Both the position numbers and the translations under genes were made by a program. Under the pieces are notes generated by a model. That model saw only the letters and a list, made by a program, of their open reading frames with translations, did not search any database and was not told where the DNA came from. A stretch of 50,824 nt of DNA from Oscillospiraceae bacterium Zagget12 (GTDB lineage Bacteria > Bacillota > Clostridia > UBA1381). Location: assembly GCA_001941225.1 (NCBI GenBank), contig MSHM01000031.1, positions 1 through 50,824 on the forward strand, given 5' to 3'. This document shows, piece after piece, positions 1 through 50,824 of the stretch. Numbering within the stretch: the first letter of the stretch is position 1; the number at the start of each line of letters is the position of its first letter.

Positions 1-140
1 CCTTTTCCGTATGCGATATAAGCCGCGACAATAAAGCTCCTGCCGGCGGGGAAAAGGTTATCGCTTACCCATATATGCTCAATATATAATTTATAATCGT
101 TTTTAAAGACGTTTTTAAATGTCCGTTTCAAATTCCTCAC
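1..140 (-). CDS. 5' part of an unrecognised protein gene, cut by the window edge
   Basis: An open frame without stops runs from a GTG at 140 (or a TTG at 131) to the window edge, giving about 46 codons. A purine-rich GGTGAGG lies just before the TTG, which favours 131 as the start; the GTG has a weaker site. A good promoter lies directly upstream (163-191). The visible residues (basic start, then FKNDYKLYIEHIW and PAGRSF) match nothing I recognise. The call rests on the promoter, ribosome binding site and open frame only. Confidence 0.45.
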   Translation of the reverse strand, partial: MRNLKRTFKNVFKNDYKLYIEHIWVSDNLFPAGRSFIVAAYIAYGK

Positions 141-491
141 CGCCTAATTTCAGCTTTATTATATCATATCATAAAATGACCTGAAATTCAATATTTAAGC
201 CTATTCTTCTATGTGCGGTATAGGCAAATCCACAAGGCAAAAGCAGAACGATAAAATCTTGATTTTAAGGCTATGAGTATAACCTTATATTACCTTGCAA
301 ATCTCAAGCTCCGCAAGGCTTGATTTTATGCGGTTTAATATGTCCTAATGCGTGACATATATCTCATAACAAAGTAATATTGCGCAATAATGCCGCAAAA
401 ACGAGGATAGATGAAAAATATTTTAAGGTCAGGTAATACAACTATACCCTCATTCAATTTGCACGTCCTAAAATCCGCATAAAACCTTGCT
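141..491. other. Intergenic stretch without a recognisable gene
   Basis: Apart from the promoter at its left end, this AT-rich stretch holds no convincing frame. It contains one copy (343-358) of a 16-bp motif that recurs at the 3' end of the neighbouring Cys-rich VLP gene. It also holds TTTTATGCGG/CCGCATAAAA segments in opposite orientations near 325 and 480. It looks like eroded element DNA. Confidence 0.4.
163..191 (-). promoter_or_regulatory. Sigma-A-type promoter for the partial gene at the window start
   Basis: Read on the minus strand, -35 TTGAAT and -10 TATGAT are separated by 17 bp. A second near-consensus TATAAT overlaps just downstream. The position fits a short leader before the start at 131-140. 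Confidence 0.5.
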
Positions 492-515
492 TTATTCGCT
501 CCTAACGCGTGACAT
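343..515. repeat. Pair of 16-bp direct repeats (343-358 and 500-515)
   Basis: TCCTAATGCGTGACAT at 343 and TCCTAACGCGTGACAT at 500 match at 15 of 16 positions. The second copy encodes the last residues (MSRVR) of the Cys-rich VLP protein. The first, read in the same sense, gives MSRIR followed by TY and a stop. This suggests a duplicated gene end, or a short repeat left by rearrangement of the integrative element. Confidence 0.5.
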
Positions 516-860
516 TTCGCGCTGTTTCCGCTTACGCTCCGCCGCTTGTTGGCGTGTTACGGCTTTTCGGCACCTGCCGCAGTATTTGGCGCGGTTTGAA
601 CCGCCGATGAATTTGCTGCCGCAAACCGCGCATCTGCGGCTGTTCTCGGATATGGCAAGCTCCGCGTACAGCTTTTTCTTACTCGGTAAAACCGCGCTAC
701 AAAACCAACGACACAAAAGCGATGACGTTATCATCTGCGGACAAGGGCAGTCCAATATCAAGCATTCGCCGTTATCGTAATTACAGCACATTTTCTTGAT
801 AAGCGCGTTTATACTCCGCCGTTGTCCCGCATCGGTTCGTCTTAATTTTAAATCACTCAT
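492..860 (-). CDS. Cysteine-rich VLP domain protein of integrative elements
   Basis: A 122-residue protein with a cysteine-rich N-terminal half (CCNYDNGECLILDCPCP), the diagnostic 'AVLP' sequence, and a C-terminal zinc-ribbon-like segment (CAVCG...KYCGRCRK) followed by a very basic tail. This pattern matches the Cys-rich VLP family (PF14194), known mainly from conjugative and integrative elements. Its function is unknown; nucleic-acid binding is an inference from the zinc ribbon and basic tail. I chose the ATG at 860 because it overlaps the upstream stop as ATGAGTGA, which indicates translational coupling. A longer frame to 896 lies inside the upstream gene and lacks support. Confidence 0.8.
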   Translation of the reverse strand: MSDLKLRRTDAGQRRSINALIKKMCCNYDNGECLILDCPCPQMITSSLLCRWFCSAVLPSKKKLYAELAISENSRRCAVCGSKFIGGSNRAKYCGRCRKAVTRQQAAERKRKQREMSRVRSE

Positions 861-1791
861 AATCACGCACCGTCCCATACATATCGTACCGCACACGCGC
901 GCTGTAACAATTGCTCATTGTGGACGGCGCGTTAAACATAACCGTAAGCAAATATTGTCTTATATTTCGGATTTTCGTTGTGTTTTCATTCAAGCAGTCA
1001 AGCGCGTAACATATGTGGTCATAATTTAACTTCAACAACTTGGATTTCACGGCTTCAGCCGGATAGTCCACACCTGCGGCTCGGATATATTTTCGCGACG
1101 AGCATACCGTTTCGGTCAATATATCGACAAGCTCGTTAATTTTGTCTTTGGAGTAGCTTTGCACGAGAACATCATATTCAATGTTTTGCTTAATAAGCTT
1201 CCTGTATTCGTACATATTTGCACATCGTTCCTTTCTTTTTCGATTTCCAAATCCAAGGAATTTATTTTCAGGTTCTCGGATAGGAATAGATTGGATATTT
1301 AATACATCGGTATTTTGTAAATCTTTATTTGGTATATATTTATTTAATTGCGTTGCCTTAGCCAATGTTGGATTTTGCTGCATAGGCTCGTCAAACGCAG
1401 GCGGAGCAAAAATAGGCTCGTCTGATTTATCCGCCGAGTTTTCGCTTGCGGAGCGTTCGGTCACCGTTTCAGTACGGTTATTGTCTTTGGCAACAGCAAC
1501 CGGCATTTCGTGAATTGTATATTCGGACGCGGTTAGCTGTCCCTTTTCGTTGCGAACGCGCGAGCGTGTTATGTAGCCGTAGCTTTCAAGCTCTTTGACT
1601 GCACTCCGTATGCTGTCTACACCCTCTTTGCATATCGACGCCAATCCCGCAAGAGTGTAATTCCAATCATCGGGCAATGATAAAATCATCGACAAAAGTC
1701 CTTTTGCCTTTAACGATAAATCCTTGCTGCGCAAATGGTAATTCGACATTACCGTGTAATTTTTTGTTTTCTCAATTCTGTATACTGCCAT
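853..1791 (-). CDS. DUF6017 helix-turn-helix replication-type protein of an integrative element
   Basis: A 312-residue protein. The N-terminal third (MAVYRIEKTKNYTVMSNYHL, then LSLKAKGLLSMILSLP) is the HTH_36-like winged helix of clostridial replication initiators. The C-terminal third (from about YDVLVQSYSKDKINELVDI to RVRYDMYG) fits DUF6017. Such proteins sit in the replication module of integrative conjugative elements, usually next to a Cys-rich VLP gene as here; a replication role is inferred from family context. The start at 1791 has GAGAGGAG at good spacing; an upstream ATG at 1872 would run through a hairpin terminator and is rejected. No relaxase, integrase or transfer gene is visible, so this looks like a remnant or an element edge. 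Confidence 0.8.
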   Translation of the reverse strand: MAVYRIEKTKNYTVMSNYHLRSKDLSLKAKGLLSMILSLPDDWNYTLAGLASICKEGVDSIRSAVKELESYGYITRSRVRNEKGQLTASEYTIHEMPVAVAKDNNRTETVTERSASENSADKSDEPIFAPPAFDEPMQQNPTLAKATQLNKYIPNKDLQNTDVLNIQSIPIREPENKFLGFGNRKRKERCANMYEYRKLIKQNIEYDVLVQSYSKDKINELVDILTETVCSSRKYIRAAGVDYPAEAVKSKLLKLNYDHICYALDCLNENTTKIRNIRQYLLTVMFNAPSTMSNCYSARVRYDMYGTVRDYE

Positions 1792-1808
1792 TGTTAAGCT
1801 CCTCTCAT

Positions 1809-1835
1809 AAAAAAAGCAGCCGACAATTCGACTGC
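1809..1835 (-). terminator. Hairpin with T-run in the leader of the DUF6017 gene
   Basis: On the minus strand an 8-bp stem (GCAGTCGA / TCGGCTGC, one G-T pair, ATTG loop) is followed by seven T. It lies only about 10 bases before the ribosome binding site of the DUF6017 gene, so it may act as an attenuator or insulate the gene from upstream transcription. Confidence 0.6.
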
Positions 1836-2028
1836 GTGTGATTTTGTTGAAATTACCGAAATATTTCGGCATTAAATTTGTTTGATGATATGAGCAAAAA
1901 ACAATAGCAAAAAAAATATTTATTTGATTTATGGAATAAATATCTTAACAATGATTTTATATGAAATTGTTCCTTGTTTTGTTTGAAGTGCATTTAAAAA
2001 TGCTTTTATTCTCCGCCAAATGCAAAAG

Positions 2029-2069
2029 CCGCATAAATGCTTAAAAAACAAGTGTTTATGCGGTTTTTT
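2029..2069 (+). terminator. Rho-independent terminator on + with no obvious gene upstream
   Basis: A 14-bp stem (CCGCATAAATGCTT against AAGTGTTTATGCGG, with two wobble pairs) and an A-rich loop are followed by TTTTTT. On the opposite strand the trailing run is only four T. No + strand gene precedes it inside the window. Confidence 0.6.
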
Positions 2070-2153
2070 GTGTGTTTTTGCAATACGGCAAAGTACGGTG
2101 AAAATCGGTTTTTAACTACCTAAAAAGTAGCCAGATACAACTGCCCTGTATAC

Positions 2154-2181
2154 AAAAAGCACGTCCGGAAACGTGCTTTTT
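2154..2181 (-). terminator. Symmetric terminator after the carboxypeptidase gene
   Basis: A perfect 11-bp stem (AAAAAGCACGT / ACGTGCTTTTT) with a six-base loop. The flanking A and T runs allow it to work in both directions. It lies about 80 bases past the stop at 2259. Confidence 0.75.
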
Positions 2182-2258
2182 CGTTATTGTGTTATTCATT
2201 CTTTATTTCGTAAAATATTTAAATATTCAATACCGGACAAAGTTTCTCTTCGACATTT

Positions 2259-4796
2259 TCAGCACACACCGGCGACAATAAGTATAGTATTTGTATCGCC
2301 GTCCCATATCACCGCCGCGCCGAATGCCTCCACCGCCGCTCTTACCGGCAGGCAGGTTCTGCCGCCTATTATACGCGGCGCGGCATCGAGAGTTATTTCC
2401 TCTGTTTTTACCGAGCCGTCAAGCGGATTTGTTACCTCCTTTATCATAACGTCACTGCCGACAGTGAGCGTTACGGTTGTGGTGTCGTCGCTTATTACCG
2501 CCCTATTTTCTTCCGCGTCCCATTCAACCGTTTTTTCAAGCGTTTCCATCAACGCGCGTATAGGCACAAGCACGCGGCTGTTTACAACCACCGGCGCTTG
2601 ATCGGCAAATTCCATAACATAATTGCCGTCTATATTTACCGTTATATCCGCGCCGTCCTCGATAATATCCTCCGATTTTTCGGTCGCGCCGGACGTGTCA
2701 ACGCCGAGCGCAGCAAAGCCGTAATCAAAGAGCTTTATCGTATCGGTAAAGCGCGCCTCGTTTGAATCGGACGGCAGTGTCACTGTTATCACGCGCTTGC
2801 CGTCGCGCTCAGCCGTGCCGCACATACAATAACCCGACGCGGTCGTCATACCGTTCTTAAATCCGTCCGCGCCCTCGTAATAATAATCCGTGAAAATCTT
2901 ATTCAGATTGTAATACGTATTCCCATGGAACTCCACCGACGCCTGCTTGGTGCGCTCCAATACCTCCGGATAATCCTCTATCATACACCGCGTCATTACG
3001 GCAACCTCGCGGGCGGACATAAGGTTTTCGCTCTGCGTTTCGCTGTCGAGGCAAACACCGGTGCCGTTATAAAATACGGAATCGATGCCTATTTCCTCCG
3101 CTTTTGCGTTCATACGCTTTACAAATTCCTCCTCACTGCCGCAAAGCAGCTCCGCCGCTGCGGTGACGCACGCAGCCGCGGAATCTATGACTATCATATC
3201 TATCATTTCATCAAGAGTATAAACCTCGTCATATTCGAGATTTACCATCATTTTATAGTCCTCAACGCGCGACAGGTTATACGCATTCTCACTTATCGGA
3301 ACAACGGTGTCAAGCGTCACCTCGCCGTCCGCAACAGCATCAAGCAGAACATACACCGTCATCATCTTGGCAATCGACGCTACGGGCTTTTGCGTGTCCG
3401 CGTCAAGCGCGAAAAGCTCATCGCCGGTGTCATAATCCATAATAAACGCGCTCTCGGAGGTTATTGTGTTCTCCAACACCGGCGCAGACGTAGGCTCGGG
3501 TGTCGGCTCGGCTGTCGGTGCCGCCGTAGGCTCGGGAGTTTTATCATAAACGGTGATATACGCCGCCGCGTCGCTTGCGCTCCACACAAAATCATATATT
3601 CCCGCAAACTCGTCCACGGATACGCACATATATCCGGAAACATTATAAACGTCCGTCAAGGTGTGCCGCTCCGCGCCGTCGTCCAAAACGACACTAATCT
3701 CGCTGCTGTTTGCTATTGAATACGCCTTTTGACCGTTTTTGCCCTTGTATATATCGGTCGAAATCGGCGCGACCGTCTTGTCCTTATTATATTTAAGCGT
3801 AAGCGTTTTAGACGCGTCATCATAGCTTACGTCAAAGCCGTAATTCGCCAAATCCTCCGCGATAACAACGGCGTGCGGAGTGGAGCCCTTATACGCGAAC
3901 GTCGGAACCTCCGCGCCGTTTATAAACGCGCGCATATCGGTATAATAAATACTGCCGTATTTTTCATTCGCCGCCGCAAAGCCGTAATCGAGCAGACGCG
4001 CGGTATCGACAAAACGCTGTCCGGTCGATGAAGAGCTCATCGTTACGGAAATCATACGTCTGCCGTTCCTCACGGCGGTGCCGCAGAAACAGTAGCCGGC
4101 AGCTGAGGTTGTACCGGTTTTCAGTCCGTCCGCGCCGCTGTAATAATAGGTGTCAAGCAAATGATTTGTGGTATTGTAGGTGTTTCCGTGAAACGTCACC
4201 GACGTTTTCGCGCTGCGCGTCAAAATATCGGGATAGTCGCGTATGATATTGCGCGCAAGTTTCGCCATAGATACGGGCGTTATCTCATTATCCGCGATAC
4301 CGCAGCTGTCGCGGTAATACGCGTTGAGTCCCATCTCCCCTACCTTGGCGTTCATACGGTCCACAAACGCCGCCTCACTGCCCGCCACAAGCTCCGCCAG
4401 TGCGATAGCCGCGCCGCTTGCGGAATACGTGACAACAACGCCTATCATTTCGTCCACCGTGTATGTGGTGTTGTAATACAGCGGCAGAACGCTCTGATAC
4501 ACGGAATTGCGCGATTTGTTATACACATTCTCGCTTATCGGAACAACGGTGTCAAGACTGATTTCGCCGTTCTCAATCGCCTCATACACGCAGTAGAGAT
4601 TCATAATCTTAGTCATACTCGCCGGAACCCTCGCGGTGTTTCCGTTGTACTCGTAATAAACCTCGCCGGTTTCATAGTCCATAACGCACGCTCCGGCGGA
4701 GGAAATATAATTCCCGCCGACATACGCCGCGCCCGCCGGCACGGCAAGCGAAAGCATAATAACCATGCTTAAAAATACAGATAATACCTTTTTCAT
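2259..4796 (-). CDS. Secreted tandem D-Ala-D-Ala carboxypeptidase-like protein (two S11 domains plus stalk domain)
   Basis: An 845-residue protein: signal peptide (about 1-24), first peptidase S11 domain (about 28-280), spacer, Pro-Thr linker (about 420-440), second S11 domain (about 442-695), and a copper-amine-oxidase-like domain (about 725-845). S11 enzymes remove the terminal D-Ala of peptidoglycan stem peptides. The first domain has S60-M-T-K63 and K226-T-G228, but the SxN motif reads SAS (125-127). The second keeps S474-I-A-K477, but SxN reads SAA (539-541) and KTG reads KNG (647-649). The second copy may therefore be catalytically dead and serve in binding. The usual family length is about 400 residues, so this is a duplicated fusion. 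GGAGGGG precedes the ATG. Confidence 0.85.
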   Translation of the reverse strand: MKKVLSVFLSMVIMLSLAVPAGAAYVGGNYISSAGACVMDYETGEVYYEYNGNTARVPASMTKIMNLYCVYEAIENGEISLDTVVPISENVYNKSRNSVYQSVLPLYYNTTYTVDEMIGVVVTYSASGAAIALAELVAGSEAAFVDRMNAKVGEMGLNAYYRDSCGIADNEITPVSMAKLARNIIRDYPDILTRSAKTSVTFHGNTYNTTNHLLDTYYYSGADGLKTGTTSAAGYCFCGTAVRNGRRMISVTMSSSSTGQRFVDTARLLDYGFAAANEKYGSIYYTDMRAFINGAEVPTFAYKGSTPHAVVIAEDLANYGFDVSYDDASKTLTLKYNKDKTVAPISTDIYKGKNGQKAYSIANSSEISVVLDDGAERHTLTDVYNVSGYMCVSVDEFAGIYDFVWSASDAAAYITVYDKTPEPTAAPTAEPTPEPTSAPVLENTITSESAFIMDYDTGDELFALDADTQKPVASIAKMMTVYVLLDAVADGEVTLDTVVPISENAYNLSRVEDYKMMVNLEYDEVYTLDEMIDMIVIDSAAACVTAAAELLCGSEEEFVKRMNAKAEEIGIDSVFYNGTGVCLDSETQSENLMSAREVAVMTRCMIEDYPEVLERTKQASVEFHGNTYYNLNKIFTDYYYEGADGFKNGMTTASGYCMCGTAERDGKRVITVTLPSDSNEARFTDTIKLFDYGFAALGVDTSGATEKSEDIIEDGADITVNIDGNYVMEFADQAPVVVNSRVLVPIRALMETLEKTVEWDAEENRAVISDDTTTVTLTVGSDVMIKEVTNPLDGSVKTEEITLDAAPRIIGGRTCLPVRAAVEAFGAAVIWDGDTNTILIVAGVC

Positions 4797-4836
4797 ATTG
4801 CCCCTCCGTAATCTTATGTGATTTGCTTATGTATAA

Positions 4837-4866
4837 ACTGTATCATACAAAGCGCGTGTTTGTCAA
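4837..4866 (-). promoter_or_regulatory. Promoter of the carboxypeptidase gene
   Basis: A consensus -35 TTGACA and an extended -10 (TGA then TACAGT) are separated by 18 bp, about 40 bases upstream of the start codon. Confidence 0.6.
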
Positions 4867-4947
4867 GATTAACCAATACATAAACTCAGTTAAAATCTTG
4901 CTGTATTTTCTCACATATACGTCTGACCGCTCAAAAGGAAGATTATG

Positions 4948-6642
4948 TTATCTGTCAGTGCCGTCTCCTATAAAATAGGCGAAATTCATTTGATTTTGCG
5001 CTACCTCGGCAAGGTTCACACAGCTGTTTCCCATACGATCGATACAATAAAGTATTTTTATATAAGGCTGCGAGAGAGCCTTTTTACATTTGCCCCTGTT
5101 CACGCGCTGCATATGCTGCTTACGCATTTCTATATCCAAATTGAGTACTTCCTCCTTATGGCTTAAAACCGTTTCCAGCTTGCTCTTATCGCCGTTTTTC
5201 AGTGCCGACAGCGCGTTTTCATACATTGTTTCTATCCTCATCAGACTGCTTTCAATATCGTTCAAGGCGTCCTTCGAATAATTATACTTTTTGTCTATCT
5301 TCTCCAGAAGAGAATCCGCCATTTCAACGGATAGACTGCCCATACGCTCGACATCGGCAAGCACATACATAAGCTTTGCTGTTTGGGTTGCCTGCCTTTC
5401 CGTCAGCACGCCCGCCGCAAAAAGCTCCGCGAGATATTCGTTTATCTCAGAATTCAACACTCCGAGCGATTCTCCGTATTCCCTAATTTTCCGAATGGCG
5501 GACGATTTGCCGTCTTTGACCGTGCCTATGACATTCGTAAACATTTCCTTGACAAGCTCACTGTAATTAAGTATCTCCTTTGCCACAAGCTGCAATGCCG
5601 CCGCCGGCTGTGTAATTACATTCCTGTCAAGATAGCGCGGCTTTGCGGGGTTTTCAAACTCGTGCTTGCCGTCGGGTATAATCTTCATAACTATCTTTAC
5701 CATAAGACCCAGAAGTCCTATCCAGATAAGCGTCATCGTTATATTAAATGTAGTATGAGCGTTGGCTATCTGACGCGATATAACATCTATTTCCGCGCCG
5801 GAGGGCGATATATATCTTACAAACGCCGCCAACGGATTTATAAGCGAAATGAACAGCAGAGCGCCGGACACGTTAAATAATGTATGCGCAAGTGCGGTTC
5901 GTTTCGCGTTTTTGGATTGACCTATCGATGCCAAAAGCGCGGTAATGGTTGTGCCGATATTGTCGCCGAACAAAATCGGAATGGCTCCGGTTAAACCCAA
6001 TATACTTGTAACTCCGTCGGCTCCGGCTTGCGACGCGAAGTTTTGCAGAACGGCAATGGTGGCGCTGCTGCTCTGAACAACCAGCGTCATAAGAGTTCCC
6101 ACGGCTACGCCGAGAATAGGAACGTCGGCGACTTTGGCAATCATATTCGTGAACACCGGACTTGACGCAAGCGGTTTCATTACATCGCCCATTGTTTCAA
6201 TGCCCAAGAACAGAAGTCCGAATGCGAAAATCGTCATTCCGATATTTTTAAGCTTTTCCTTTTTGCTTATAAACGAAATTATAAATCCCGCAAAAATAAA
6301 TACATATATGTAATCCGTTATCTTAAACGCGATTATCTGCGCCGTTATGGTCGTTCCGATATTCGCTCCGAAAATTATCGAGATTGCCTGCGGGAGCGTC
6401 ATAAGTCCCGCGCTTACAAAGCCTATCGCCATAACGGTGGTCGCGCTGCTGCTTTGCAGTACCGCCGTTACAAGCGCGCCCGCAAGCACTCCCAAAAGAC
6501 GGTTCTTTGTAAGAAGTCCGAGTATGCGTTTCATTTTTTCGCCCGCCGCTTTTTGCAGACATTCGCTCATTAGGTTCATACCGAATATGAAAACCGCTAA
6601 GCCGCCGACAAGTCCGAAAATTATTTGTAATGTGTCGTTCAT
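4948..6642 (-). CDS. Na+/phosphate cotransporter family protein with C-terminal PhoU-like domain
   Basis: A 564-residue membrane protein. The N-terminal 320 residues contain two inverted Na/Pi symporter repeats, each marked by QSSSAT (in 'VLQSSSATTV' and 'VVQSSSATIA'). The last 220 residues form helical PhoU-like repeats. The family (NptA/PitA-II type, PF02690) couples sodium entry to phosphate uptake; the PhoU part is thought to regulate it. The start is one base beyond the stop of the PstS-like gene, and its ribosome binding site AAGGAAGGG lies within the end of that gene, so the two are translated together. No ABC phosphate permease genes are nearby. Confidence 0.9.
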   Translation of the reverse strand: MNDTLQIIFGLVGGLAVFIFGMNLMSECLQKAAGEKMKRILGLLTKNRLLGVLAGALVTAVLQSSSATTVMAIGFVSAGLMTLPQAISIIFGANIGTTITAQIIAFKITDYIYVFIFAGFIISFISKKEKLKNIGMTIFAFGLLFLGIETMGDVMKPLASSPVFTNMIAKVADVPILGVAVGTLMTLVVQSSSATIAVLQNFASQAGADGVTSILGLTGAIPILFGDNIGTTITALLASIGQSKNAKRTALAHTLFNVSGALLFISLINPLAAFVRYISPSGAEIDVISRQIANAHTTFNITMTLIWIGLLGLMVKIVMKIIPDGKHEFENPAKPRYLDRNVITQPAAALQLVAKEILNYSELVKEMFTNVIGTVKDGKSSAIRKIREYGESLGVLNSEINEYLAELFAAGVLTERQATQTAKLMYVLADVERMGSLSVEMADSLLEKIDKKYNYSKDALNDIESSLMRIETMYENALSALKNGDKSKLETVLSHKEEVLNLDIEMRKQHMQRVNRGKCKKALSQPYIKILYCIDRMGNSCVNLAEVAQNQMNFAYFIGDGTDR

Positions 6643-6643
6643 A

Positions 6644-7537
6644 TTATTCCCTTCCTTTGTTTATATCTTCCCAATTTATAATTTTTCCGGTGAACAACGC
6701 CTTTAATTCCTCCGAAGTAACGCTTTCCAATGGATTTTCGGCGTTTACAATCACAGCGATTCCGTCATATGCGACAACCTTATAATCAAGAAGTTCTTTT
6801 TCATAGTCCTTCAATTCTCTCGATGCCATTCCAAGGCCGCACAGACCCTGCATAGCGTCGTTTATGCCGCCGGTGGAGTCCGAAACGGTTATTTCAACGG
6901 ACGCGTTTGTGTTTATAGTCTCATATTCCTCAGCCAGCTCGCGAATCAACGGTGCGGCTGAGGTAGAGCCGTGTATGGTTACGGTTCCGCCGCTCATATC
7001 GGATAGAAAATTAACACTGTTATGAACCGGCGCGTAGGATTTCTCAACAATAGATTGACCCTCGCCCATAACATAGATCATAAAATCCTGTTCGACGGCG
7101 TTCAGCTCGCCCGACCATACAAGACAAAACGGTCTGCTGAGAGCGTATTTCCCGTTTACAACATTTTCAAGAGTTCCTGCGGCTCCGTCAACCGTCAGCG
7201 TTTTTACGTTATTTCCCAATTCCGTTCCCATTGAAACATAGCCTATCGCCGACTTGTCACCGGCGACCGCCTCGACAACCGAATCCGTGTCGGACGCTGT
7301 AAGCGCTCCGTCCGCGGCGGCGTCCGCACCCGAATCCGTGTCGGCAAAGCCCAATAAATCCGCGAATGAATTTCTTGTGCCGGAGCCCTCCTCGCGCGAT
7401 ACGACTTGAACCGCGCCCAACGCGCCAAGTCCGCTCACCTGCCGAACGCCCTCCGATGTGCCGCCGCAGCCGCTAAGCGCGAAAGCCGCCGTCAATAAAA
7501 ACAGCAAAAATATTGGTAGGAATTTCTTTTGAAACAT
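6644..7537 (-). CDS. PstS-like phosphate-binding lipoprotein with circularly permuted order
   Basis: A 297-residue lipoprotein with lipobox LSGC (Cys about 24). All PstS hallmarks are present, but in swapped order. The part that is normally C-terminal comes first: VVSREEGSGTR at about 47-55, then IGYVSMG and YALSRPF. A linker follows. The part that is normally N-terminal comes last: GSTSAAPLIREL from about 190, GLGMASREL, DGIAVIVN, and LFTGKIINW at the very end. In standard PstS, 'FTGKI.NW' is followed directly by the 'SREEGSGTR' segment. The domain is therefore circularly permuted, possibly from a trimmed tandem duplication. The ATG at 7537 has GGAGAGGTG well placed; the GTG at 7546 is too close to it. 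It is co-translated with the Na/Pi symporter. Confidence 0.85.
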   Translation of the reverse strand: MFQKKFLPIFLLFLLTAAFALSGCGGTSEGVRQVSGLGALGAVQVVSREEGSGTRNSFADLLGFADTDSGADAAADGALTASDTDSVVEAVAGDKSAIGYVSMGTELGNNVKTLTVDGAAGTLENVVNGKYALSRPFCLVWSGELNAVEQDFMIYVMGEGQSIVEKSYAPVHNSVNFLSDMSGGTVTIHGSTSAAPLIRELAEEYETINTNASVEITVSDSTGGINDAMQGLCGLGMASRELKDYEKELLDYKVVAYDGIAVIVNAENPLESVTSEELKALFTGKIINWEDINKGRE

Positions 7538-7556
7538 ATGGTTCACCTCTCCGTTT

Positions 7557-7623
7557 TTTAAGGCGGCGCGGTATTCCTACTTTTACCGCGCTACGCAGCC
7601 CCTGTCCCCGCGGGACATCTTAA
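7557..7623 (-). promoter_or_regulatory. Structured 5' leader of the phosphate operon, candidate riboswitch
   Basis: On the minus strand the leader folds into two perfect hairpins: GTCCC/GGGAC with a 3-base loop (7604-7616), and GCGCGGTA/TACCGCGC with a 10-base loop (7566-7591). A possible closing helix, TTAAG/CTTAA (7619-7623 with 7558-7562), lies next to the ribosome binding site. A G-rich joint (ACAGGGGCTGCG) connects the hairpins. This layout resembles a small cis-regulatory RNA. I cannot assign a family; a sodium-sensing class is a guess based on the Na+-coupled target. Confidence 0.45.
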
Positions 7624-7636
7624 TTTAGCCATATTA

Positions 7637-7691
7637 ATTATATATGCCTTATGTAAAATCCGCTATCACGTTTATGTAAACACTGTGTAAA
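7637..7691 (-). promoter_or_regulatory. Promoter with Pho-box-like direct repeats
   Basis: A -10 TATAAT lies at 7637-7642. Upstream, TTTACA occurs three times (7652-7657, 7675-7680, 7686-7691) at spacings of 23 and 11 bp, close to multiples of one helical turn. There is no good -35. Direct TTxACA-type repeats with an 11-bp period are the known binding pattern of PhoP-type response regulators in Firmicutes, which fits phosphate-transport genes. Confidence 0.55.
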
Positions 7692-7848
7692 AAGTAGTCG
7701 GATTGTGACGTATTTTGCGGATTGATTTTTTGACAAAATATATGAAATATCTTGCAAAATGAGGTGTTTTGCTGTGATAAAATAATTATGTCAGCAGAAG
7801 TGGATATTGATATTAGCAGTTGTAATGATAAAAAATTGCCCTAAATAA
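7692..7848. other. Intergenic stretch between the phosphate operon and the esterase gene
   Basis: AT-rich and without a supported gene. A TTGACA at 7730 on + has no matching -10. An 18-codon frame on + (7788-7844) lacks a ribosome binding site. Confidence 0.3.
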
Positions 7849-7884
7849 AAAACAGCCGAGGTTTATATAGTCCTCGGCTGTTTT
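7849..7884. terminator. Bidirectional rho-independent terminator
   Basis: A perfect 13-bp stem (AAAACAGCCGAGG / CCTCGGCTGTTTT) with a 10-base loop. It lies about 55 bases past the stop of the minus-strand tannase-like gene. Confidence 0.8.
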
Positions 7885-7939
7885 AGTGTTTATTCACAAA
7901 TTTAATGTTTGAACAGTTTTAAAGCTCAAGTTTAAATGC

Positions 7940-10012
7940 TTATTCCAGACACTCGTTCACCCATTCGATGAAGTTATCGGTTGAGTTTCCGGTACGCTCC
8001 GCTGTGGTGTGTCCCGCGCCCCAAATCATTTCAAAATCAACATCTCTGCCGTAGTTTTCAAGGGCAAGAGTAAGATTTATTTCCGTTGAAAGCGCGGTAT
8101 CGCCCTGGTTTATTCCGGTGCGTATGCGCCAATATTCCGCAACATTAGATGTCTGATAACCGTCGTAATAATCCGAAAGATAATACATCGGGTTATACAT
8201 ATTCACTCTGTAATCTACGGTATTGCCGAGAGAATCGGTCTTTGCCAAATCCTCCGCGTATGCCGCGCCGTAGGTTTCGTTATCTTTTAACAGCTCCGCC
8301 ATAATCGGGTCGAAGTGCGCGCCGTTTCCGTCGGCATAGCCGAACAGCGTGTTCTCGCCCTGCGCCCTGTCGAGGTCGTCAAACGCGCCGACGCTCTTTG
8401 ACGCGTTCTTGCATGCGTTCACAAAATCCTCAACGCTCGTAACCGTCGCGGTGTTTGTCGCGCTGTCATAAGTAACCCATTCGCTGTCCTTGTTAAGGCT
8501 CGCGATATAGTCCTCGGCGGTTTCGTAGGTAACGTCCTCATCGGTGTCCGTGTCATCATTTGTTTCCAAACGCGTGATGCCGTCAAGCTCCTCGAAGTTG
8601 ATGTTATCCATACCACCGCCAAAGCCGCCTTCGCCTCTGCCGCCTTGACCGCCGCCCATGCCACCGGACTGCTGCGGAGTATACGGGAATTCTGTGTCTG
8701 TAAGGAAGTTATTCAGCGAACGCTCGATTTCGGATTTTACGTAATCATAATAGCTGTCCGCCTGATATATTCCGCTTTCGGATTCCGTAAGCGTCAGGAC
8801 ATTTCCGTCCTCGTCCTTTAGACCAATCTCGTTGATATACTCGGCAAATGCCGCCGCCATACCGTCGGACAGCGTCTGCATATCATCGGTCAATCCGCTG
8901 CGGCTTACGCCCAAATTCCACTCATACGCCTCGTTCGCCATATCGAGGTTGGTTATCGGACACCAGCACATTGAGCCGGTAACAGCATCGCTGTAGCCAT
9001 CAACCGCGCCTATCGCGTCAAGGTATGGAGTATACAAGTCGCTGTCGCCCGTAGCGCCCATTAGCGCACTCTGCGCGCCGCCGCCGCTCATTCCGAACGT
9101 GAATATTCTGTCCGTACTTCCGGCGATATTATCGGCATTATAGCGGATATATTTAACCGCCGCCTTTAGGTCGGTAACTCCCGTCGGAGCGCCCGCGTCA
9201 CGTCCGCGGCAGCCCGCGTACACATATACAAATCCCGCATCTGTGTAGCTCTTAACATCGCTTGCGTAAGCCGTGGGAGCCGCCATCGCAGAATATCCCG
9301 GTGTGTTTACCGGAATTACCATCGGCGCGGTTGCCGCCGTGTAGCCGTTTACGCTTGCCTCGCTGTTTACGGCGCAGGTGTATGTACCGTCACCGTTATC
9401 GGTCGCCGTCATATACGCGCCCGGCACAAAAACGCCGAGTGTTTCATAGGTTAAATCCGCCGGATTTGCGCAGTATTGTATGCCGACCTGCCAATATACG
9501 TCATCATCGGCGTTGTAATTCCATTTTGTGTTGTCAATCTTGGCAAGCTCCGTGCTTTCGGTCTTGCTTGAAATAGTCACTTTCATAGTTTCCTGCTCCC
9601 ATTCAACATTCGCGTCAAGGGTTTCCGAAATAAATCTTATCGGCACCATTGTGGTGTCGTCCTTAAGCTCCGGTGCCGCCAAAAGTGTGTAGCTCCCACC
9701 GTTTACAGTCGCATCCGTGCTGCCTATCTTAAGTGTTATGGTCTTATCGCCGTCTTGAACGGTTACTGTGTAGTCCGACTCGTTCCAGTCAACCTGTGCG
9801 CCGAGTCCCTCACTGATTACTCTCAGCGGAACAAGAGTGGTTCCGTCGATGATATACGACGGAGTAACCTCGATTTCGGTGCCGTTTACACTGATGTGAT
9901 TTTCTCCGACAATGAATGAAATATCCACGTCGTCAAGCGCCGACACTCCCGCGGCGGGCAATGTCAGCATTGCGGCGCTCAGCAGCGCCACCGTTGTTTT
10001 TTTGCCTTTCAT
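7940..10012 (-). CDS. Secreted tannase-like (subtype B) alpha/beta hydrolase with N-terminal stalk domain
   Basis: A 690-residue protein: signal peptide (about 1-25), copper-amine-oxidase-like domain (about 28-150), then a large alpha/beta hydrolase. The nucleophile motif GMSGGG places Ser at about 309. Asp of NQGDTA (about 638) and His of GAGHTT (about 668) are spaced like the Asp and His of bacterial tannases. 'CRGRDAGAPTG' and 'MCWCPITNLD' also fit that family. The likely role is hydrolysis of aromatic (for example galloyl) esters outside the cell; the substrate is inferred. A Gly-rich insert (about 455-480) interrupts the lid region. The start at 10012 has GGAGGA at good spacing and gives a clean signal peptide; the frame extends 10 codons further without support. 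Confidence 0.75.
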   Translation of the reverse strand: MKGKKTTVALLSAAMLTLPAAGVSALDDVDISFIVGENHISVNGTEIEVTPSYIIDGTTLVPLRVISEGLGAQVDWNESDYTVTVQDGDKTITLKIGSTDATVNGGSYTLLAAPELKDDTTMVPIRFISETLDANVEWEQETMKVTISSKTESTELAKIDNTKWNYNADDDVYWQVGIQYCANPADLTYETLGVFVPGAYMTATDNGDGTYTCAVNSEASVNGYTAATAPMVIPVNTPGYSAMAAPTAYASDVKSYTDAGFVYVYAGCRGRDAGAPTGVTDLKAAVKYIRYNADNIAGSTDRIFTFGMSGGGAQSALMGATGDSDLYTPYLDAIGAVDGYSDAVTGSMCWCPITNLDMANEAYEWNLGVSRSGLTDDMQTLSDGMAAAFAEYINEIGLKDEDGNVLTLTESESGIYQADSYYDYVKSEIERSLNNFLTDTEFPYTPQQSGGMGGGQGGRGEGGFGGGMDNINFEELDGITRLETNDDTDTDEDVTYETAEDYIASLNKDSEWVTYDSATNTATVTSVEDFVNACKNASKSVGAFDDLDRAQGENTLFGYADGNGAHFDPIMAELLKDNETYGAAYAEDLAKTDSLGNTVDYRVNMYNPMYYLSDYYDGYQTSNVAEYWRIRTGINQGDTALSTEINLTLALENYGRDVDFEMIWGAGHTTAERTGNSTDNFIEWVNECLE

Positions 10013-10108
10013 AGCAAAATCCTCCTTAATTTTTCTTAACACTTTTTATTTATGTAAATACTGCCGCCTAAGCGGAGGCATATTTATGTACGGTTAATTA
10101 TGAGGAGC

Positions 10109-10411
10109 TTAGCGAAATTCTTTCCTTATTTTTTCCACTGCCGCGTCAACGGCGGCTGTGTCGCCGAGTATTCCGACGCATATCATATGCTGAGGGCAGG
10201 TGCCGTTGATTTCAAAAACATCAACTCCGGACGTTTTTTGAGCCATATCACTCGCGTAAATCAAGTCGCACACGTCGCCGTGCAGCAGTGCCAACGCGCG
10301 GTCGTCCGTGAATATCTCGCTTATGTGCTTGTCGCGCACTCTTTCGAGTATGATTTCCCTTGCACCCTCCGAAACGGTTTTCATAACCCTTATTTTTATT
10401 CCATGCTCCAT
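10109..10411 (-). CDS. Small BMC-domain-like protein, solitary
   Basis: A 100-residue protein. The C-terminal half (DVFEINGTCPQHMICVGILGDTAAVDAAVEKIRKE) resembles the closing strand-helix of bacterial microcompartment shell domains, where 'G.TAAV.AA' is typical. No other shell or enzyme genes of a microcompartment are present, so if the fold is right it is an orphan and its role is unknown. It has its own strong promoter (10458-10486) and a clear AAGGAGAGAG site. The downstream neighbour, the tannase-like gene, starts 97 bases past its stop and could be co-transcribed. Confidence 0.5.
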   Translation of the reverse strand: MEHGIKIRVMKTVSEGAREIILERVRDKHISEIFTDDRALALLHGDVCDLIYASDMAQKTSGVDVFEINGTCPQHMICVGILGDTAAVDAAVEKIRKEFR

Positions 10412-10457
10412 AACACTCTCTCCTTTGTATGCACAAATAATTATTGCCGTTTAATTC

Positions 10458-10486
10458 ATTATACGCTTATATTTTCAGATAGTCAA
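10458..10486 (-). promoter_or_regulatory. Strong promoter of the BMC-like gene
   Basis: -35 TTGACT and -10 TATAAT are separated by 17 bp, about 45 bases before the start codon. Confidence 0.75.
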
Positions 10487-10571
10487 GTACCACATTTTAG
10501 GACATAAACAGACAAATTTCTCACATTTCGCTTTATTGAAATCATACAAATGGGGCTGTCGCAAATCGGCT

Positions 10572-10838
10572 TTAATTATCCGCGGCAGCCTCATTTATTA
10601 AATCTTCTTTTTTCTTATTTTTCTCCGGATCGTCAAATCCGAATGCCATTCTGTTTATTGTAACTCCGAGAATATGAGATAACGCTCTCATAGTTTCATC
10701 GTCCGGATACGCCTTATCGGTTTCATATCTCGTTATGTTGCCGACGGTTGTACCCACTCGCTCCGCGACCTCTTTCTTGGTAAGTCCGGCTCTTGTTCTG
10801 TAAATCATCAGCCTTTCGCCAAAAGTAAAAACCTCCAT
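10572..10838 (-). CDS. Small XRE-family helix-turn-helix regulator
   Basis: An 88-residue protein that is nearly all one Cro/C1-type HTH domain (about 5-65): LTKKEVAERVGTTVGNITRYE contains both HTH helices. A charged tail follows. It probably binds DNA as a dimer; targets are unknown. The start has GAAGGGGGAT. It begins 17 bases after the rsmA stop and very likely shares the rsmA promoter. Confidence 0.8.
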   Translation of the reverse strand: MEVFTFGERLMIYRTRAGLTKKEVAERVGTTVGNITRYETDKAYPDDETMRALSHILGVTINRMAFGFDDPEKNKKKEDLINEAAADN

Positions 10839-10854
10839 TTTGATTATCCCCCTT

Positions 10855-11709
10855 CTAATTTATCCTGTGTAAAATCGCGTCCGTCACGTCTGCAAATTCC
10901 TGCAAGGAGAGTGTTTCTCCTCTTCTCGACGGCGTCACGCCGACGCTCTCAAGCAAAGATGACATCTCGTCCTTGGGTATCGGGAAATTCGCGCAAAGAC
11001 AATTCAAAAGCGTTTTGCGCCGCTGAGAAAACGCCGCTTTGACAACTCTGAAAAACATCTTTTCGTCAATCACCACAACGGACGGCTTATCAAGCACCCT
11101 AAGCTTAAGCACCGCGCTGTCCACCTTGGGACGCGGAACAAAAAGCTGCGCCGGCACATCGGTCACTATTGACGGCTCCGTGAAGTATCGGCACATTACC
11201 GTTATCGCGCCGTAATCCTTTGAGGACGGCTCAGCCGCCATACGCGCCGCGACTTCCTTTTGCACCATAACCACAATATTTTTTATCGGCAGTCTTTCTT
11301 CAAGAAGTTTCGATATTATCGGAGTGGTAATGTAATACGGCAAATTCGCCGCTATGCTTACCCTTTCGCCGTTAAATTCATCATCTATCAGCTTTTTTAA
11401 ATCAAGCTTTAGCACGTCCGCGTTTATGATTTTTACATTGTCGAAGTCGGATAAGGTGTAGGCGAGTACGTCAATAAGTCGCTCGTCCAGCTCTATCGTT
11501 ACAACCTTTTTGCTTTCCGCCGCAAGCTGCGCCGTCAAAACGCCAAAGCCCGGACCTATCTCGATAACGCCGTTTTCAATCTCCGCCGCGTCCGATATAT
11601 CCTCCAAAACCTCTCTCGATGTGAGAAAATTCTGTCCCAAACCCTTTTTGAATGTAAATCCGAATTTTTCCTGTATGGCGCGTATTGTTTTTGGTGAAGT
11701 CAAATCCAT
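10855..11709 (-). CDS. rsmA: 16S rRNA (adenine1518-N6/adenine1519-N6)-dimethyltransferase
   Basis: A 284-residue protein of normal length. RsmA (KsgA) dimethylates two adjacent adenines in helix 45 of 16S rRNA during late 30S assembly, using S-adenosylmethionine. KKGLGQNFL near the N-terminus, EIGPGFGVLT (SAM motif I) and the catalytic NLPYYI motif are all present. The C-terminal part has the expected RPKVDSAV and AAFSQRRKTL. The ATG at 11709 has AAAGGGG. It is first in a two-gene unit with a small XRE regulator. Confidence 0.97.
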   Translation of the reverse strand: MDLTSPKTIRAIQEKFGFTFKKGLGQNFLTSREVLEDISDAAEIENGVIEIGPGFGVLTAQLAAESKKVVTIELDERLIDVLAYTLSDFDNVKIINADVLKLDLKKLIDDEFNGERVSIAANLPYYITTPIISKLLEERLPIKNIVVMVQKEVAARMAAEPSSKDYGAITVMCRYFTEPSIVTDVPAQLFVPRPKVDSAVLKLRVLDKPSVVVIDEKMFFRVVKAAFSQRRKTLLNCLCANFPIPKDEMSSLLESVGVTPSRRGETLSLQEFADVTDAILHRIN

Positions 11710-11743
11710 TTAAAATACCCCTTTAATCTTTAATAACGGAAAT

Positions 11744-11773
11744 ATTATACACCAAATCAGGACTTTTTTTCAA
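11744..11773 (-). promoter_or_regulatory. Promoter of rsmA
   Basis: -35 TTGAAA (inside the end of the upstream HTH gene) and -10 TATAAT are separated by 18 bp, with TG just before the -10. Confidence 0.6.
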
Positions 11774-12002
11774 TAGTTTCACCGAAATCCAGCAAACGAC
11801 TTTCGCTGATTTCCAGTGCCTCAGCCAATTTGCATATTGTTTCAAAGCTTGGCGCGGTAAAGATGTTTGGATTTTCTAATTTTTCCAAAAATGATTCGCT
11901 TATATTTGCCATTTCGGCAAGCTCCGCCTGCGTAAGCAAGCGGTACTTTCTGTTGTACGCCACATTCAGACCGAATTTTATCAGTTTTTCTCTGTATTTC
12001 AT
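11757..12002 (-). CDS. Small XRE-family helix-turn-helix regulator
   Basis: An 81-residue protein, essentially a single HTH domain: LTQAELAEMANISESFLEKLEN, then 'SFETICKLAEALEIS'. The start is ATG 12002 with GGGTGA; a TTG at 12005 is a less likely alternative. An inverted repeat upstream (12017-12058) could be its own operator. Targets are otherwise unknown. Confidence 0.8.
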   Translation of the reverse strand: MKYREKLIKFGLNVAYNRKYRLLTQAELAEMANISESFLEKLENPNIFTAPSFETICKLAEALEISESRLLDFGETIEKKS

Positions 12003-12016
12003 CAAATCACCCGTTT

Positions 12017-12058
12017 AAATTTCTCTATAATAGAATTTTAATATAATTCGAGAAATTT
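12017..12058 (-). promoter_or_regulatory. Nested inverted repeats upstream of the XRE gene, possible operator
   Basis: The outer arms AAATTTCTC (12017-12025) and GAGAAATTT (12050-12058) are perfect. Inside lies a second repeat, GAATT/AATTC. The whole stretch is AT-rich, overlaps the expected promoter region and ends 15 bases from the start codon. This fits autoregulation by the dimeric HTH protein. Confidence 0.45.
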
Positions 12059-12121
12059 ATGTATATATTTTAAATGCTTAAATCCACATTGTGAATGATG
12101 ATTTCCTTTCTGTCAGTGTGA

Positions 12122-12679
12122 TTAAATACAAAACAGATGCTCTGCGAGAGTTTTAAGTCCTATAAGTATAAGAACAATACCGCCGGCGGTTTCCGCGCCG
12201 GAGCCGAGAAAGCCTCCGAAACGTCTGCCCAGAAAAATACCGCAGAACGAAAAAAGAAAGGCGGTTATACCGATTAGCGCCGACGACATCAGTATCGGCG
12301 AATCAACAGCGGCAAGCGTCACGCCCGCCGCAAGCGCGTCGATGCTTGTGGCAACTGCCATCAGTAAAAGAGTAGATGTTTTAAACGGCGAGGACGGTAT
12401 TTCGCGCACAGAATGCGATTCCTTTATCATTCTTATTCCCAAAAACGCAAGCAGGGCAAACGCTATCCAGTGGTCCGCGCTTTCTATGTAACCGGCGGCA
12501 AATCCCGAAATAAAATTGCCGATGCACGGCATTATAAACTGAAACGCGCCGAAGAAAAAGCCTACCTTCAGCGCGTCGGTAATGCGTATATCGTTTACCA
12601 ACATTCCGTCGGTCACGGCAACGGAAAAAGCGTCCATAGCAAGTGCCGCGGCAAGAAAAACAAGCGAAAATATATCCAT
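12122..12679 (-). CDS. mntP: Manganese efflux pump MntP
   Basis: A 185-residue protein with six predicted membrane helices in two repeats. Each repeat carries the acidic signature: ALAMDAFSVAVTDG near the N-terminus and ATSIDALAAGVTLA in the middle. MntP exports Mn2+ and protects against manganese excess. The ATG at 12679 follows GGAGG; the frame extends 14 codons upstream through a GC-rich hairpin and is rejected. I looked for the yybP-ykoY manganese riboswitch in the leader and did not see its conserved core. Confidence 0.92.
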   Translation of the reverse strand: MDIFSLVFLAAALAMDAFSVAVTDGMLVNDIRITDALKVGFFFGAFQFIMPCIGNFISGFAAGYIESADHWIAFALLAFLGIRMIKESHSVREIPSSPFKTSTLLLMAVATSIDALAAGVTLAAVDSPILMSSALIGITAFLFSFCGIFLGRRFGGFLGSGAETAGGIVLILIGLKTLAEHLFCI

Positions 12680-12805
12680 ATAAACCTCCGTCCCGCCGCC
12701 CTGCGGCGGCATAAATTCCAACGCGGAAAAGAAAAAATCAGATTATCTTTCGCGTCAGACCTACGCTTTGATTTTATGCGTTTATATTTGAGGTAATGAA
12801 TACAA

Positions 12806-13186
12806 TCACAAAATATTTTCCCAACGCATTTCATAATTTTTCGGCAAATGCTCAAACAAAAAATTCAGCACCTTGCACCGAGAAAGCGCATCCGTGCGCT
12901 GTCCGCCGTCTATATATTCCGTCATTTCCGATATATTCATCTCTATTTTGTCCAGCTCCTCGTGATTGCCGGTCATAGCGAGAACAGTGCGTTCTTTGGA
13001 AAGGTACTCGTCAAGCTGTGCCGCTTTTTCCGCCGCGCCGACATAATCCTCGCTTTCAAGACGCTCCGTAATCTGCCTGCTGATTTCTCCCAACTCATCG
13101 GAAACATTCTCTATATGACTTGTGTACGCGATACTTCCCGCCACGATTACCGCCGCAATACATATCGATATTATCACGCCTTTCAT
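12806..13186 (-). CDS. DUF4363 family protein
   Basis: A 126-residue protein with one N-terminal membrane helix (about 3-21) and a helical, charged extracytoplasmic domain (ESEDYVGAAEKAAQLDEY..., DALSRCKVLNFLFEHLP). It matches DUF4363, which in Clostridia is usually encoded directly after a DUF421 gene, as here. The start overlaps the DUF421 stop as ATGA, so the two are translationally coupled. The function is unknown. Confidence 0.8.
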   Translation of the reverse strand: MKGVIISICIAAVIVAGSIAYTSHIENVSDELGEISRQITERLESEDYVGAAEKAAQLDEYLSKERTVLAMTGNHEELDKIEMNISEMTEYIDGGQRTDALSRCKVLNFLFEHLPKNYEMRWENIL

Positions 13187-13884
13187 CTCTTATGCTCCTT
13201 TTTATCACGCTCGCCCTTTAGCTGTATAAAAAGCTCGTCCTCTGCGTCCAAAGACGCTATAAACACGTCCTTAACGCTCTTTATTCCGCGCTTTTTTATT
13301 TCAGCGTCAAGCCAGGCTATGTCCTTTTGAGCGCGTCTAAGCTCGTGCTGATTAAGAGTTCCGTCGGATATTATCGTACAGGGAAGTCCGTCATGACGGA
13401 CATTCTCCAATTTCATATCCTCCACGGTGGCAGTACGCGCCTTATCCTTTGGTATCACGCTTAATTTGCCGCTCGTTTCCACCACGGCAACCTCCACGTC
13501 GGAAATATCGTGGCAATTATTCAGACGCAGCTCTTCAAGCAAATCATTTATATTAAACCGCAGCCGCGCAAGCTCTCCCTCGTTTATATGTCCGTCGTAT
13601 ATAACTATGCTCGGCTCACCGCTCAGAAATTTACGCATTTTCTTGCTTTTAAGGCTCATATACGACATCATAACCTCAGCCACAATAAGCGTCATAACCG
13701 GTATTATGCCCGAAAGCAGCGGTATGTCTATCGCCTGCATAGGCACCGACGCGAGGTCGGAAATCATTATCGCAACCACAAGCTCCGACGGTTGCAATTC
13801 TCCGAGCTGTCTTTTACCCATTATGCGCATCGCGATAATCACAATGCCGTACAGAATAAGAGTTCTGACCACCAATACGAGCAT
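13183..13884 (-). CDS. DUF421 (YetF-like) membrane protein
   Basis: A 233-residue protein. Three membrane helices in the first 80 residues precede a cytoplasmic domain with two YetF-type repeats. 'RIMGKRQLGELQPSELVVAIMISDLAS' with the following helix is the family signature, as are 'GEPSIVIYDGHIN' and 'LPCTIISDGTLNQHEL'. The family is common in spore-formers; its function is not well established. The ATG at 13884 lies 8 bases after GGAGG; the GTG two codons upstream is too close to it. Confidence 0.9.
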   Translation of the reverse strand: MLVLVVRTLILYGIVIIAMRIMGKRQLGELQPSELVVAIMISDLASVPMQAIDIPLLSGIIPVMTLIVAEVMMSYMSLKSKKMRKFLSGEPSIVIYDGHINEGELARLRFNINDLLEELRLNNCHDISDVEVAVVETSGKLSVIPKDKARTATVEDMKLENVRHDGLPCTIISDGTLNQHELRRAQKDIAWLDAEIKKRGIKSVKDVFIASLDAEDELFIQLKGERDKKEHKR

Positions 13885-13910
13885 ACCCACACCTCCGAAA
13901 TTAAGGCGGT

Positions 13911-13929
13911 CAAATCCGACACGGATTTG
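13911..13929 (-). promoter_or_regulatory. Perfect hairpin just upstream of the DUF421 ribosome binding site
   Basis: On the minus strand CAAATCCG/CGGATTTG form an 8-bp stem with a 3-base loop, ending 14 bases before the GGAGG at 13892-13896. There is no T-run, so it is not a terminator. It could shield or expose the translation start; no family match is claimed. Confidence 0.3.
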
Positions 13930-13978
13930 TCCGCGGTTTGTAAGTAGTATCCCTCGGACAGCGAATTTTATGTATCGC

Positions 13979-14007
13979 TTTACTTTTACACGCTAAAGTG
14001 ATATAAT
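13979..14007 (+). promoter_or_regulatory. Promoter of the YerC-like gene
   Basis: -35 TTTACT and -10 TATAAT with 17-bp spacing, preceded by TGA at the -10. The start codon is 34 bases downstream. Confidence 0.6.
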
Positions 14008-14040
14008 AATAGAGCATAAAGCCATAATAGGAGGATTAAC

Positions 14041-14334
14041 GTGAAGGAGATTAACGACAAAAGCACGGACGCGCTTTTTAAAGCCGTGCTGCAGCTCAAA
14101 AATACAGACGAATGCCGCAGATTTTTCAGCGACCTATGCACCATTTCGGAGCTAAAGTCAATGAGTCAGCGTATGGAGGTGGCGCTTATGCTCAAGCATA
14201 AAAACGTATACACCGACATAGCCGCCGAAACAGGCGCCTCCACAGCGACTATAAGCCGCGTCAACAGATGTATAAATTACGGCTGTGACGGCTACAATTT
14301 AGTAATCGAAAGATTGGAGAAAAAAGATGAATAG
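14041..14334 (+). CDS. YerC/YecD family TrpR-related protein
   Basis: A 97-residue all-helical protein. The TrpR-like HTH runs from about residue 35 to 80, with SELKSMSQRMEVALML and TGASTATISRVNRCINYG. The family belongs to the Trp repressor fold and is widespread in Firmicutes; its ligand and targets are not settled. The start is GTG behind AGGAGG. It overlaps the following methyltransferase by 8 bases. Confidence 0.9.
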   Translation: MKEINDKSTDALFKAVLQLKNTDECRRFFSDLCTISELKSMSQRMEVALMLKHKNVYTDIAAETGASTATISRVNRCINYGCDGYNLVIERLEKKDE

Positions 14335-15064
14335 CTATTCCGATTTTGCCTATATATACGACTCTCTTATGCACCGCGATATTGACTACGAAAAATGGGC
14401 GGACTATATCGAGAATATTTTTACCCTGTACGGTGTGAATCCGTCGCTTGTATGCGACCTCGCCTGCGGCACGGGAAATATCACAATACCGCTTGCCCGC
14501 CGCGGCTATGATATGACGGGCGTGGATATTTCGGAGGATATGCTGAACATTGCGCGTTCAAAATCCGAGGGACTGGATATACTTTTTCTCAATCAAAGTA
14601 TGAACGACCTTGATTTATACGGAACAATGGGCGCGTTTTTATGTATGATTGACGGGCTTAATTACATATTGCCGCCAAAATCGCTGCTTAAGCTTTTCAC
14701 GCGGATAAAAACCTGCTTTATAGATGACGGCGGTCTTTTTATCTTTGATATAAGCACAGAATACAAGCTGAAAAACATAATCGGCTCAAACACCTTTGTC
14801 CACTGCGATAAAAACATTTTCTACACCTGGCAGAACAGGTATATCGAGAAAAGAAAGCTGTCGGATATGTTCCTGACCTTCTTTGTAAAGCAGGGTAAAA
14901 AATACGCGCGTTTCGAGGAACGGCATTTGCAGAGGGCACATTCTGTCGGCGAGCTTACATTTCTGCTCAAAAAGGCGGGATTTACCTCTGTTGACACGTT
15001 TGACGAGCTGTCGTTTGCCGCGCCCAATCAGAACAGCGAACGAATTGTTTTCGTATGCCGCTAA
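14327..15064 (+). CDS. Class I SAM-dependent methyltransferase
   Basis: A 245-residue protein with a classic Rossmann methyltransferase domain: VCDLACGTGNITIPLA (SAM motif I, about 42-57), MTGVDISEDML (motif II), and FDISTEYKL in the second half. The N-terminus (YSDFAYIYDSLM) is typical of a frequent Firmicutes subfamily encoded near housekeeping genes. The substrate is unknown. It overlaps the YerC-like gene and is co-translated with it. Confidence 0.88.
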   Translation: MNSYSDFAYIYDSLMHRDIDYEKWADYIENIFTLYGVNPSLVCDLACGTGNITIPLARRGYDMTGVDISEDMLNIARSKSEGLDILFLNQSMNDLDLYGTMGAFLCMIDGLNYILPPKSLLKLFTRIKTCFIDDGGLFIFDISTEYKLKNIIGSNTFVHCDKNIFYTWQNRYIEKRKLSDMFLTFFVKQGKKYARFEERHLQRAHSVGELTFLLKKAGFTSVDTFDELSFAAPNQNSERIVFVCR

Positions 15065-15089
15065 AGCCCGAAAAATTATAGCATTTTCC

Positions 15090-15118
15090 TTGATTTTCGC
15101 GCCATTTTGTGGTATAAT
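15090..15118 (+). promoter_or_regulatory. Promoter of gyrA
   Basis: -35 TTGATT, 17-bp spacer ending in TGG (extended -10), and -10 TATAAT. The leader is about 70 bases long and ends in AGGAGG before the ATG. Confidence 0.75.
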
Positions 15119-15190
15119 AAATTAGTTAAAACCATTAAAGATTTTGCCCGAAAATTTAGCGTTTTGGGGCATTTAAAATAGGAGGAAATT

Positions 15191-17719
15191 ATGGCAAAAA
15201 AGTCCGAAGACCTTAAGCTGGATATGGAGGCTATACAAAATCAGCATCTTATTGACGTTGACCTCAACAGCGAAATGAAAAAAGCGTATATAGATTATGC
15301 CATGAGCGTTATCGTAAGCCGCGCCCTGCCGGACGTGCGCGACGGTATGAAACCCGTCCACAGGCGTATACTGTATGATATGTACGAGTCGAATCTTTTA
15401 TATGAGAACGATTTCAGGAAATCAGCAACCACCGTCGGTGATGTGCTCGGTAAATACCACCCTCACGGCGACTCGTCGGTATATGACGCCATGGTACGTT
15501 TGGCGCAGGATTTTTCTTTGAGATACCCGCTTGTACAGGGCAAGGGAAACTTCGGCAGCGTGGACGGCGACCCGCCCGCGGCTTACCGTTATACCGAGGC
15601 GAAAATGTCAAAAATAGCGGCGCTTATGCTTACCGATATTGAAAAGGAAACCGTCGATTTCGTACCCAATTACGACGATAAGCTGTTGGAGCCGGACGTT
15701 CTTCCGTCAAGATTTCCGAATCTGCTTGTAAACGGTTCCTCAGGTATCGCGGTAGGTATGGCTACAAATATCCCGCCGCATAATCTCACCGAGGTTATCG
15801 ACGGTATAATCGCCACTATTGACGACCCGATGATAACAATCGAGGAATTAATGACATATATCCAGGGTCCCGACTTCCCCACCGGCGGCATTATAATGGG
15901 CAGGAGCGGAATACGCTCCGCGTATACCACCGGCCGCGGCAGAATTATCCTCCGCGCCAAGGCGGAAATCGAGGAGCACAACGGAAAGCACAGAATTATC
16001 GTTTCCGAAATTCCGTATCAGGTAAACAAGGCAAAGCTTGAAAAGCACATCAACGAGCTTGTGCGCGACGGAAAAATAGACGGCATTTCATCGACGCGCG
16101 ACGAATCCACCGAGATAATTCGTCTTGTGATAGACCTAAAGCGCGACGCCAATCCGAATGTCGTTCTCAACAACCTTTACAAGTTCACACAAATGCAGGA
16201 CACCTTCGGCGTTATCCTTATCGCCCTTGTGGACAAGGAGCCGAAAATCCTTAATCTGCGTGAGATGATTGACTATTACATCGCTCATCAGGAGGACGTA
16301 ATAACAAGGCGAACAAAATTCGAGCTTGATAAGGCTCTTGACCGCGCCCATATCCTTGAGGGATACAAAATTGTTATAGACAATGTTGAAGAGGTTATCA
16401 GAATAATCCGCGCGTCAAAAAGCATACCCGACTCAAAGGCTGCTTTATGCGAGCATTTCGGTCTTACCGACCCTCAGGCGGACGCGATAGTCAAAATGCA
16501 GCTCGGCCGTTTATCGGGTATGGAGCGCGATAAAATTGAGGACGAATATACCGAATTGACAAATAAAATAAACCGCTACCGTGAAATTCTCGAAAACGAG
16601 AGCGAGGTTCTGAAAATCGTCAAAAGCGACCTTACCGACATCAAGAACAGATACGGCGACGAGAGAAGAACGGAAATATCAATGGTTACAAACGAAATTG
16701 ATATTGACGACCTCATCGACGAGGAGGACATCGTTGTCACGCTTACAAACAGCGGATATACAAAGCGTTTGCCGGTGGACACATACAAATCCCAAAGACG
16801 CGGCGGCAGAGGCATTTCCGGTCTTGCAACCCGCGAGGAGGACTTTGTCGAACACCTGTTCACCACAACCACACACCACACACTGCTCTTCTTCACGGAT
16901 AAGGGCATAGTTTACAAGCTGAGAGGCTACCAGATACCCGAGGCGAGCCGCCAGGCAAAGGGTACCGCAATCGTAAATCTTCTGCCGATAGAAAGCGGCG
17001 AAAAGGTTACCGCGATGATTCCGATAAAGGATTTTGAGGACGGCAAGTATCTCACCTTTATAACGCGCAACGGCATTATAAAGAAAACCAACGTAATGGA
17101 TTACTCGAGAATACGCAGTCACGGACTTCGCGCAATCGACCTTGACGAGGGCGACGAGCTTATCAGGGTTAAGCTTACCGACAACGAGCAGGATATTATA
17201 ATCGGCACACACGACGGTTACGCTATCCGTTTCAGCGAAAAGGAAGTGCGCTCCACGGGCCGTACAACACGAGGCGTTATGGGTATAAGACTTCATAGCG
17301 GCGACTATGTAATAGGCGCGTCGGTCGCTCTGCCGAACAGCCAACTCCTCACCGTGACCGAAAACGGCTACGGCAAGAAAACGCCTCTTGACGAGTACCG
17401 CGTTCAATCCAGAGGCGGCAAGGGTATATTCACCTACCGCATAACCGACAAAACAGGAAAGCTTGCCGGTATGAAAACGGTAACGGACGAGGACGACATT
17501 ATCCTCATCACCTCCGACGGCATTATAATCAGAATGCACACCGATGAAATTTCCTCTTACAGCCGCCAGACGCAGGGTGTGAGAGTTATGAAACTCGGCG
17601 ACGGCGTAAAGGTGGTAAGCATAGCTCGTACCGAGCGTGAGGAGGACGATGAAACCGCGGAGGACGCGGAAAATACCGAAATTGCGGACGAAAACGAAAC
17701 AGAAGGAGATAACGAATAA
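15191..17719 (+). CDS. gyrA: DNA gyrase subunit A
   Basis: An 842-residue protein of normal length. With GyrB it introduces negative supercoils into DNA. The breakage-reunion domain contains the quinolone-determining region [10 protein letters not shown]; Ser95 and Asp99 correspond to E. coli Ser83 and Asp87, so the sensitive-type residues are present. The catalytic tyrosine is in AYRYTE (Tyr134). The C-terminal wrapping domain has the gyrase box QRRGGRG, which marks GyrA rather than ParC, and six PinWheel-type repeats. The last 30 residues are strongly acidic. gyrB is not in the window. It is followed after 2 bases by a cyclophilin lipoprotein gene. Confidence 0.98.
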
Positions 17720-17721
17720 TT

Positions 17722-18513
17722 ATGAAAAAATCAATCAGCATTATAGCCTTAATTTTATCGATGATGATGCTCGCGTCGTGCGGCACCAATTCCAATAAAG
17801 AAACACCTACTCCCACTCCGGCTCAAACACCGGATCCTGAATTGGTTAAGAATACCATAAACGCCACAATAGTTATGGAGGACGGCGACGAAATATCCCT
17901 TGAGCTGTATCCCGACCTTGCTCCGGAAACGGTTGAAAACTTTGTGGAGCTTGCGGAGGACGGTTTCTATGACGGAACCATTTTCCACCGCGTTATCGAG
18001 GATTTTATGATTCAGGGCGGCGGATATGACGAAAACCTAAAGGAACAAAAAACAGACTCAATAAAAGGCGAATTTTCGGCAAACGGCTTTGAAAATACTC
18101 TTTCGCATACGCGCGGCGTAATATCAATGGCAAGAGCCCAGGATATGGACAGCGCGTCAAGCCAGTTCTTCATTATGCACGAGGATGCGCCGCACCTTGA
18201 CGGTCAATATGCCGCTTTCGGTATGGTTACGGACGGTATGGACGTGGTTGACGAAATCGCGTCGGTTAAAACCGGCACAGTGGCGGCGTCAGGCATGGAA
18301 GATGTTCCGGTTGAGCCTGTGATTATCGAAACAATAACCATAGACACAGGTTCTTCATCATCAAAAAAGAGCAGCAAATCAACCGATGACGAGGACGAGC
18401 CTACAACAAAGCCGTCCGACGACGATGAGGACGACGCGGACGCCGAGAAAGATGACGCGGACGAGGAATCCTTAAACCTGTCCGACATTCTGGGCAGCGG
18501 CTCGGATTTGTAA
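17722..18513 (+). CDS. Cyclophilin-type peptidyl-prolyl isomerase lipoprotein
   Basis: A 263-residue lipoprotein: signal ending in the lipobox LASC (Cys20), Thr-Pro linker (about 27-40), cyclophilin domain (about 45-210) and an acidic, Ser-Asp-rich tail (about 212-263). The active-site segments FHRVIEDFMIQGG and SSQFFI are present, so cis-trans prolyl isomerisation on the outer face of the membrane is likely. The start lies 2 bases after the gyrA stop, with its ribosome binding site in the gyrA end. A 112-bp tract is identical to the next gene. Confidence 0.92.
   Translation: MKKSISIIALILSMMMLASCGTNSNKETPTPTPAQTPDPELVKNTINATIVMEDGDEISLELYPDLAPETVENFVELAEDGFYDGTIFHRVIEDFMIQGGGYDENLKEQKTDSIKGEFSANGFENTLSHTRGVISMARAQDMDSASSQFFIMHEDAPHLDGQYAAFGMVTDGMDVVDEIASVKTGTVAASGMEDVPVEPVIIETITIDTGSSSSKKSSKSTDDEDEPTTKPSDDDEDDADAEKDDADEESLNLSDILGSGSDL
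18149..18260 (+). repeat. 112-bp tract identical to 18835-18946 (copy 1)
   Basis: Every base of this tract is the same in the downstream cyclophilin gene, whereas the flanking coding sequence differs at many silent positions. It encodes SASSQFFI through VVDEIA, including active-site residues. This is the signature of recent gene conversion. Confidence 0.9.
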
Positions 18514-18542
18514 TTAAAATATATTACAAGGAGAAAACAGCA

Positions 18543-19016
18543 ATGAATATTGAAATAGAAATGGAAAACGGCGGTATAATCAAAGCGGAGCTTTATCCCG
18601 ACACTGCGCCGATAACGGTTGAAAATTTTGTTTCACTTATCGAGGACAACTTTTTTGACGGACTTATATTCCACCGTGTAATTCCCGGATTTATGATTCA
18701 GGGCGGCGGATATACCGCGGACGGCTCGCATAAGGACGCGCCGTCAATCAAGGGCGAATTTGATAAAAACGGAGTTCCCAATCCCTTAAAGCATACGCGC
18801 GGAGTTCTTTCAATGGCGCGCACAATGTTCCCGAACAGCGCGTCAAGCCAGTTCTTCATTATGCACGAGGATGCGCCGCACCTTGACGGTCAATATGCCG
18901 CTTTCGGTATGGTTACGGACGGTATGGACGTGGTTGACGAAATCGCCGAAACAGCCACCGATATGCAGGACAGACCGATTGAAAATCAGGTTATAAAAAC
19001 AATAAGGCTGATTTAA
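18543..19016 (+). CDS. Cytoplasmic cyclophilin-type peptidyl-prolyl isomerase
   Basis: A 157-residue single-domain cyclophilin without a signal peptide. FHRVIPGFMIQGGG and SSQFFIMHEDAPHLDG carry the catalytic Arg, Phe and Gln positions. It starts 29 bases after the lipoprotein paralogue and is probably its parent or duplicate. AAGGAG precedes the ATG. The gyrA transcript ends at the terminator directly downstream. Confidence 0.94.
   Translation: MNIEIEMENGGIIKAELYPDTAPITVENFVSLIEDNFFDGLIFHRVIPGFMIQGGGYTADGSHKDAPSIKGEFDKNGVPNPLKHTRGVLSMARTMFPNSASSQFFIMHEDAPHLDGQYAAFGMVTDGMDVVDEIAETATDMQDRPIENQVIKTIRLI
18835..18946 (+). repeat. 112-bp tract identical to 18149-18260 (copy 2)
   Basis: Second copy of the tract shared by the two tandem cyclophilin genes; the copies start 686 bp apart. 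Confidence 0.9.
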
Positions 19017-19031
19017 AACCATAAAAGAAAG

Positions 19032-19063
19032 GGCTGCTGAATTTAATCAGCAGCCGCTTTTTT
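19032..19063. terminator. Terminator between the gyrA operon and uppP, usable in both directions
   Basis: A perfect 9-bp stem (GGCTGCTGA / TCAGCAGCC) with a 6-base loop, then GC and six T on +. The minus side has CCTTTCTTTT. It touches the stop codon of the convergent uppP gene. Confidence 0.85.
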
Positions 19064-19886
19064 ATGCAAAAACAAATGTCCGGAGCGTGAAATAAAGTAT
19101 TACCAGTATTCCGAGCGCTATCCTGTAATATCCGAATGCTTTAAAATTATGCTTTCGCACATAATTCATCAAAAACTTAATCGCAAGCATAGAAACAACG
19201 TATGCTACAGCCATTCCGGTAAGCAGAACAGCTATTTCTCCGCCCGTCATCGCCAAGCCGCTCTTAACGATTTTAAGCAGGCTTACACCGAACATTACCG
19301 GTATCGCAAGGAAAAACGAAAACTCCGCCGCGACCGACCTTGAACAGCCGATAAGCATAGCACCGAGTATCGTCGCACCGGAGCGCGATGTTCCCGGTAT
19401 AATCGACAGCACCTGGAACAATCCTATCAAAAACGCCGTCTTATACGTCATACCGTCCATATCGGCTACAACCGTTTTCTTATGTTTCTTTTCAACAATT
19501 ATAAACGCTATACCGTAGATGATAAGCATAGCGGAAACCACTTGCCAGTTTTCAAAGTGTTCCATAAAGTTATCAAGCACCAATCCCACTACCGCCGCGG
19601 GTATACACGCTATTATAACCTTAAACCACATTTTCCAAGTGTTGCTTTTCTCCTCCGCTGTCTTTGACGGAGAGAAAGGGTTCAGCTTATGAAAATACAG
19701 CGTTACCACTGCCAAAATCGCTCCGAGCTGTATCACGTACAAATATAAGTCGGACGCCGTAAAGCCGTCAGTATTGCGTATAAACTCATTCACAAGAATC
19801 ATATGTCCCGTGGAGCTTATCGGCAGCCATTCCGTTATTCCCTCAACAACACCGAGAACTATTGATTTAATAATTTCAAGAAACAA
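19062..19886 (-). CDS. uppP: Undecaprenyl-diphosphatase
   Basis: A 274-residue membrane protein of the BacA/UppP family, which dephosphorylates undecaprenyl pyrophosphate so that the lipid carrier can be reused in wall synthesis. The two conserved loops are present: [15 protein letters not shown] near the N-terminus and [10 protein letters not shown] in the middle. About eight membrane helices are predicted. The start codon is TTG behind AAGGAG. It is the last gene of the ung-coaE-transglycosylase-kinase-uppP run. Confidence 0.96.
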
Positions 19887-19900
19887 ATTATAACAACTCC

Positions 19901-20524
19901 TTATTTCAGCTTATTTTTTACATAGCCTATAATCAGATTTGCCGCTCCGTTTATACCAAACTTTTCGGCATTGATGCACAAGTCGTAATTGGACATAACG
20001 CCCCAATCCTTGCTTGTATAATAATCGTAATATGTGCGGCGCTGCTTATCGGTCTTTAGCACCTTGTCGCGCGCCTTTGACTGCGTGATGTCAAACGCCT
20101 CCATAACGCGCTTTGCGCGGTAGTCCACGCTGCCGTGTATAAAGACGTTGAGCAAATCAACCTTTTCATTTTCAAGGACATAATCCGCGCATCTTCCGAC
20201 GATTACGCAGGAGCCTTTTCTTGCGACCTCCTTAATAACCTCCGCCTGCGCTATGAACAGCTTGTCATTAATGGGCATTTCGTAATAAATAGGCGCGTTT
20301 ATGCCTCTCATAGAATAGTTTCCGCTCGCGAGCGAGTACAAAAAGCTGTTCGTCGCGTGTTCGTCAACGTCCTTGAGCGCCTCCTTGCTGATATTGCTCT
20401 TTTGCGCCGCCATTTCAACAAGCTCCTTGTCATAGAACGGTATGTTGAAATACTGCGCTACCGCCTCTCCGACATCGCGTCCGCCGCTGCCGAATTGTCT
20501 TCCGATTGTAATTACCATTGACAT
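19901..20524 (-). CDS. Cytidylate kinase-like family protein
   Basis: A 207-residue protein with the N-terminal signature [19 protein letters not shown], a P-loop variant, and VIVGRCADY in the middle, typical of the cytidylate-kinase-like family (PF13189). True Cmk proteins differ in the NMP-binding part, so the phosphate acceptor is uncertain. It starts 47 bases after the transglycosylase gene with GAGAGGAG and ends 14 bases before uppP. Confidence 0.88.
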
Positions 20525-20571
20525 AATTCATTCTCCTCTCTGTTTTATCTCTATGTCTAAAAATAATTTTA

Positions 20572-21117
20572 TTAAACCGACATATTTTTGTAGCTTTCCC
20601 AGTAGGTATTGACCTTAATGACATAATTTCTCGTTTCCGGAAACGGTATGTATTTAAGAGTAACACCGTCGTCGCTGTAGCGCGAGTCGCCAAGCCATTC
20701 CGAAACATTTCCCATACCGCCGTTGTACGCGGCAAGCGCAGTGTCGGTATTCCCGTAAACATCGATAAGATGCCGCAAATAGCGACAGCCGAACATTATA
20801 TTTGTTTCGGGATCCATATAATCATACTCGTAATCTATACCCAATTCCTCCGCGTTCCACTGCGCCGTTTCCTCGGTAAGCTGCATAAGTCCGCCGGCAA
20901 ATCCCGAGTGCGCCTCGGGCACAAAATTGCTCTCAACCTTTATCACAGCCATTACCAAATATGAGTCAAGGTCATTTTCCTTTGCGTATTTAACTATATA
21001 ATCGGCATACGCCACCGGATACTTAACTCTTTGACTTGTTTCGTACCCGCTTATAAGTCCGATTATCGCTATCACAACAGCCAACACGGCAAGAAAAGCT
21101 TTAAAAAGTTTACTCAA
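20572..21117 (-). CDS. Lytic transglycosylase domain protein, membrane-anchored
   Basis: A 181-residue protein with an N-terminal membrane helix (about 5-24) and an SLT (lysozyme-like) domain. The catalytic Glu is E62 in VIKVESNF; GGLMQLT and ALAAYNGG are also present. It should cleave the glycan strand of peptidoglycan with formation of 1,6-anhydro ends. The start is TTG, two bases past the coaE stop, with the ribosome binding site AAAGAGG in the end of coaE. Confidence 0.9.
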   Translation of the reverse strand: MSKLFKAFLAVLAVVIAIIGLISGYETSQRVKYPVAYADYIVKYAKENDLDSYLVMAVIKVESNFVPEAHSGFAGGLMQLTEETAQWNAEELGIDYEYDYMDPETNIMFGCRYLRHLIDVYGNTDTALAAYNGGMGNVSEWLGDSRYSDDGVTLKYIPFPETRNYVIKVNTYWESYKNMSV

Positions 21118-21119
21118 GA

Positions 21120-21707
21120 CTATACCTCTTTTATTTCATCATACAGCATACGCGCTTGACGCTCCAACGCGTCACAATCGCCGTTGTTATATATGACATA
21201 CTTAGATTTTTTCTTATAAAATTCATCGTCGGGCTGCGCGGAAAGACGCCTCAAAGCCTCCTCATCGGTGAGGCAGTCGCGCTCCTTTATCCGCGTGAGC
21301 CTCACCTCCCTGTCCGCAATGACCGACACAATAAACTCGCATAACGGCTCAATATTGCTGCCGATTATCACCGCGCCGTCTATCGCGACAAGCTCGGATT
21401 TTGAGTTTTTAATATCAATTTCCGTTTGAGCCTTTATATATTTATGGGTTATATTATTCAAAGCGGCTCTTTTTTCATTGTCCGAAAAAGCGATTGCGGC
21501 AAGCCTTTTTCTGTTGAGAGCGCCGTCGGCATTGAGGATTTCATCACCGAAATATTCGGTCAATTCCTTTAAGCAACGGCTCTTAGGCTCAACTATTTTG
21601 TGCGCTATAGAGTCCGTGTCTATGATTTGGACGCCAAGCTCCGAAAGAATCGCGGAAAAAGAGGTTTTGCCGCTGCCGCTGCCGCCGGTTATACCAAAAA
21701 TCTTCAT
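21120..21707 (-). CDS. coaE: Dephospho-CoA kinase
   Basis: A 195-residue protein that catalyses the last step of coenzyme A synthesis. The Walker A motif is GITGGSGSGKTS at the N-terminus. IIDTDSIAHKIVEP is the family's substrate-binding region, and the lid segment has TRIKERD. The start has a GGAG-type site (AAGGAGCGGCGCTATG). It lies 11 bases after ung and 2 bases before the transglycosylase gene. Confidence 0.94.
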   Translation of the reverse strand: MKIFGITGGSGSGKTSFSAILSELGVQIIDTDSIAHKIVEPKSRCLKELTEYFGDEILNADGALNRKRLAAIAFSDNEKRAALNNITHKYIKAQTEIDIKNSKSELVAIDGAVIIGSNIEPLCEFIVSVIADREVRLTRIKERDCLTDEEALRRLSAQPDDEFYKKKSKYVIYNNGDCDALERQARMLYDEIKEV

Positions 21708-21718
21708 AGCGCCGCTCC

Positions 21719-22393
21719 TTAAATATTCTCAATCTGCCAATCTATAGGCTCTTTTCCCATTTGCTCCAAGATTCTGTTTGCCGTCTTAAAATGTCCGCAG
21801 CCGAAAAATCCTCTGCTCGCGGACAGCGGACTCGGGTGCGCCGCCGTGAGTATTTTATGATACGGATTTGTTATAACCTTAATTTTTTCCTTTGCGTTGT
21901 TTCCCCAAAGCATAAAAATCACGGGGTCTTTGCGCTCGTTAAGACATTCAATCACTCTGTCGGTGAAAATTTCCCAACCCTTATTTCTATGGGAATTCGC
22001 GGCGCCGTCGCGCACGGTCAGCGACGCGTTTAAAAGCATAACGCCCTGCCTCGCCCATTTTTCGAGGTAGCCGTTATTGGGAATGTACAATCCCAATTCA
22101 CTTTGAAGTTCCTTATATATATTAATCAGCGACGGAGGTATTTTAATTCCCCGCTGAACCGAAAAAGCCAATCCGTGAGCTTGATTCATCTCGTGATACG
22201 GGTCCTGACCGAGAATGACAACCTTTGTGTCCTTATACGAAGTCCATTTAAGCGCGTTAAAAATGTCATACATATCGGGGTGTATTATATGAGATTTGTA
22301 CTCCGCCTTAAGGAAAGCGCGAAGTTTCAAATAGTATTGCTTATTAAATTCATCAGCTAAAATTTCGTCCCAATCATTTCCGATATTAACCAA
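21719..22393 (-). CDS. ung: Uracil-DNA glycosylase
   Basis: A 224-residue family-1 uracil-DNA glycosylase that removes uracil from DNA. The water-activating motif [18 protein letters not shown] (catalytic Asp) and the C-terminal [13 protein letters not shown] loop (catalytic His, DNA intercalation) are both intact. The start is TTG 22393 behind TAGGAG. It is the first gene of a five-gene minus-strand run with its own promoter at 22426-22454. Confidence 0.97.
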
Positions 22394-22425
22394 GTCAACG
22401 CACTCCTAAAATCTTTATTATTTAC

Positions 22426-22454
22426 ATTATATCAAAAAAAGAACAAAAATGCAA
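22426..22454 (-). promoter_or_regulatory. Promoter of the ung-coaE-uppP operon
   Basis: -35 TTGCAT, 17-bp T-rich spacer ending in TGA, -10 TATAAT, located 33 bases before the ung start. Confidence 0.65.
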
Positions 22455-22498
22455 TTATATTATACTAATTTATATGCGATAATTTATACTAAATACAC

Positions 22499-22529
22499 AA
22501 AAAAAGAACAGTCCCGAAGGACTGTTCTT
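22499..22529 (-). terminator. Terminator of the dockerin-like/SLH operon
   Basis: A perfect 11-bp stem (AAGAACAGTCC / GGACTGTTCTT) with a CGAA-type loop, followed on the minus strand by a T-run. It starts 19 bases past the stop at 22548. Confidence 0.85.
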
Positions 22530-22547
22530 AAAAGTATCTGTGTTAAA

Positions 22548-24962
22548 TTACTGTACAAATGCTTGATAAAGTATTACAGCTGCCTGTGCTCTTGTAGCAG
22601 TTGCAAGCGGTCCGTATGTTCCGTCGCCCAAGCCGTTGATAATACCGGCATTGTTAAGTGATGCTACAGCCTCAAGTGCATAAGCTGAAATCTGATCAGC
22701 GTCTGTGAATGATGTAGCAGTTGTAGCAGCTACGCCAAGGCTCATAACCTGAGCAGCCTTATATGTCATAAGAGCCATATCCTGTCTTGTGATTAGCTCG
22801 TTAGGACCGAAGTTGCCGTCACCGTAACCAACAACTATACCATAGTTGCTTGCAACTGATACTGCGTGATAATACCAAGCGTCTGATGCTACGTCAGCGA
22901 ATGATGAATCAGCAGATTCTGAAGTCTTGCCGATTGCACCTACAAGGATCTGGCAGTATTCAGCTCTTGTAATGTTACCGTTAGGATCGAATGTGCCGTC
23001 GCCTCTACCGCTTACGATACCCTTCTGAGCAAGAGCCAAGATAGCCTGTGATGCCCAGCTTGCATCGCTTAAGTCAGTAAATGTTGTAAACAATGAAGTA
23101 CCTGTTGATGTTGTTGTGTTTGCGTTTGCGATTGCGCCTGTGCTGCCCGAGCCTGTGCTGCCCGAGCCTGTGCTGCCCGAACCTGTGCTTGTCGTACCGG
23201 AAGATTCAGCAGCAACCTTAATAGTTACAGATGCTGTAGCAACTGTCTCGTCATCTACTACGTAGTTGATTGTAACAGGAACCGAAGTCTTAGCCTTCAA
23301 AGCCTCGAACTTAACAGTATACACGTTATCTTCATCTGTGCTCTGTGACAGATAATCAAGATAATCTTCGTTAGCGCTGCTTAGTACATATTCATAAGAA
23401 CCGTCTGAAATTTGCTCATCTGTCAAATTGCTTACTTTAGCGGTCAATGTAATGTTCTTACCAACAGTAACAGTAGTTGTAGTCGTGCTTGATACTTTTG
23501 ACGTAATTGTCATCTTCGCCGGCTTAGGAGTTGATGTTGCAGTCGGTTTATCCAATGACTGTGTATCGTCATCCGGATTTAAGATTTCGCTTGTTAACGC
23601 GTCAACCAACTGAGCTGAAACCGTTACATTTTCGTCATAAAGAACATATACAAGGTTGTCAATGACATCCTGCATTGATGTTACGCCCAAATCAGCAACG
23701 TTTGAAGCGCTGAAGTAACCGTTGATTAGGTTGCTGTACTGTGCATATGTAAGCTCAACGCCGTTATATGTAGCAACATAGTCTGTGCCGTATACAGCGT
23801 CATCATCGCCGTTCTTTACTGTAGCAACGATGTAGTAGTCTGATACGCCATCTGTAACTGAATCTTCATCAACCGATACCGTAATTGCATCGCTCATTGG
23901 GATTTCGCCCACTTCTTCAAGTTCTTCGCCGCTCTCATCAAAAGCAGGAATGTTTACATTAGCAGCCTCAATCTGTATATCGCCGTCTTCCAAGTCTGTT
24001 ATACCATAGTATACTCTGCTTGTATCATACATATATGATGTGTCAGCCAAAGTAATTTGAGCTGTTGATGTCAGAGGCTCGCTGAACTGAAGTAAGAATG
24101 TAGCTATCTCGCCATCAGGTCCTGCTATTGAAGATGTACCCATTGATACCGAATACAAGAAGTCCGGAAGTTTTGTGTCGTTCGGAACGCCTGTAGCCGC
24201 TTCTTCTGCAACTGTAACAGATGTTACTGTATCGGGAACAACAAACGCAATTCTACCGCTCTTAAAGCCGTCTTCCATGCCTACGAATCCAGCAATAATC
24301 TCTACAGTATTCTTCTCTGTATCAACCTCGCCAAGTGTAAGAGTCAGACCAGATGTTATTTCAACTATTTCATCAAGATCCTCATCATCTTCGTCCTCAG
24401 CCTCGGGAGCACGTGTAGCGTCTGTGGTTGTTATACTTGAATTTTTCGGAAGTGTTACGGAAGTAGCCTCAATCTGTACATCACCATCTTCCAAATCAGC
24501 TATACCATAGTAAACTTTATCTGAATCATACATATATGTAGTATCAGCTAAAGTAAGTTCAGTATCAGATGTTAACGGTCTGTCAAACTGCAGAAGGAAT
24601 GTAGCTATTTCACCTTCGGGACCAGCTATTGAAGATGTACCCATTGATACCGAATACAAGAAGTCCGGAAGTTTTGTGTCGTTCGGAACACCGGTAGCTG
24701 CCTCTTCAACCACAGTAACAGATGTTACTGTATCGGGAACAACAAACGCAATTCTACCGCTCTTAAAGCCCGCATCCATACCTTTAAAGCCTGCAATAAC
24801 TTCAATGGTGTTGTTGTCTTCGTCAACCTCACCTAAGGTAAGTGTTATACCTTGTGTAATGTCATCGTTAGTTGTCGCATTAACGATTGTAAAGCTTGAG
24901 AATACCGAAACAATCATAGCAAACGCACAAATTAACGACAACAGCTTTCTGTTTTTGTTCAT
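22548..24962 (-). CDS. SLH-anchored surface protein with two cohesin-like repeats
   Basis: An 804-residue protein: signal peptide (about 1-29); two near-identical 130-residue repeats (about 36-168 and 206-338) joined by an acidic linker; an Ig-like middle part; a Ser-Gly-Thr linker; and three SLH motifs (about 629-804: FTDLSDASW, FADVASDAW, FTDADQIS). The SLH part should bind the secondary wall polymer. Each repeat opens with LTLTLGEVD...V and closes with GEIATFLLQF...ITLAD...GD.QIE. This resembles type I/III cohesin layout (early VPV-like strand, late 'A.ITL.D' strands), but the match is weak by eye. A secreted dockerin-like protein is encoded 47 bases upstream, which supports the reading. 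Codons are A/T-ending far more often than in the neighbours, as in highly expressed S-layer genes. Confidence 0.8.
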   Translation of the reverse strand: MNKNRKLLSLICAFAMIVSVFSSFTIVNATTNDDITQGITLTLGEVDEDNNTIEVIAGFKGMDAGFKSGRIAFVVPDTVTSVTVVEEAATGVPNDTKLPDFLYSVSMGTSSIAGPEGEIATFLLQFDRPLTSDTELTLADTTYMYDSDKVYYGIADLEDGDVQIEATSVTLPKNSSITTTDATRAPEAEDEDDEDLDEIVEITSGLTLTLGEVDTEKNTVEIIAGFVGMEDGFKSGRIAFVVPDTVTSVTVAEEAATGVPNDTKLPDFLYSVSMGTSSIAGPDGEIATFLLQFSEPLTSTAQITLADTSYMYDTSRVYYGITDLEDGDIQIEAANVNIPAFDESGEELEEVGEIPMSDAITVSVDEDSVTDGVSDYYIVATVKNGDDDAVYGTDYVATYNGVELTYAQYSNLINGYFSASNVADLGVTSMQDVIDNLVYVLYDENVTVSAQLVDALTSEILNPDDDTQSLDKPTATSTPKPAKMTITSKVSSTTTTTVTVGKNITLTAKVSNLTDEQISDGSYEYVLSSANEDYLDYLSQSTDEDNVYTVKFEALKAKTSVPVTINYVVDDETVATASVTIKVAAESSGTTSTGSGSTGSGSTGSGSTGAIANANTTTSTGTSLFTTFTDLSDASWASQAILALAQKGIVSGRGDGTFDPNGNITRAEYCQILVGAIGKTSESADSSFADVASDAWYYHAVSVASNYGIVVGYGDGNFGPNELITRQDMALMTYKAAQVMSLGVAATTATSFTDADQISAYALEAVASLNNAGIINGLGDGTYGPLATATRAQAAVILYQAFVQ
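23137..23181 (-). repeat. Three tandem 15-bp units encoding a Gly-Ser-Thr linker
   Basis: The unit CCTGTGCTGCCCGAG repeats three times with one change in the last copy. It encodes GSGST units between the Ig-like part and the SLH motifs. Its length could vary between strains by slippage. Confidence 0.8.
24124..24188 (-). repeat. 65-bp identical tract within the two cohesin-like domains (copy 1)
   Basis: Identical to 24625-24689, 501 bp away. Further long matches follow on the higher-coordinate side in both copies. The tract encodes VPNDTKLPDFLYSVSMGTSS. Identity at DNA level indicates recent duplication or homogenisation. Confidence 0.85.
24625..24689 (-). repeat. 65-bp identical tract within the two cohesin-like domains (copy 2)
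   Basis: Second copy of the tract at 24124-24188, in the N-terminal cohesin-like domain. Confidence 0.85.
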
Positions 24963-25009
24963 TTGATTAAACCCCTTTCAGTTTATCCTATTCAATATTT
25001 AAAGCTTAA

Positions 25010-25708
25010 TTATTCAGCTATTGTACCTGTAATGGTAACACCAACATTGCCTATAAACTCAGCGTCTTCGTAACCGGCATCATAGTACAGAATGCAAGTA
25101 GCATCGTCTGAATTCAATTTCGAATCGCCGTTTACATTACCAGCAAGCAATGTATCACCGCTCGCATATGTGCCTACAGCCATGTTGCTTGCGTCAGATA
25201 TTGTAATTGTCTTTCCTGCATCACCAATGTTATCATCTGTGTAGCTAGCATCATAGTACAAAATGCAAGTAGCATCGTCTGAGTCCAGGCTTGAGTCACC
25301 GTTTACATTACCCAATTTAATCTCTTCGCCTGCATCACCGAGAACAAACTTACCTGTCGTAACAGAGAATACATCGTCATCGTCATAGCTGCCGACCATA
25401 ACTGTGTAAGTACCGTCATCAAGACCTGCCGAAGCGCCCTTTAGACCCATCTCGCCGAAACTTCCGTCAGCTGTCTGGTCGATATAAAGAACATCGTCCG
25501 CCGTAACAGATGTCGTGTTTGTACCCTTAATTACCAAAACAGTAGCTGTGTCAGACACTGCCGTTGTAAGAGTTAACTTGCCGGTTTCCTCATCGTATGT
25601 ACCTGCCAAGTTGCCTGTTACGGTTGCCGCCATAGCCGACGTTGCTACCGCAGCTGTAACTGCCGCTACCGCTGCGCATGATAGAAATAGTTTTGTGAAT
25701 TTCTTCAT
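25010..25708 (-). CDS. Secreted protein with two dockerin-like calcium-loop repeats
   Basis: A 232-residue protein: signal peptide (about 1-28), a beta-rich domain (about 29-128), then two copies of GNVNGDSxLxSDDATCILYY (133-152 and 190-209). Each copy has N, N, D, S, D/N and D at loop positions 1, 3, 5, 7, 9 and 12, as in type I dockerin F-hand repeats. The spacing is wider than in classic dockerins (57 residues start to start, against about 30-35), so it may be a divergent form. It is encoded first in a unit with the SLH/cohesin-like gene. AAAGGGG precedes the ATG. Codon use is A/T-ending as in its partner. Confidence 0.75.
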   Translation of the reverse strand: MKKFTKLFLSCAAVAAVTAAVATSAMAATVTGNLAGTYDEETGKLTLTTAVSDTATVLVIKGTNTTSVTADDVLYIDQTADGSFGEMGLKGASAGLDDGTYTVMVGSYDDDDVFSVTTGKFVLGDAGEEIKLGNVNGDSSLDSDDATCILYYDASYTDDNIGDAGKTITISDASNMAVGTYASGDTLLAGNVNGDSKLNSDDATCILYYDAGYEDAEFIGNVGVTITGTIAE

Positions 25709-25803
25709 TTTGTTTACCCCTTTTCTAAAATAAATTTTTTTGTTTTTTTGTTTGAGTGCCTATTTTCATACGACACACATACAAGTTACATTCATATACT
25801 AAC

Positions 25804-25832
25804 ATTATAAACTATTAATTCTGAAATTTCAA
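25804..25832 (-). promoter_or_regulatory. Promoter of the dockerin-like/SLH operon
   Basis: -35 TTGAAA and -10 TATAAT with 17-bp spacing, about 95 bases before the start codon, leaving an AT-rich leader. Confidence 0.7.
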
Positions 25833-25944
25833 TTCTTTTTTGATTTTACATTGTTTTTTGTTAAATTGAAATAAAAACGCGCCGATTTTTTGTGCGTATT
25901 GCACAAATCCTACAAAGGTTACCCGCCGCCAAAGGCAAGAATAA

Positions 25945-25973
25945 GGCTGCCGAAGAAAAATTTGCCGACAGCC
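25945..25973 (-). terminator. Terminator after the small membrane-protein gene
   Basis: An 8-bp stem (GGCTGTCG / CGGCAGCC, one wobble) with a 13-base AT-rich loop, followed by TTATTCTT on the minus strand, 8 bases past the stop at 25981. Confidence 0.6.
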
Positions 25974-25980
25974 TCGGATT

Positions 25981-26637
25981 TTATTTATGGGTAACTCTGA
26001 GACTTCTGTAATCTCTGCTGCTCGATTTAACAGCCAAATCGGGATTTCTTTTTTGGATAACGCGGATAATTTTCATCACGTCACTCGCGGAAAACTTCGC
26101 AATCGGCATATAATAGCACTCTCCGGCATAGGTTTCGACATAAAAGATGTCCATACTCGATATGGTTTTCTTCCTATAAAAGTCCTTGGATTTTTCAAGC
26201 GCTTTTATATTGCTCACGAACTCCGAATCCATACTTATATTCCTCTTGAGGAAATTCTTTGTGCCGATGAGAACCGCGCCGATTTCATCAATAGGAATTT
26301 CCACAATCTTGGTCTTTGCCGGAATAAACTCGCTCAAAATCTTTATTTTGTTTCCGTAATCATACGGAAGAAAATCATTCGACCAGTTTCTCATATACAA
26401 GCTTGCTCCGGAAACGGCAATATACGTCGGATAGACCGTGTTTATTCTTATAAGAACATACGTCGCCGCCAGAACAGCCGCAATCAGCCACGCTGCCAAA
26501 AACAGCCAGTTGCCCTTTACAAGATTATACACCGCCATAACAAGCGCAAAAACGGTCAAAACGGCAATAAACGCGATTATAACCGCGTTTCTGCGTCTGT
26601 AACCCGCTCCGGTGCGCGCTTTTACCCCTGTAGCCAT
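25981..26637 (-). CDS. Unrecognised membrane protein with two N-terminal helices
   Basis: A 218-residue protein: basic N-terminus, two membrane helices (about 18-38 and 45-65), then a cytoplasmic domain of mixed strands (YIAVSGASLYMRNWSNDF..., 'EIPIDEIGAVLIGTK', 'ARKFSASDVMKI'-like end). This arrangement resembles bacterial PH-like membrane domains, but I would not assign one. GAGGGGGAT precedes the ATG. A MITE-like element begins 27 bases upstream and no promoter is evident between them. Confidence 0.7.
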   Translation of the reverse strand: MATGVKARTGAGYRRRNAVIIAFIAVLTVFALVMAVYNLVKGNWLFLAAWLIAAVLAATYVLIRINTVYPTYIAVSGASLYMRNWSNDFLPYDYGNKIKILSEFIPAKTKIVEIPIDEIGAVLIGTKNFLKRNISMDSEFVSNIKALEKSKDFYRKKTISSMDIFYVETYAGECYYMPIAKFSASDVMKIIRVIQKRNPDLAVKSSSRDYRSLRVTHK

Positions 26638-26664
26638 TGTTATCCCCCTCTGATTTGTTTTTTG

Positions 26665-26812
26665 GGAAATGTTTCTTTTGGAATCCCTCCGTCACGGCTG
26701 CGCCGCACATACGAAACGCAAGCGTTTCGATCGCCTCCCTTTAACAAGGGAAACTTTCGGGCGACCACGAGGGTCGCCCCTACGAAATTGGGTTCGCGAA
26801 AGAAATATTTCC
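26665..26812. mobile_element. MITE-like intergenic element with terminal inverted repeats and four hairpins
   Basis: This 148-bp stretch is bounded by GGAAATGTTTCTTT (26665-26678) and AAAGAAATATTTCC (26799-26812), inverted repeats matching at 13 of 14 positions. Inside lie CGGC/GCCG, GAAACGC/GCGTTTC, TCCCTT/AAGGGA and GGGCGACC/GGTCGCCC hairpins. It encodes nothing. The base composition and hairpin chain resemble dispersed intergenic repeats of Clostridia. No clear target-site duplication is visible. It sits 20 bases past the NlpC/P60 stop and may also end that transcript. Confidence 0.6.
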
Positions 26813-26832
26813 TGTCTTTTGTAATATCCGCT

Positions 26833-29322
26833 TTAGTATACGCGTCTTGCGCCCGCGTATTCACTGCGGTAATAATCGGTGTCAATGGACTGATATTTCA
26901 CCACGTCGCCGGTGCTCGGCGCGTGAATCATCATATTATTCCCCACATATATGCCAACATGATGTATATATCCGTTCTTCTCAAAGAACACAAGGTCGCC
27001 CGGCTGCAATTCATCTTTGTTTACCGGAGTGCCGTTTTGGAACTGATCCTCCGCTACGCGGTTTACGGATATTCCGAGCGAATTGCACACGTACTGCACA
27101 AAACCGCTGCAGTCAAAGCCGTCCGGAGTGGTTCCGCCCCATACGTAAGGCACTCCGAGGTACTTGACAGCCTCGGCAACTATCGCGTTGCCGGTTTCGC
27201 TGCTCTGCGACAGGTCATAGGAAACAACCACGGGATCTCCGGTTGTGTACTCGGGCGTTGAGCGGTACTTGGCAAGCTGTCTGTAGCCCTTTGTAGCCTT
27301 TACCTGCTTTTGAATCACCTTTTTCTTGGTTACGGTTTCGCCGTTTTCCTCAACCTCGACAAGCTCCTCATCATAGAAATACAGCAATCCGAGCTCCTCG
27401 TCCTCGTATACGAAGTAATATTTATCGTCCTTGTCAAGGATTATCTCATTTATAACAGGCTCAGCCTGCTCTATGGTGAACTTTACGCAATCCTGCGCCT
27501 TTTCCACCTTTGTGCCGCGCCTTAACGCGGTTATGTACAAATAATATGTGCCCGGGTCAAGTCCCTGTATAACAGCCTCATATTCGTCCTCAACTATTTT
27601 GCTGACAATCAGCTCGCTGTCCTCGTTATATAAGTCCACATAGAAATCATGGTATTGGTCGGACTGCCACAGCACCGAAATATAATCGTCATCGGTTACG
27701 CCCTCGTTATACGGCGTTATTATCTCAACTCCGGTATCGTAAGCGCTGCCGTAGCTTACAAGCACCTCGTCGGCGCTCAATGCCTCGCCGTCATCGGTTA
27801 TGGCGCTTACAACAAGGTTGTAGTCCGTACCCTCGGTGAACAGCTCGGACGGCAATGTTATTTCGGTTTTGTCGGTCGTTATGTACTCGTTTACGGCGTA
27901 CTCGTCATTCTCAACGTCAAACATCTCAATATGATATTTTGTCGCCGCCTGTTCCTCAAGCTCTATCACAACGTCGCTGTCCGAATCGTATTCCGTGTCC
28001 ATAGCGGGCGACGTGAGAACCGGCGTCGTGACCTCTTCAACCCCGCTTATCGTATAATCCGGCTCCTCAAGCTCCACCGTTACGCTTTCCGCAATCTGCG
28101 CGACGGTTTCCGTGTCGCTTATTATGCTTGTTTTTATGCCGCCCGAAAGGTCGGTTTCAGTGTTCAGTCCCACAGATGTGGTATAAAGCGTGTCTTGAAC
28201 AAGTATCTCGCTGCCGCTCTCAAGCAGCTGACGGTATACGGAGAACACGTCATAGCCGGTTTGAGTGATTATATCATCAGTATAACTTATATTGCTCATA
28301 ATGTCAAGTGTTGAAAGCCACGCCGTCGAGCTTAAGTCGGAATCCTCTACATATATCGCTTTGGCGTTCTTGCTGCGGTTCGCGTTTATAATGTCAAGCA
28401 ATATCAGCGATTTGGAACGCTTTACGGACGTGCTGTCCGTCATTCCGCGGTATCTGGGATTATACATCACGCTGTCAACCTTGCCGTTTGGGTCGGCGTA
28501 AAATCTGAAATTATCGTTGTCGGTGTAATCAGCCGTAACGGCGTAATCATCGCCCGAATTGATTCCGTTGAAATCAAAATTGGAGCAGTTTGTGAACACG
28601 GCGCATATTCTGTCCGCCTCTACGCCCACCATACAGAAATTTGAGTAGTCGGAGTTATACACATACCATTCAAATCCGTATTCGGTTTCGTCTATTCTGT
28701 TCGGCATTCCGAGAACGTCCGTCACGGTGTCTATCTTCGCGCCGACGGTAATATCCGTTTCACCCACGGTTATTGTTATATTGCAGGCAAAATAATCGTA
28801 TACAGTGTTTATGAGGTTTTCGCACTCCTCCTTCGTAAGCTCCTTGTTCGGCTCACTCCCGAATTTGGTTGTGATTATTCCCTGTTTCATCATAAACGCG
28901 TATGCCGTTCGGTTTTCATCGTCTATGTAGGCATTATCGTAGCACTCATTCAGTATGGCGTTGGTTTCGTCCTCGTATATTGTATAGCTGTCGTTATAGC
29001 CGATTATGGTTTTATACAATATCGTGATAAAATCCTGTTTTCTTATGCTCTTATCCTGCAATGCCTCATCGGTTTCGTCAAAATTCACATAGCCGAGGAC
29101 TATGGATTTGAGCATATTTTCATCAAGCCCCGAAACGTCAAGTCCGTCCGGTATCTGTACTTCGCTGTCCGTAAGACGCTCGTATAGCGATACCGCGCTT
29201 TCAAGCGCCTCGGTTTCGGATACGGGCGTGTCCGCCAGCACCGATATGCCTATTTGTGAAGTACCCGCAAGCAGTATCGCAGCCATTATGGCGCATAATA
29301 CCGTCTTTTTTCGCTTTTTCAA
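26833..29322 (-). CDS. Large secreted NlpC/P60 cell-wall hydrolase
   Basis: An 829-residue protein: signal peptide (about 1-30); a helical SLH-like region (about 35-180); a CAP-associated domain (about 185-265: 'VTDVLGMPNRIDETEYGFEWYVY'); a fibronectin-like middle part (about 415-620); and a C-terminal NlpC/P60 domain (about 700-829). The catalytic Cys is in GFDCSGF (about 738), and the His residues are in HHVGIYVG and MIHAP. It should cleave peptide bonds in peptidoglycan. I prefer the TTG at 29322, 9 bases after AGGGGTGA, to the TTG at 29328, which is too close. Confidence 0.85.
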   Translation of the reverse strand: MKKRKKTVLCAIMAAILLAGTSQIGISVLADTPVSETEALESAVSLYERLTDSEVQIPDGLDVSGLDENMLKSIVLGYVNFDETDEALQDKSIRKQDFITILYKTIIGYNDSYTIYEDETNAILNECYDNAYIDDENRTAYAFMMKQGIITTKFGSEPNKELTKEECENLINTVYDYFACNITITVGETDITVGAKIDTVTDVLGMPNRIDETEYGFEWYVYNSDYSNFCMVGVEADRICAVFTNCSNFDFNGINSGDDYAVTADYTDNDNFRFYADPNGKVDSVMYNPRYRGMTDSTSVKRSKSLILLDIINANRSKNAKAIYVEDSDLSSTAWLSTLDIMSNISYTDDIITQTGYDVFSVYRQLLESGSEILVQDTLYTTSVGLNTETDLSGGIKTSIISDTETVAQIAESVTVELEEPDYTISGVEEVTTPVLTSPAMDTEYDSDSDVVIELEEQAATKYHIEMFDVENDEYAVNEYITTDKTEITLPSELFTEGTDYNLVVSAITDDGEALSADEVLVSYGSAYDTGVEIITPYNEGVTDDDYISVLWQSDQYHDFYVDLYNEDSELIVSKIVEDEYEAVIQGLDPGTYYLYITALRRGTKVEKAQDCVKFTIEQAEPVINEIILDKDDKYYFVYEDEELGLLYFYDEELVEVEENGETVTKKKVIQKQVKATKGYRQLAKYRSTPEYTTGDPVVVSYDLSQSSETGNAIVAEAVKYLGVPYVWGGTTPDGFDCSGFVQYVCNSLGISVNRVAEDQFQNGTPVNKDELQPGDLVFFEKNGYIHHVGIYVGNNMMIHAPSTGDVVKYQSIDTDYYRSEYAGARRVY

Positions 29323-29359
29323 GTACAATCACCCCTTTTATCTTTATAATACAGTGTTC

Positions 29360-29388
29360 ATTATATCAGATGTAACCCGAATTGTCTA
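29360..29388 (-). promoter_or_regulatory. Promoter of the NlpC/P60 gene
   Basis: -35 TAGACA, 17-bp spacer ending in TGA, and -10 TATAAT, located 38 bases before the preferred start. Confidence 0.65.
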
Positions 29389-29442
29389 TAAATAAATTGT
29401 TAACTTTTTGTTACCAAATTAAGCCGTATTTGAGATTTTTTA

Positions 29443-29471
29443 TTGACACTTACCGTAAAATATTATAAAAT
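29443..29471 (+). promoter_or_regulatory. Promoter of prfA
   Basis: Consensus -35 TTGACA, 17-bp spacer, and -10 TAAAAT, located 36 bases before the prfA start. Confidence 0.7.
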
Positions 29472-29507
29472 ATCTTAATAAGTACACATCACAAGGAGAT
29501 ATTAACT

Positions 29508-30575
29508 ATGTTTGACAAATTGGACGCGCTTGAGGCGCGGTTTATGCTTGTTTCGGAAAAAATAAGCGATCCCGAGGTAATCGCCGACCAGGATTCATGG
29601 CGCAAATACTGCAAGGAACATTCGGATCTTACGCCGATTATAGATAAATACAGAGAGCTTAAGGCGGCAAAGCAAACCGTCGCGGACGACAAGGAAATGC
29701 TGGAAACAAACCGCGACAAGGAATTTGAAGAAATGATTCGCCTTGAAATGTCCGAGGCGGAGGAAATTATCGAAAAGGCGGGCGAGGAGCTGAAAATACT
29801 TCTTTTGCCAAAGGATCCCAACGACGACAAGAACGTCATTATGGAAATACGCGGCGGCACGGGCGGCGACGAGGCGGCGCTTTTCGCGGCGGATCTTATG
29901 AGAATGTATTCGATGTACGCGGAAACAAAAAATTGGAAAATAGATATTTTAAGCTCCAATCCCACCGATATAGGCGGCTACAAGGAAATCAGCTTTTCGA
30001 TAGAGGGTCACGGCGCGTACAGCCGTCTTAAATTTGAAAGCGGCGTACACCGCGTACAGCGCGTTCCGGAAACGGAATCGAGCGGAAGAATACACACCTC
30101 CGCCGTTACCGTGGCGGTTCTTCCCGAGGTCGAGGACGTCGAGGTTGAAATAAATCAAAACGACCTGAGAATTGACGTGTTCCGCGCCGGCGGTCCCGGC
30201 GGTCAATGCGTAAACACCACCGATTCTGCGGTGCGCATCACCCATATACCCACCGGCATTGTGGTTTCGTGTCAGGACGAGAAATCTCAGCACAAAAATA
30301 AGGATAAGGCAATGAAAATTCTGCGTTCGAGAATTTACGAGGTTATGGAGGAGCAGCGTCACAAGGAAATCGCCGACGAAAGAAAGTCGCAGGTCGGCAG
30401 CGGCGACAGGAGTGAGCGCATAAGAACGTACAATTTCCCGCAGAGCCGAGTTACGGATCACAGAATAAACCTCACGCTATACAAGCTTGAGCAAATTCTA
30501 AACGGCTCTCTTGACGAAATAATAGACGCGTTGATAACGGCGGATCAAGCGGCAAAGCTTGCCAACGCCGAATAA
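29508..30575 (+). CDS. prfA: Peptide chain release factor 1
   Basis: A 355-residue protein of normal length that recognises UAA and UAG and triggers peptide release. The codon-reading tripeptide is PET (187-189, in RVPETES), as in Bacillus-type RF1 where E. coli has PAT. The catalytic GGQ is at 231-233 in [11 protein letters not shown]1 does not read UGA, so the UGA stops here depend on RF2, which is not in the window. AAGGAG precedes the ATG. It is followed after 20 bases by an SDR gene. Confidence 0.97.
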
Positions 30576-30595
30576 AATAAAGGAGAGAGGAAAAA

Positions 30596-31441
30596 ATGAA
30601 CAAATTCAGCAGTCTGCAAGGCAAAACAGCCGTCATAACGGGCGGCAGCGGCGTACTTTGCTCGGCGTTTGCCTACGCCCTGGCTCAGCAGGGTATGAAT
30701 GTGGCGGTACTGGGACGCACGCTTTCAAAGCTTGAGGCGGTACGCGACAAAATTAACGAGCTTGGCGGCAAGGGTCTTGCCGTTGTATGCGACGTTGTTG
30801 ACAAAAACAGTGTTGCCGCGGCAAAAAAGGCGGTCAACGACGCTTTCGGAAAAACGGATATTCTCGTAAACGGCGCGGGCGGAAATCACCCGAGGGGCAA
30901 TACCACAAAGGAATTTTTCGAGGACGGCGATCTTGAAAATCCCGATGTCGTTTCATTCTTCGACCTTGACAGCGAAAATTTCAATTACGTGTTTGATTTA
31001 AACATCGTCGGCACGCTTATTCCGACGCAGGTGTTTATGCCCGATATGCTCGGCAGAGAGGGCTGCACGGTAATCAATATCGCGTCGATGGGTTCCTATC
31101 ACCCGCTTACAAAGGTAAGCGCGTACAGCGCGGCAAAGGCGGCTATAGCAAACTTCACGGAATGGCTCGCGGTGCACTTCGCAAAAAGCGGAATACGCGT
31201 AAACGCGATAGCTCCGGGCTGGTTCCAGACAAATCAGAACAGAACCCTGCTCCTAAACGAGGACGGTTCTCTTACCGAGCGTTCCAAAAAGGTTATAGCG
31301 CATACGCCGATGGACCGTTTCGGCGTTCCGGAGGACCTTATCGGCACTCTTCTGTATCTCGCGGACGATACAATGTCGGGGTTCGTAACCGGCGCGGTGA
31401 TACCCGTGGACGGCGGTTTTCAGGCATATTTCGGAGTTTAA
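30596..31441 (+). CDS. SDR-family oxidoreductase, probably D-mannonate oxidoreductase
   Basis: A 281-residue short-chain dehydrogenase. The cofactor motif is TGGSGVLCSAFA (about 15-26); the catalytic residues are Ser164 (NIAS) and Tyr177/Lys181 (YSAAK). The NGAGGNHPRGNTT segment and the insert before 'FFDLD' are typical of the SDR enzymes that interconvert D-mannonate and D-fructuronate in Firmicutes hexuronate catabolism. No other hexuronate genes are nearby, so the substrate is inferred. GGAGAGAGG precedes the ATG. It likely shares the prfA promoter. Confidence 0.85.
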   Translation: MNKFSSLQGKTAVITGGSGVLCSAFAYALAQQGMNVAVLGRTLSKLEAVRDKINELGGKGLAVVCDVVDKNSVAAAKKAVNDAFGKTDILVNGAGGNHPRGNTTKEFFEDGDLENPDVVSFFDLDSENFNYVFDLNIVGTLIPTQVFMPDMLGREGCTVINIASMGSYHPLTKVSAYSAAKAAIANFTEWLAVHFAKSGIRVNAIAPGWFQTNQNRTLLLNEDGSLTERSKKVIAHTPMDRFGVPEDLIGTLLYLADDTMSGFVTGAVIPVDGGFQAYFGV

Positions 31442-31447
31442 TCAATC

Positions 31448-31476
31448 AAAAAAAGACTGCGGCGCAGTCTTTTTTT
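31448..31476. terminator. Bidirectional terminator between the SDR and amidohydrolase genes
   Basis: AAAAAAAGACTGC and GCAGTCTTTTTTT form a 13-bp stem with a 3-base loop; the A/T arms supply a U-run in both directions. It touches the amidohydrolase stop codon. Confidence 0.85.
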
Positions 31477-32629
31477 ATTTAATTCTCTTTCCGTCTATAA
31501 AGGTCATTTTACATTCCGCGTCAAATCTTGTCGGCAAATCGGTAAACACAGCTATATCGGCGTCCTTGCCTATTTCAAGACTTCCCACGCGGTCATCTAT
31601 CCAACAGTTTTTCGCCGCGGTTACGGTTATTGCCTCAAGCGCTTTCTTCTCGTCCATACCGTGCTTTACCGCCATAACGGCGCATAACGGCAGATTTTCT
31701 ATTGTTATTTCCGGATGATCGGTTATAATAGCCGTGTCCAAACCCCTGTCGGATAAATTCTTATATGTATCAAAGGTCAGATTTTTAAGTTCCGGCTTAC
31801 TCCTGTCCGAAAGAGTCGGGCCGAGCATTATCGGAGGTTTTTCGCGCTCCAAAATCGGCGCGACCGCGTCGCCGTCCGAGCAATGCTCTATCGTGACGCA
31901 TATGTCAAACTCCTTGCCCAAGCGTATTGCGCTGCAAATATCGTCCGCGCGGTGCGCGTGGATTTTTACCGGTATTTCTTTTTTCAGAACCGGTATCATA
32001 GCCTCCGATTTCATATCGAAATCCGGTCTTTCATTCTCCTCGCTGTTCTCATTATAGGCATCAAGCCTGTTCATATATTCTCTTGACTTTATAAGAAGTT
32101 CGCGGATAAGCGCCATTGTTCCCATTCGCGTTACGGGCGCCTCTTCCTTTTCGTTATACACGCTTTTGGGATTTTCACCGAGCGCGAATTTCATAGCGGT
32201 GGGCGCTTTTATTACCATATCGTCCACACATATACCGTACGTCTTTACCGCCGCAAACTGACCGCCGACCGGATTCGCGCTGCCCGGTCCAGTCACAACC
32301 GTAGTAACTCCCGCCGTGTACGCGTCCTTAAAAGCGCGGTCAAAGGGGTTTATACCGTCTATCGCGCGCAGGTGCGGCATTATCGGGTCGCTGTCCTCGT
32401 TGCCGTCATCACCTTCAAAGCCGAGCGAATCCTCAAACATTCCGACGTGGCAGTGCGCGTCGATAAGTCCCGGCATTACAATCATACCGCCCGCGTCGAT
32501 AACCTCGTCCGCCGCCGCGCCGTTATCCGAGCCGACATATAAAATCTTATCGTCAAACAGTACACAGCCGTTTTCGATTACCTCGCCCGCCATTGTGAAT
32601 ATTTTTCCGTTTTTTATAAGTGTTTTCAT
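31475..32629 (-). CDS. Amidohydrolase family protein
   Basis: A 384-residue metal-dependent hydrolase of the imidazolonepropionase/dihydroorotase superfamily. Metal-binding motifs are in order: DAHCH (His59, His61), KIHAHRADD (about 222-230), TIEHCSDGD (about 246), and ITDHPE (Asp about 308). The N- and C-terminal strands form the small composite beta domain. The substrate is not evident; similar clostridial proteins are annotated only as amidohydrolases. The ATG overlaps the trxB stop as ATGA, so the two are co-translated. Confidence 0.88.
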   Translation of the reverse strand: MKTLIKNGKIFTMAGEVIENGCVLFDDKILYVGSDNGAAADEVIDAGGMIVMPGLIDAHCHVGMFEDSLGFEGDDGNEDSDPIMPHLRAIDGINPFDRAFKDAYTAGVTTVVTGPGSANPVGGQFAAVKTYGICVDDMVIKAPTAMKFALGENPKSVYNEKEEAPVTRMGTMALIRELLIKSREYMNRLDAYNENSEENERPDFDMKSEAMIPVLKKEIPVKIHAHRADDICSAIRLGKEFDICVTIEHCSDGDAVAPILEREKPPIMLGPTLSDRSKPELKNLTFDTYKNLSDRGLDTAIITDHPEITIENLPLCAVMAVKHGMDEKKALEAITVTAAKNCWIDDRVGSLEIGKDADIAVFTDLPTRFDAECKMTFIDGKRIK

Positions 32630-33558
32630 ATGCTCTTTATTCCCAGTTCGTTTACATAGTTTATTGCCGAGGTTGCCGCCACCGCGCCGTCCGCGGCGGC
32701 TGTGATAACCTGCCTTAACGGCGATACTCTTACGTCGCCCGCGGCAAATATACCGCTGACGTTGGTGGCAAGGTACATATCCGTCTTTATAAATCCGAGC
32801 GGACAGCGTTCAATTCCGCACTGCGCCGCCAAATCCGACGACGGCGTTACGCCTATTGCCACAATCGCGCCCGAAACCTTTAATATGCCCTTTTCGCCCG
32901 TCACCGTGTTCTTTACCGAAACGCTTTCAAGCATCGCCGCGCCGTTGAATTTTTCAACGACCGTATCGGTAATAATCTGTATCTTTCCGTTCTTTTTCAC
33001 ATTTTCAAGAGCGCGCGCCGACGCCTTAAATCGCTTACTTCTGTTTAAAACATACACCTTGGAGCAAAATCCCGCCAAATACAGCGCGTCCTCCATAGCG
33101 GTATTTCCGCCGCCGATTACGCACACGTCCTTATCCTTGAAAAATGCTCCGTCGCAGGTGGCGCAATAGGAAATTCCCGCGCCCGTAAGGCGTTCCTCAC
33201 CGTCCGCGCCGAGCGTTTTAGGATTCGCGCCCGTGGCAAATATTATGGATTTCGTCATATACTTGTTTCGGCGCGTGTGAATTACCTTGACGCCGTATTC
33301 CGCGTTTTCGATTGATTTTACCGTTTCGCTCAAAAAGGTCACATCGAATTTTCTCGCGTGCTTTTCAAGCGCCGCCGCAAGCTCCTCACCCGTGGGATTA
33401 TCCGCGAATCCCGGATAATTGTCTATTTCATATGTTTTTATCGCCTGACCGCCGTAGGCTATTTTTTCAATCACAAGCGTTTTCATACCGCCGCGCGCCG
33501 CGTAAATCGCCGCCGACATACCGGCGGGTCCGCCGCCGATTATCGCAACATCAAACAT
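32626..33558 (-). CDS. trxB: Thioredoxin-disulfide reductase
   Basis: A 310-residue flavoprotein that reduces thioredoxin with NADPH. FAD site GGGPAGMSAAIYA; redox-active Cys132-A-T-Cys135 in SYCATCDGAFF; NADPH site GGGNTAMEDALYL; C-terminal FAD motif IFAAGDVR. The start overlaps the glycosyltransferase stop as TAATG, and AGAGGAG lies in the end of that gene. No thioredoxin gene is in the window. Confidence 0.95.
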   Translation of the reverse strand: MFDVAIIGGGPAGMSAAIYAARGGMKTLVIEKIAYGGQAIKTYEIDNYPGFADNPTGEELAAALEKHARKFDVTFLSETVKSIENAEYGVKVIHTRRNKYMTKSIIFATGANPKTLGADGEERLTGAGISYCATCDGAFFKDKDVCVIGGGNTAMEDALYLAGFCSKVYVLNRSKRFKASARALENVKKNGKIQIITDTVVEKFNGAAMLESVSVKNTVTGEKGILKVSGAIVAIGVTPSSDLAAQCGIERCPLGFIKTDMYLATNVSGIFAAGDVRVSPLRQVITAAADGAVAATSAINYVNELGIKSI

Positions 33559-34526
33559 TACTCCTCTGCCTCCCGCTCATTCACATACGCCTCTATTATA
33601 TATCTCGGGCGTCTTTTTACCTCTTTATACAGCTTACCTATATACTCGCCGATAAGTCCGACCGACAAAAGCTGCACTCCGCCTATAAACCATATCGACA
33701 TCATAAGCGACGCCCAACCTGCGTTTGTATGACCCATAATCTTTTGCACAAGCGCATACACCGCCATTATTACGGCTATAACGCACACTATCGCGCCGAA
33801 AGCAGAAATCATACGTATCGGGCTGATGCTGAACGACGTTATTCCGTCAAACGCGAATGAAAGCATCTTCTTTAACGGATACTTGGATTCACCCGCGAAT
33901 CTCTCGTTTCTGTCGTAATACACGCTCGTTGAACGGTAGCCGACAAGCGGAACCATTCCGCGCAGGAACATATTTCTCTCGTGGAACTGTGAAAGTCCGT
34001 CAAGCGCTCTTTTGCTCATCAGCCTGTAATCGGCGTGATTGAATACGATATTGACGCCCATAAGCTGCATAAGCTTATAAAAGCCGACCGCCGTTGTGCG
34101 CTTGAAAAATGTATCCGTATCGCGTTTGTTTCTCACTCCGTAAACCACGTCGTATCCCTCGATGTAATTCTTAACCATATCCGGTATAACGTGTATATCG
34201 TCCTGAAGGTCTGCGTCGATTGAAATGGCGCAGTCGCAGTCCTCCTTTACCGTCATAAGTCCGGCGAACAGTGCGTTCTGGTGACCCGCGTTTCTCGCAA
34301 GCTTTATGCCGGCAATCTCGGTATGCTCCTTTGTAAGGCTGTTTATTATGCTCCACGTTTTATCCTTTGAACCGTCGTCCACAAAGACAATTCTGCTGGC
34401 GGAGCTTATCAGTCCGTCCGATTTCATTTTCGCGAACAGCTCCAGCATCTGCTTTGAGGTTTCGTGCAATACCTCCTCTTCGTTATAGCACGGAACTACC
34501 ACATATAATTTGACGTTCTTATCCAT
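33558..34526 (-). CDS. GT2 glycosyltransferase of the polyprenol-phosphate sugar type (GtrB/CsbB-like)
   Basis: A 322-residue protein: GT-A domain (about 1-230) with VVPCYNEEEVL, FVDDGSKDKTW and SIDADLQDD (the DxD-like metal site), and QLMGVNIVFNHADYRLMS as in dolichol/undecaprenol-phosphate transferases. Two C-terminal membrane helices (about 235-260 and 270-295) anchor it. The likely reaction is transfer of a sugar from a nucleotide donor to undecaprenyl phosphate. GAGGAG precedes the ATG; its promoter lies at 34577-34605. It is the first gene of a three-gene unit with trxB and the amidohydrolase. Confidence 0.92.
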   Translation of the reverse strand: MDKNVKLYVVVPCYNEEEVLHETSKQMLELFAKMKSDGLISSASRIVFVDDGSKDKTWSIINSLTKEHTEIAGIKLARNAGHQNALFAGLMTVKEDCDCAISIDADLQDDIHVIPDMVKNYIEGYDVVYGVRNKRDTDTFFKRTTAVGFYKLMQLMGVNIVFNHADYRLMSKRALDGLSQFHERNMFLRGMVPLVGYRSTSVYYDRNERFAGESKYPLKKMLSFAFDGITSFSISPIRMISAFGAIVCVIAVIMAVYALVQKIMGHTNAGWASLMMSIWFIGGVQLLSVGLIGEYIGKLYKEVKRRPRYIIEAYVNEREAEE

Positions 34527-34576
34527 AGTTATATCTCCTCTGTAGATTAAATATACTTATTTAATACATTTATTTT

Positions 34577-34605
34577 ATTATACAACATTTATTCAATATA
34601 AACAA
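34577..34605 (-). promoter_or_regulatory. Promoter of the glycosyltransferase-trxB-amidohydrolase unit
   Basis: -35 TTGTTT, 17-bp spacer ending in TTG, and -10 TATAAT, about 50 bases before the start codon. Confidence 0.6.
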
Positions 34606-34654
34606 GTATAAATTTTACATTAACGCGCGGCGTGTTAAAATTTGCGGCAAAAGG

Positions 34655-34685
34655 CAAAGCCGAAGGCATATCGCCCTCGGCTTTG
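34655..34685 (-). terminator. Terminator of the giant surface-protein cluster
   Basis: A long stem (CAAAGCCGAGGGC against GCCTTCGGCTTTG with one mismatch) and a 5-base loop, followed on the minus strand by CCTTTTG. It lies 16 bases past the stop at 34701. Confidence 0.6.
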
Positions 34686-34700
34686 TTTAATTGGGTTTGA

Positions 34701-37700
34701 TTATTTATTTGTTTCTATGAAACGCATAAGCATTGCAGCCGCCTCGGCTCTCGTCGCTCCGCCGAGCGGGTCAAGCGTTCCGTCATCTCTGCCGCTTACA
34801 AGTCCCGTGCCTACCGCCCATTGAACGGACGGTACAGCGTATTCGCTTACGCTTTCGGCATCTTTAAAGCTTAGGATATTGGTATTCTCGCCCGCGCTTA
34901 CGTCGTAGCCCTTGTACTGCGCGTAACGGTGCAGAATAGCCGCCGTTTGTTCGCGGGTGATGGTATCGTTCGGACCGAATGTTCCGTCGCCGTAACCCGC
35001 GACTATATTATTTTCAGCCGCCCATGTTACTGCCTCTGTGTACCATTCGCCTGCCGCAACATCGGTGAATATCGAATCGCCTTCAGCCTCCGATTCGTCC
35101 TCAAGACGGTGCAGTATGGTTACAATCATACCGCGCGTGGTCGTGGTGTCCGGTTCAAAGGTTGTGTCGCTTGTGCCGTACATAAGATTATTGTCAAGCG
35201 CGTAGTCGATTGACTCGTGATACCAGAGCGATATGTCCACATCGGTGAATTTTTCACTCGGGCAATTATGCTCGTTATCGCCGTCGCCGTCACCGTTTTC
35301 GATTTCCGTCCACTTCGCGTACAGCGTAAAGCTGCTTGTTACCTTAGTGCTGAAATCATACTCGGTTGTAAGAGCGCTGTCTGTATACCAACCGGCAAAC
35401 TCATAACCGTCCTTTGTGGGAGCAGTCGGCTCGCTTACCGTGGAGTTCTTGCTGACCGTGGAGGATGATACATCACTGCCGCCATTGCTGTTAAATGTAA
35501 CGGTGTAACGCGTGCTGCCGCCTCCGCCGCCTCCGCCCGATGACGGCTTGGTTGTAGCTGTCGGCTCCGCAGGTTCGGTTGGCGCCGGTGTTTCCGTAGG
35601 CGAAGGAGTTTCCTCCACAGACGCTATATTAATGATAGCGTAGGTTTCAAAACCGACTGTTTCCTCGTCATCGTCAGCCGTTGTTACAACCGCCGTCGGG
35701 AGCTTAGCTCTTACCGCTGTTTCGCCGTCCGCGAGCGCCGTTACGGTGCCGTCGTCAAGGGTGATAATATTCTTTTCGTACAAAACGTGCCATTCTATAT
35801 CCTCGCCCGCTATGCTCATAGTCGAGCCGTCCGACATATTCGCGAGAACCGTAAGCTCCGAAATATCGTTTATATCCAGTGAAACTGTCGGTATGCCGTC
35901 CGCGTCCAACGGGATTGCCGCGCCGTCCGCCAAAAGCTCTATGCTTTCAATATCACCCATATCCGATACAACGTATACCATAAGTTCGGAGGTATTGCCC
36001 GCTTTGTCAACAGCCTTTATAATATGCTGCGTTTCCGTTTCGCCCTCAGCGAGTTTTCCCGAATAGGTAAAGCCGCCCGCCAAATCAATGGTAATATTAT
36101 CGCCGCTGCCGTCAACTGTAATCTCCGCGCTTTTCTCGGTAAGACCGCTTATGGTGTAGCTGCCGTCCGCCGCCGCTGTTACGACGTTCGCCGCCGCGAG
36201 AGCCGCGTTGCCGTCAACATCTGACGCGTCCGTCATTGAGATATTCAATACCGGAGCCGAGGTGTCAACCGTGAATCCTATCTGTGCGCCCTTAACGTAA
36301 TTATCAGCCGTTTCGTCCGCGAAATCCGCGCCGGTCACGTAATCCTTGCTTGTTGAGTACGCCGTAAAGTCTACAACGTAATCTCCGTCCTCAAGCTCGT
36401 CAAGCGTGAATGTCCAGCTTTCCTTAAAGTCGCCGTCCAGATGGTACACGCTTTGACCTCTCGATGAAAGCATCATCCATACGGGTCTGTCAAATGTATA
36501 GGTTATAGTAACGGAATCGGTGTTGATATTTTTCTCGTCCATATTAAAGTCGGTTTCAACATTTGTAAGCACCGGCTTTGATACCTCCGGCATTGTGAAC
36601 TCATCAGATGTCACAATTTCCGTGCCGTAATAATATACGGTTTCAACATTTCCGGTTTCCGCGCTGACCTTGCTTTCCTCACGGAGCGTTTTAATGCTTA
36701 CCGTGTACTTGCTGCCCGCTTTCAGACCTGCCTCCTCGCCTATGTAGATACTGCCCTCGTCAACCGAGTATTGATTGAAGTTGTTTTCAAGTGTTTCTTC
36801 GGTGTCAACGGGATTTATCTCTACAAGGTAGTCTGTATAATCCGCGTCCGCAGGGTCTACGGGGTCAACGTACAGATTGCCGTTGCCGCCGTATTTTACG
36901 TTTATGCCCTCTACTGCCTTCGGAAGATTCGGATTTGTAAAGTTAATCGCATTACTGCTTATAGCGGTGCTTATTCCGTCCTTTTGCGAAAGCGTTGTTA
37001 CAACATAGTATTTGCCGCTTGCAAATCCCTCCGGAATTTCTATGTCTATACTACCGCCCTTTATTGTGTCAAGCTCTGTATGCTCTATGTTGTAGCCCAA
37101 GGTTGTTCCGTCGTTTTCGTAATTCTTAAGCTCCTCAAGCACGTTCGGGTCGTCCGTCAGGTAAACGTCGAGTGTTCCCTCGCTGAGGCGTGTTGAGTCA
37201 ACCGTCCAATCAACCGTAAGGTCGAATGGGTTTTTCTCGTCATATGTAACGCTTGTTGAGCTAAGCTCCGGAATATTCGCAACGTCGTTCATAACCATAT
37301 CGCCGAGAGTTACGTCGTCGGCGGTGCTTGTAACGGTCCATGTGCCGTTCTTGATAAGGTCGGAATCCGTAACGGTCATATATATGAATTTACCGCTTGA
37401 ACCCAAATCCTGAGTAAGGAAGTTTCCGCCGCCGTTGTTGTCGTTTGGTTCCATTGTGATAACCGTGCCGCTCGGATTGGTAAGGGTAACCTCATCAGCC
37501 GTCGGAGTTCCGTCGCCGGTATACTTAACCTCGATTAACAGCGCGCTGCTGTTGTCCGTTCCGCTTACACTTACGGAGGTTTCGGAGGTGTTTGCCATCA
37601 GCGATATTCCGCTCGATTTTTTGCTTGTAACCTTCTTGGTGGAAAGTTTCGTAATATTGGTTCCGTATTCGGCTGTTACTTCGTTCTCCTCCGCCGCAGC

Positions 37701-40700
37701 CATCAGCGACAACATATTTGCGTCCGGCGAAAGGTCGATGCTGTTAGACATACTGAAACTTCCGCCCCAGTAATATATAAATCCGTATTTGATTTTCAGT
37801 ATCTTGACATTCGCGCCGACAAATTCATCGGACACAGCCGCCTCGACGGCAGCAAGCTGCATTCCGCCAACAACGGGTATGCTGTTCGGTATGCAAAGCG
37901 CCGCGTAGATATATCCGTAGAAATAATCCTGCGCTATGGTAACGCTTATGCCGCCGGTTATAAGACCGTCAATTATGTCTACCGTACCGTACAGGCTCAG
38001 ATTCCATGGGGTTACCCATTGAGCCGATATGCCGGCGGTCATTAACAGAATTTGCTCATTGCCGGATATGGTCAGCTCACCGTCTATGGAAAGTCCCGAA
38101 AGGCTTACTGTCGCGTAGAAATCACCGTCAAGTAGCTTTATCGCGGTAAGTCCCATAAAGAGCGTCAGAGTTACCGGAGGCAAAGAGGTAAAGTTGCCGC
38201 CGATTGTGTCCGCGAGATTGTTAATCTCACCGCCCAGACCCGTCATATAAAGCACGGGAGTTACAAGCGGAACCATAAGACCCTCTTTGATATAGAATCC
38301 GATTCTGTTCGGAACAACAGTGTCGTTTCCGCTTACGCTGACCTGCTTGAAACCGAGTACAGCCTCACATTCGATAATCTTTATGGAAATTCCCATATCA
38401 AGCTCGTAGATATTGTTAATTGTGTTTATGGTCATACTCACGTATAATCCCGGGGAGTTGGATATGAACGAGCCGAGAACGTCCTCCGGTAATTCCAGTG
38501 ACAATGTCGCATCTATGCCTATAAATCCGGTGTCCTCAACAACAACCTTGCCGTCCTCGCCGAAGAGAACCTCGTCTACCTCAGCCGAAAGCTGCGCGTC
38601 CGAAAGACCGGTTTTCTTTTTGGTCTTGGTGCTGTCCGTATCGCCCGTTGCCTGGTTCGTTGTGGTTGTGGTTGAAGTGGTTGAATCAGTATTGTTTGTT
38701 GTTCCGGTTGTGGTTTTATCATCGTCATCATCTTCGCGGAACAGATTCTGCAATGCCTCGCTGTAATCCTCCTCGTCGCTGTCGTCATCGGCGGTTAGGA
38801 TAGTATCCGCCGCGGCGGTTTCATCGGTGTCCTTTGATTCGGATTTCGAGCTTATCGGAATACTTATCGTGCCGCCAAAGCTTATGCCGTAGGTAATGTT
38901 TCCGTCGCCGTCATCATACCATTCGGAGGACATAACTCCGTAGCTTAAATCTATCAAAAATCCGCCTATCGACTGTATCATAGTAGCCGCGCCGCCCAAA
39001 GCGAGAGTAAGCTGATTAACCGCTCCCACAAGGCTGCCGGTGCGCTCGGGATTTAGGGTGTAAACTATGCCGTCCATAACGCTAAAGCTCCATTCACTTC
39101 GCCAAACATTGATGGAATTTACGACTTTCAAAAGTCCGTCGCCCTCAACCGCGTAGCTGCCGCCGTCCGCGTACATCTGGAGAGGCTCGCTGCCCTCGTA
39201 TGAGAGCATATTGTTTATGGTTATATCTCCGTCCGCGTAGTCCGCCTGCCAGTATTTGTTTTGGTTTTCATCCTCCATTTCGCGTATTCTGCCGCGAACC
39301 GTCAGAAGTATTTCGTGCGACTTAATCGCGCTCTTGGTTTCGCCGAAATAGTGCTGTATCTTTGTGCCGTTTACCAAGCCTGTTTTTGAAATTTCACCGT
39401 CATAAAACTGTTGGTATTCGCCCTCGCCGGCAAAGGAGAAGAAATCATATGTTGTGTTGTTATTCGAATCGGTGGTACGCACCAATGACAGAATAGCGTA
39501 TGATTTCAGAGCGTATATCTTATCAGCCGAAACATTAAGCACTGCGCTTGCGGTAACGGATTTGCCGAAAGAGGATATATACGTTTCGTCGCTGAACTCG
39601 AACACGATATTATATGCGCCGACATAAAGGTCATCGGTGGTTGAAAAGCTCATCGTGGTGTACGAGTCGTCAAGAAACGCCACATTCTTTTTATCTATAA
39701 CAACCTCGTGGTCGCTTGTGGTGTGCTTGAGCTTAAGGCTCCAGCCCGAATCCGAGTTAAGGCTCTTAAACGCCTTCATATCGCCGTTTATCGTGACAGC
39801 CTTTTCGCCGTCGGTATAGACGGTGTCGGGATTTACCGCCGTCATACTTACGGTAGCCTTATTGCCCGATACCGAGGGGATAACGATGCTCCTCTGAGTC
39901 ATTGTTTCAACAATCTGCAAAATGCCGTCTATCGTCGCCCAGGACGTCAGCGAAATATACACCGTGCCGGCGGTTATGCCCGTCTGCGGCAGCGCCTTCA
40001 GCTTGATGGTTTCCGATATTATATCGCCCGCGCTTAAGCCGTCATAGGTCAGCGTATCGTCGCTTACAACCGTGAAACACTCCTCATCGGTTGAAATTAC
40101 CATCGAGATGGACGTTAAATCAACGGAATTATCGAGAGTATTGTCTATCTCTATGGTAGCCGTTATCTCGCCGTCGTTTTCGTAGCCGTCGCCCGCGGAG
40201 TTCAAATTAACTCTGTCCGCGGTGACGTTTATGCCTACTCTGTCGCCGGTGTCGCCGGAGAAGTTACCCACGCCGTAAAGTGTTTCCGCGCTGAAACTTC
40301 CGCCCGCCGCAACGGTCTGCGAATCCCAATATATCGCGACTGCCGCGTCCGGAGTTCTGTACGCGTTGGAGTAATTTGTGAAATCACAATATTTATCCAC
40401 TGTATAATCATAGCGTGTGTTGGCAAGATTCGCCCAGTGACCCACGATTATTTTGTTCGGCTCGGTGCCGCCCTCCCAACCCTTCGGGATTATATACGAC
40501 ATAGCCTTGGGACTTGAAACAGAGTCCACGCCGCGTATCTGGTCGGGCACCTCGTCGCCGGAATATTCCGTTTCAACGTACAGCGGAGTATTCGAGCCGG
40601 AGGAGAGAATATACGGAGCGTCTATATCCTTTCCGAGAGCGGTGTCAAGCATAAGTCTTATGCTTACCTCAGCCTCGGCGCCGCTGTTATTCACTACCTC

Positions 40701-41156
40701 GTAGGATATACCCGCGTTGCCTATTGTATCGGTATTTTCGTCCGTTCCCAAAGCAATTTGCTGCTTAACGGTTATGCCCTTTATTGTCCATTCCATTGTA
40801 AGCAGTCTGCCGCCCTCGCTTATAACGGGAGCCGCTGTTTTGGTGGACAATCCGAAAAAGCCGTAATCCTGTCCGAATATGTAATCATTTCCGTCAATTC
40901 GGACTGTTGTAAAGGAGGTGCTGTTGCTGCGGCTCGAGTCCTCCGTGTACAAAAGGGGGATATTGTCGTCATAACTCTTCTGCGGGTTGCCCTCGGCGGT
41001 TTCTATAGAGAAACCGCCTGTTTCGGCATTATACGAGTATGTCAAATATCCGTTTGATATGCTGTATATCTCATCCGCCATAGCCGTAAGCGGCGCGATT
41101 GCCGTAAGCAATGCTATGGTAAGCAGCAGAGATATGATGCGTCTTGCTTTATACAT
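34701..41156 (-). CDS. Giant SLH-anchored multidomain surface protein
   Basis: A 2,151-residue protein: signal peptide (about 1-28); a long beta-rich N-terminal part; a low-complexity Asp/Thr/Lys stretch (about 785-860); an unusual Gly- and aliphatic-rich region (about 870-1150: 'LYVSMTINTINNIYELDMG', 'YFYGYIYAALCIPNSIPVVGG'); several Ig/fibronectin-like modules; a Pro-Thr linker with a seven-Gly run; one InlB-type repeat (about 1885-1950: FNSNGGSDV...GYEFAGWYT); and three SLH motifs in the last 182 residues. SLH anchoring to the wall is well supported; the ligand is unknown. I chose the ATG at 41156 because AAGGAGGA lies 7 bases upstream. It starts 15 bases past the stop of the preceding giant gene. 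Confidence 0.88.
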   Translation of the reverse strand: MYKARRIISLLLTIALLTAIAPLTAMADEIYSISNGYLTYSYNAETGGFSIETAEGNPQKSYDDNIPLLYTEDSSRSNSTSFTTVRIDGNDYIFGQDYGFFGLSTKTAAPVISEGGRLLTMEWTIKGITVKQQIALGTDENTDTIGNAGISYEVVNNSGAEAEVSIRLMLDTALGKDIDAPYILSSGSNTPLYVETEYSGDEVPDQIRGVDSVSSPKAMSYIIPKGWEGGTEPNKIIVGHWANLANTRYDYTVDKYCDFTNYSNAYRTPDAAVAIYWDSQTVAAGGSFSAETLYGVGNFSGDTGDRVGINVTADRVNLNSAGDGYENDGEITATIEIDNTLDNSVDLTSISMVISTDEECFTVVSDDTLTYDGLSAGDIISETIKLKALPQTGITAGTVYISLTSWATIDGILQIVETMTQRSIVIPSVSGNKATVSMTAVNPDTVYTDGEKAVTINGDMKAFKSLNSDSGWSLKLKHTTSDHEVVIDKKNVAFLDDSYTTMSFSTTDDLYVGAYNIVFEFSDETYISSFGKSVTASAVLNVSADKIYALKSYAILSLVRTTDSNNNTTYDFFSFAGEGEYQQFYDGEISKTGLVNGTKIQHYFGETKSAIKSHEILLTVRGRIREMEDENQNKYWQADYADGDITINNMLSYEGSEPLQMYADGGSYAVEGDGLLKVVNSINVWRSEWSFSVMDGIVYTLNPERTGSLVGAVNQLTLALGGAATMIQSIGGFLIDLSYGVMSSEWYDDGDGNITYGISFGGTISIPISSKSESKDTDETAAADTILTADDDSDEEDYSEALQNLFREDDDDDKTTTGTTNNTDSTTSTTTTTNQATGDTDSTKTKKKTGLSDAQLSAEVDEVLFGEDGKVVVEDTGFIGIDATLSLELPEDVLGSFISNSPGLYVSMTINTINNIYELDMGISIKIIECEAVLGFKQVSVSGNDTVVPNRIGFYIKEGLMVPLVTPVLYMTGLGGEINNLADTIGGNFTSLPPVTLTLFMGLTAIKLLDGDFYATVSLSGLSIDGELTISGNEQILLMTAGISAQWVTPWNLSLYGTVDIIDGLITGGISVTIAQDYFYGYIYAALCIPNSIPVVGGMQLAAVEAAVSDEFVGANVKILKIKYGFIYYWGGSFSMSNSIDLSPDANMLSLMAAAEENEVTAEYGTNITKLSTKKVTSKKSSGISLMANTSETSVSVSGTDNSSALLIEVKYTGDGTPTADEVTLTNPSGTVITMEPNDNNGGGNFLTQDLGSSGKFIYMTVTDSDLIKNGTWTVTSTADDVTLGDMVMNDVANIPELSSTSVTYDEKNPFDLTVDWTVDSTRLSEGTLDVYLTDDPNVLEELKNYENDGTTLGYNIEHTELDTIKGGSIDIEIPEGFASGKYYVVTTLSQKDGISTAISSNAINFTNPNLPKAVEGINVKYGGNGNLYVDPVDPADADYTDYLVEINPVDTEETLENNFNQYSVDEGSIYIGEEAGLKAGSKYTVSIKTLREESKVSAETGNVETVYYYGTEIVTSDEFTMPEVSKPVLTNVETDFNMDEKNINTDSVTITYTFDRPVWMMLSSRGQSVYHLDGDFKESWTFTLDELEDGDYVVDFTAYSTSKDYVTGADFADETADNYVKGAQIGFTVDTSAPVLNISMTDASDVDGNAALAAANVVTAAADGSYTISGLTEKSAEITVDGSGDNITIDLAGGFTYSGKLAEGETETQHIIKAVDKAGNTSELMVYVVSDMGDIESIELLADGAAIPLDADGIPTVSLDINDISELTVLANMSDGSTMSIAGEDIEWHVLYEKNIITLDDGTVTALADGETAVRAKLPTAVVTTADDDEETVGFETYAIINIASVEETPSPTETPAPTEPAEPTATTKPSSGGGGGGGSTRYTVTFNSNGGSDVSSSTVSKNSTVSEPTAPTKDGYEFAGWYTDSALTTEYDFSTKVTSSFTLYAKWTEIENGDGDGDNEHNCPSEKFTDVDISLWYHESIDYALDNNLMYGTSDTTFEPDTTTTRGMIVTILHRLEDESEAEGDSIFTDVAAGEWYTEAVTWAAENNIVAGYGDGTFGPNDTITREQTAAILHRYAQYKGYDVSAGENTNILSFKDAESVSEYAVPSVQWAVGTGLVSGRDDGTLDPLGGATRAEAAAMLMRFIETNK

Positions 41157-41171
41157 TTTCAATCCTCCTTT

Positions 41172-43946
41172 TTATTCCGATTCCCAAACGTAGATTTGCA
41201 GATTGAAGTAATCGCGCTTATCCGTTTGAACCAATATAGTATACCAACCGTTTGAATCCACCGTGTATTGATATTCTCCCGAGATGGTGTTGCCGTTTTC
41301 GTCTTTCGCCTCCTCTATAACGGTGCCGGAGGTCTTCATTTTACCCATTGACAAAGCGCCCTTTTCAATCTTGGCGTATGATATGCCGGAGAAGTTTTTA
41401 AGGTTTATCGTCAAATTCTTTGTATCTACCTCAGCCTGATTGCTTGCGCTCGGCAGCAAGCCGTTTACAAGCGCTATCGTGTCGGTAAGTCCCACAAGTC
41501 TTACGGTCATTCTCGCCTCGGTGGTGTTATTGGCGCTGTCCGTAACGCTGTAGGTTATAGTGTACGCTATCGAGCGGTCGAATTTATTGTTATTTATATC
41601 GCTCGGGTCAAAGTTACCGTAATCTATCGTAACCTTATCGGTAAGGTCCGTAACTGTTCCGAGGAACGCGTCGGACGCCGTAAAGCACTTATCTATAAGA
41701 TCTCTGTCATACGCCTCGCCCATTTCGGGATTTTCATAGAACAGCAGCTCCTCCGCGTTAAGCTCTATTGTCGGCGGAATTTTGTCTATTACCTCAACGT
41801 CAAAGCCGTAGCTTGCCAGAGTGCCGTTCGGCTTTTCAAGGTTGAAGATATACATTCCGTTATCCGAATATGTGAGGGTATGCTCCGTGCTCAATTCGGA
41901 ATTTGTCTTTCCGGAAATGGTTGTTTCGCTGTCGGCGGTCACGGTAACGTCAACATCATAATTTGTTATCGGTTTCTTGTCGGTTGCGATAACATAGCCC
42001 TCCTCGTCGCCGACATTCCATGTTTCCGTCAGCTGCGCCGTTTTCCATTCGCCGGACGCATCGTCATACTCGTCGTAATAATAGCTCCATGATACCTGCG
42101 TTATTTGCGGCGCGGATTTGTCTATACCGGTAATTTCGATTGTTATATATGAGGTAACGCCCTCGTCGTCATACACGGTAAAGGTGTATGTGCCGTTTGC
42201 GGCGAAGGTATACTTCGCGTCGGTTACGTTGCCCTCCTCGTCAATCGATTGAGCGCGCTGCGCTATGCCGCCGTAAAGCACGGTTACATCGGTAAGCTCT
42301 CTCTTGGTGTCAATGTACGATCCGGTGCCGTCTGTCGCCTTTTCAAAGGTAACGTCAACCGACAGTGTGTCCGCCGAGGGCGTCATAACTGCCGTAAGCG
42401 ACGGCGGAATGTTATAGATATTGCTTACGCCCACCGTGCCGTAGCCGATATTTCCGTAAGCGTCCGTGAACGTCACCGTAAGACTTCCGTTTTTATAGAA
42501 ACGTATCAATGAGTTTGCGTAATTAACCTCATATTCAAAGTCGTCCTGTACCGGTGCAGCCTCGGTAAGCGTCACGTTTGACTTTGTATACTTCAGCAGC
42601 GCCGTTACCGATTTTGAGGTAACCTTTGTTGTGCTGTATATTACGTTCAAAAGCTCGGGCGCTACCGTGTCTATTGTTGATACTATAAATATCTTTTCCG
42701 TTACGTTTCCTACCTTGTCGGTTAGGGTTATCGTATATGTGCCGGAGCTTGTGAGGGTTTCGTTATAGGTATATACTCCGTCCGCATCGACGCTTACCTC
42801 CGTAAGGGTTTCCGTAACGCCGTTATGCGACAGAGTTACGCTGCCGACGCCGCTCGGCGAATCCTGCGCGGTGATTGTGATAGGCGCCGAATTAGTAAGC
42901 GTGGTATCGTCAAACGAGTATTCAATCGTTCCGGGCGATATGTCGAAGTTTGTAAGCGCCGCGTCGACGTTCAGCGTGTAGCCGTACTGATCCTTAATAA
43001 CGAACGTGTAGGACGGTTCCAATATACTAAGCTCCTTTTCCCACGCGCCGCCGTTGTTTGAAACGTATATTCCACGCGAATTATCAGTATCGGTCGGCGT
43101 TATAACAGCCTTGCCCTTTCTGAAGTATGTGTCCTCGTCGTCGGGGTCAGCCGGCTGCCAATCGCCGTTGTTGTCCTCGTAGAAATATTCGAGGGTATAA
43201 TCGCTGTCCGAAAGCTCTATTCTGTTGATACCGTCTACATCAATGTAGCCGCCGTCGTTACCTTCGGGGTGTCCGTACATTCCGCAGGTATTATAAGGGG
43301 TCACATAGTAGACTGAGTTATAGTGTATGGTCATTCTCATATACTTCGTTGTCTTGAGATCCGTGTCGGAATAAAGCTCTATATCCAACCACTCATCACT
43401 GTAGGTATACGGTTCCGTCATATAGTCTATCGGATCGCCGTTGTCATCAACAAGGGATATTACCTTGCTCCATTCACCTCCGTCATCGCGTGATCCGTCA
43501 TAACGATTGCCCCAAATATCTATATATTCCACGCCCGACTGCGGGTCGCTTATAATAATATCTACCGTTACATCGCCCAAGGTGTAGGCAATCTCGCCCG
43601 AATTCGGGTCAAACGCCATAGGATCGTAGGTGAAAATTATCTTTGGAGCGGTATTATCGATACTGTCCACTACCAAAATCATTTCCTGATAATCGCCAAG
43701 CGCGTATCCTTCGGCGGTGCAGGTTTTTACCGGCAGCTCGCGCACATACTGTTCGCTTTCATAATAATATTCCAGTGCATCATCATAGTCCCACATCTGA
43801 TCCACGGTATATATCATTGCGCTATAGCCGTATCCCGTGAGATAATCTGCGCTTAACTCTTCACTGAACGTCAATTCGTTATAATATGTATCTTGGTCGT
43901 CATTCGGCTGTAAGTATGTTCCGTCCGCCGCGATAACCTTAACCAC
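41172..43946 (-). CDS. C-terminal part of an interrupted giant surface protein (Ig-like modules)
   Basis: This 924-codon frame has no signal peptide and no ribosome binding site at its first GTG (43946). It is in the same reading frame as the upstream 1,481-residue protein, separated only by one TGA (44028-44030) and 27 further sense codons. It consists of repeated Ig-like modules with the 'D...AP.I' and 'D..GN.T' pattern of bacterial surface proteins ('DKVGNVTEKIFIVSTIDTVAP' region). It ends in YVWESE without an anchor. Unless the TGA is read through, it would not be made or exported. Confidence 0.7.
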   Translation of the reverse strand: MVKVIAADGTYLQPNDDQDTYYNELTFSEELSADYLTGYGYSAMIYTVDQMWDYDDALEYYYESEQYVRELPVKTCTAEGYALGDYQEMILVVDSIDNTAPKIIFTYDPMAFDPNSGEIAYTLGDVTVDIIISDPQSGVEYIDIWGNRYDGSRDDGGEWSKVISLVDDNGDPIDYMTEPYTYSDEWLDIELYSDTDLKTTKYMRMTIHYNSVYYVTPYNTCGMYGHPEGNDGGYIDVDGINRIELSDSDYTLEYFYEDNNGDWQPADPDDEDTYFRKGKAVITPTDTDNSRGIYVSNNGGAWEKELSILEPSYTFVIKDQYGYTLNVDAALTNFDISPGTIEYSFDDTTLTNSAPITITAQDSPSGVGSVTLSHNGVTETLTEVSVDADGVYTYNETLTSSGTYTITLTDKVGNVTEKIFIVSTIDTVAPELLNVIYSTTKVTSKSVTALLKYTKSNVTLTEAAPVQDDFEYEVNYANSLIRFYKNGSLTVTFTDAYGNIGYGTVGVSNIYNIPPSLTAVMTPSADTLSVDVTFEKATDGTGSYIDTKRELTDVTVLYGGIAQRAQSIDEEGNVTDAKYTFAANGTYTFTVYDDEGVTSYITIEITGIDKSAPQITQVSWSYYYDEYDDASGEWKTAQLTETWNVGDEEGYVIATDKKPITNYDVDVTVTADSETTISGKTNSELSTEHTLTYSDNGMYIFNLEKPNGTLASYGFDVEVIDKIPPTIELNAEELLFYENPEMGEAYDRDLIDKCFTASDAFLGTVTDLTDKVTIDYGNFDPSDINNNKFDRSIAYTITYSVTDSANNTTEARMTVRLVGLTDTIALVNGLLPSASNQAEVDTKNLTINLKNFSGISYAKIEKGALSMGKMKTSGTVIEEAKDENGNTISGEYQYTVDSNGWYTILVQTDKRDYFNLQIYVWESE

Positions 43947-44027
43947 GCTTTCACTGATGCTGGTATAGTGATAATATGGATGCTCCGAGTCGGGAGATTC
44001 ATAGTAAGTATCATCGGGAAGAGTGTT

Positions 44028-44030
44028 TCA
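44028..44030 (-). other. Single in-frame TGA splitting a ~2,430-codon surface-protein frame
   Basis: The frame reads ...APVYQL-stop-NTLPDDTYYESPDSEHPYYHY... and stays open for 951 more codons. The codon before the stop is CTT; the base after it is A. A small hairpin (CTCC/GGAG) lies about 34 bases downstream but lacks the features of a selenocysteine element. Nonsense mutation, sequencing error and readthrough are all possible. Confidence 0.85.
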
Positions 44031-47000
44031 AAGCTGATATACCGGAGCGTATTCTCCATCGGGTATCAGCTCCATTTCTCTCTCCAAAACATCTTCAGTA
44101 CCCGCATCTTTTCCGGTAACTCTGTAGCCGGTTATCGTTGTCATTAGATACGTTTCCACTGTCGGCTCGTCAATATCGTTGCCGAATGTAACGCTGCTTT
44201 CGTCTACGGTCAGCGTCAGCTTGGACGTTCTGCCCAAATCGTCGCATACATAGAGCGTGTACGTATCGTTTTTCGTTATAACCATCGAGTTTTCCTGTGA
44301 GTAGCCGCTTGCGTAGTTGTTCGCAAGCTCCAAATTCGCGGTGTCGATTCCGCCGGAGCCGTCGTCCGCCGCGTCCTCATCGGGAACGTCGGTTATAAGG
44401 CTCTGCGGAAGAATGTATATCGGCACATTGGAGCTTATCTTTGCAAGCGCCCTTGCGCCCGCCTCCTTAGGCGATACGCTTGAGAGCGAAACCGCTGCCG
44501 CCGCGTCAACAATAGTGAATTTCTCATCTAAAACGGTGTCATTCACATTGCCGAGTGCGTCCTCGCCGCGCACGCCGATATAATAATCGCCGTCCGCTCC
44601 GGCAAGATATACTTCGTATACCGAGATAACCTCGTCGCTGTTAGCCGCTACGCTTTCCGATGTCTTTGTGTGGGTTATCGCGCTTGCGTAATTGCCGAAA
44701 TAATCATCTGAGATATTTCCGTCCTCATCGACCGCGCTTTCAAGCTCGTCAGCCGGAATTATGGCAAGGTCGAATGTTTCCAAATCCATTCTCTTATCCG
44801 ACATCGTGATTACCGCGCTTGCGTCCAGTCTGTCGCCGACAGCTATATCCTTTTCGTATGAGTTCAATTCAGCCGTCGGACCCTCGCGGTCTATTTTCTT
44901 AATCTCTATCGGAACGGAAACGCTGTTGCCCGCCGCGTCCGTAACGGTTATTGAGGTTGTTACGTTGTCGCTTACGGTCACGGTGTAATTGGTGTACTCC
45001 AAAAGCTCGTCTTCAAGCTCAATATCCGCGTCCTCGTTTAGCGTGGTGTCCTCTGTTTCCTCGCCGGCGGCAGTGCCGATTAATTCAAGAGTTACCGCGC
45101 TGTCAAGCGGTGTAACGGTAAATTCATCGGTATAGGTGTCGGTTACCGTAAGCTTTCCGATTATATCGTCCGCCGTGCGCTCATCTTCGAGAGTTAAAAC
45201 ATATTCCGGAGCGGTTGTGTCGCGGAAGATTGTGAAGTATTCGTGCGCTATGCGGTAGCTTTCCTTTTCTATACCATCGCTCGAATCGCTGCTTGCCACA
45301 GCCTCATCGGCGTATATACCGGTTCTGCCCTCTGCGGCGATTATGAATTCCATCACTACTATGTTTTCGCCCTCTACAAGCTCCGCGGGAGCGTCTATTG
45401 TGTATTCACCCGTAAACGCGGACGATGTACTTGTCGTGCCGTCCTCGTTTTCGGTTGTTTCCTCCGATGCCGTAAGCGGATTTGAGAGCTTTGTCCATTC
45501 GCCCGCTATGCCGTCGTTTACTATTCTGTAGTAAAGATACTGACCCTCGGTTGTTGTAACCGCAGTGTTTGACGCGTTAATGAAGTCCTCATTGACATTC
45601 ACCTTTACGCTGTAGCTGCCGTCCGCTCCCACAAGCGGATATTCTCCGTATTCACTTGCCGTTTCCGCCGTAAGGGTTACCTCGGGCGCCGCGTTTCTTA
45701 TATATATTAAGCCTGTGGTCTGCTCCGCCAATCTGCCGTTCAAATCGGAGGACGTAACCTTTAGCTTATACGCGCCGGACTTTTCCGGAGCGAATATAAG
45801 ATTTTCGGAAACGCTGTAGGAGAAAGAGTCGCTGTAGCTGCTTATCGTGAACGGGTCGCCCTCGGCTGTGCCGTCGGCTCTGTAATATTGACCCGTAAGC
45901 TCCGCTACGCCTATTCCGTCGCTTGACGTTATGTTTATAACGTGCTCCTCGGCATAGCTGCCCGCCGTAGTGTCCGTTACGGAAAGCGTCGGCGCGGTGT
46001 GGTCAAAGGTGTAGCTAAACTCCGTTTCGCGCGACGATGTCTCTGTTTTCGCCGTGCATTTGAGAGTATATTCTCCGTCCCAATCCTCAATGCCGCTTAT
46101 CTCTCTTGTGTCTATCGTTCCGGTGTATTTTATCTCGTCCGTTACAGCCGTGCCGTCGCTGTCATACCATTGATAGTATATATCCGAGTCGGACGCGTTC
46201 GGGGTTTGAAGAGTGATAAGGTAATGATTGTATGTGCCGATTTCCGTGTCCTCCGCCGTGCAGGTGAGGTCTGTGTTTACAAGGCTTATAACCTTTGTTG
46301 TAACACCGCTTGTGTTGCCGAAATCGTCCTGTGCGAAATAATACAAACGTCCGTCGAACGAGCCGCCGTTTTCAACCTGTATAATCACCGCGCCGTCCGT
46401 GTCGCCGGATTGCTTATCCGCGTCCTGCGGAATAAACGCCCATTTGTTCTTTGTTTCGGTCGTTCCCGTTTCCGCGTCACTTTTGTCAAATTTGAAGTAA
46501 GCATCAGTTACGCCAATGCCCTCGGTATCTATGTAGTAGTAAACTCTGCCCGTGCCGGATAAATCCGAAATGCTGAAGTTATACCTCTTGGTAAGAGTGT
46601 TGGTTACATCTACCGTTTGGCTCTCCTTTACGGAGAACGTCGGAGCCTTGTTGTCAAGGTATATATTTTCAAGGGTTTGCGTGGTTTCGTTGTTCGCCAT
46701 ATACTTGCCGTATACCACCAGCGTATATTTGCCCTCCGTCTTTTCAGCCAAGGCTAGCACTATGCTTGACGGCGTGGTTCCCGATGCCGATGCCTGTTGA
46801 GTTGTCTTGGCGCCGGTGTAACCGTTTTTATCGTAAATTTTTACCGCCGTTGTATTGTCGCCCGTGCCGCTGACGAGTGAATATAGATACGCGGGACCGG
46901 TAAACGTATCATCGTCCAATACATACATATTCTCTGACGCTTGCGAGCTGAGTTTCAGTGACTTCGACCACTCGCCGAGCTTGCCCGCGCTGTCGTCGGC

Positions 47001-48473
47001 TACGGTATATTCAACCGTGGGTCTTATTGTGTCCAGTTTACTTTCACTCGAGTAATAGGAGGTATTGCCCAGGGTATATGTGGTGTCGCTTCCCGTCAGT
47101 GGCTTGCCTGTTTGGTGCAGGTAGAAGGTTGACGATGAATCATTGCTGACTCTGACGTCCATTTTAACGTCCGTAAGTATCAGAGTAAGACCGTTTACCC
47201 CCGAGGAATATTCTCCGCTAATGGGGAAGTAAAGCAATAAATTACCGGACGAGTCTGTATTTTTTTTGCTTAAACTGCTGTTTATATATACAGTGTTTTT
47301 TCCGTCGTCTACCTTAAGCTTTGCGTTGAAGGATACGGCTCTATACTTTACCGAATATGCTGTGTTCAGCCCTTTATTCAAATGGGAGAAATTTCCGGTA
47401 CCTCCGTATGTTATCGGAACAGTCACCGTGATTCCGTTGCCGCTTTCCTTATTATCGATATTATAATAATTGTAATCGGTAATGTGCGGCTCTGAGAAAT
47501 TCTCCGAGAATGTCGGTTCGCCGATGTCGAATACATTTCTCACAAAGGTATATGTTCTTTTGACTGTATAATCTTTGCCTGTATTATTCGTCGTTCTGCC
47601 GGCTTTGAATTTTATTTCCGATGTGATGGTAATGTAGTTGACTTCAAGATTGTTCATTGTTTCCAGCAATTTGGCTTTGCTCTCAATCGAAAATCCGACC
47701 TTTTTGCTGGTTGAGTTAGTCTTTCCCGTATATGTCGTTATTCCCAGCTGCGACGCGCTGTATGTCTTATAGCCTGTTCCGGCTTGAGATGTGGAGAGCC
47801 CCTTAGCCGCAACGCTGACGCTAACCTCCGGATAATCCATATAATCAAACATATTATATGATGTCATAAAACTGTCCGCATTGGTTCCGTCCCATATCAC
47901 GGAAAAGGCGCTTGAGCTTTGACTTTTGCTTACGTCCAATACCGTTGTACCGCCCAAATTTGTCGCCAAATTATCAAGGCTGACGGAAAGCTCGTCAGGT
48001 ATGCTCAATGTCCAGCTTTTACTCTTGTCGTGCTTGCTGCCGTTTTGAGTTTCTATCCAGGTATTGCCTCCATCAAGCTTAGCCAGACGAATATAATATT
48101 GGCTTGACGCGTTGTTTTTGGCTTTTACTCCCAGATAAACATAATCTATGCAGACCGCGTTGTTGCCCGGATTTGTTATCGTAAGTCCGGTAAGCTGCCA
48201 CGGCGCCACATTTGTTTCTATATATTTCGTTTCCGTATAGCTGCCTGTACTTACACCGCCAAGATCCTTTTGCAGGTAGCTGTTGCTGCCATAGTACAGC
48301 TTGACATTCAGATTGTTGCCGGTTCCGGATTCGTTTGCGTCCGCTGCTCTAAGAAAAATTGAATATGTCCACTGCGTGCTGCTGCTGTTCGCCGCGAAGG
48401 TTATATTCGGTATAAACGCGCTAATCATCGTGAGGCATAACAGCCATGCCCATAATTTCTTTGTAACTTTCAT
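44028..48473 (-). CDS. N-terminal part of an interrupted giant surface protein
   Basis: A 1,481-residue product: signal peptide (about 1-27, 'LWAWLLCLTMISAFIPNITFA'), a beta-rich N-terminal part of about 480 residues, then a chain of Ig-like modules with repeated 'DxxAPTxS/DxxxP' starts (LDNKAPTFS, FDHTAPTLS, RDTTAPEYV, IDREGPTAE). Such modules make long stalks on Gram-positive cells. No SLH, LPXTG or other anchor is present in this part or its continuation. The ATG at 48473 lies 8 bases after AAGGAG; the GTG two codons upstream is too close. It is the first large gene of the surface cluster. Confidence 0.8.
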   Translation of the reverse strand: MKVTKKLWAWLLCLTMISAFIPNITFAANSSSTQWTYSIFLRAADANESGTGNNLNVKLYYGSNSYLQKDLGGVSTGSYTETKYIETNVAPWQLTGLTITNPGNNAVCIDYVYLGVKAKNNASSQYYIRLAKLDGGNTWIETQNGSKHDKSKSWTLSIPDELSVSLDNLATNLGGTTVLDVSKSQSSSAFSVIWDGTNADSFMTSYNMFDYMDYPEVSVSVAAKGLSTSQAGTGYKTYSASQLGITTYTGKTNSTSKKVGFSIESKAKLLETMNNLEVNYITITSEIKFKAGRTTNNTGKDYTVKRTYTFVRNVFDIGEPTFSENFSEPHITDYNYYNIDNKESGNGITVTVPITYGGTGNFSHLNKGLNTAYSVKYRAVSFNAKLKVDDGKNTVYINSSLSKKNTDSSGNLLLYFPISGEYSSGVNGLTLILTDVKMDVRVSNDSSSTFYLHQTGKPLTGSDTTYTLGNTSYYSSESKLDTIRPTVEYTVADDSAGKLGEWSKSLKLSSQASENMYVLDDDTFTGPAYLYSLVSGTGDNTTAVKIYDKNGYTGAKTTQQASASGTTPSSIVLALAEKTEGKYTLVVYGKYMANNETTQTLENIYLDNKAPTFSVKESQTVDVTNTLTKRYNFSISDLSGTGRVYYYIDTEGIGVTDAYFKFDKSDAETGTTETKNKWAFIPQDADKQSGDTDGAVIIQVENGGSFDGRLYYFAQDDFGNTSGVTTKVISLVNTDLTCTAEDTEIGTYNHYLITLQTPNASDSDIYYQWYDSDGTAVTDEIKYTGTIDTREISGIEDWDGEYTLKCTAKTETSSRETEFSYTFDHTAPTLSVTDTTAGSYAEEHVINITSSDGIGVAELTGQYYRADGTAEGDPFTISSYSDSFSYSVSENLIFAPEKSGAYKLKVTSSDLNGRLAEQTTGLIYIRNAAPEVTLTAETASEYGEYPLVGADGSYSVKVNVNEDFINASNTAVTTTEGQYLYYRIVNDGIAGEWTKLSNPLTASEETTENEDGTTSTSSAFTGEYTIDAPAELVEGENIVVMEFIIAAEGRTGIYADEAVASSDSSDGIEKESYRIAHEYFTIFRDTTAPEYVLTLEDERTADDIIGKLTVTDTYTDEFTVTPLDSAVTLELIGTAAGEETEDTTLNEDADIELEDELLEYTNYTVTVSDNVTTSITVTDAAGNSVSVPIEIKKIDREGPTAELNSYEKDIAVGDRLDASAVITMSDKRMDLETFDLAIIPADELESAVDEDGNISDDYFGNYASAITHTKTSESVAANSDEVISVYEVYLAGADGDYYIGVRGEDALGNVNDTVLDEKFTIVDAAAAVSLSSVSPKEAGARALAKISSNVPIYILPQSLITDVPDEDAADDGSGGIDTANLELANNYASGYSQENSMVITKNDTYTLYVCDDLGRTSKLTLTVDESSVTFGNDIDEPTVETYLMTTITGYRVTGKDAGTEDVLEREMELIPDGEYAPVYQL

Positions 48474-48542
48474 TTTCACATCTCCTTTATAATGGTTTTT
48501 GTTGGATTTCGGAGCCTTTTTCCGTTCATGCTCCGTTTTTGA

Positions 48543-48833
48543 TTAGTCCTTGCGCCGCCTTTCCTCGTTTATGCAGGCGCCTATCCATGTGTGCTCATCT
48601 GCCCGTCTGTAAAATCGGCAGGAGCCGCAGTCGGGACATTTTCCGCCCTCATCGTATTCGGCAAGATCGCAGGCATCCTCTCCGGCGAACATTATCGGGT
48701 GTCCCGCCGGAGTGAAAACGACCTTTTCAATCCACTCTCGGTAGTCCTCGATGTATATTCCCGTACGGTCATCGCGCCGCAGCGGAACTGTAATCTCTAC
48801 GCCGTCGAATGTATACTTCTTTCTCTCATTCAT
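48543..48833 (-). CDS. Small cysteine-containing protein of unknown function
   Basis: A 96-residue protein with KYTFDGVEITVPLRRDDRTG at the N-terminus and a cysteine cluster near the end (ACDLAEY...CPDCGSCRFY...WIGACIN), which could bind zinc or another metal. I do not recognise a family. A strong GAGGAGGTAAG site precedes the ATG. It lies 70 bases upstream of the giant surface-protein gene in the same direction, and may share its transcript because no good promoter is visible between them. Confidence 0.65.
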   Translation of the reverse strand: MNERKKYTFDGVEITVPLRRDDRTGIYIEDYREWIEKVVFTPAGHPIMFAGEDACDLAEYDEGGKCPDCGSCRFYRRADEHTWIGACINEERRRKD

Positions 48834-48913
48834 AACTTACCTCCTCTCGTTCATACTTTAACCTAATTAATATTTTACGTTATTTTCTTCATTTTGAACA
48901 CACCCATTTTCGC

Positions 48914-48961
48914 AAAAAAATGGGTAGGTACCCGCCCCGCGTTTAAGGCGTGTATCTACCC
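48914..48961 (-). terminator. Terminator of the LuxR-type regulator gene
   Basis: On the minus strand GGGTAG and CTACCC close an imperfect long hairpin that also pairs TACACGCC with part of GGGCGGGTA. It is followed by A and seven T, 28 bases past the stop at 48989. Confidence 0.75.
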
Positions 48962-48988
48962 GTATATTTTTTGTTTTAATTATCCGGT

Positions 48989-50218
48989 CTATCTCAACAT
49001 AAATTGCGACAAATCCTTGCGCTGCGAAATTCCGAGCTTTTGCAGAACGGCGGAAATGTGCATTTTTATTGTGTTCGTTGAAACGTCAAGATGCGACGCT
49101 ATTTCCTTGTTCGACCAACCGCGCGCCGCAAGCATTGCGACGGTAAATTCCGTGGTGGTCAAATCGTCCGCGACGTAATGTCCGGTGTCGGGATTATGTA
49201 TTTTGCGCCACCCCGCCGAAAAGCTGTAGGTGATGTTTATCATACGCTTGAAGTCGTCGGGATAGTCCTTTTTGATAACCGCCTCAAGCATACCGCCCAA
49301 AAGTCCGTGATGCTCGCCGAATGCCTCTATCATATCGTCCGGTTGGGCGATTTTCCATGCCTCCAAAAGGTTTTCCTTTGCCTGCTGCGGCTGTTTCATA
49401 TTGATATATCCCATCGCCGCAACAAGGTGCAGGTAAATTGCCGGCATCGGGTACAGCTCGCCCTCGATGGCAAGTGCCGTTTCCGCTATGCCGATGCACG
49501 CGCCGTACTGCTTTTTGAGATACGCGTGGTGCGCCTCCGCGTACAAGGCAAGCAGGCGCAGTCCCGACGGCAGAATGTGAAGAAACTGCTTTATCGGAAC
49601 GGTGGTTTCCGGCAGCGGAAGATGCAAAAGCACGTTCGCGCACGCCGATACGCATACAGAGTACGCCCGATAAATCGCGGGCGTGCTTTCGTCCACCGCC
49701 TCGGCTGTCGAGCGTATCTGCGCCAATGCCTGGCGCGCTCTCGGGATTCGGTCAAGCGCGAGGTTCGCGTAGGCGTACAGCAGGCACGCCGAAAGGCGCA
49801 GCGCCAAATCCTTGTTAGTCAGGTATTCCTCCACTATGTCCGACGCTTTCGCGGATTGTCCGCTGAGGTAATAATATTCGGCAAGCGCGATATTGCGCGT
49901 GTCCGCGTCCTCTATTTTATCGATTGACTCCATAATGGAGCCTAATTTGTACGGTGTGTTTATCAAAGGCAACGCTTGGCGCAGCTTTTTCTCCGGCTCG
50001 GTTTCGTCGGTTTCCTCGGGCAGTTCCTCCGTGTCGGTCTTTTCCGCGTCAGCCGCGGCTGCCTTTTTGTCGGCGGGCTTTTCGGCGTTCGGCGGAATCG
50101 CCCACGCTCTGCCGAATTTCACCGCGCCATCGACGCGCCCCTCCGTACAACAGCGCTGTGCGTACCGCTCGGATACTCCCCATTTTGCCGCCGCGTCCTT
50201 GACTGATATATATTCCAT
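48989..50218 (-). CDS. LuxR-type transcriptional regulator with a second, N-terminal DNA-binding motif
   Basis: A 409-residue protein. Residues 1-50 (MEYISVKDAAAKWGVSERYA, GRVDGAVKFGRAWAIP) form an excisionase/MerR-like HTH with its wing. A charged Glu-Lys-Ala linker follows (about 48-80). The middle (about 85-330) is helical and TPR-like, as in MalT-type regulators. The last 65 residues are a LuxR HTH (LTTTEFTVAMLAARGWSNKEIASHLDVSTNTIKMHIS). It is probably a stand-alone activator responding to an unknown signal through the TPR part. The ATG at 50218 follows GGGGGAG; the frame extends 22 codons further without support and without a clear site. Confidence 0.85.
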   Translation of the reverse strand: MEYISVKDAAAKWGVSERYAQRCCTEGRVDGAVKFGRAWAIPPNAEKPADKKAAAADAEKTDTEELPEETDETEPEKKLRQALPLINTPYKLGSIMESIDKIEDADTRNIALAEYYYLSGQSAKASDIVEEYLTNKDLALRLSACLLYAYANLALDRIPRARQALAQIRSTAEAVDESTPAIYRAYSVCVSACANVLLHLPLPETTVPIKQFLHILPSGLRLLALYAEAHHAYLKKQYGACIGIAETALAIEGELYPMPAIYLHLVAAMGYINMKQPQQAKENLLEAWKIAQPDDMIEAFGEHHGLLGGMLEAVIKKDYPDDFKRMINITYSFSAGWRKIHNPDTGHYVADDLTTTEFTVAMLAARGWSNKEIASHLDVSTNTIKMHISAVLQKLGISQRKDLSQFMLR

Positions 50219-50368
50219 AATAATCGCTCCCCCATGTTGCGTTCGTTTGAGCGCGAATTTATATACAATGTAATTATACATCAATAAGCGGCTTTGCTCC
50301 CATCATTGCCACTCCGCGCCACCGCAAACACTATTAAACCAACTGTCAACATATTTATTCTCCCCGCG

Positions 50369-50557
50369 TCAATCCTTGTCCTCGTCTACTGTTTCAAACA
50401 GCTCAGTAGGATAAAGGTGGCCTTGTATTTCTTCATCTTCGTCATAACCCTCTTCGTCTATTATCCTGAAAAATCCATCTTCTTCGTCTAAACATTCATA
50501 TATTTTGTCTTTCAGCAAACAACAAGATTGACTTTCGCCAAGATACTTAACCTTCAT
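50369..50557 (-). CDS. Small acidic conserved protein of unknown function
   Basis: A 62-residue acidic protein (KVKYLGESQ..., KIYECLDEEDGFFRIIDEEG, LYPTELFE). The pattern is that of a small clostridial protein family of unknown role. The ATG at 50557 follows AAAGAGATGG; a TTG at 50560 is a weaker alternative. A short frame ends 12 bases upstream. Confidence 0.65.
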   Translation of the reverse strand: MKVKYLGESQSCCLLKDKIYECLDEEDGFFRIIDEEGYDEDEEIQGHLYPTELFETVDEDKD

Positions 50558-50569
50558 CAAACCATCTCT

Positions 50570-50689
50570 TTACTTCCATCTAAACTCTTCCTGTATCGTC
50601 GGATTCATACCACTCGTACCGGGACAATCGGCTGTAGCGCCCGACGGCAATTCAAACTTTTCATCCTGCAATACCGCAACGCCGTTCAT
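50570..50689 (-). CDS. Possible 39-residue protein or gene fragment
   Basis: The frame reads MNGVAVLQDEKFELPSG..., with CPGTSGMNP and a tail IQEEFRWK. It is coding-like and followed after 12 bases by the 62-residue protein gene. The ATG has no ribosome binding site, and the frame can be extended to a GTG at 50713 only by running into the tRNA terminator. It may be the last part of a gene truncated near the tRNA, or a true small gene. Confidence 0.35.
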   Translation of the reverse strand: MNGVAVLQDEKFELPSGATADCPGTSGMNPTIQEEFRWK

Positions 50690-50713
50690 TTTAGCGTGTG
50701 TTTGCGATTGCAC

Positions 50714-50745
50714 AAAAAAGACAGATGCTTAAGCACCTGTCTTTT
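50714..50745 (-). terminator. Terminator after the tRNA gene
   Basis: AAAAGACAG and CTGTCTTTT pair around GTGCTTAAGCAT with one inner mismatch. It lies 9 bases past the tRNA 3' end, with six T following on the minus strand. Confidence 0.75.
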
Positions 50746-50753
50746 CTAAATCT

Positions 50754-50824
50754 TGGTGGACCATCTAGGACTCGAACCTAGGACCGTCCGGTTATGAGCC
50801 GGATGCTCTAACCAACTGAGCTAA
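50754..50824 (-). tRNA. tRNA-Met (CAT anticodon), 5' end outside the window
   Basis: The visible 71 bases hold the D arm (GCTCAGTTGGTTAGAGC), an anticodon stem TCCGG/CCGGA with loop CTCATAA (anticodon CAT), a T arm with GGTTCGAGTCC, the acceptor 3' strand and an encoded CCA. About six bases of the 5' acceptor strand are missing. The anticodon stem lacks the three G-C pairs of initiator tRNA, so it is the elongator type, or an Ile tRNA whose CAT is modified to lysidine; sequence alone cannot separate these. Confidence 0.92.

Follow-up and report, generated by a model that had tools for sequence, protein, structure and literature searches.

Genes at the locus and the order of the PstS halves

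The window, a 50,824-nucleotide stretch of contig MSHM01000031.1 from Oscillospiraceae bacterium Zagget12, carries on its reverse strand a gene for a circularly permuted PstS lipoprotein (6644..7537) and, directly behind it, nptA for a Na+/Pi cotransporter (4948..6642). The pstS open reading frame as listed (6644-7546, GTG start) is single and intact. Judging from the sequence, the ATG at 7537, preceded by a good ribosome site (GGAGAGGTGAACCAT-ATG, with the Shine-Dalgarno element GGAGAGGTG), is the likelier start than the GTG at 7546, which lies in the same frame; the preliminary description had given 7537 as its end coordinate too. The lipobox LSGC has its cysteine (Cys27 of the GTG-started frame) at 7466..7468, and this residue is invariant in our alignment of permuted sequences.

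The genes around the pair lie on the same strand. Directly downstream of nptA, 2259-4796 encodes a protein of 845 aa in which two Peptidase_S11 (D-Ala-D-Ala carboxypeptidase) domains stand in tandem, followed at the C-terminus by a domain of the copper amine oxidase N-terminal type. The upstream gene (7940-10042) encodes a 700-aa secreted protein in which a domain of the latter type is fused to a BD-FAE esterase-like fold, and the same domain is found in a neighbor of the corresponding pair in another genome, G006 (L053:3715-4413).

In the permuted protein, the ordinary C-terminal half comes first (residues 43-180, 7007..7420) and includes R51-E52 and S55-G56-T57-R58. A new linker between the former C- and N-termini occupies about residues 172-186 (6989..7033), and residues 173-186 or so are without regular structure according to DSSP on the predicted model. 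The ordinary N-terminal half comes last (residues 184-298, 6653..6997) with GSTS, SDST, ASREL and DGIAVIVN, and stops at the old mid-lobe cut point. The order that had been read from the letters, SREEGSGTR, IGYVSMG and LSRPF followed by GSTSAAPL, ASREL, DGIAVIVN and FTGKIINW, was found with every segment present.

Profile searches gave the same picture. PF12849 matched the protein with 106.6 bits (Pfam gathering cut-off 27) in two stretches, residues 186-294 corresponding to profile positions 9-125, and a six-frame search placed profile positions 9-126 downstream of 127-248 within the gene. The usual N-to-C order, which would have spoken against the permutation, was not seen in the protein as encoded. 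TIGR02136 (NCBIfam) also matched in two crossed stretches. Its score of 155.4 bits is below the curated cut-off of 206.6 and rose to 164.3 after re-ordering. Putting the halves back into ordinary order in silico is a direct test of circular permutation: the swapped-back protein matched PF12849 in one colinear stretch (residues 5-226 to profile 9-248) and TIGR02136 likewise (7-249 to profile 40-291). The gene at 6644-7537 therefore encodes a genuine circularly permuted PstS, as had been proposed. In comparison with ordinary PstS (4GD5/4Q8R type; PF12849, TIGR02136), both halves are homologous and the pocket motifs are kept, whereas the halves are swapped, the new ends lie inside the second lobe and a new linker connects the old ends.

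Fold, spread and origin of the permuted form

A search of the PDB with phmmer found one entry colinear with the query in one stretch (residues 41-295, E 2e-47), namely 4H1X, 'Phosphate-binding protein pstS 2', while the other main PstS chains matched in two swapped stretches. The half matches to 9L8J, whose title speaks of an 'evolutionary hotspot', are in ordinary order. 4H1X is SP_2084 of Streptococcus pneumoniae TIGR4 and was released in 2012; a crystal structure of the permuted form has thus been available since that year. The pneumococcal PstS2 shares 36% identity with our PstS, and the two are colinear along the entire mature protein. An AlphaFold2 model built from 37 permuted sequences (pLDDT 87.5, pTM 0.79) is one complete two-lobed binding protein, and 4H1X was far ahead in the fold comparison (Foldseek E 8e-30; VIA-align Z 32.4, rmsd 2.0 over 251 residues). 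The next matches were generic type II binding proteins with Z of about 11, and the ordinary PstS 4GD5 gave 66 aligned columns only. These results bear out the expectation that the fold could be intact with new termini: in the superposition, which had been suggested as a check, the two predicted halves form a single protein colinear with 4H1X.

From what is known of the type II binding-protein family and from the elements of the model, we place the cut, which would fall within the ordinary second lobe, between FTGKI.NW and VVSREEGSGTR; this leaves the first lobe uninterrupted. The second lobe would then be assembled from N- and C-terminal segments, the first lobe would sit mid-chain with the new linker, and the phosphate cleft would be unchanged by the permutation. 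R51, S55-G56-T57, S194, S196, S224, S242-R243 and D261 are invariant in the 37 permuted sequences including ours, and the motifs GSTS, SDST, ASR and REEGSGTR are invariant or nearly so. These positions align with phosphate contacts of known PstS structures. The survival of the substrate-contacting segments, noted earlier from one sequence, thus extends to all 37. Judging from the family, the ligand would be Pi.

The permuted form is not a one-off but a widespread clade. With a profile of 13 permuted sequences, a colinear permuted PstS was found in at least 75 of 391 sampled genomes of the same class (match span of about 227 profile positions or more, counted by hand); this is a lower bound because only six candidates per genome were scored. 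When open reading frames were sorted by separate profiles for the halves, 73 of the 131 distinct two-half ORFs were permuted and 58 ordinary, and some of the permuted ones sit in single-contig genomes. Wherever downstream genes were readable, pstC comes next after the permuted gene in nearly all loci, in many of them along with pstA, pstB and phoU. Contig C44 of the window genome itself carries a complete pstSCAB-phoU operon with a permuted pstS, and plasmids of Monoglobus pectinilyticus and Treponema saccharophilum bear permuted pstS next to pstCAB-phoU. Both plasmid copies are annotated as 'substrate-binding domain-containing protein'; crossed matches to TIGR02136 below the cut-off may explain such generic names. 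Since the window copy stays below the TIGR02136 cut-off and the two checked members are generically named, such pst operons may seem to be devoid of PstS.

A pairing with Na/Pi symporters as a general trait of the permuted form was rejected, because nearly all other readable permuted loci lead into pstC. The loci that do not are L009, with no recognized pst or nptA gene, and L055 and L081, which are cut by a contig end or unmatched. L009:5998-6876 is a permuted pstS of Parasporobacterium paucivorans flanked by ClpB/hydrolase genes on one side and an unrelated membrane protein gene on the other. In two other genomes, two tandem permuted pstS genes are found per pst operon (L167:4377-6252 in G261 and L168:4224-6217 in G155).

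For phylogeny, each half was aligned on its own and the two alignments were then concatenated in ordinary order. The careful tree has 87 sequences, leaving out the longest branches, and all permuted ones fall on one side of a branch (support 94/96; 98% of 200 bootstrap trees), with our PstS and 4H1X both inside the permuted clade. A quick tree of the full 125 rows requires two changes of order, with long-branch warnings, and the second change is due to one long-branch sequence from G255. The permuted clade is thus probably the product of one ancient event, and several independent permutations are not needed, given the single change in the careful tree. The G255 sequence (L169:4959-6056) is a 365-aa PstS with swapped halves encoded before pstCAB-phoU; in the quick tree it lies apart from the main permuted clade, and it may represent a separate permutation event or be an artefact of its long branch. 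The origin by tandem duplication that had been put forward is plausible; no duplicated intermediates (NCN, CNC or NCNC) were found among the 131 distinct two-half ORFs, an absence that is still compatible with this route. Within the genus of the window genome, some species have ordinary and some have permuted pst operons. PstC of the permuted operons scores 541-590 bits against PstC of C44, versus about 260 bits for the ordinary ones, and this distance suggests replacement of whole operons within the genus rather than local rearrangement.

The pstS-nptA pair and its Pho-box

The gene next to the permuted pstS does encode a Na/Pi symporter, as had been noticed. NptA has two PF02690 repeats and a C-terminal PhoU domain (204.1 and 66.3 bits) and is an ordinary NptA-type protein by domain content. 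Unlike the usual NptA-type gene, it is tightly coupled to a binding-protein gene, an arrangement seen here in three genomes only. The nptA ATG lies 1 base past the pstS stop and its ribosome site lies inside pstS, and translational coupling of the two genes is predicted from this arrangement. The window copy has no pstCAB neighbor and is not located in a pstSCAB-phoU operon.

Among the sampled genomes, the pair occurs in the window genome, in G006 of the same genus (PstS 92% and NptA 95% identical to those of the window) and in G287 of another family (68% and 87%), the genes of the latter two pairs being 1 and 3 bases apart. A search for permuted pstS beside Na/Pi symporters, proposed in the preliminary description, thus succeeded in three genomes, but such a neighborhood is the exception and not the rule among permuted loci. 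None of the flanking genes in G006 and G287 match anything in the window: the neighbors are a CorA-type gene in G006, and tryptophan synthase alpha and FtsW-type genes in G287. The nearest NptA outside the trio, that of G114 (same family, 69% identity), is encoded without an adjacent pstS. A comparison of the two congeners gave a dN/dS of about 0.11 (pstS) and about 0.05 (nptA), and these low values indicate that both genes are under purifying selection.

The three nptA-linked PstS proteins form a group (100/100) inside the permuted clade with a stem length of 1.19 changes per column, and this long stem means that ligand or role may have shifted. Clostridial operonic permuted PstS proteins (e.g. 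those of G000:C44 and the Monoglobus plasmid) share with the window PstS the order of halves, the lipoprotein start and the clade, at 37-46% identity. The window PstS differs from them in its long branch, a one-residue insertion after YVSMG and changed charges on a surface helix. On this helix, E202 (97%) and K203 (89%) are nearly fixed in the operonic permuted clade, whereas the trio has R, R and Q at the former site and E at the latter. These changes would be compatible with lost docking to PstCA, though the helix is also unconserved in ordinary PstS. The window PstS is a diverged paralogue that left the pstSCAB-phoU operon. The pneumococcal PstS2 belongs to the same clade, but its pst2 genes form an ABC operon that ends in phoU2 and is constitutive (PMC4913102), while the window pstS precedes nptA and has a perfect Pho-box.

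This Pho-box, TTTACA-N5-TTTACA-N17-TTTACA, was found by pattern search at 7652..7691 on the reverse strand, and a TATAAT -10-like element follows 9 bases past the third repeat (7637..7642). The exact triple box occurs once in the 1.9 Mb genome against about 0.002 expected from base composition, and it fits the tandem TTWACA box by which members of the Pho regulon are recognized. Triple boxes of the same spacing at a similar distance precede many other permuted and ordinary pstS genes; those of the G287 pair and of the C44 pst operon each have two mismatches. The upstream sequence thus gives strong evidence for a PhoP/PhoB-type control of pstS-nptA, and the pair would be induced by Pi starvation. 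A strong intrinsic-terminator-like hairpin at 7842-7890 on the reverse strand (CAGCCGAGG...CCTCGGCTG with a T run) separates the upstream esterase gene from the Pho-box promoter. No Rfam match at 7732-7938 reached its gathering score, and all of them overlap the upstream gene's terminator; the predicted fold of the pstS leader RNA is unremarkable (z -1.71).

Possible roles of the pair and their meaning

We consider it fairly probable that this diverged permuted PstS, in a Pho-box-controlled unit with NptA, is a Pi-starvation lipoprotein that raises the Pi supply of NptA. Under Pi starvation, the two-gene unit would be made via the Pho-box, and PstS, lipid-anchored on the cell surface, would capture Pi and raise the supply to NptA, be it through local enrichment of Pi on the cell surface or through docking on the symporter. 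As for the part that PstS serves NptA, the chances seem about evenly balanced, and a direct hand-over of Pi to NptA may take place but is uncertain. No NptA is known to require a binding protein. The stricter form, a binding-protein-dependent Na+/Pi symporter in which PstS captures Pi at low concentration and delivers it directly to NptA, appears doubtful to us. The finding of the pair in three genomes only, the long stem of the trio, the solitary nptA of G114 and the imperfect Pho-box of G287 all speak against our main explanation. Pneumococcal Pst1, Pst2 and NptA each import Pi (PMC4913102), and since NptA alone is of low affinity there (PMC4913102), a binding partner would meet a real need.

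Orphan binding proteins that serve a distant ABC permease are common, and PstS could dock on the PstCAB of its own genome, the site before nptA merely giving it Pho control. The complete permuted operon on C44 and the conserved pocket residues would suit such a role, but pstS and nptA stay together with gaps of 1-3 bases in three genomes whose flanking genes differ, and the altered E202/K203 helix is compatible with lost docking, with the caveat on ordinary PstS given above; we hold this explanation to be unlikely. The fast divergence of the trio and the fact that NptA-type symporters act alone in pneumococcus (PMC4913102) might instead point to a Pi sensor or buffer, or to a binder of another oxyanion (e.g. 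arsenate, phosphite or a phospho-compound), without a transport partner. Such a role seems quite improbable in view of the unchanged pocket positions listed above and the Pho-box regulation, which fits Pi. Finally, the genome assembly consists of 44 contigs and is 77% complete, which might raise a suspicion of misassembly, frameshift or a decaying pseudogene. The chance of such an artefact is negligible, as the ORF is single and intact, copies of 92% and 68% identity exist in two other genomes and the dN/dS is low. Chance, misassembly, frameshift or pseudogene as a source of the swapped order were rejected, because the same order is present in the 73 distinct ORFs, some of them in single-contig genomes, and in the crystal structure 4H1X.

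We found no paper linking circular permutation with PstS or with the window protein, though most subscription journals were outside the search and this is weak evidence of absence. The earlier remark that no standard description of such a form was known holds for the papers searched; the permuted form itself is present in databases and in the PDB. What appears to be new is the nptA-linked branch, which would not be a new kind of system unless dependence of the symporter on PstS is shown.

Ancient, widespread and functional natural permutants are a direct test of the folding and docking of type II binding proteins. The continuous and the split lobes have traded places, yet the permuted clade is still found in pstSCAB operons. 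Moreover, the nptA-linked branch raises the question of whether secondary symport of Pi can draw on a binding protein. TRAP and TTT systems are binding-protein-dependent secondary transporters, and the likeness to them, in that a binding protein on the surface accompanies an ion-driven symporter, is an analogy only: their membrane proteins belong to families unrelated to NptA, and the dependence of NptA on PstS is a proposal. If it is true, a binding-protein-dependent NptA would be a TRAP-like, ATP-free, high-affinity phosphate uptake system, previously undescribed.
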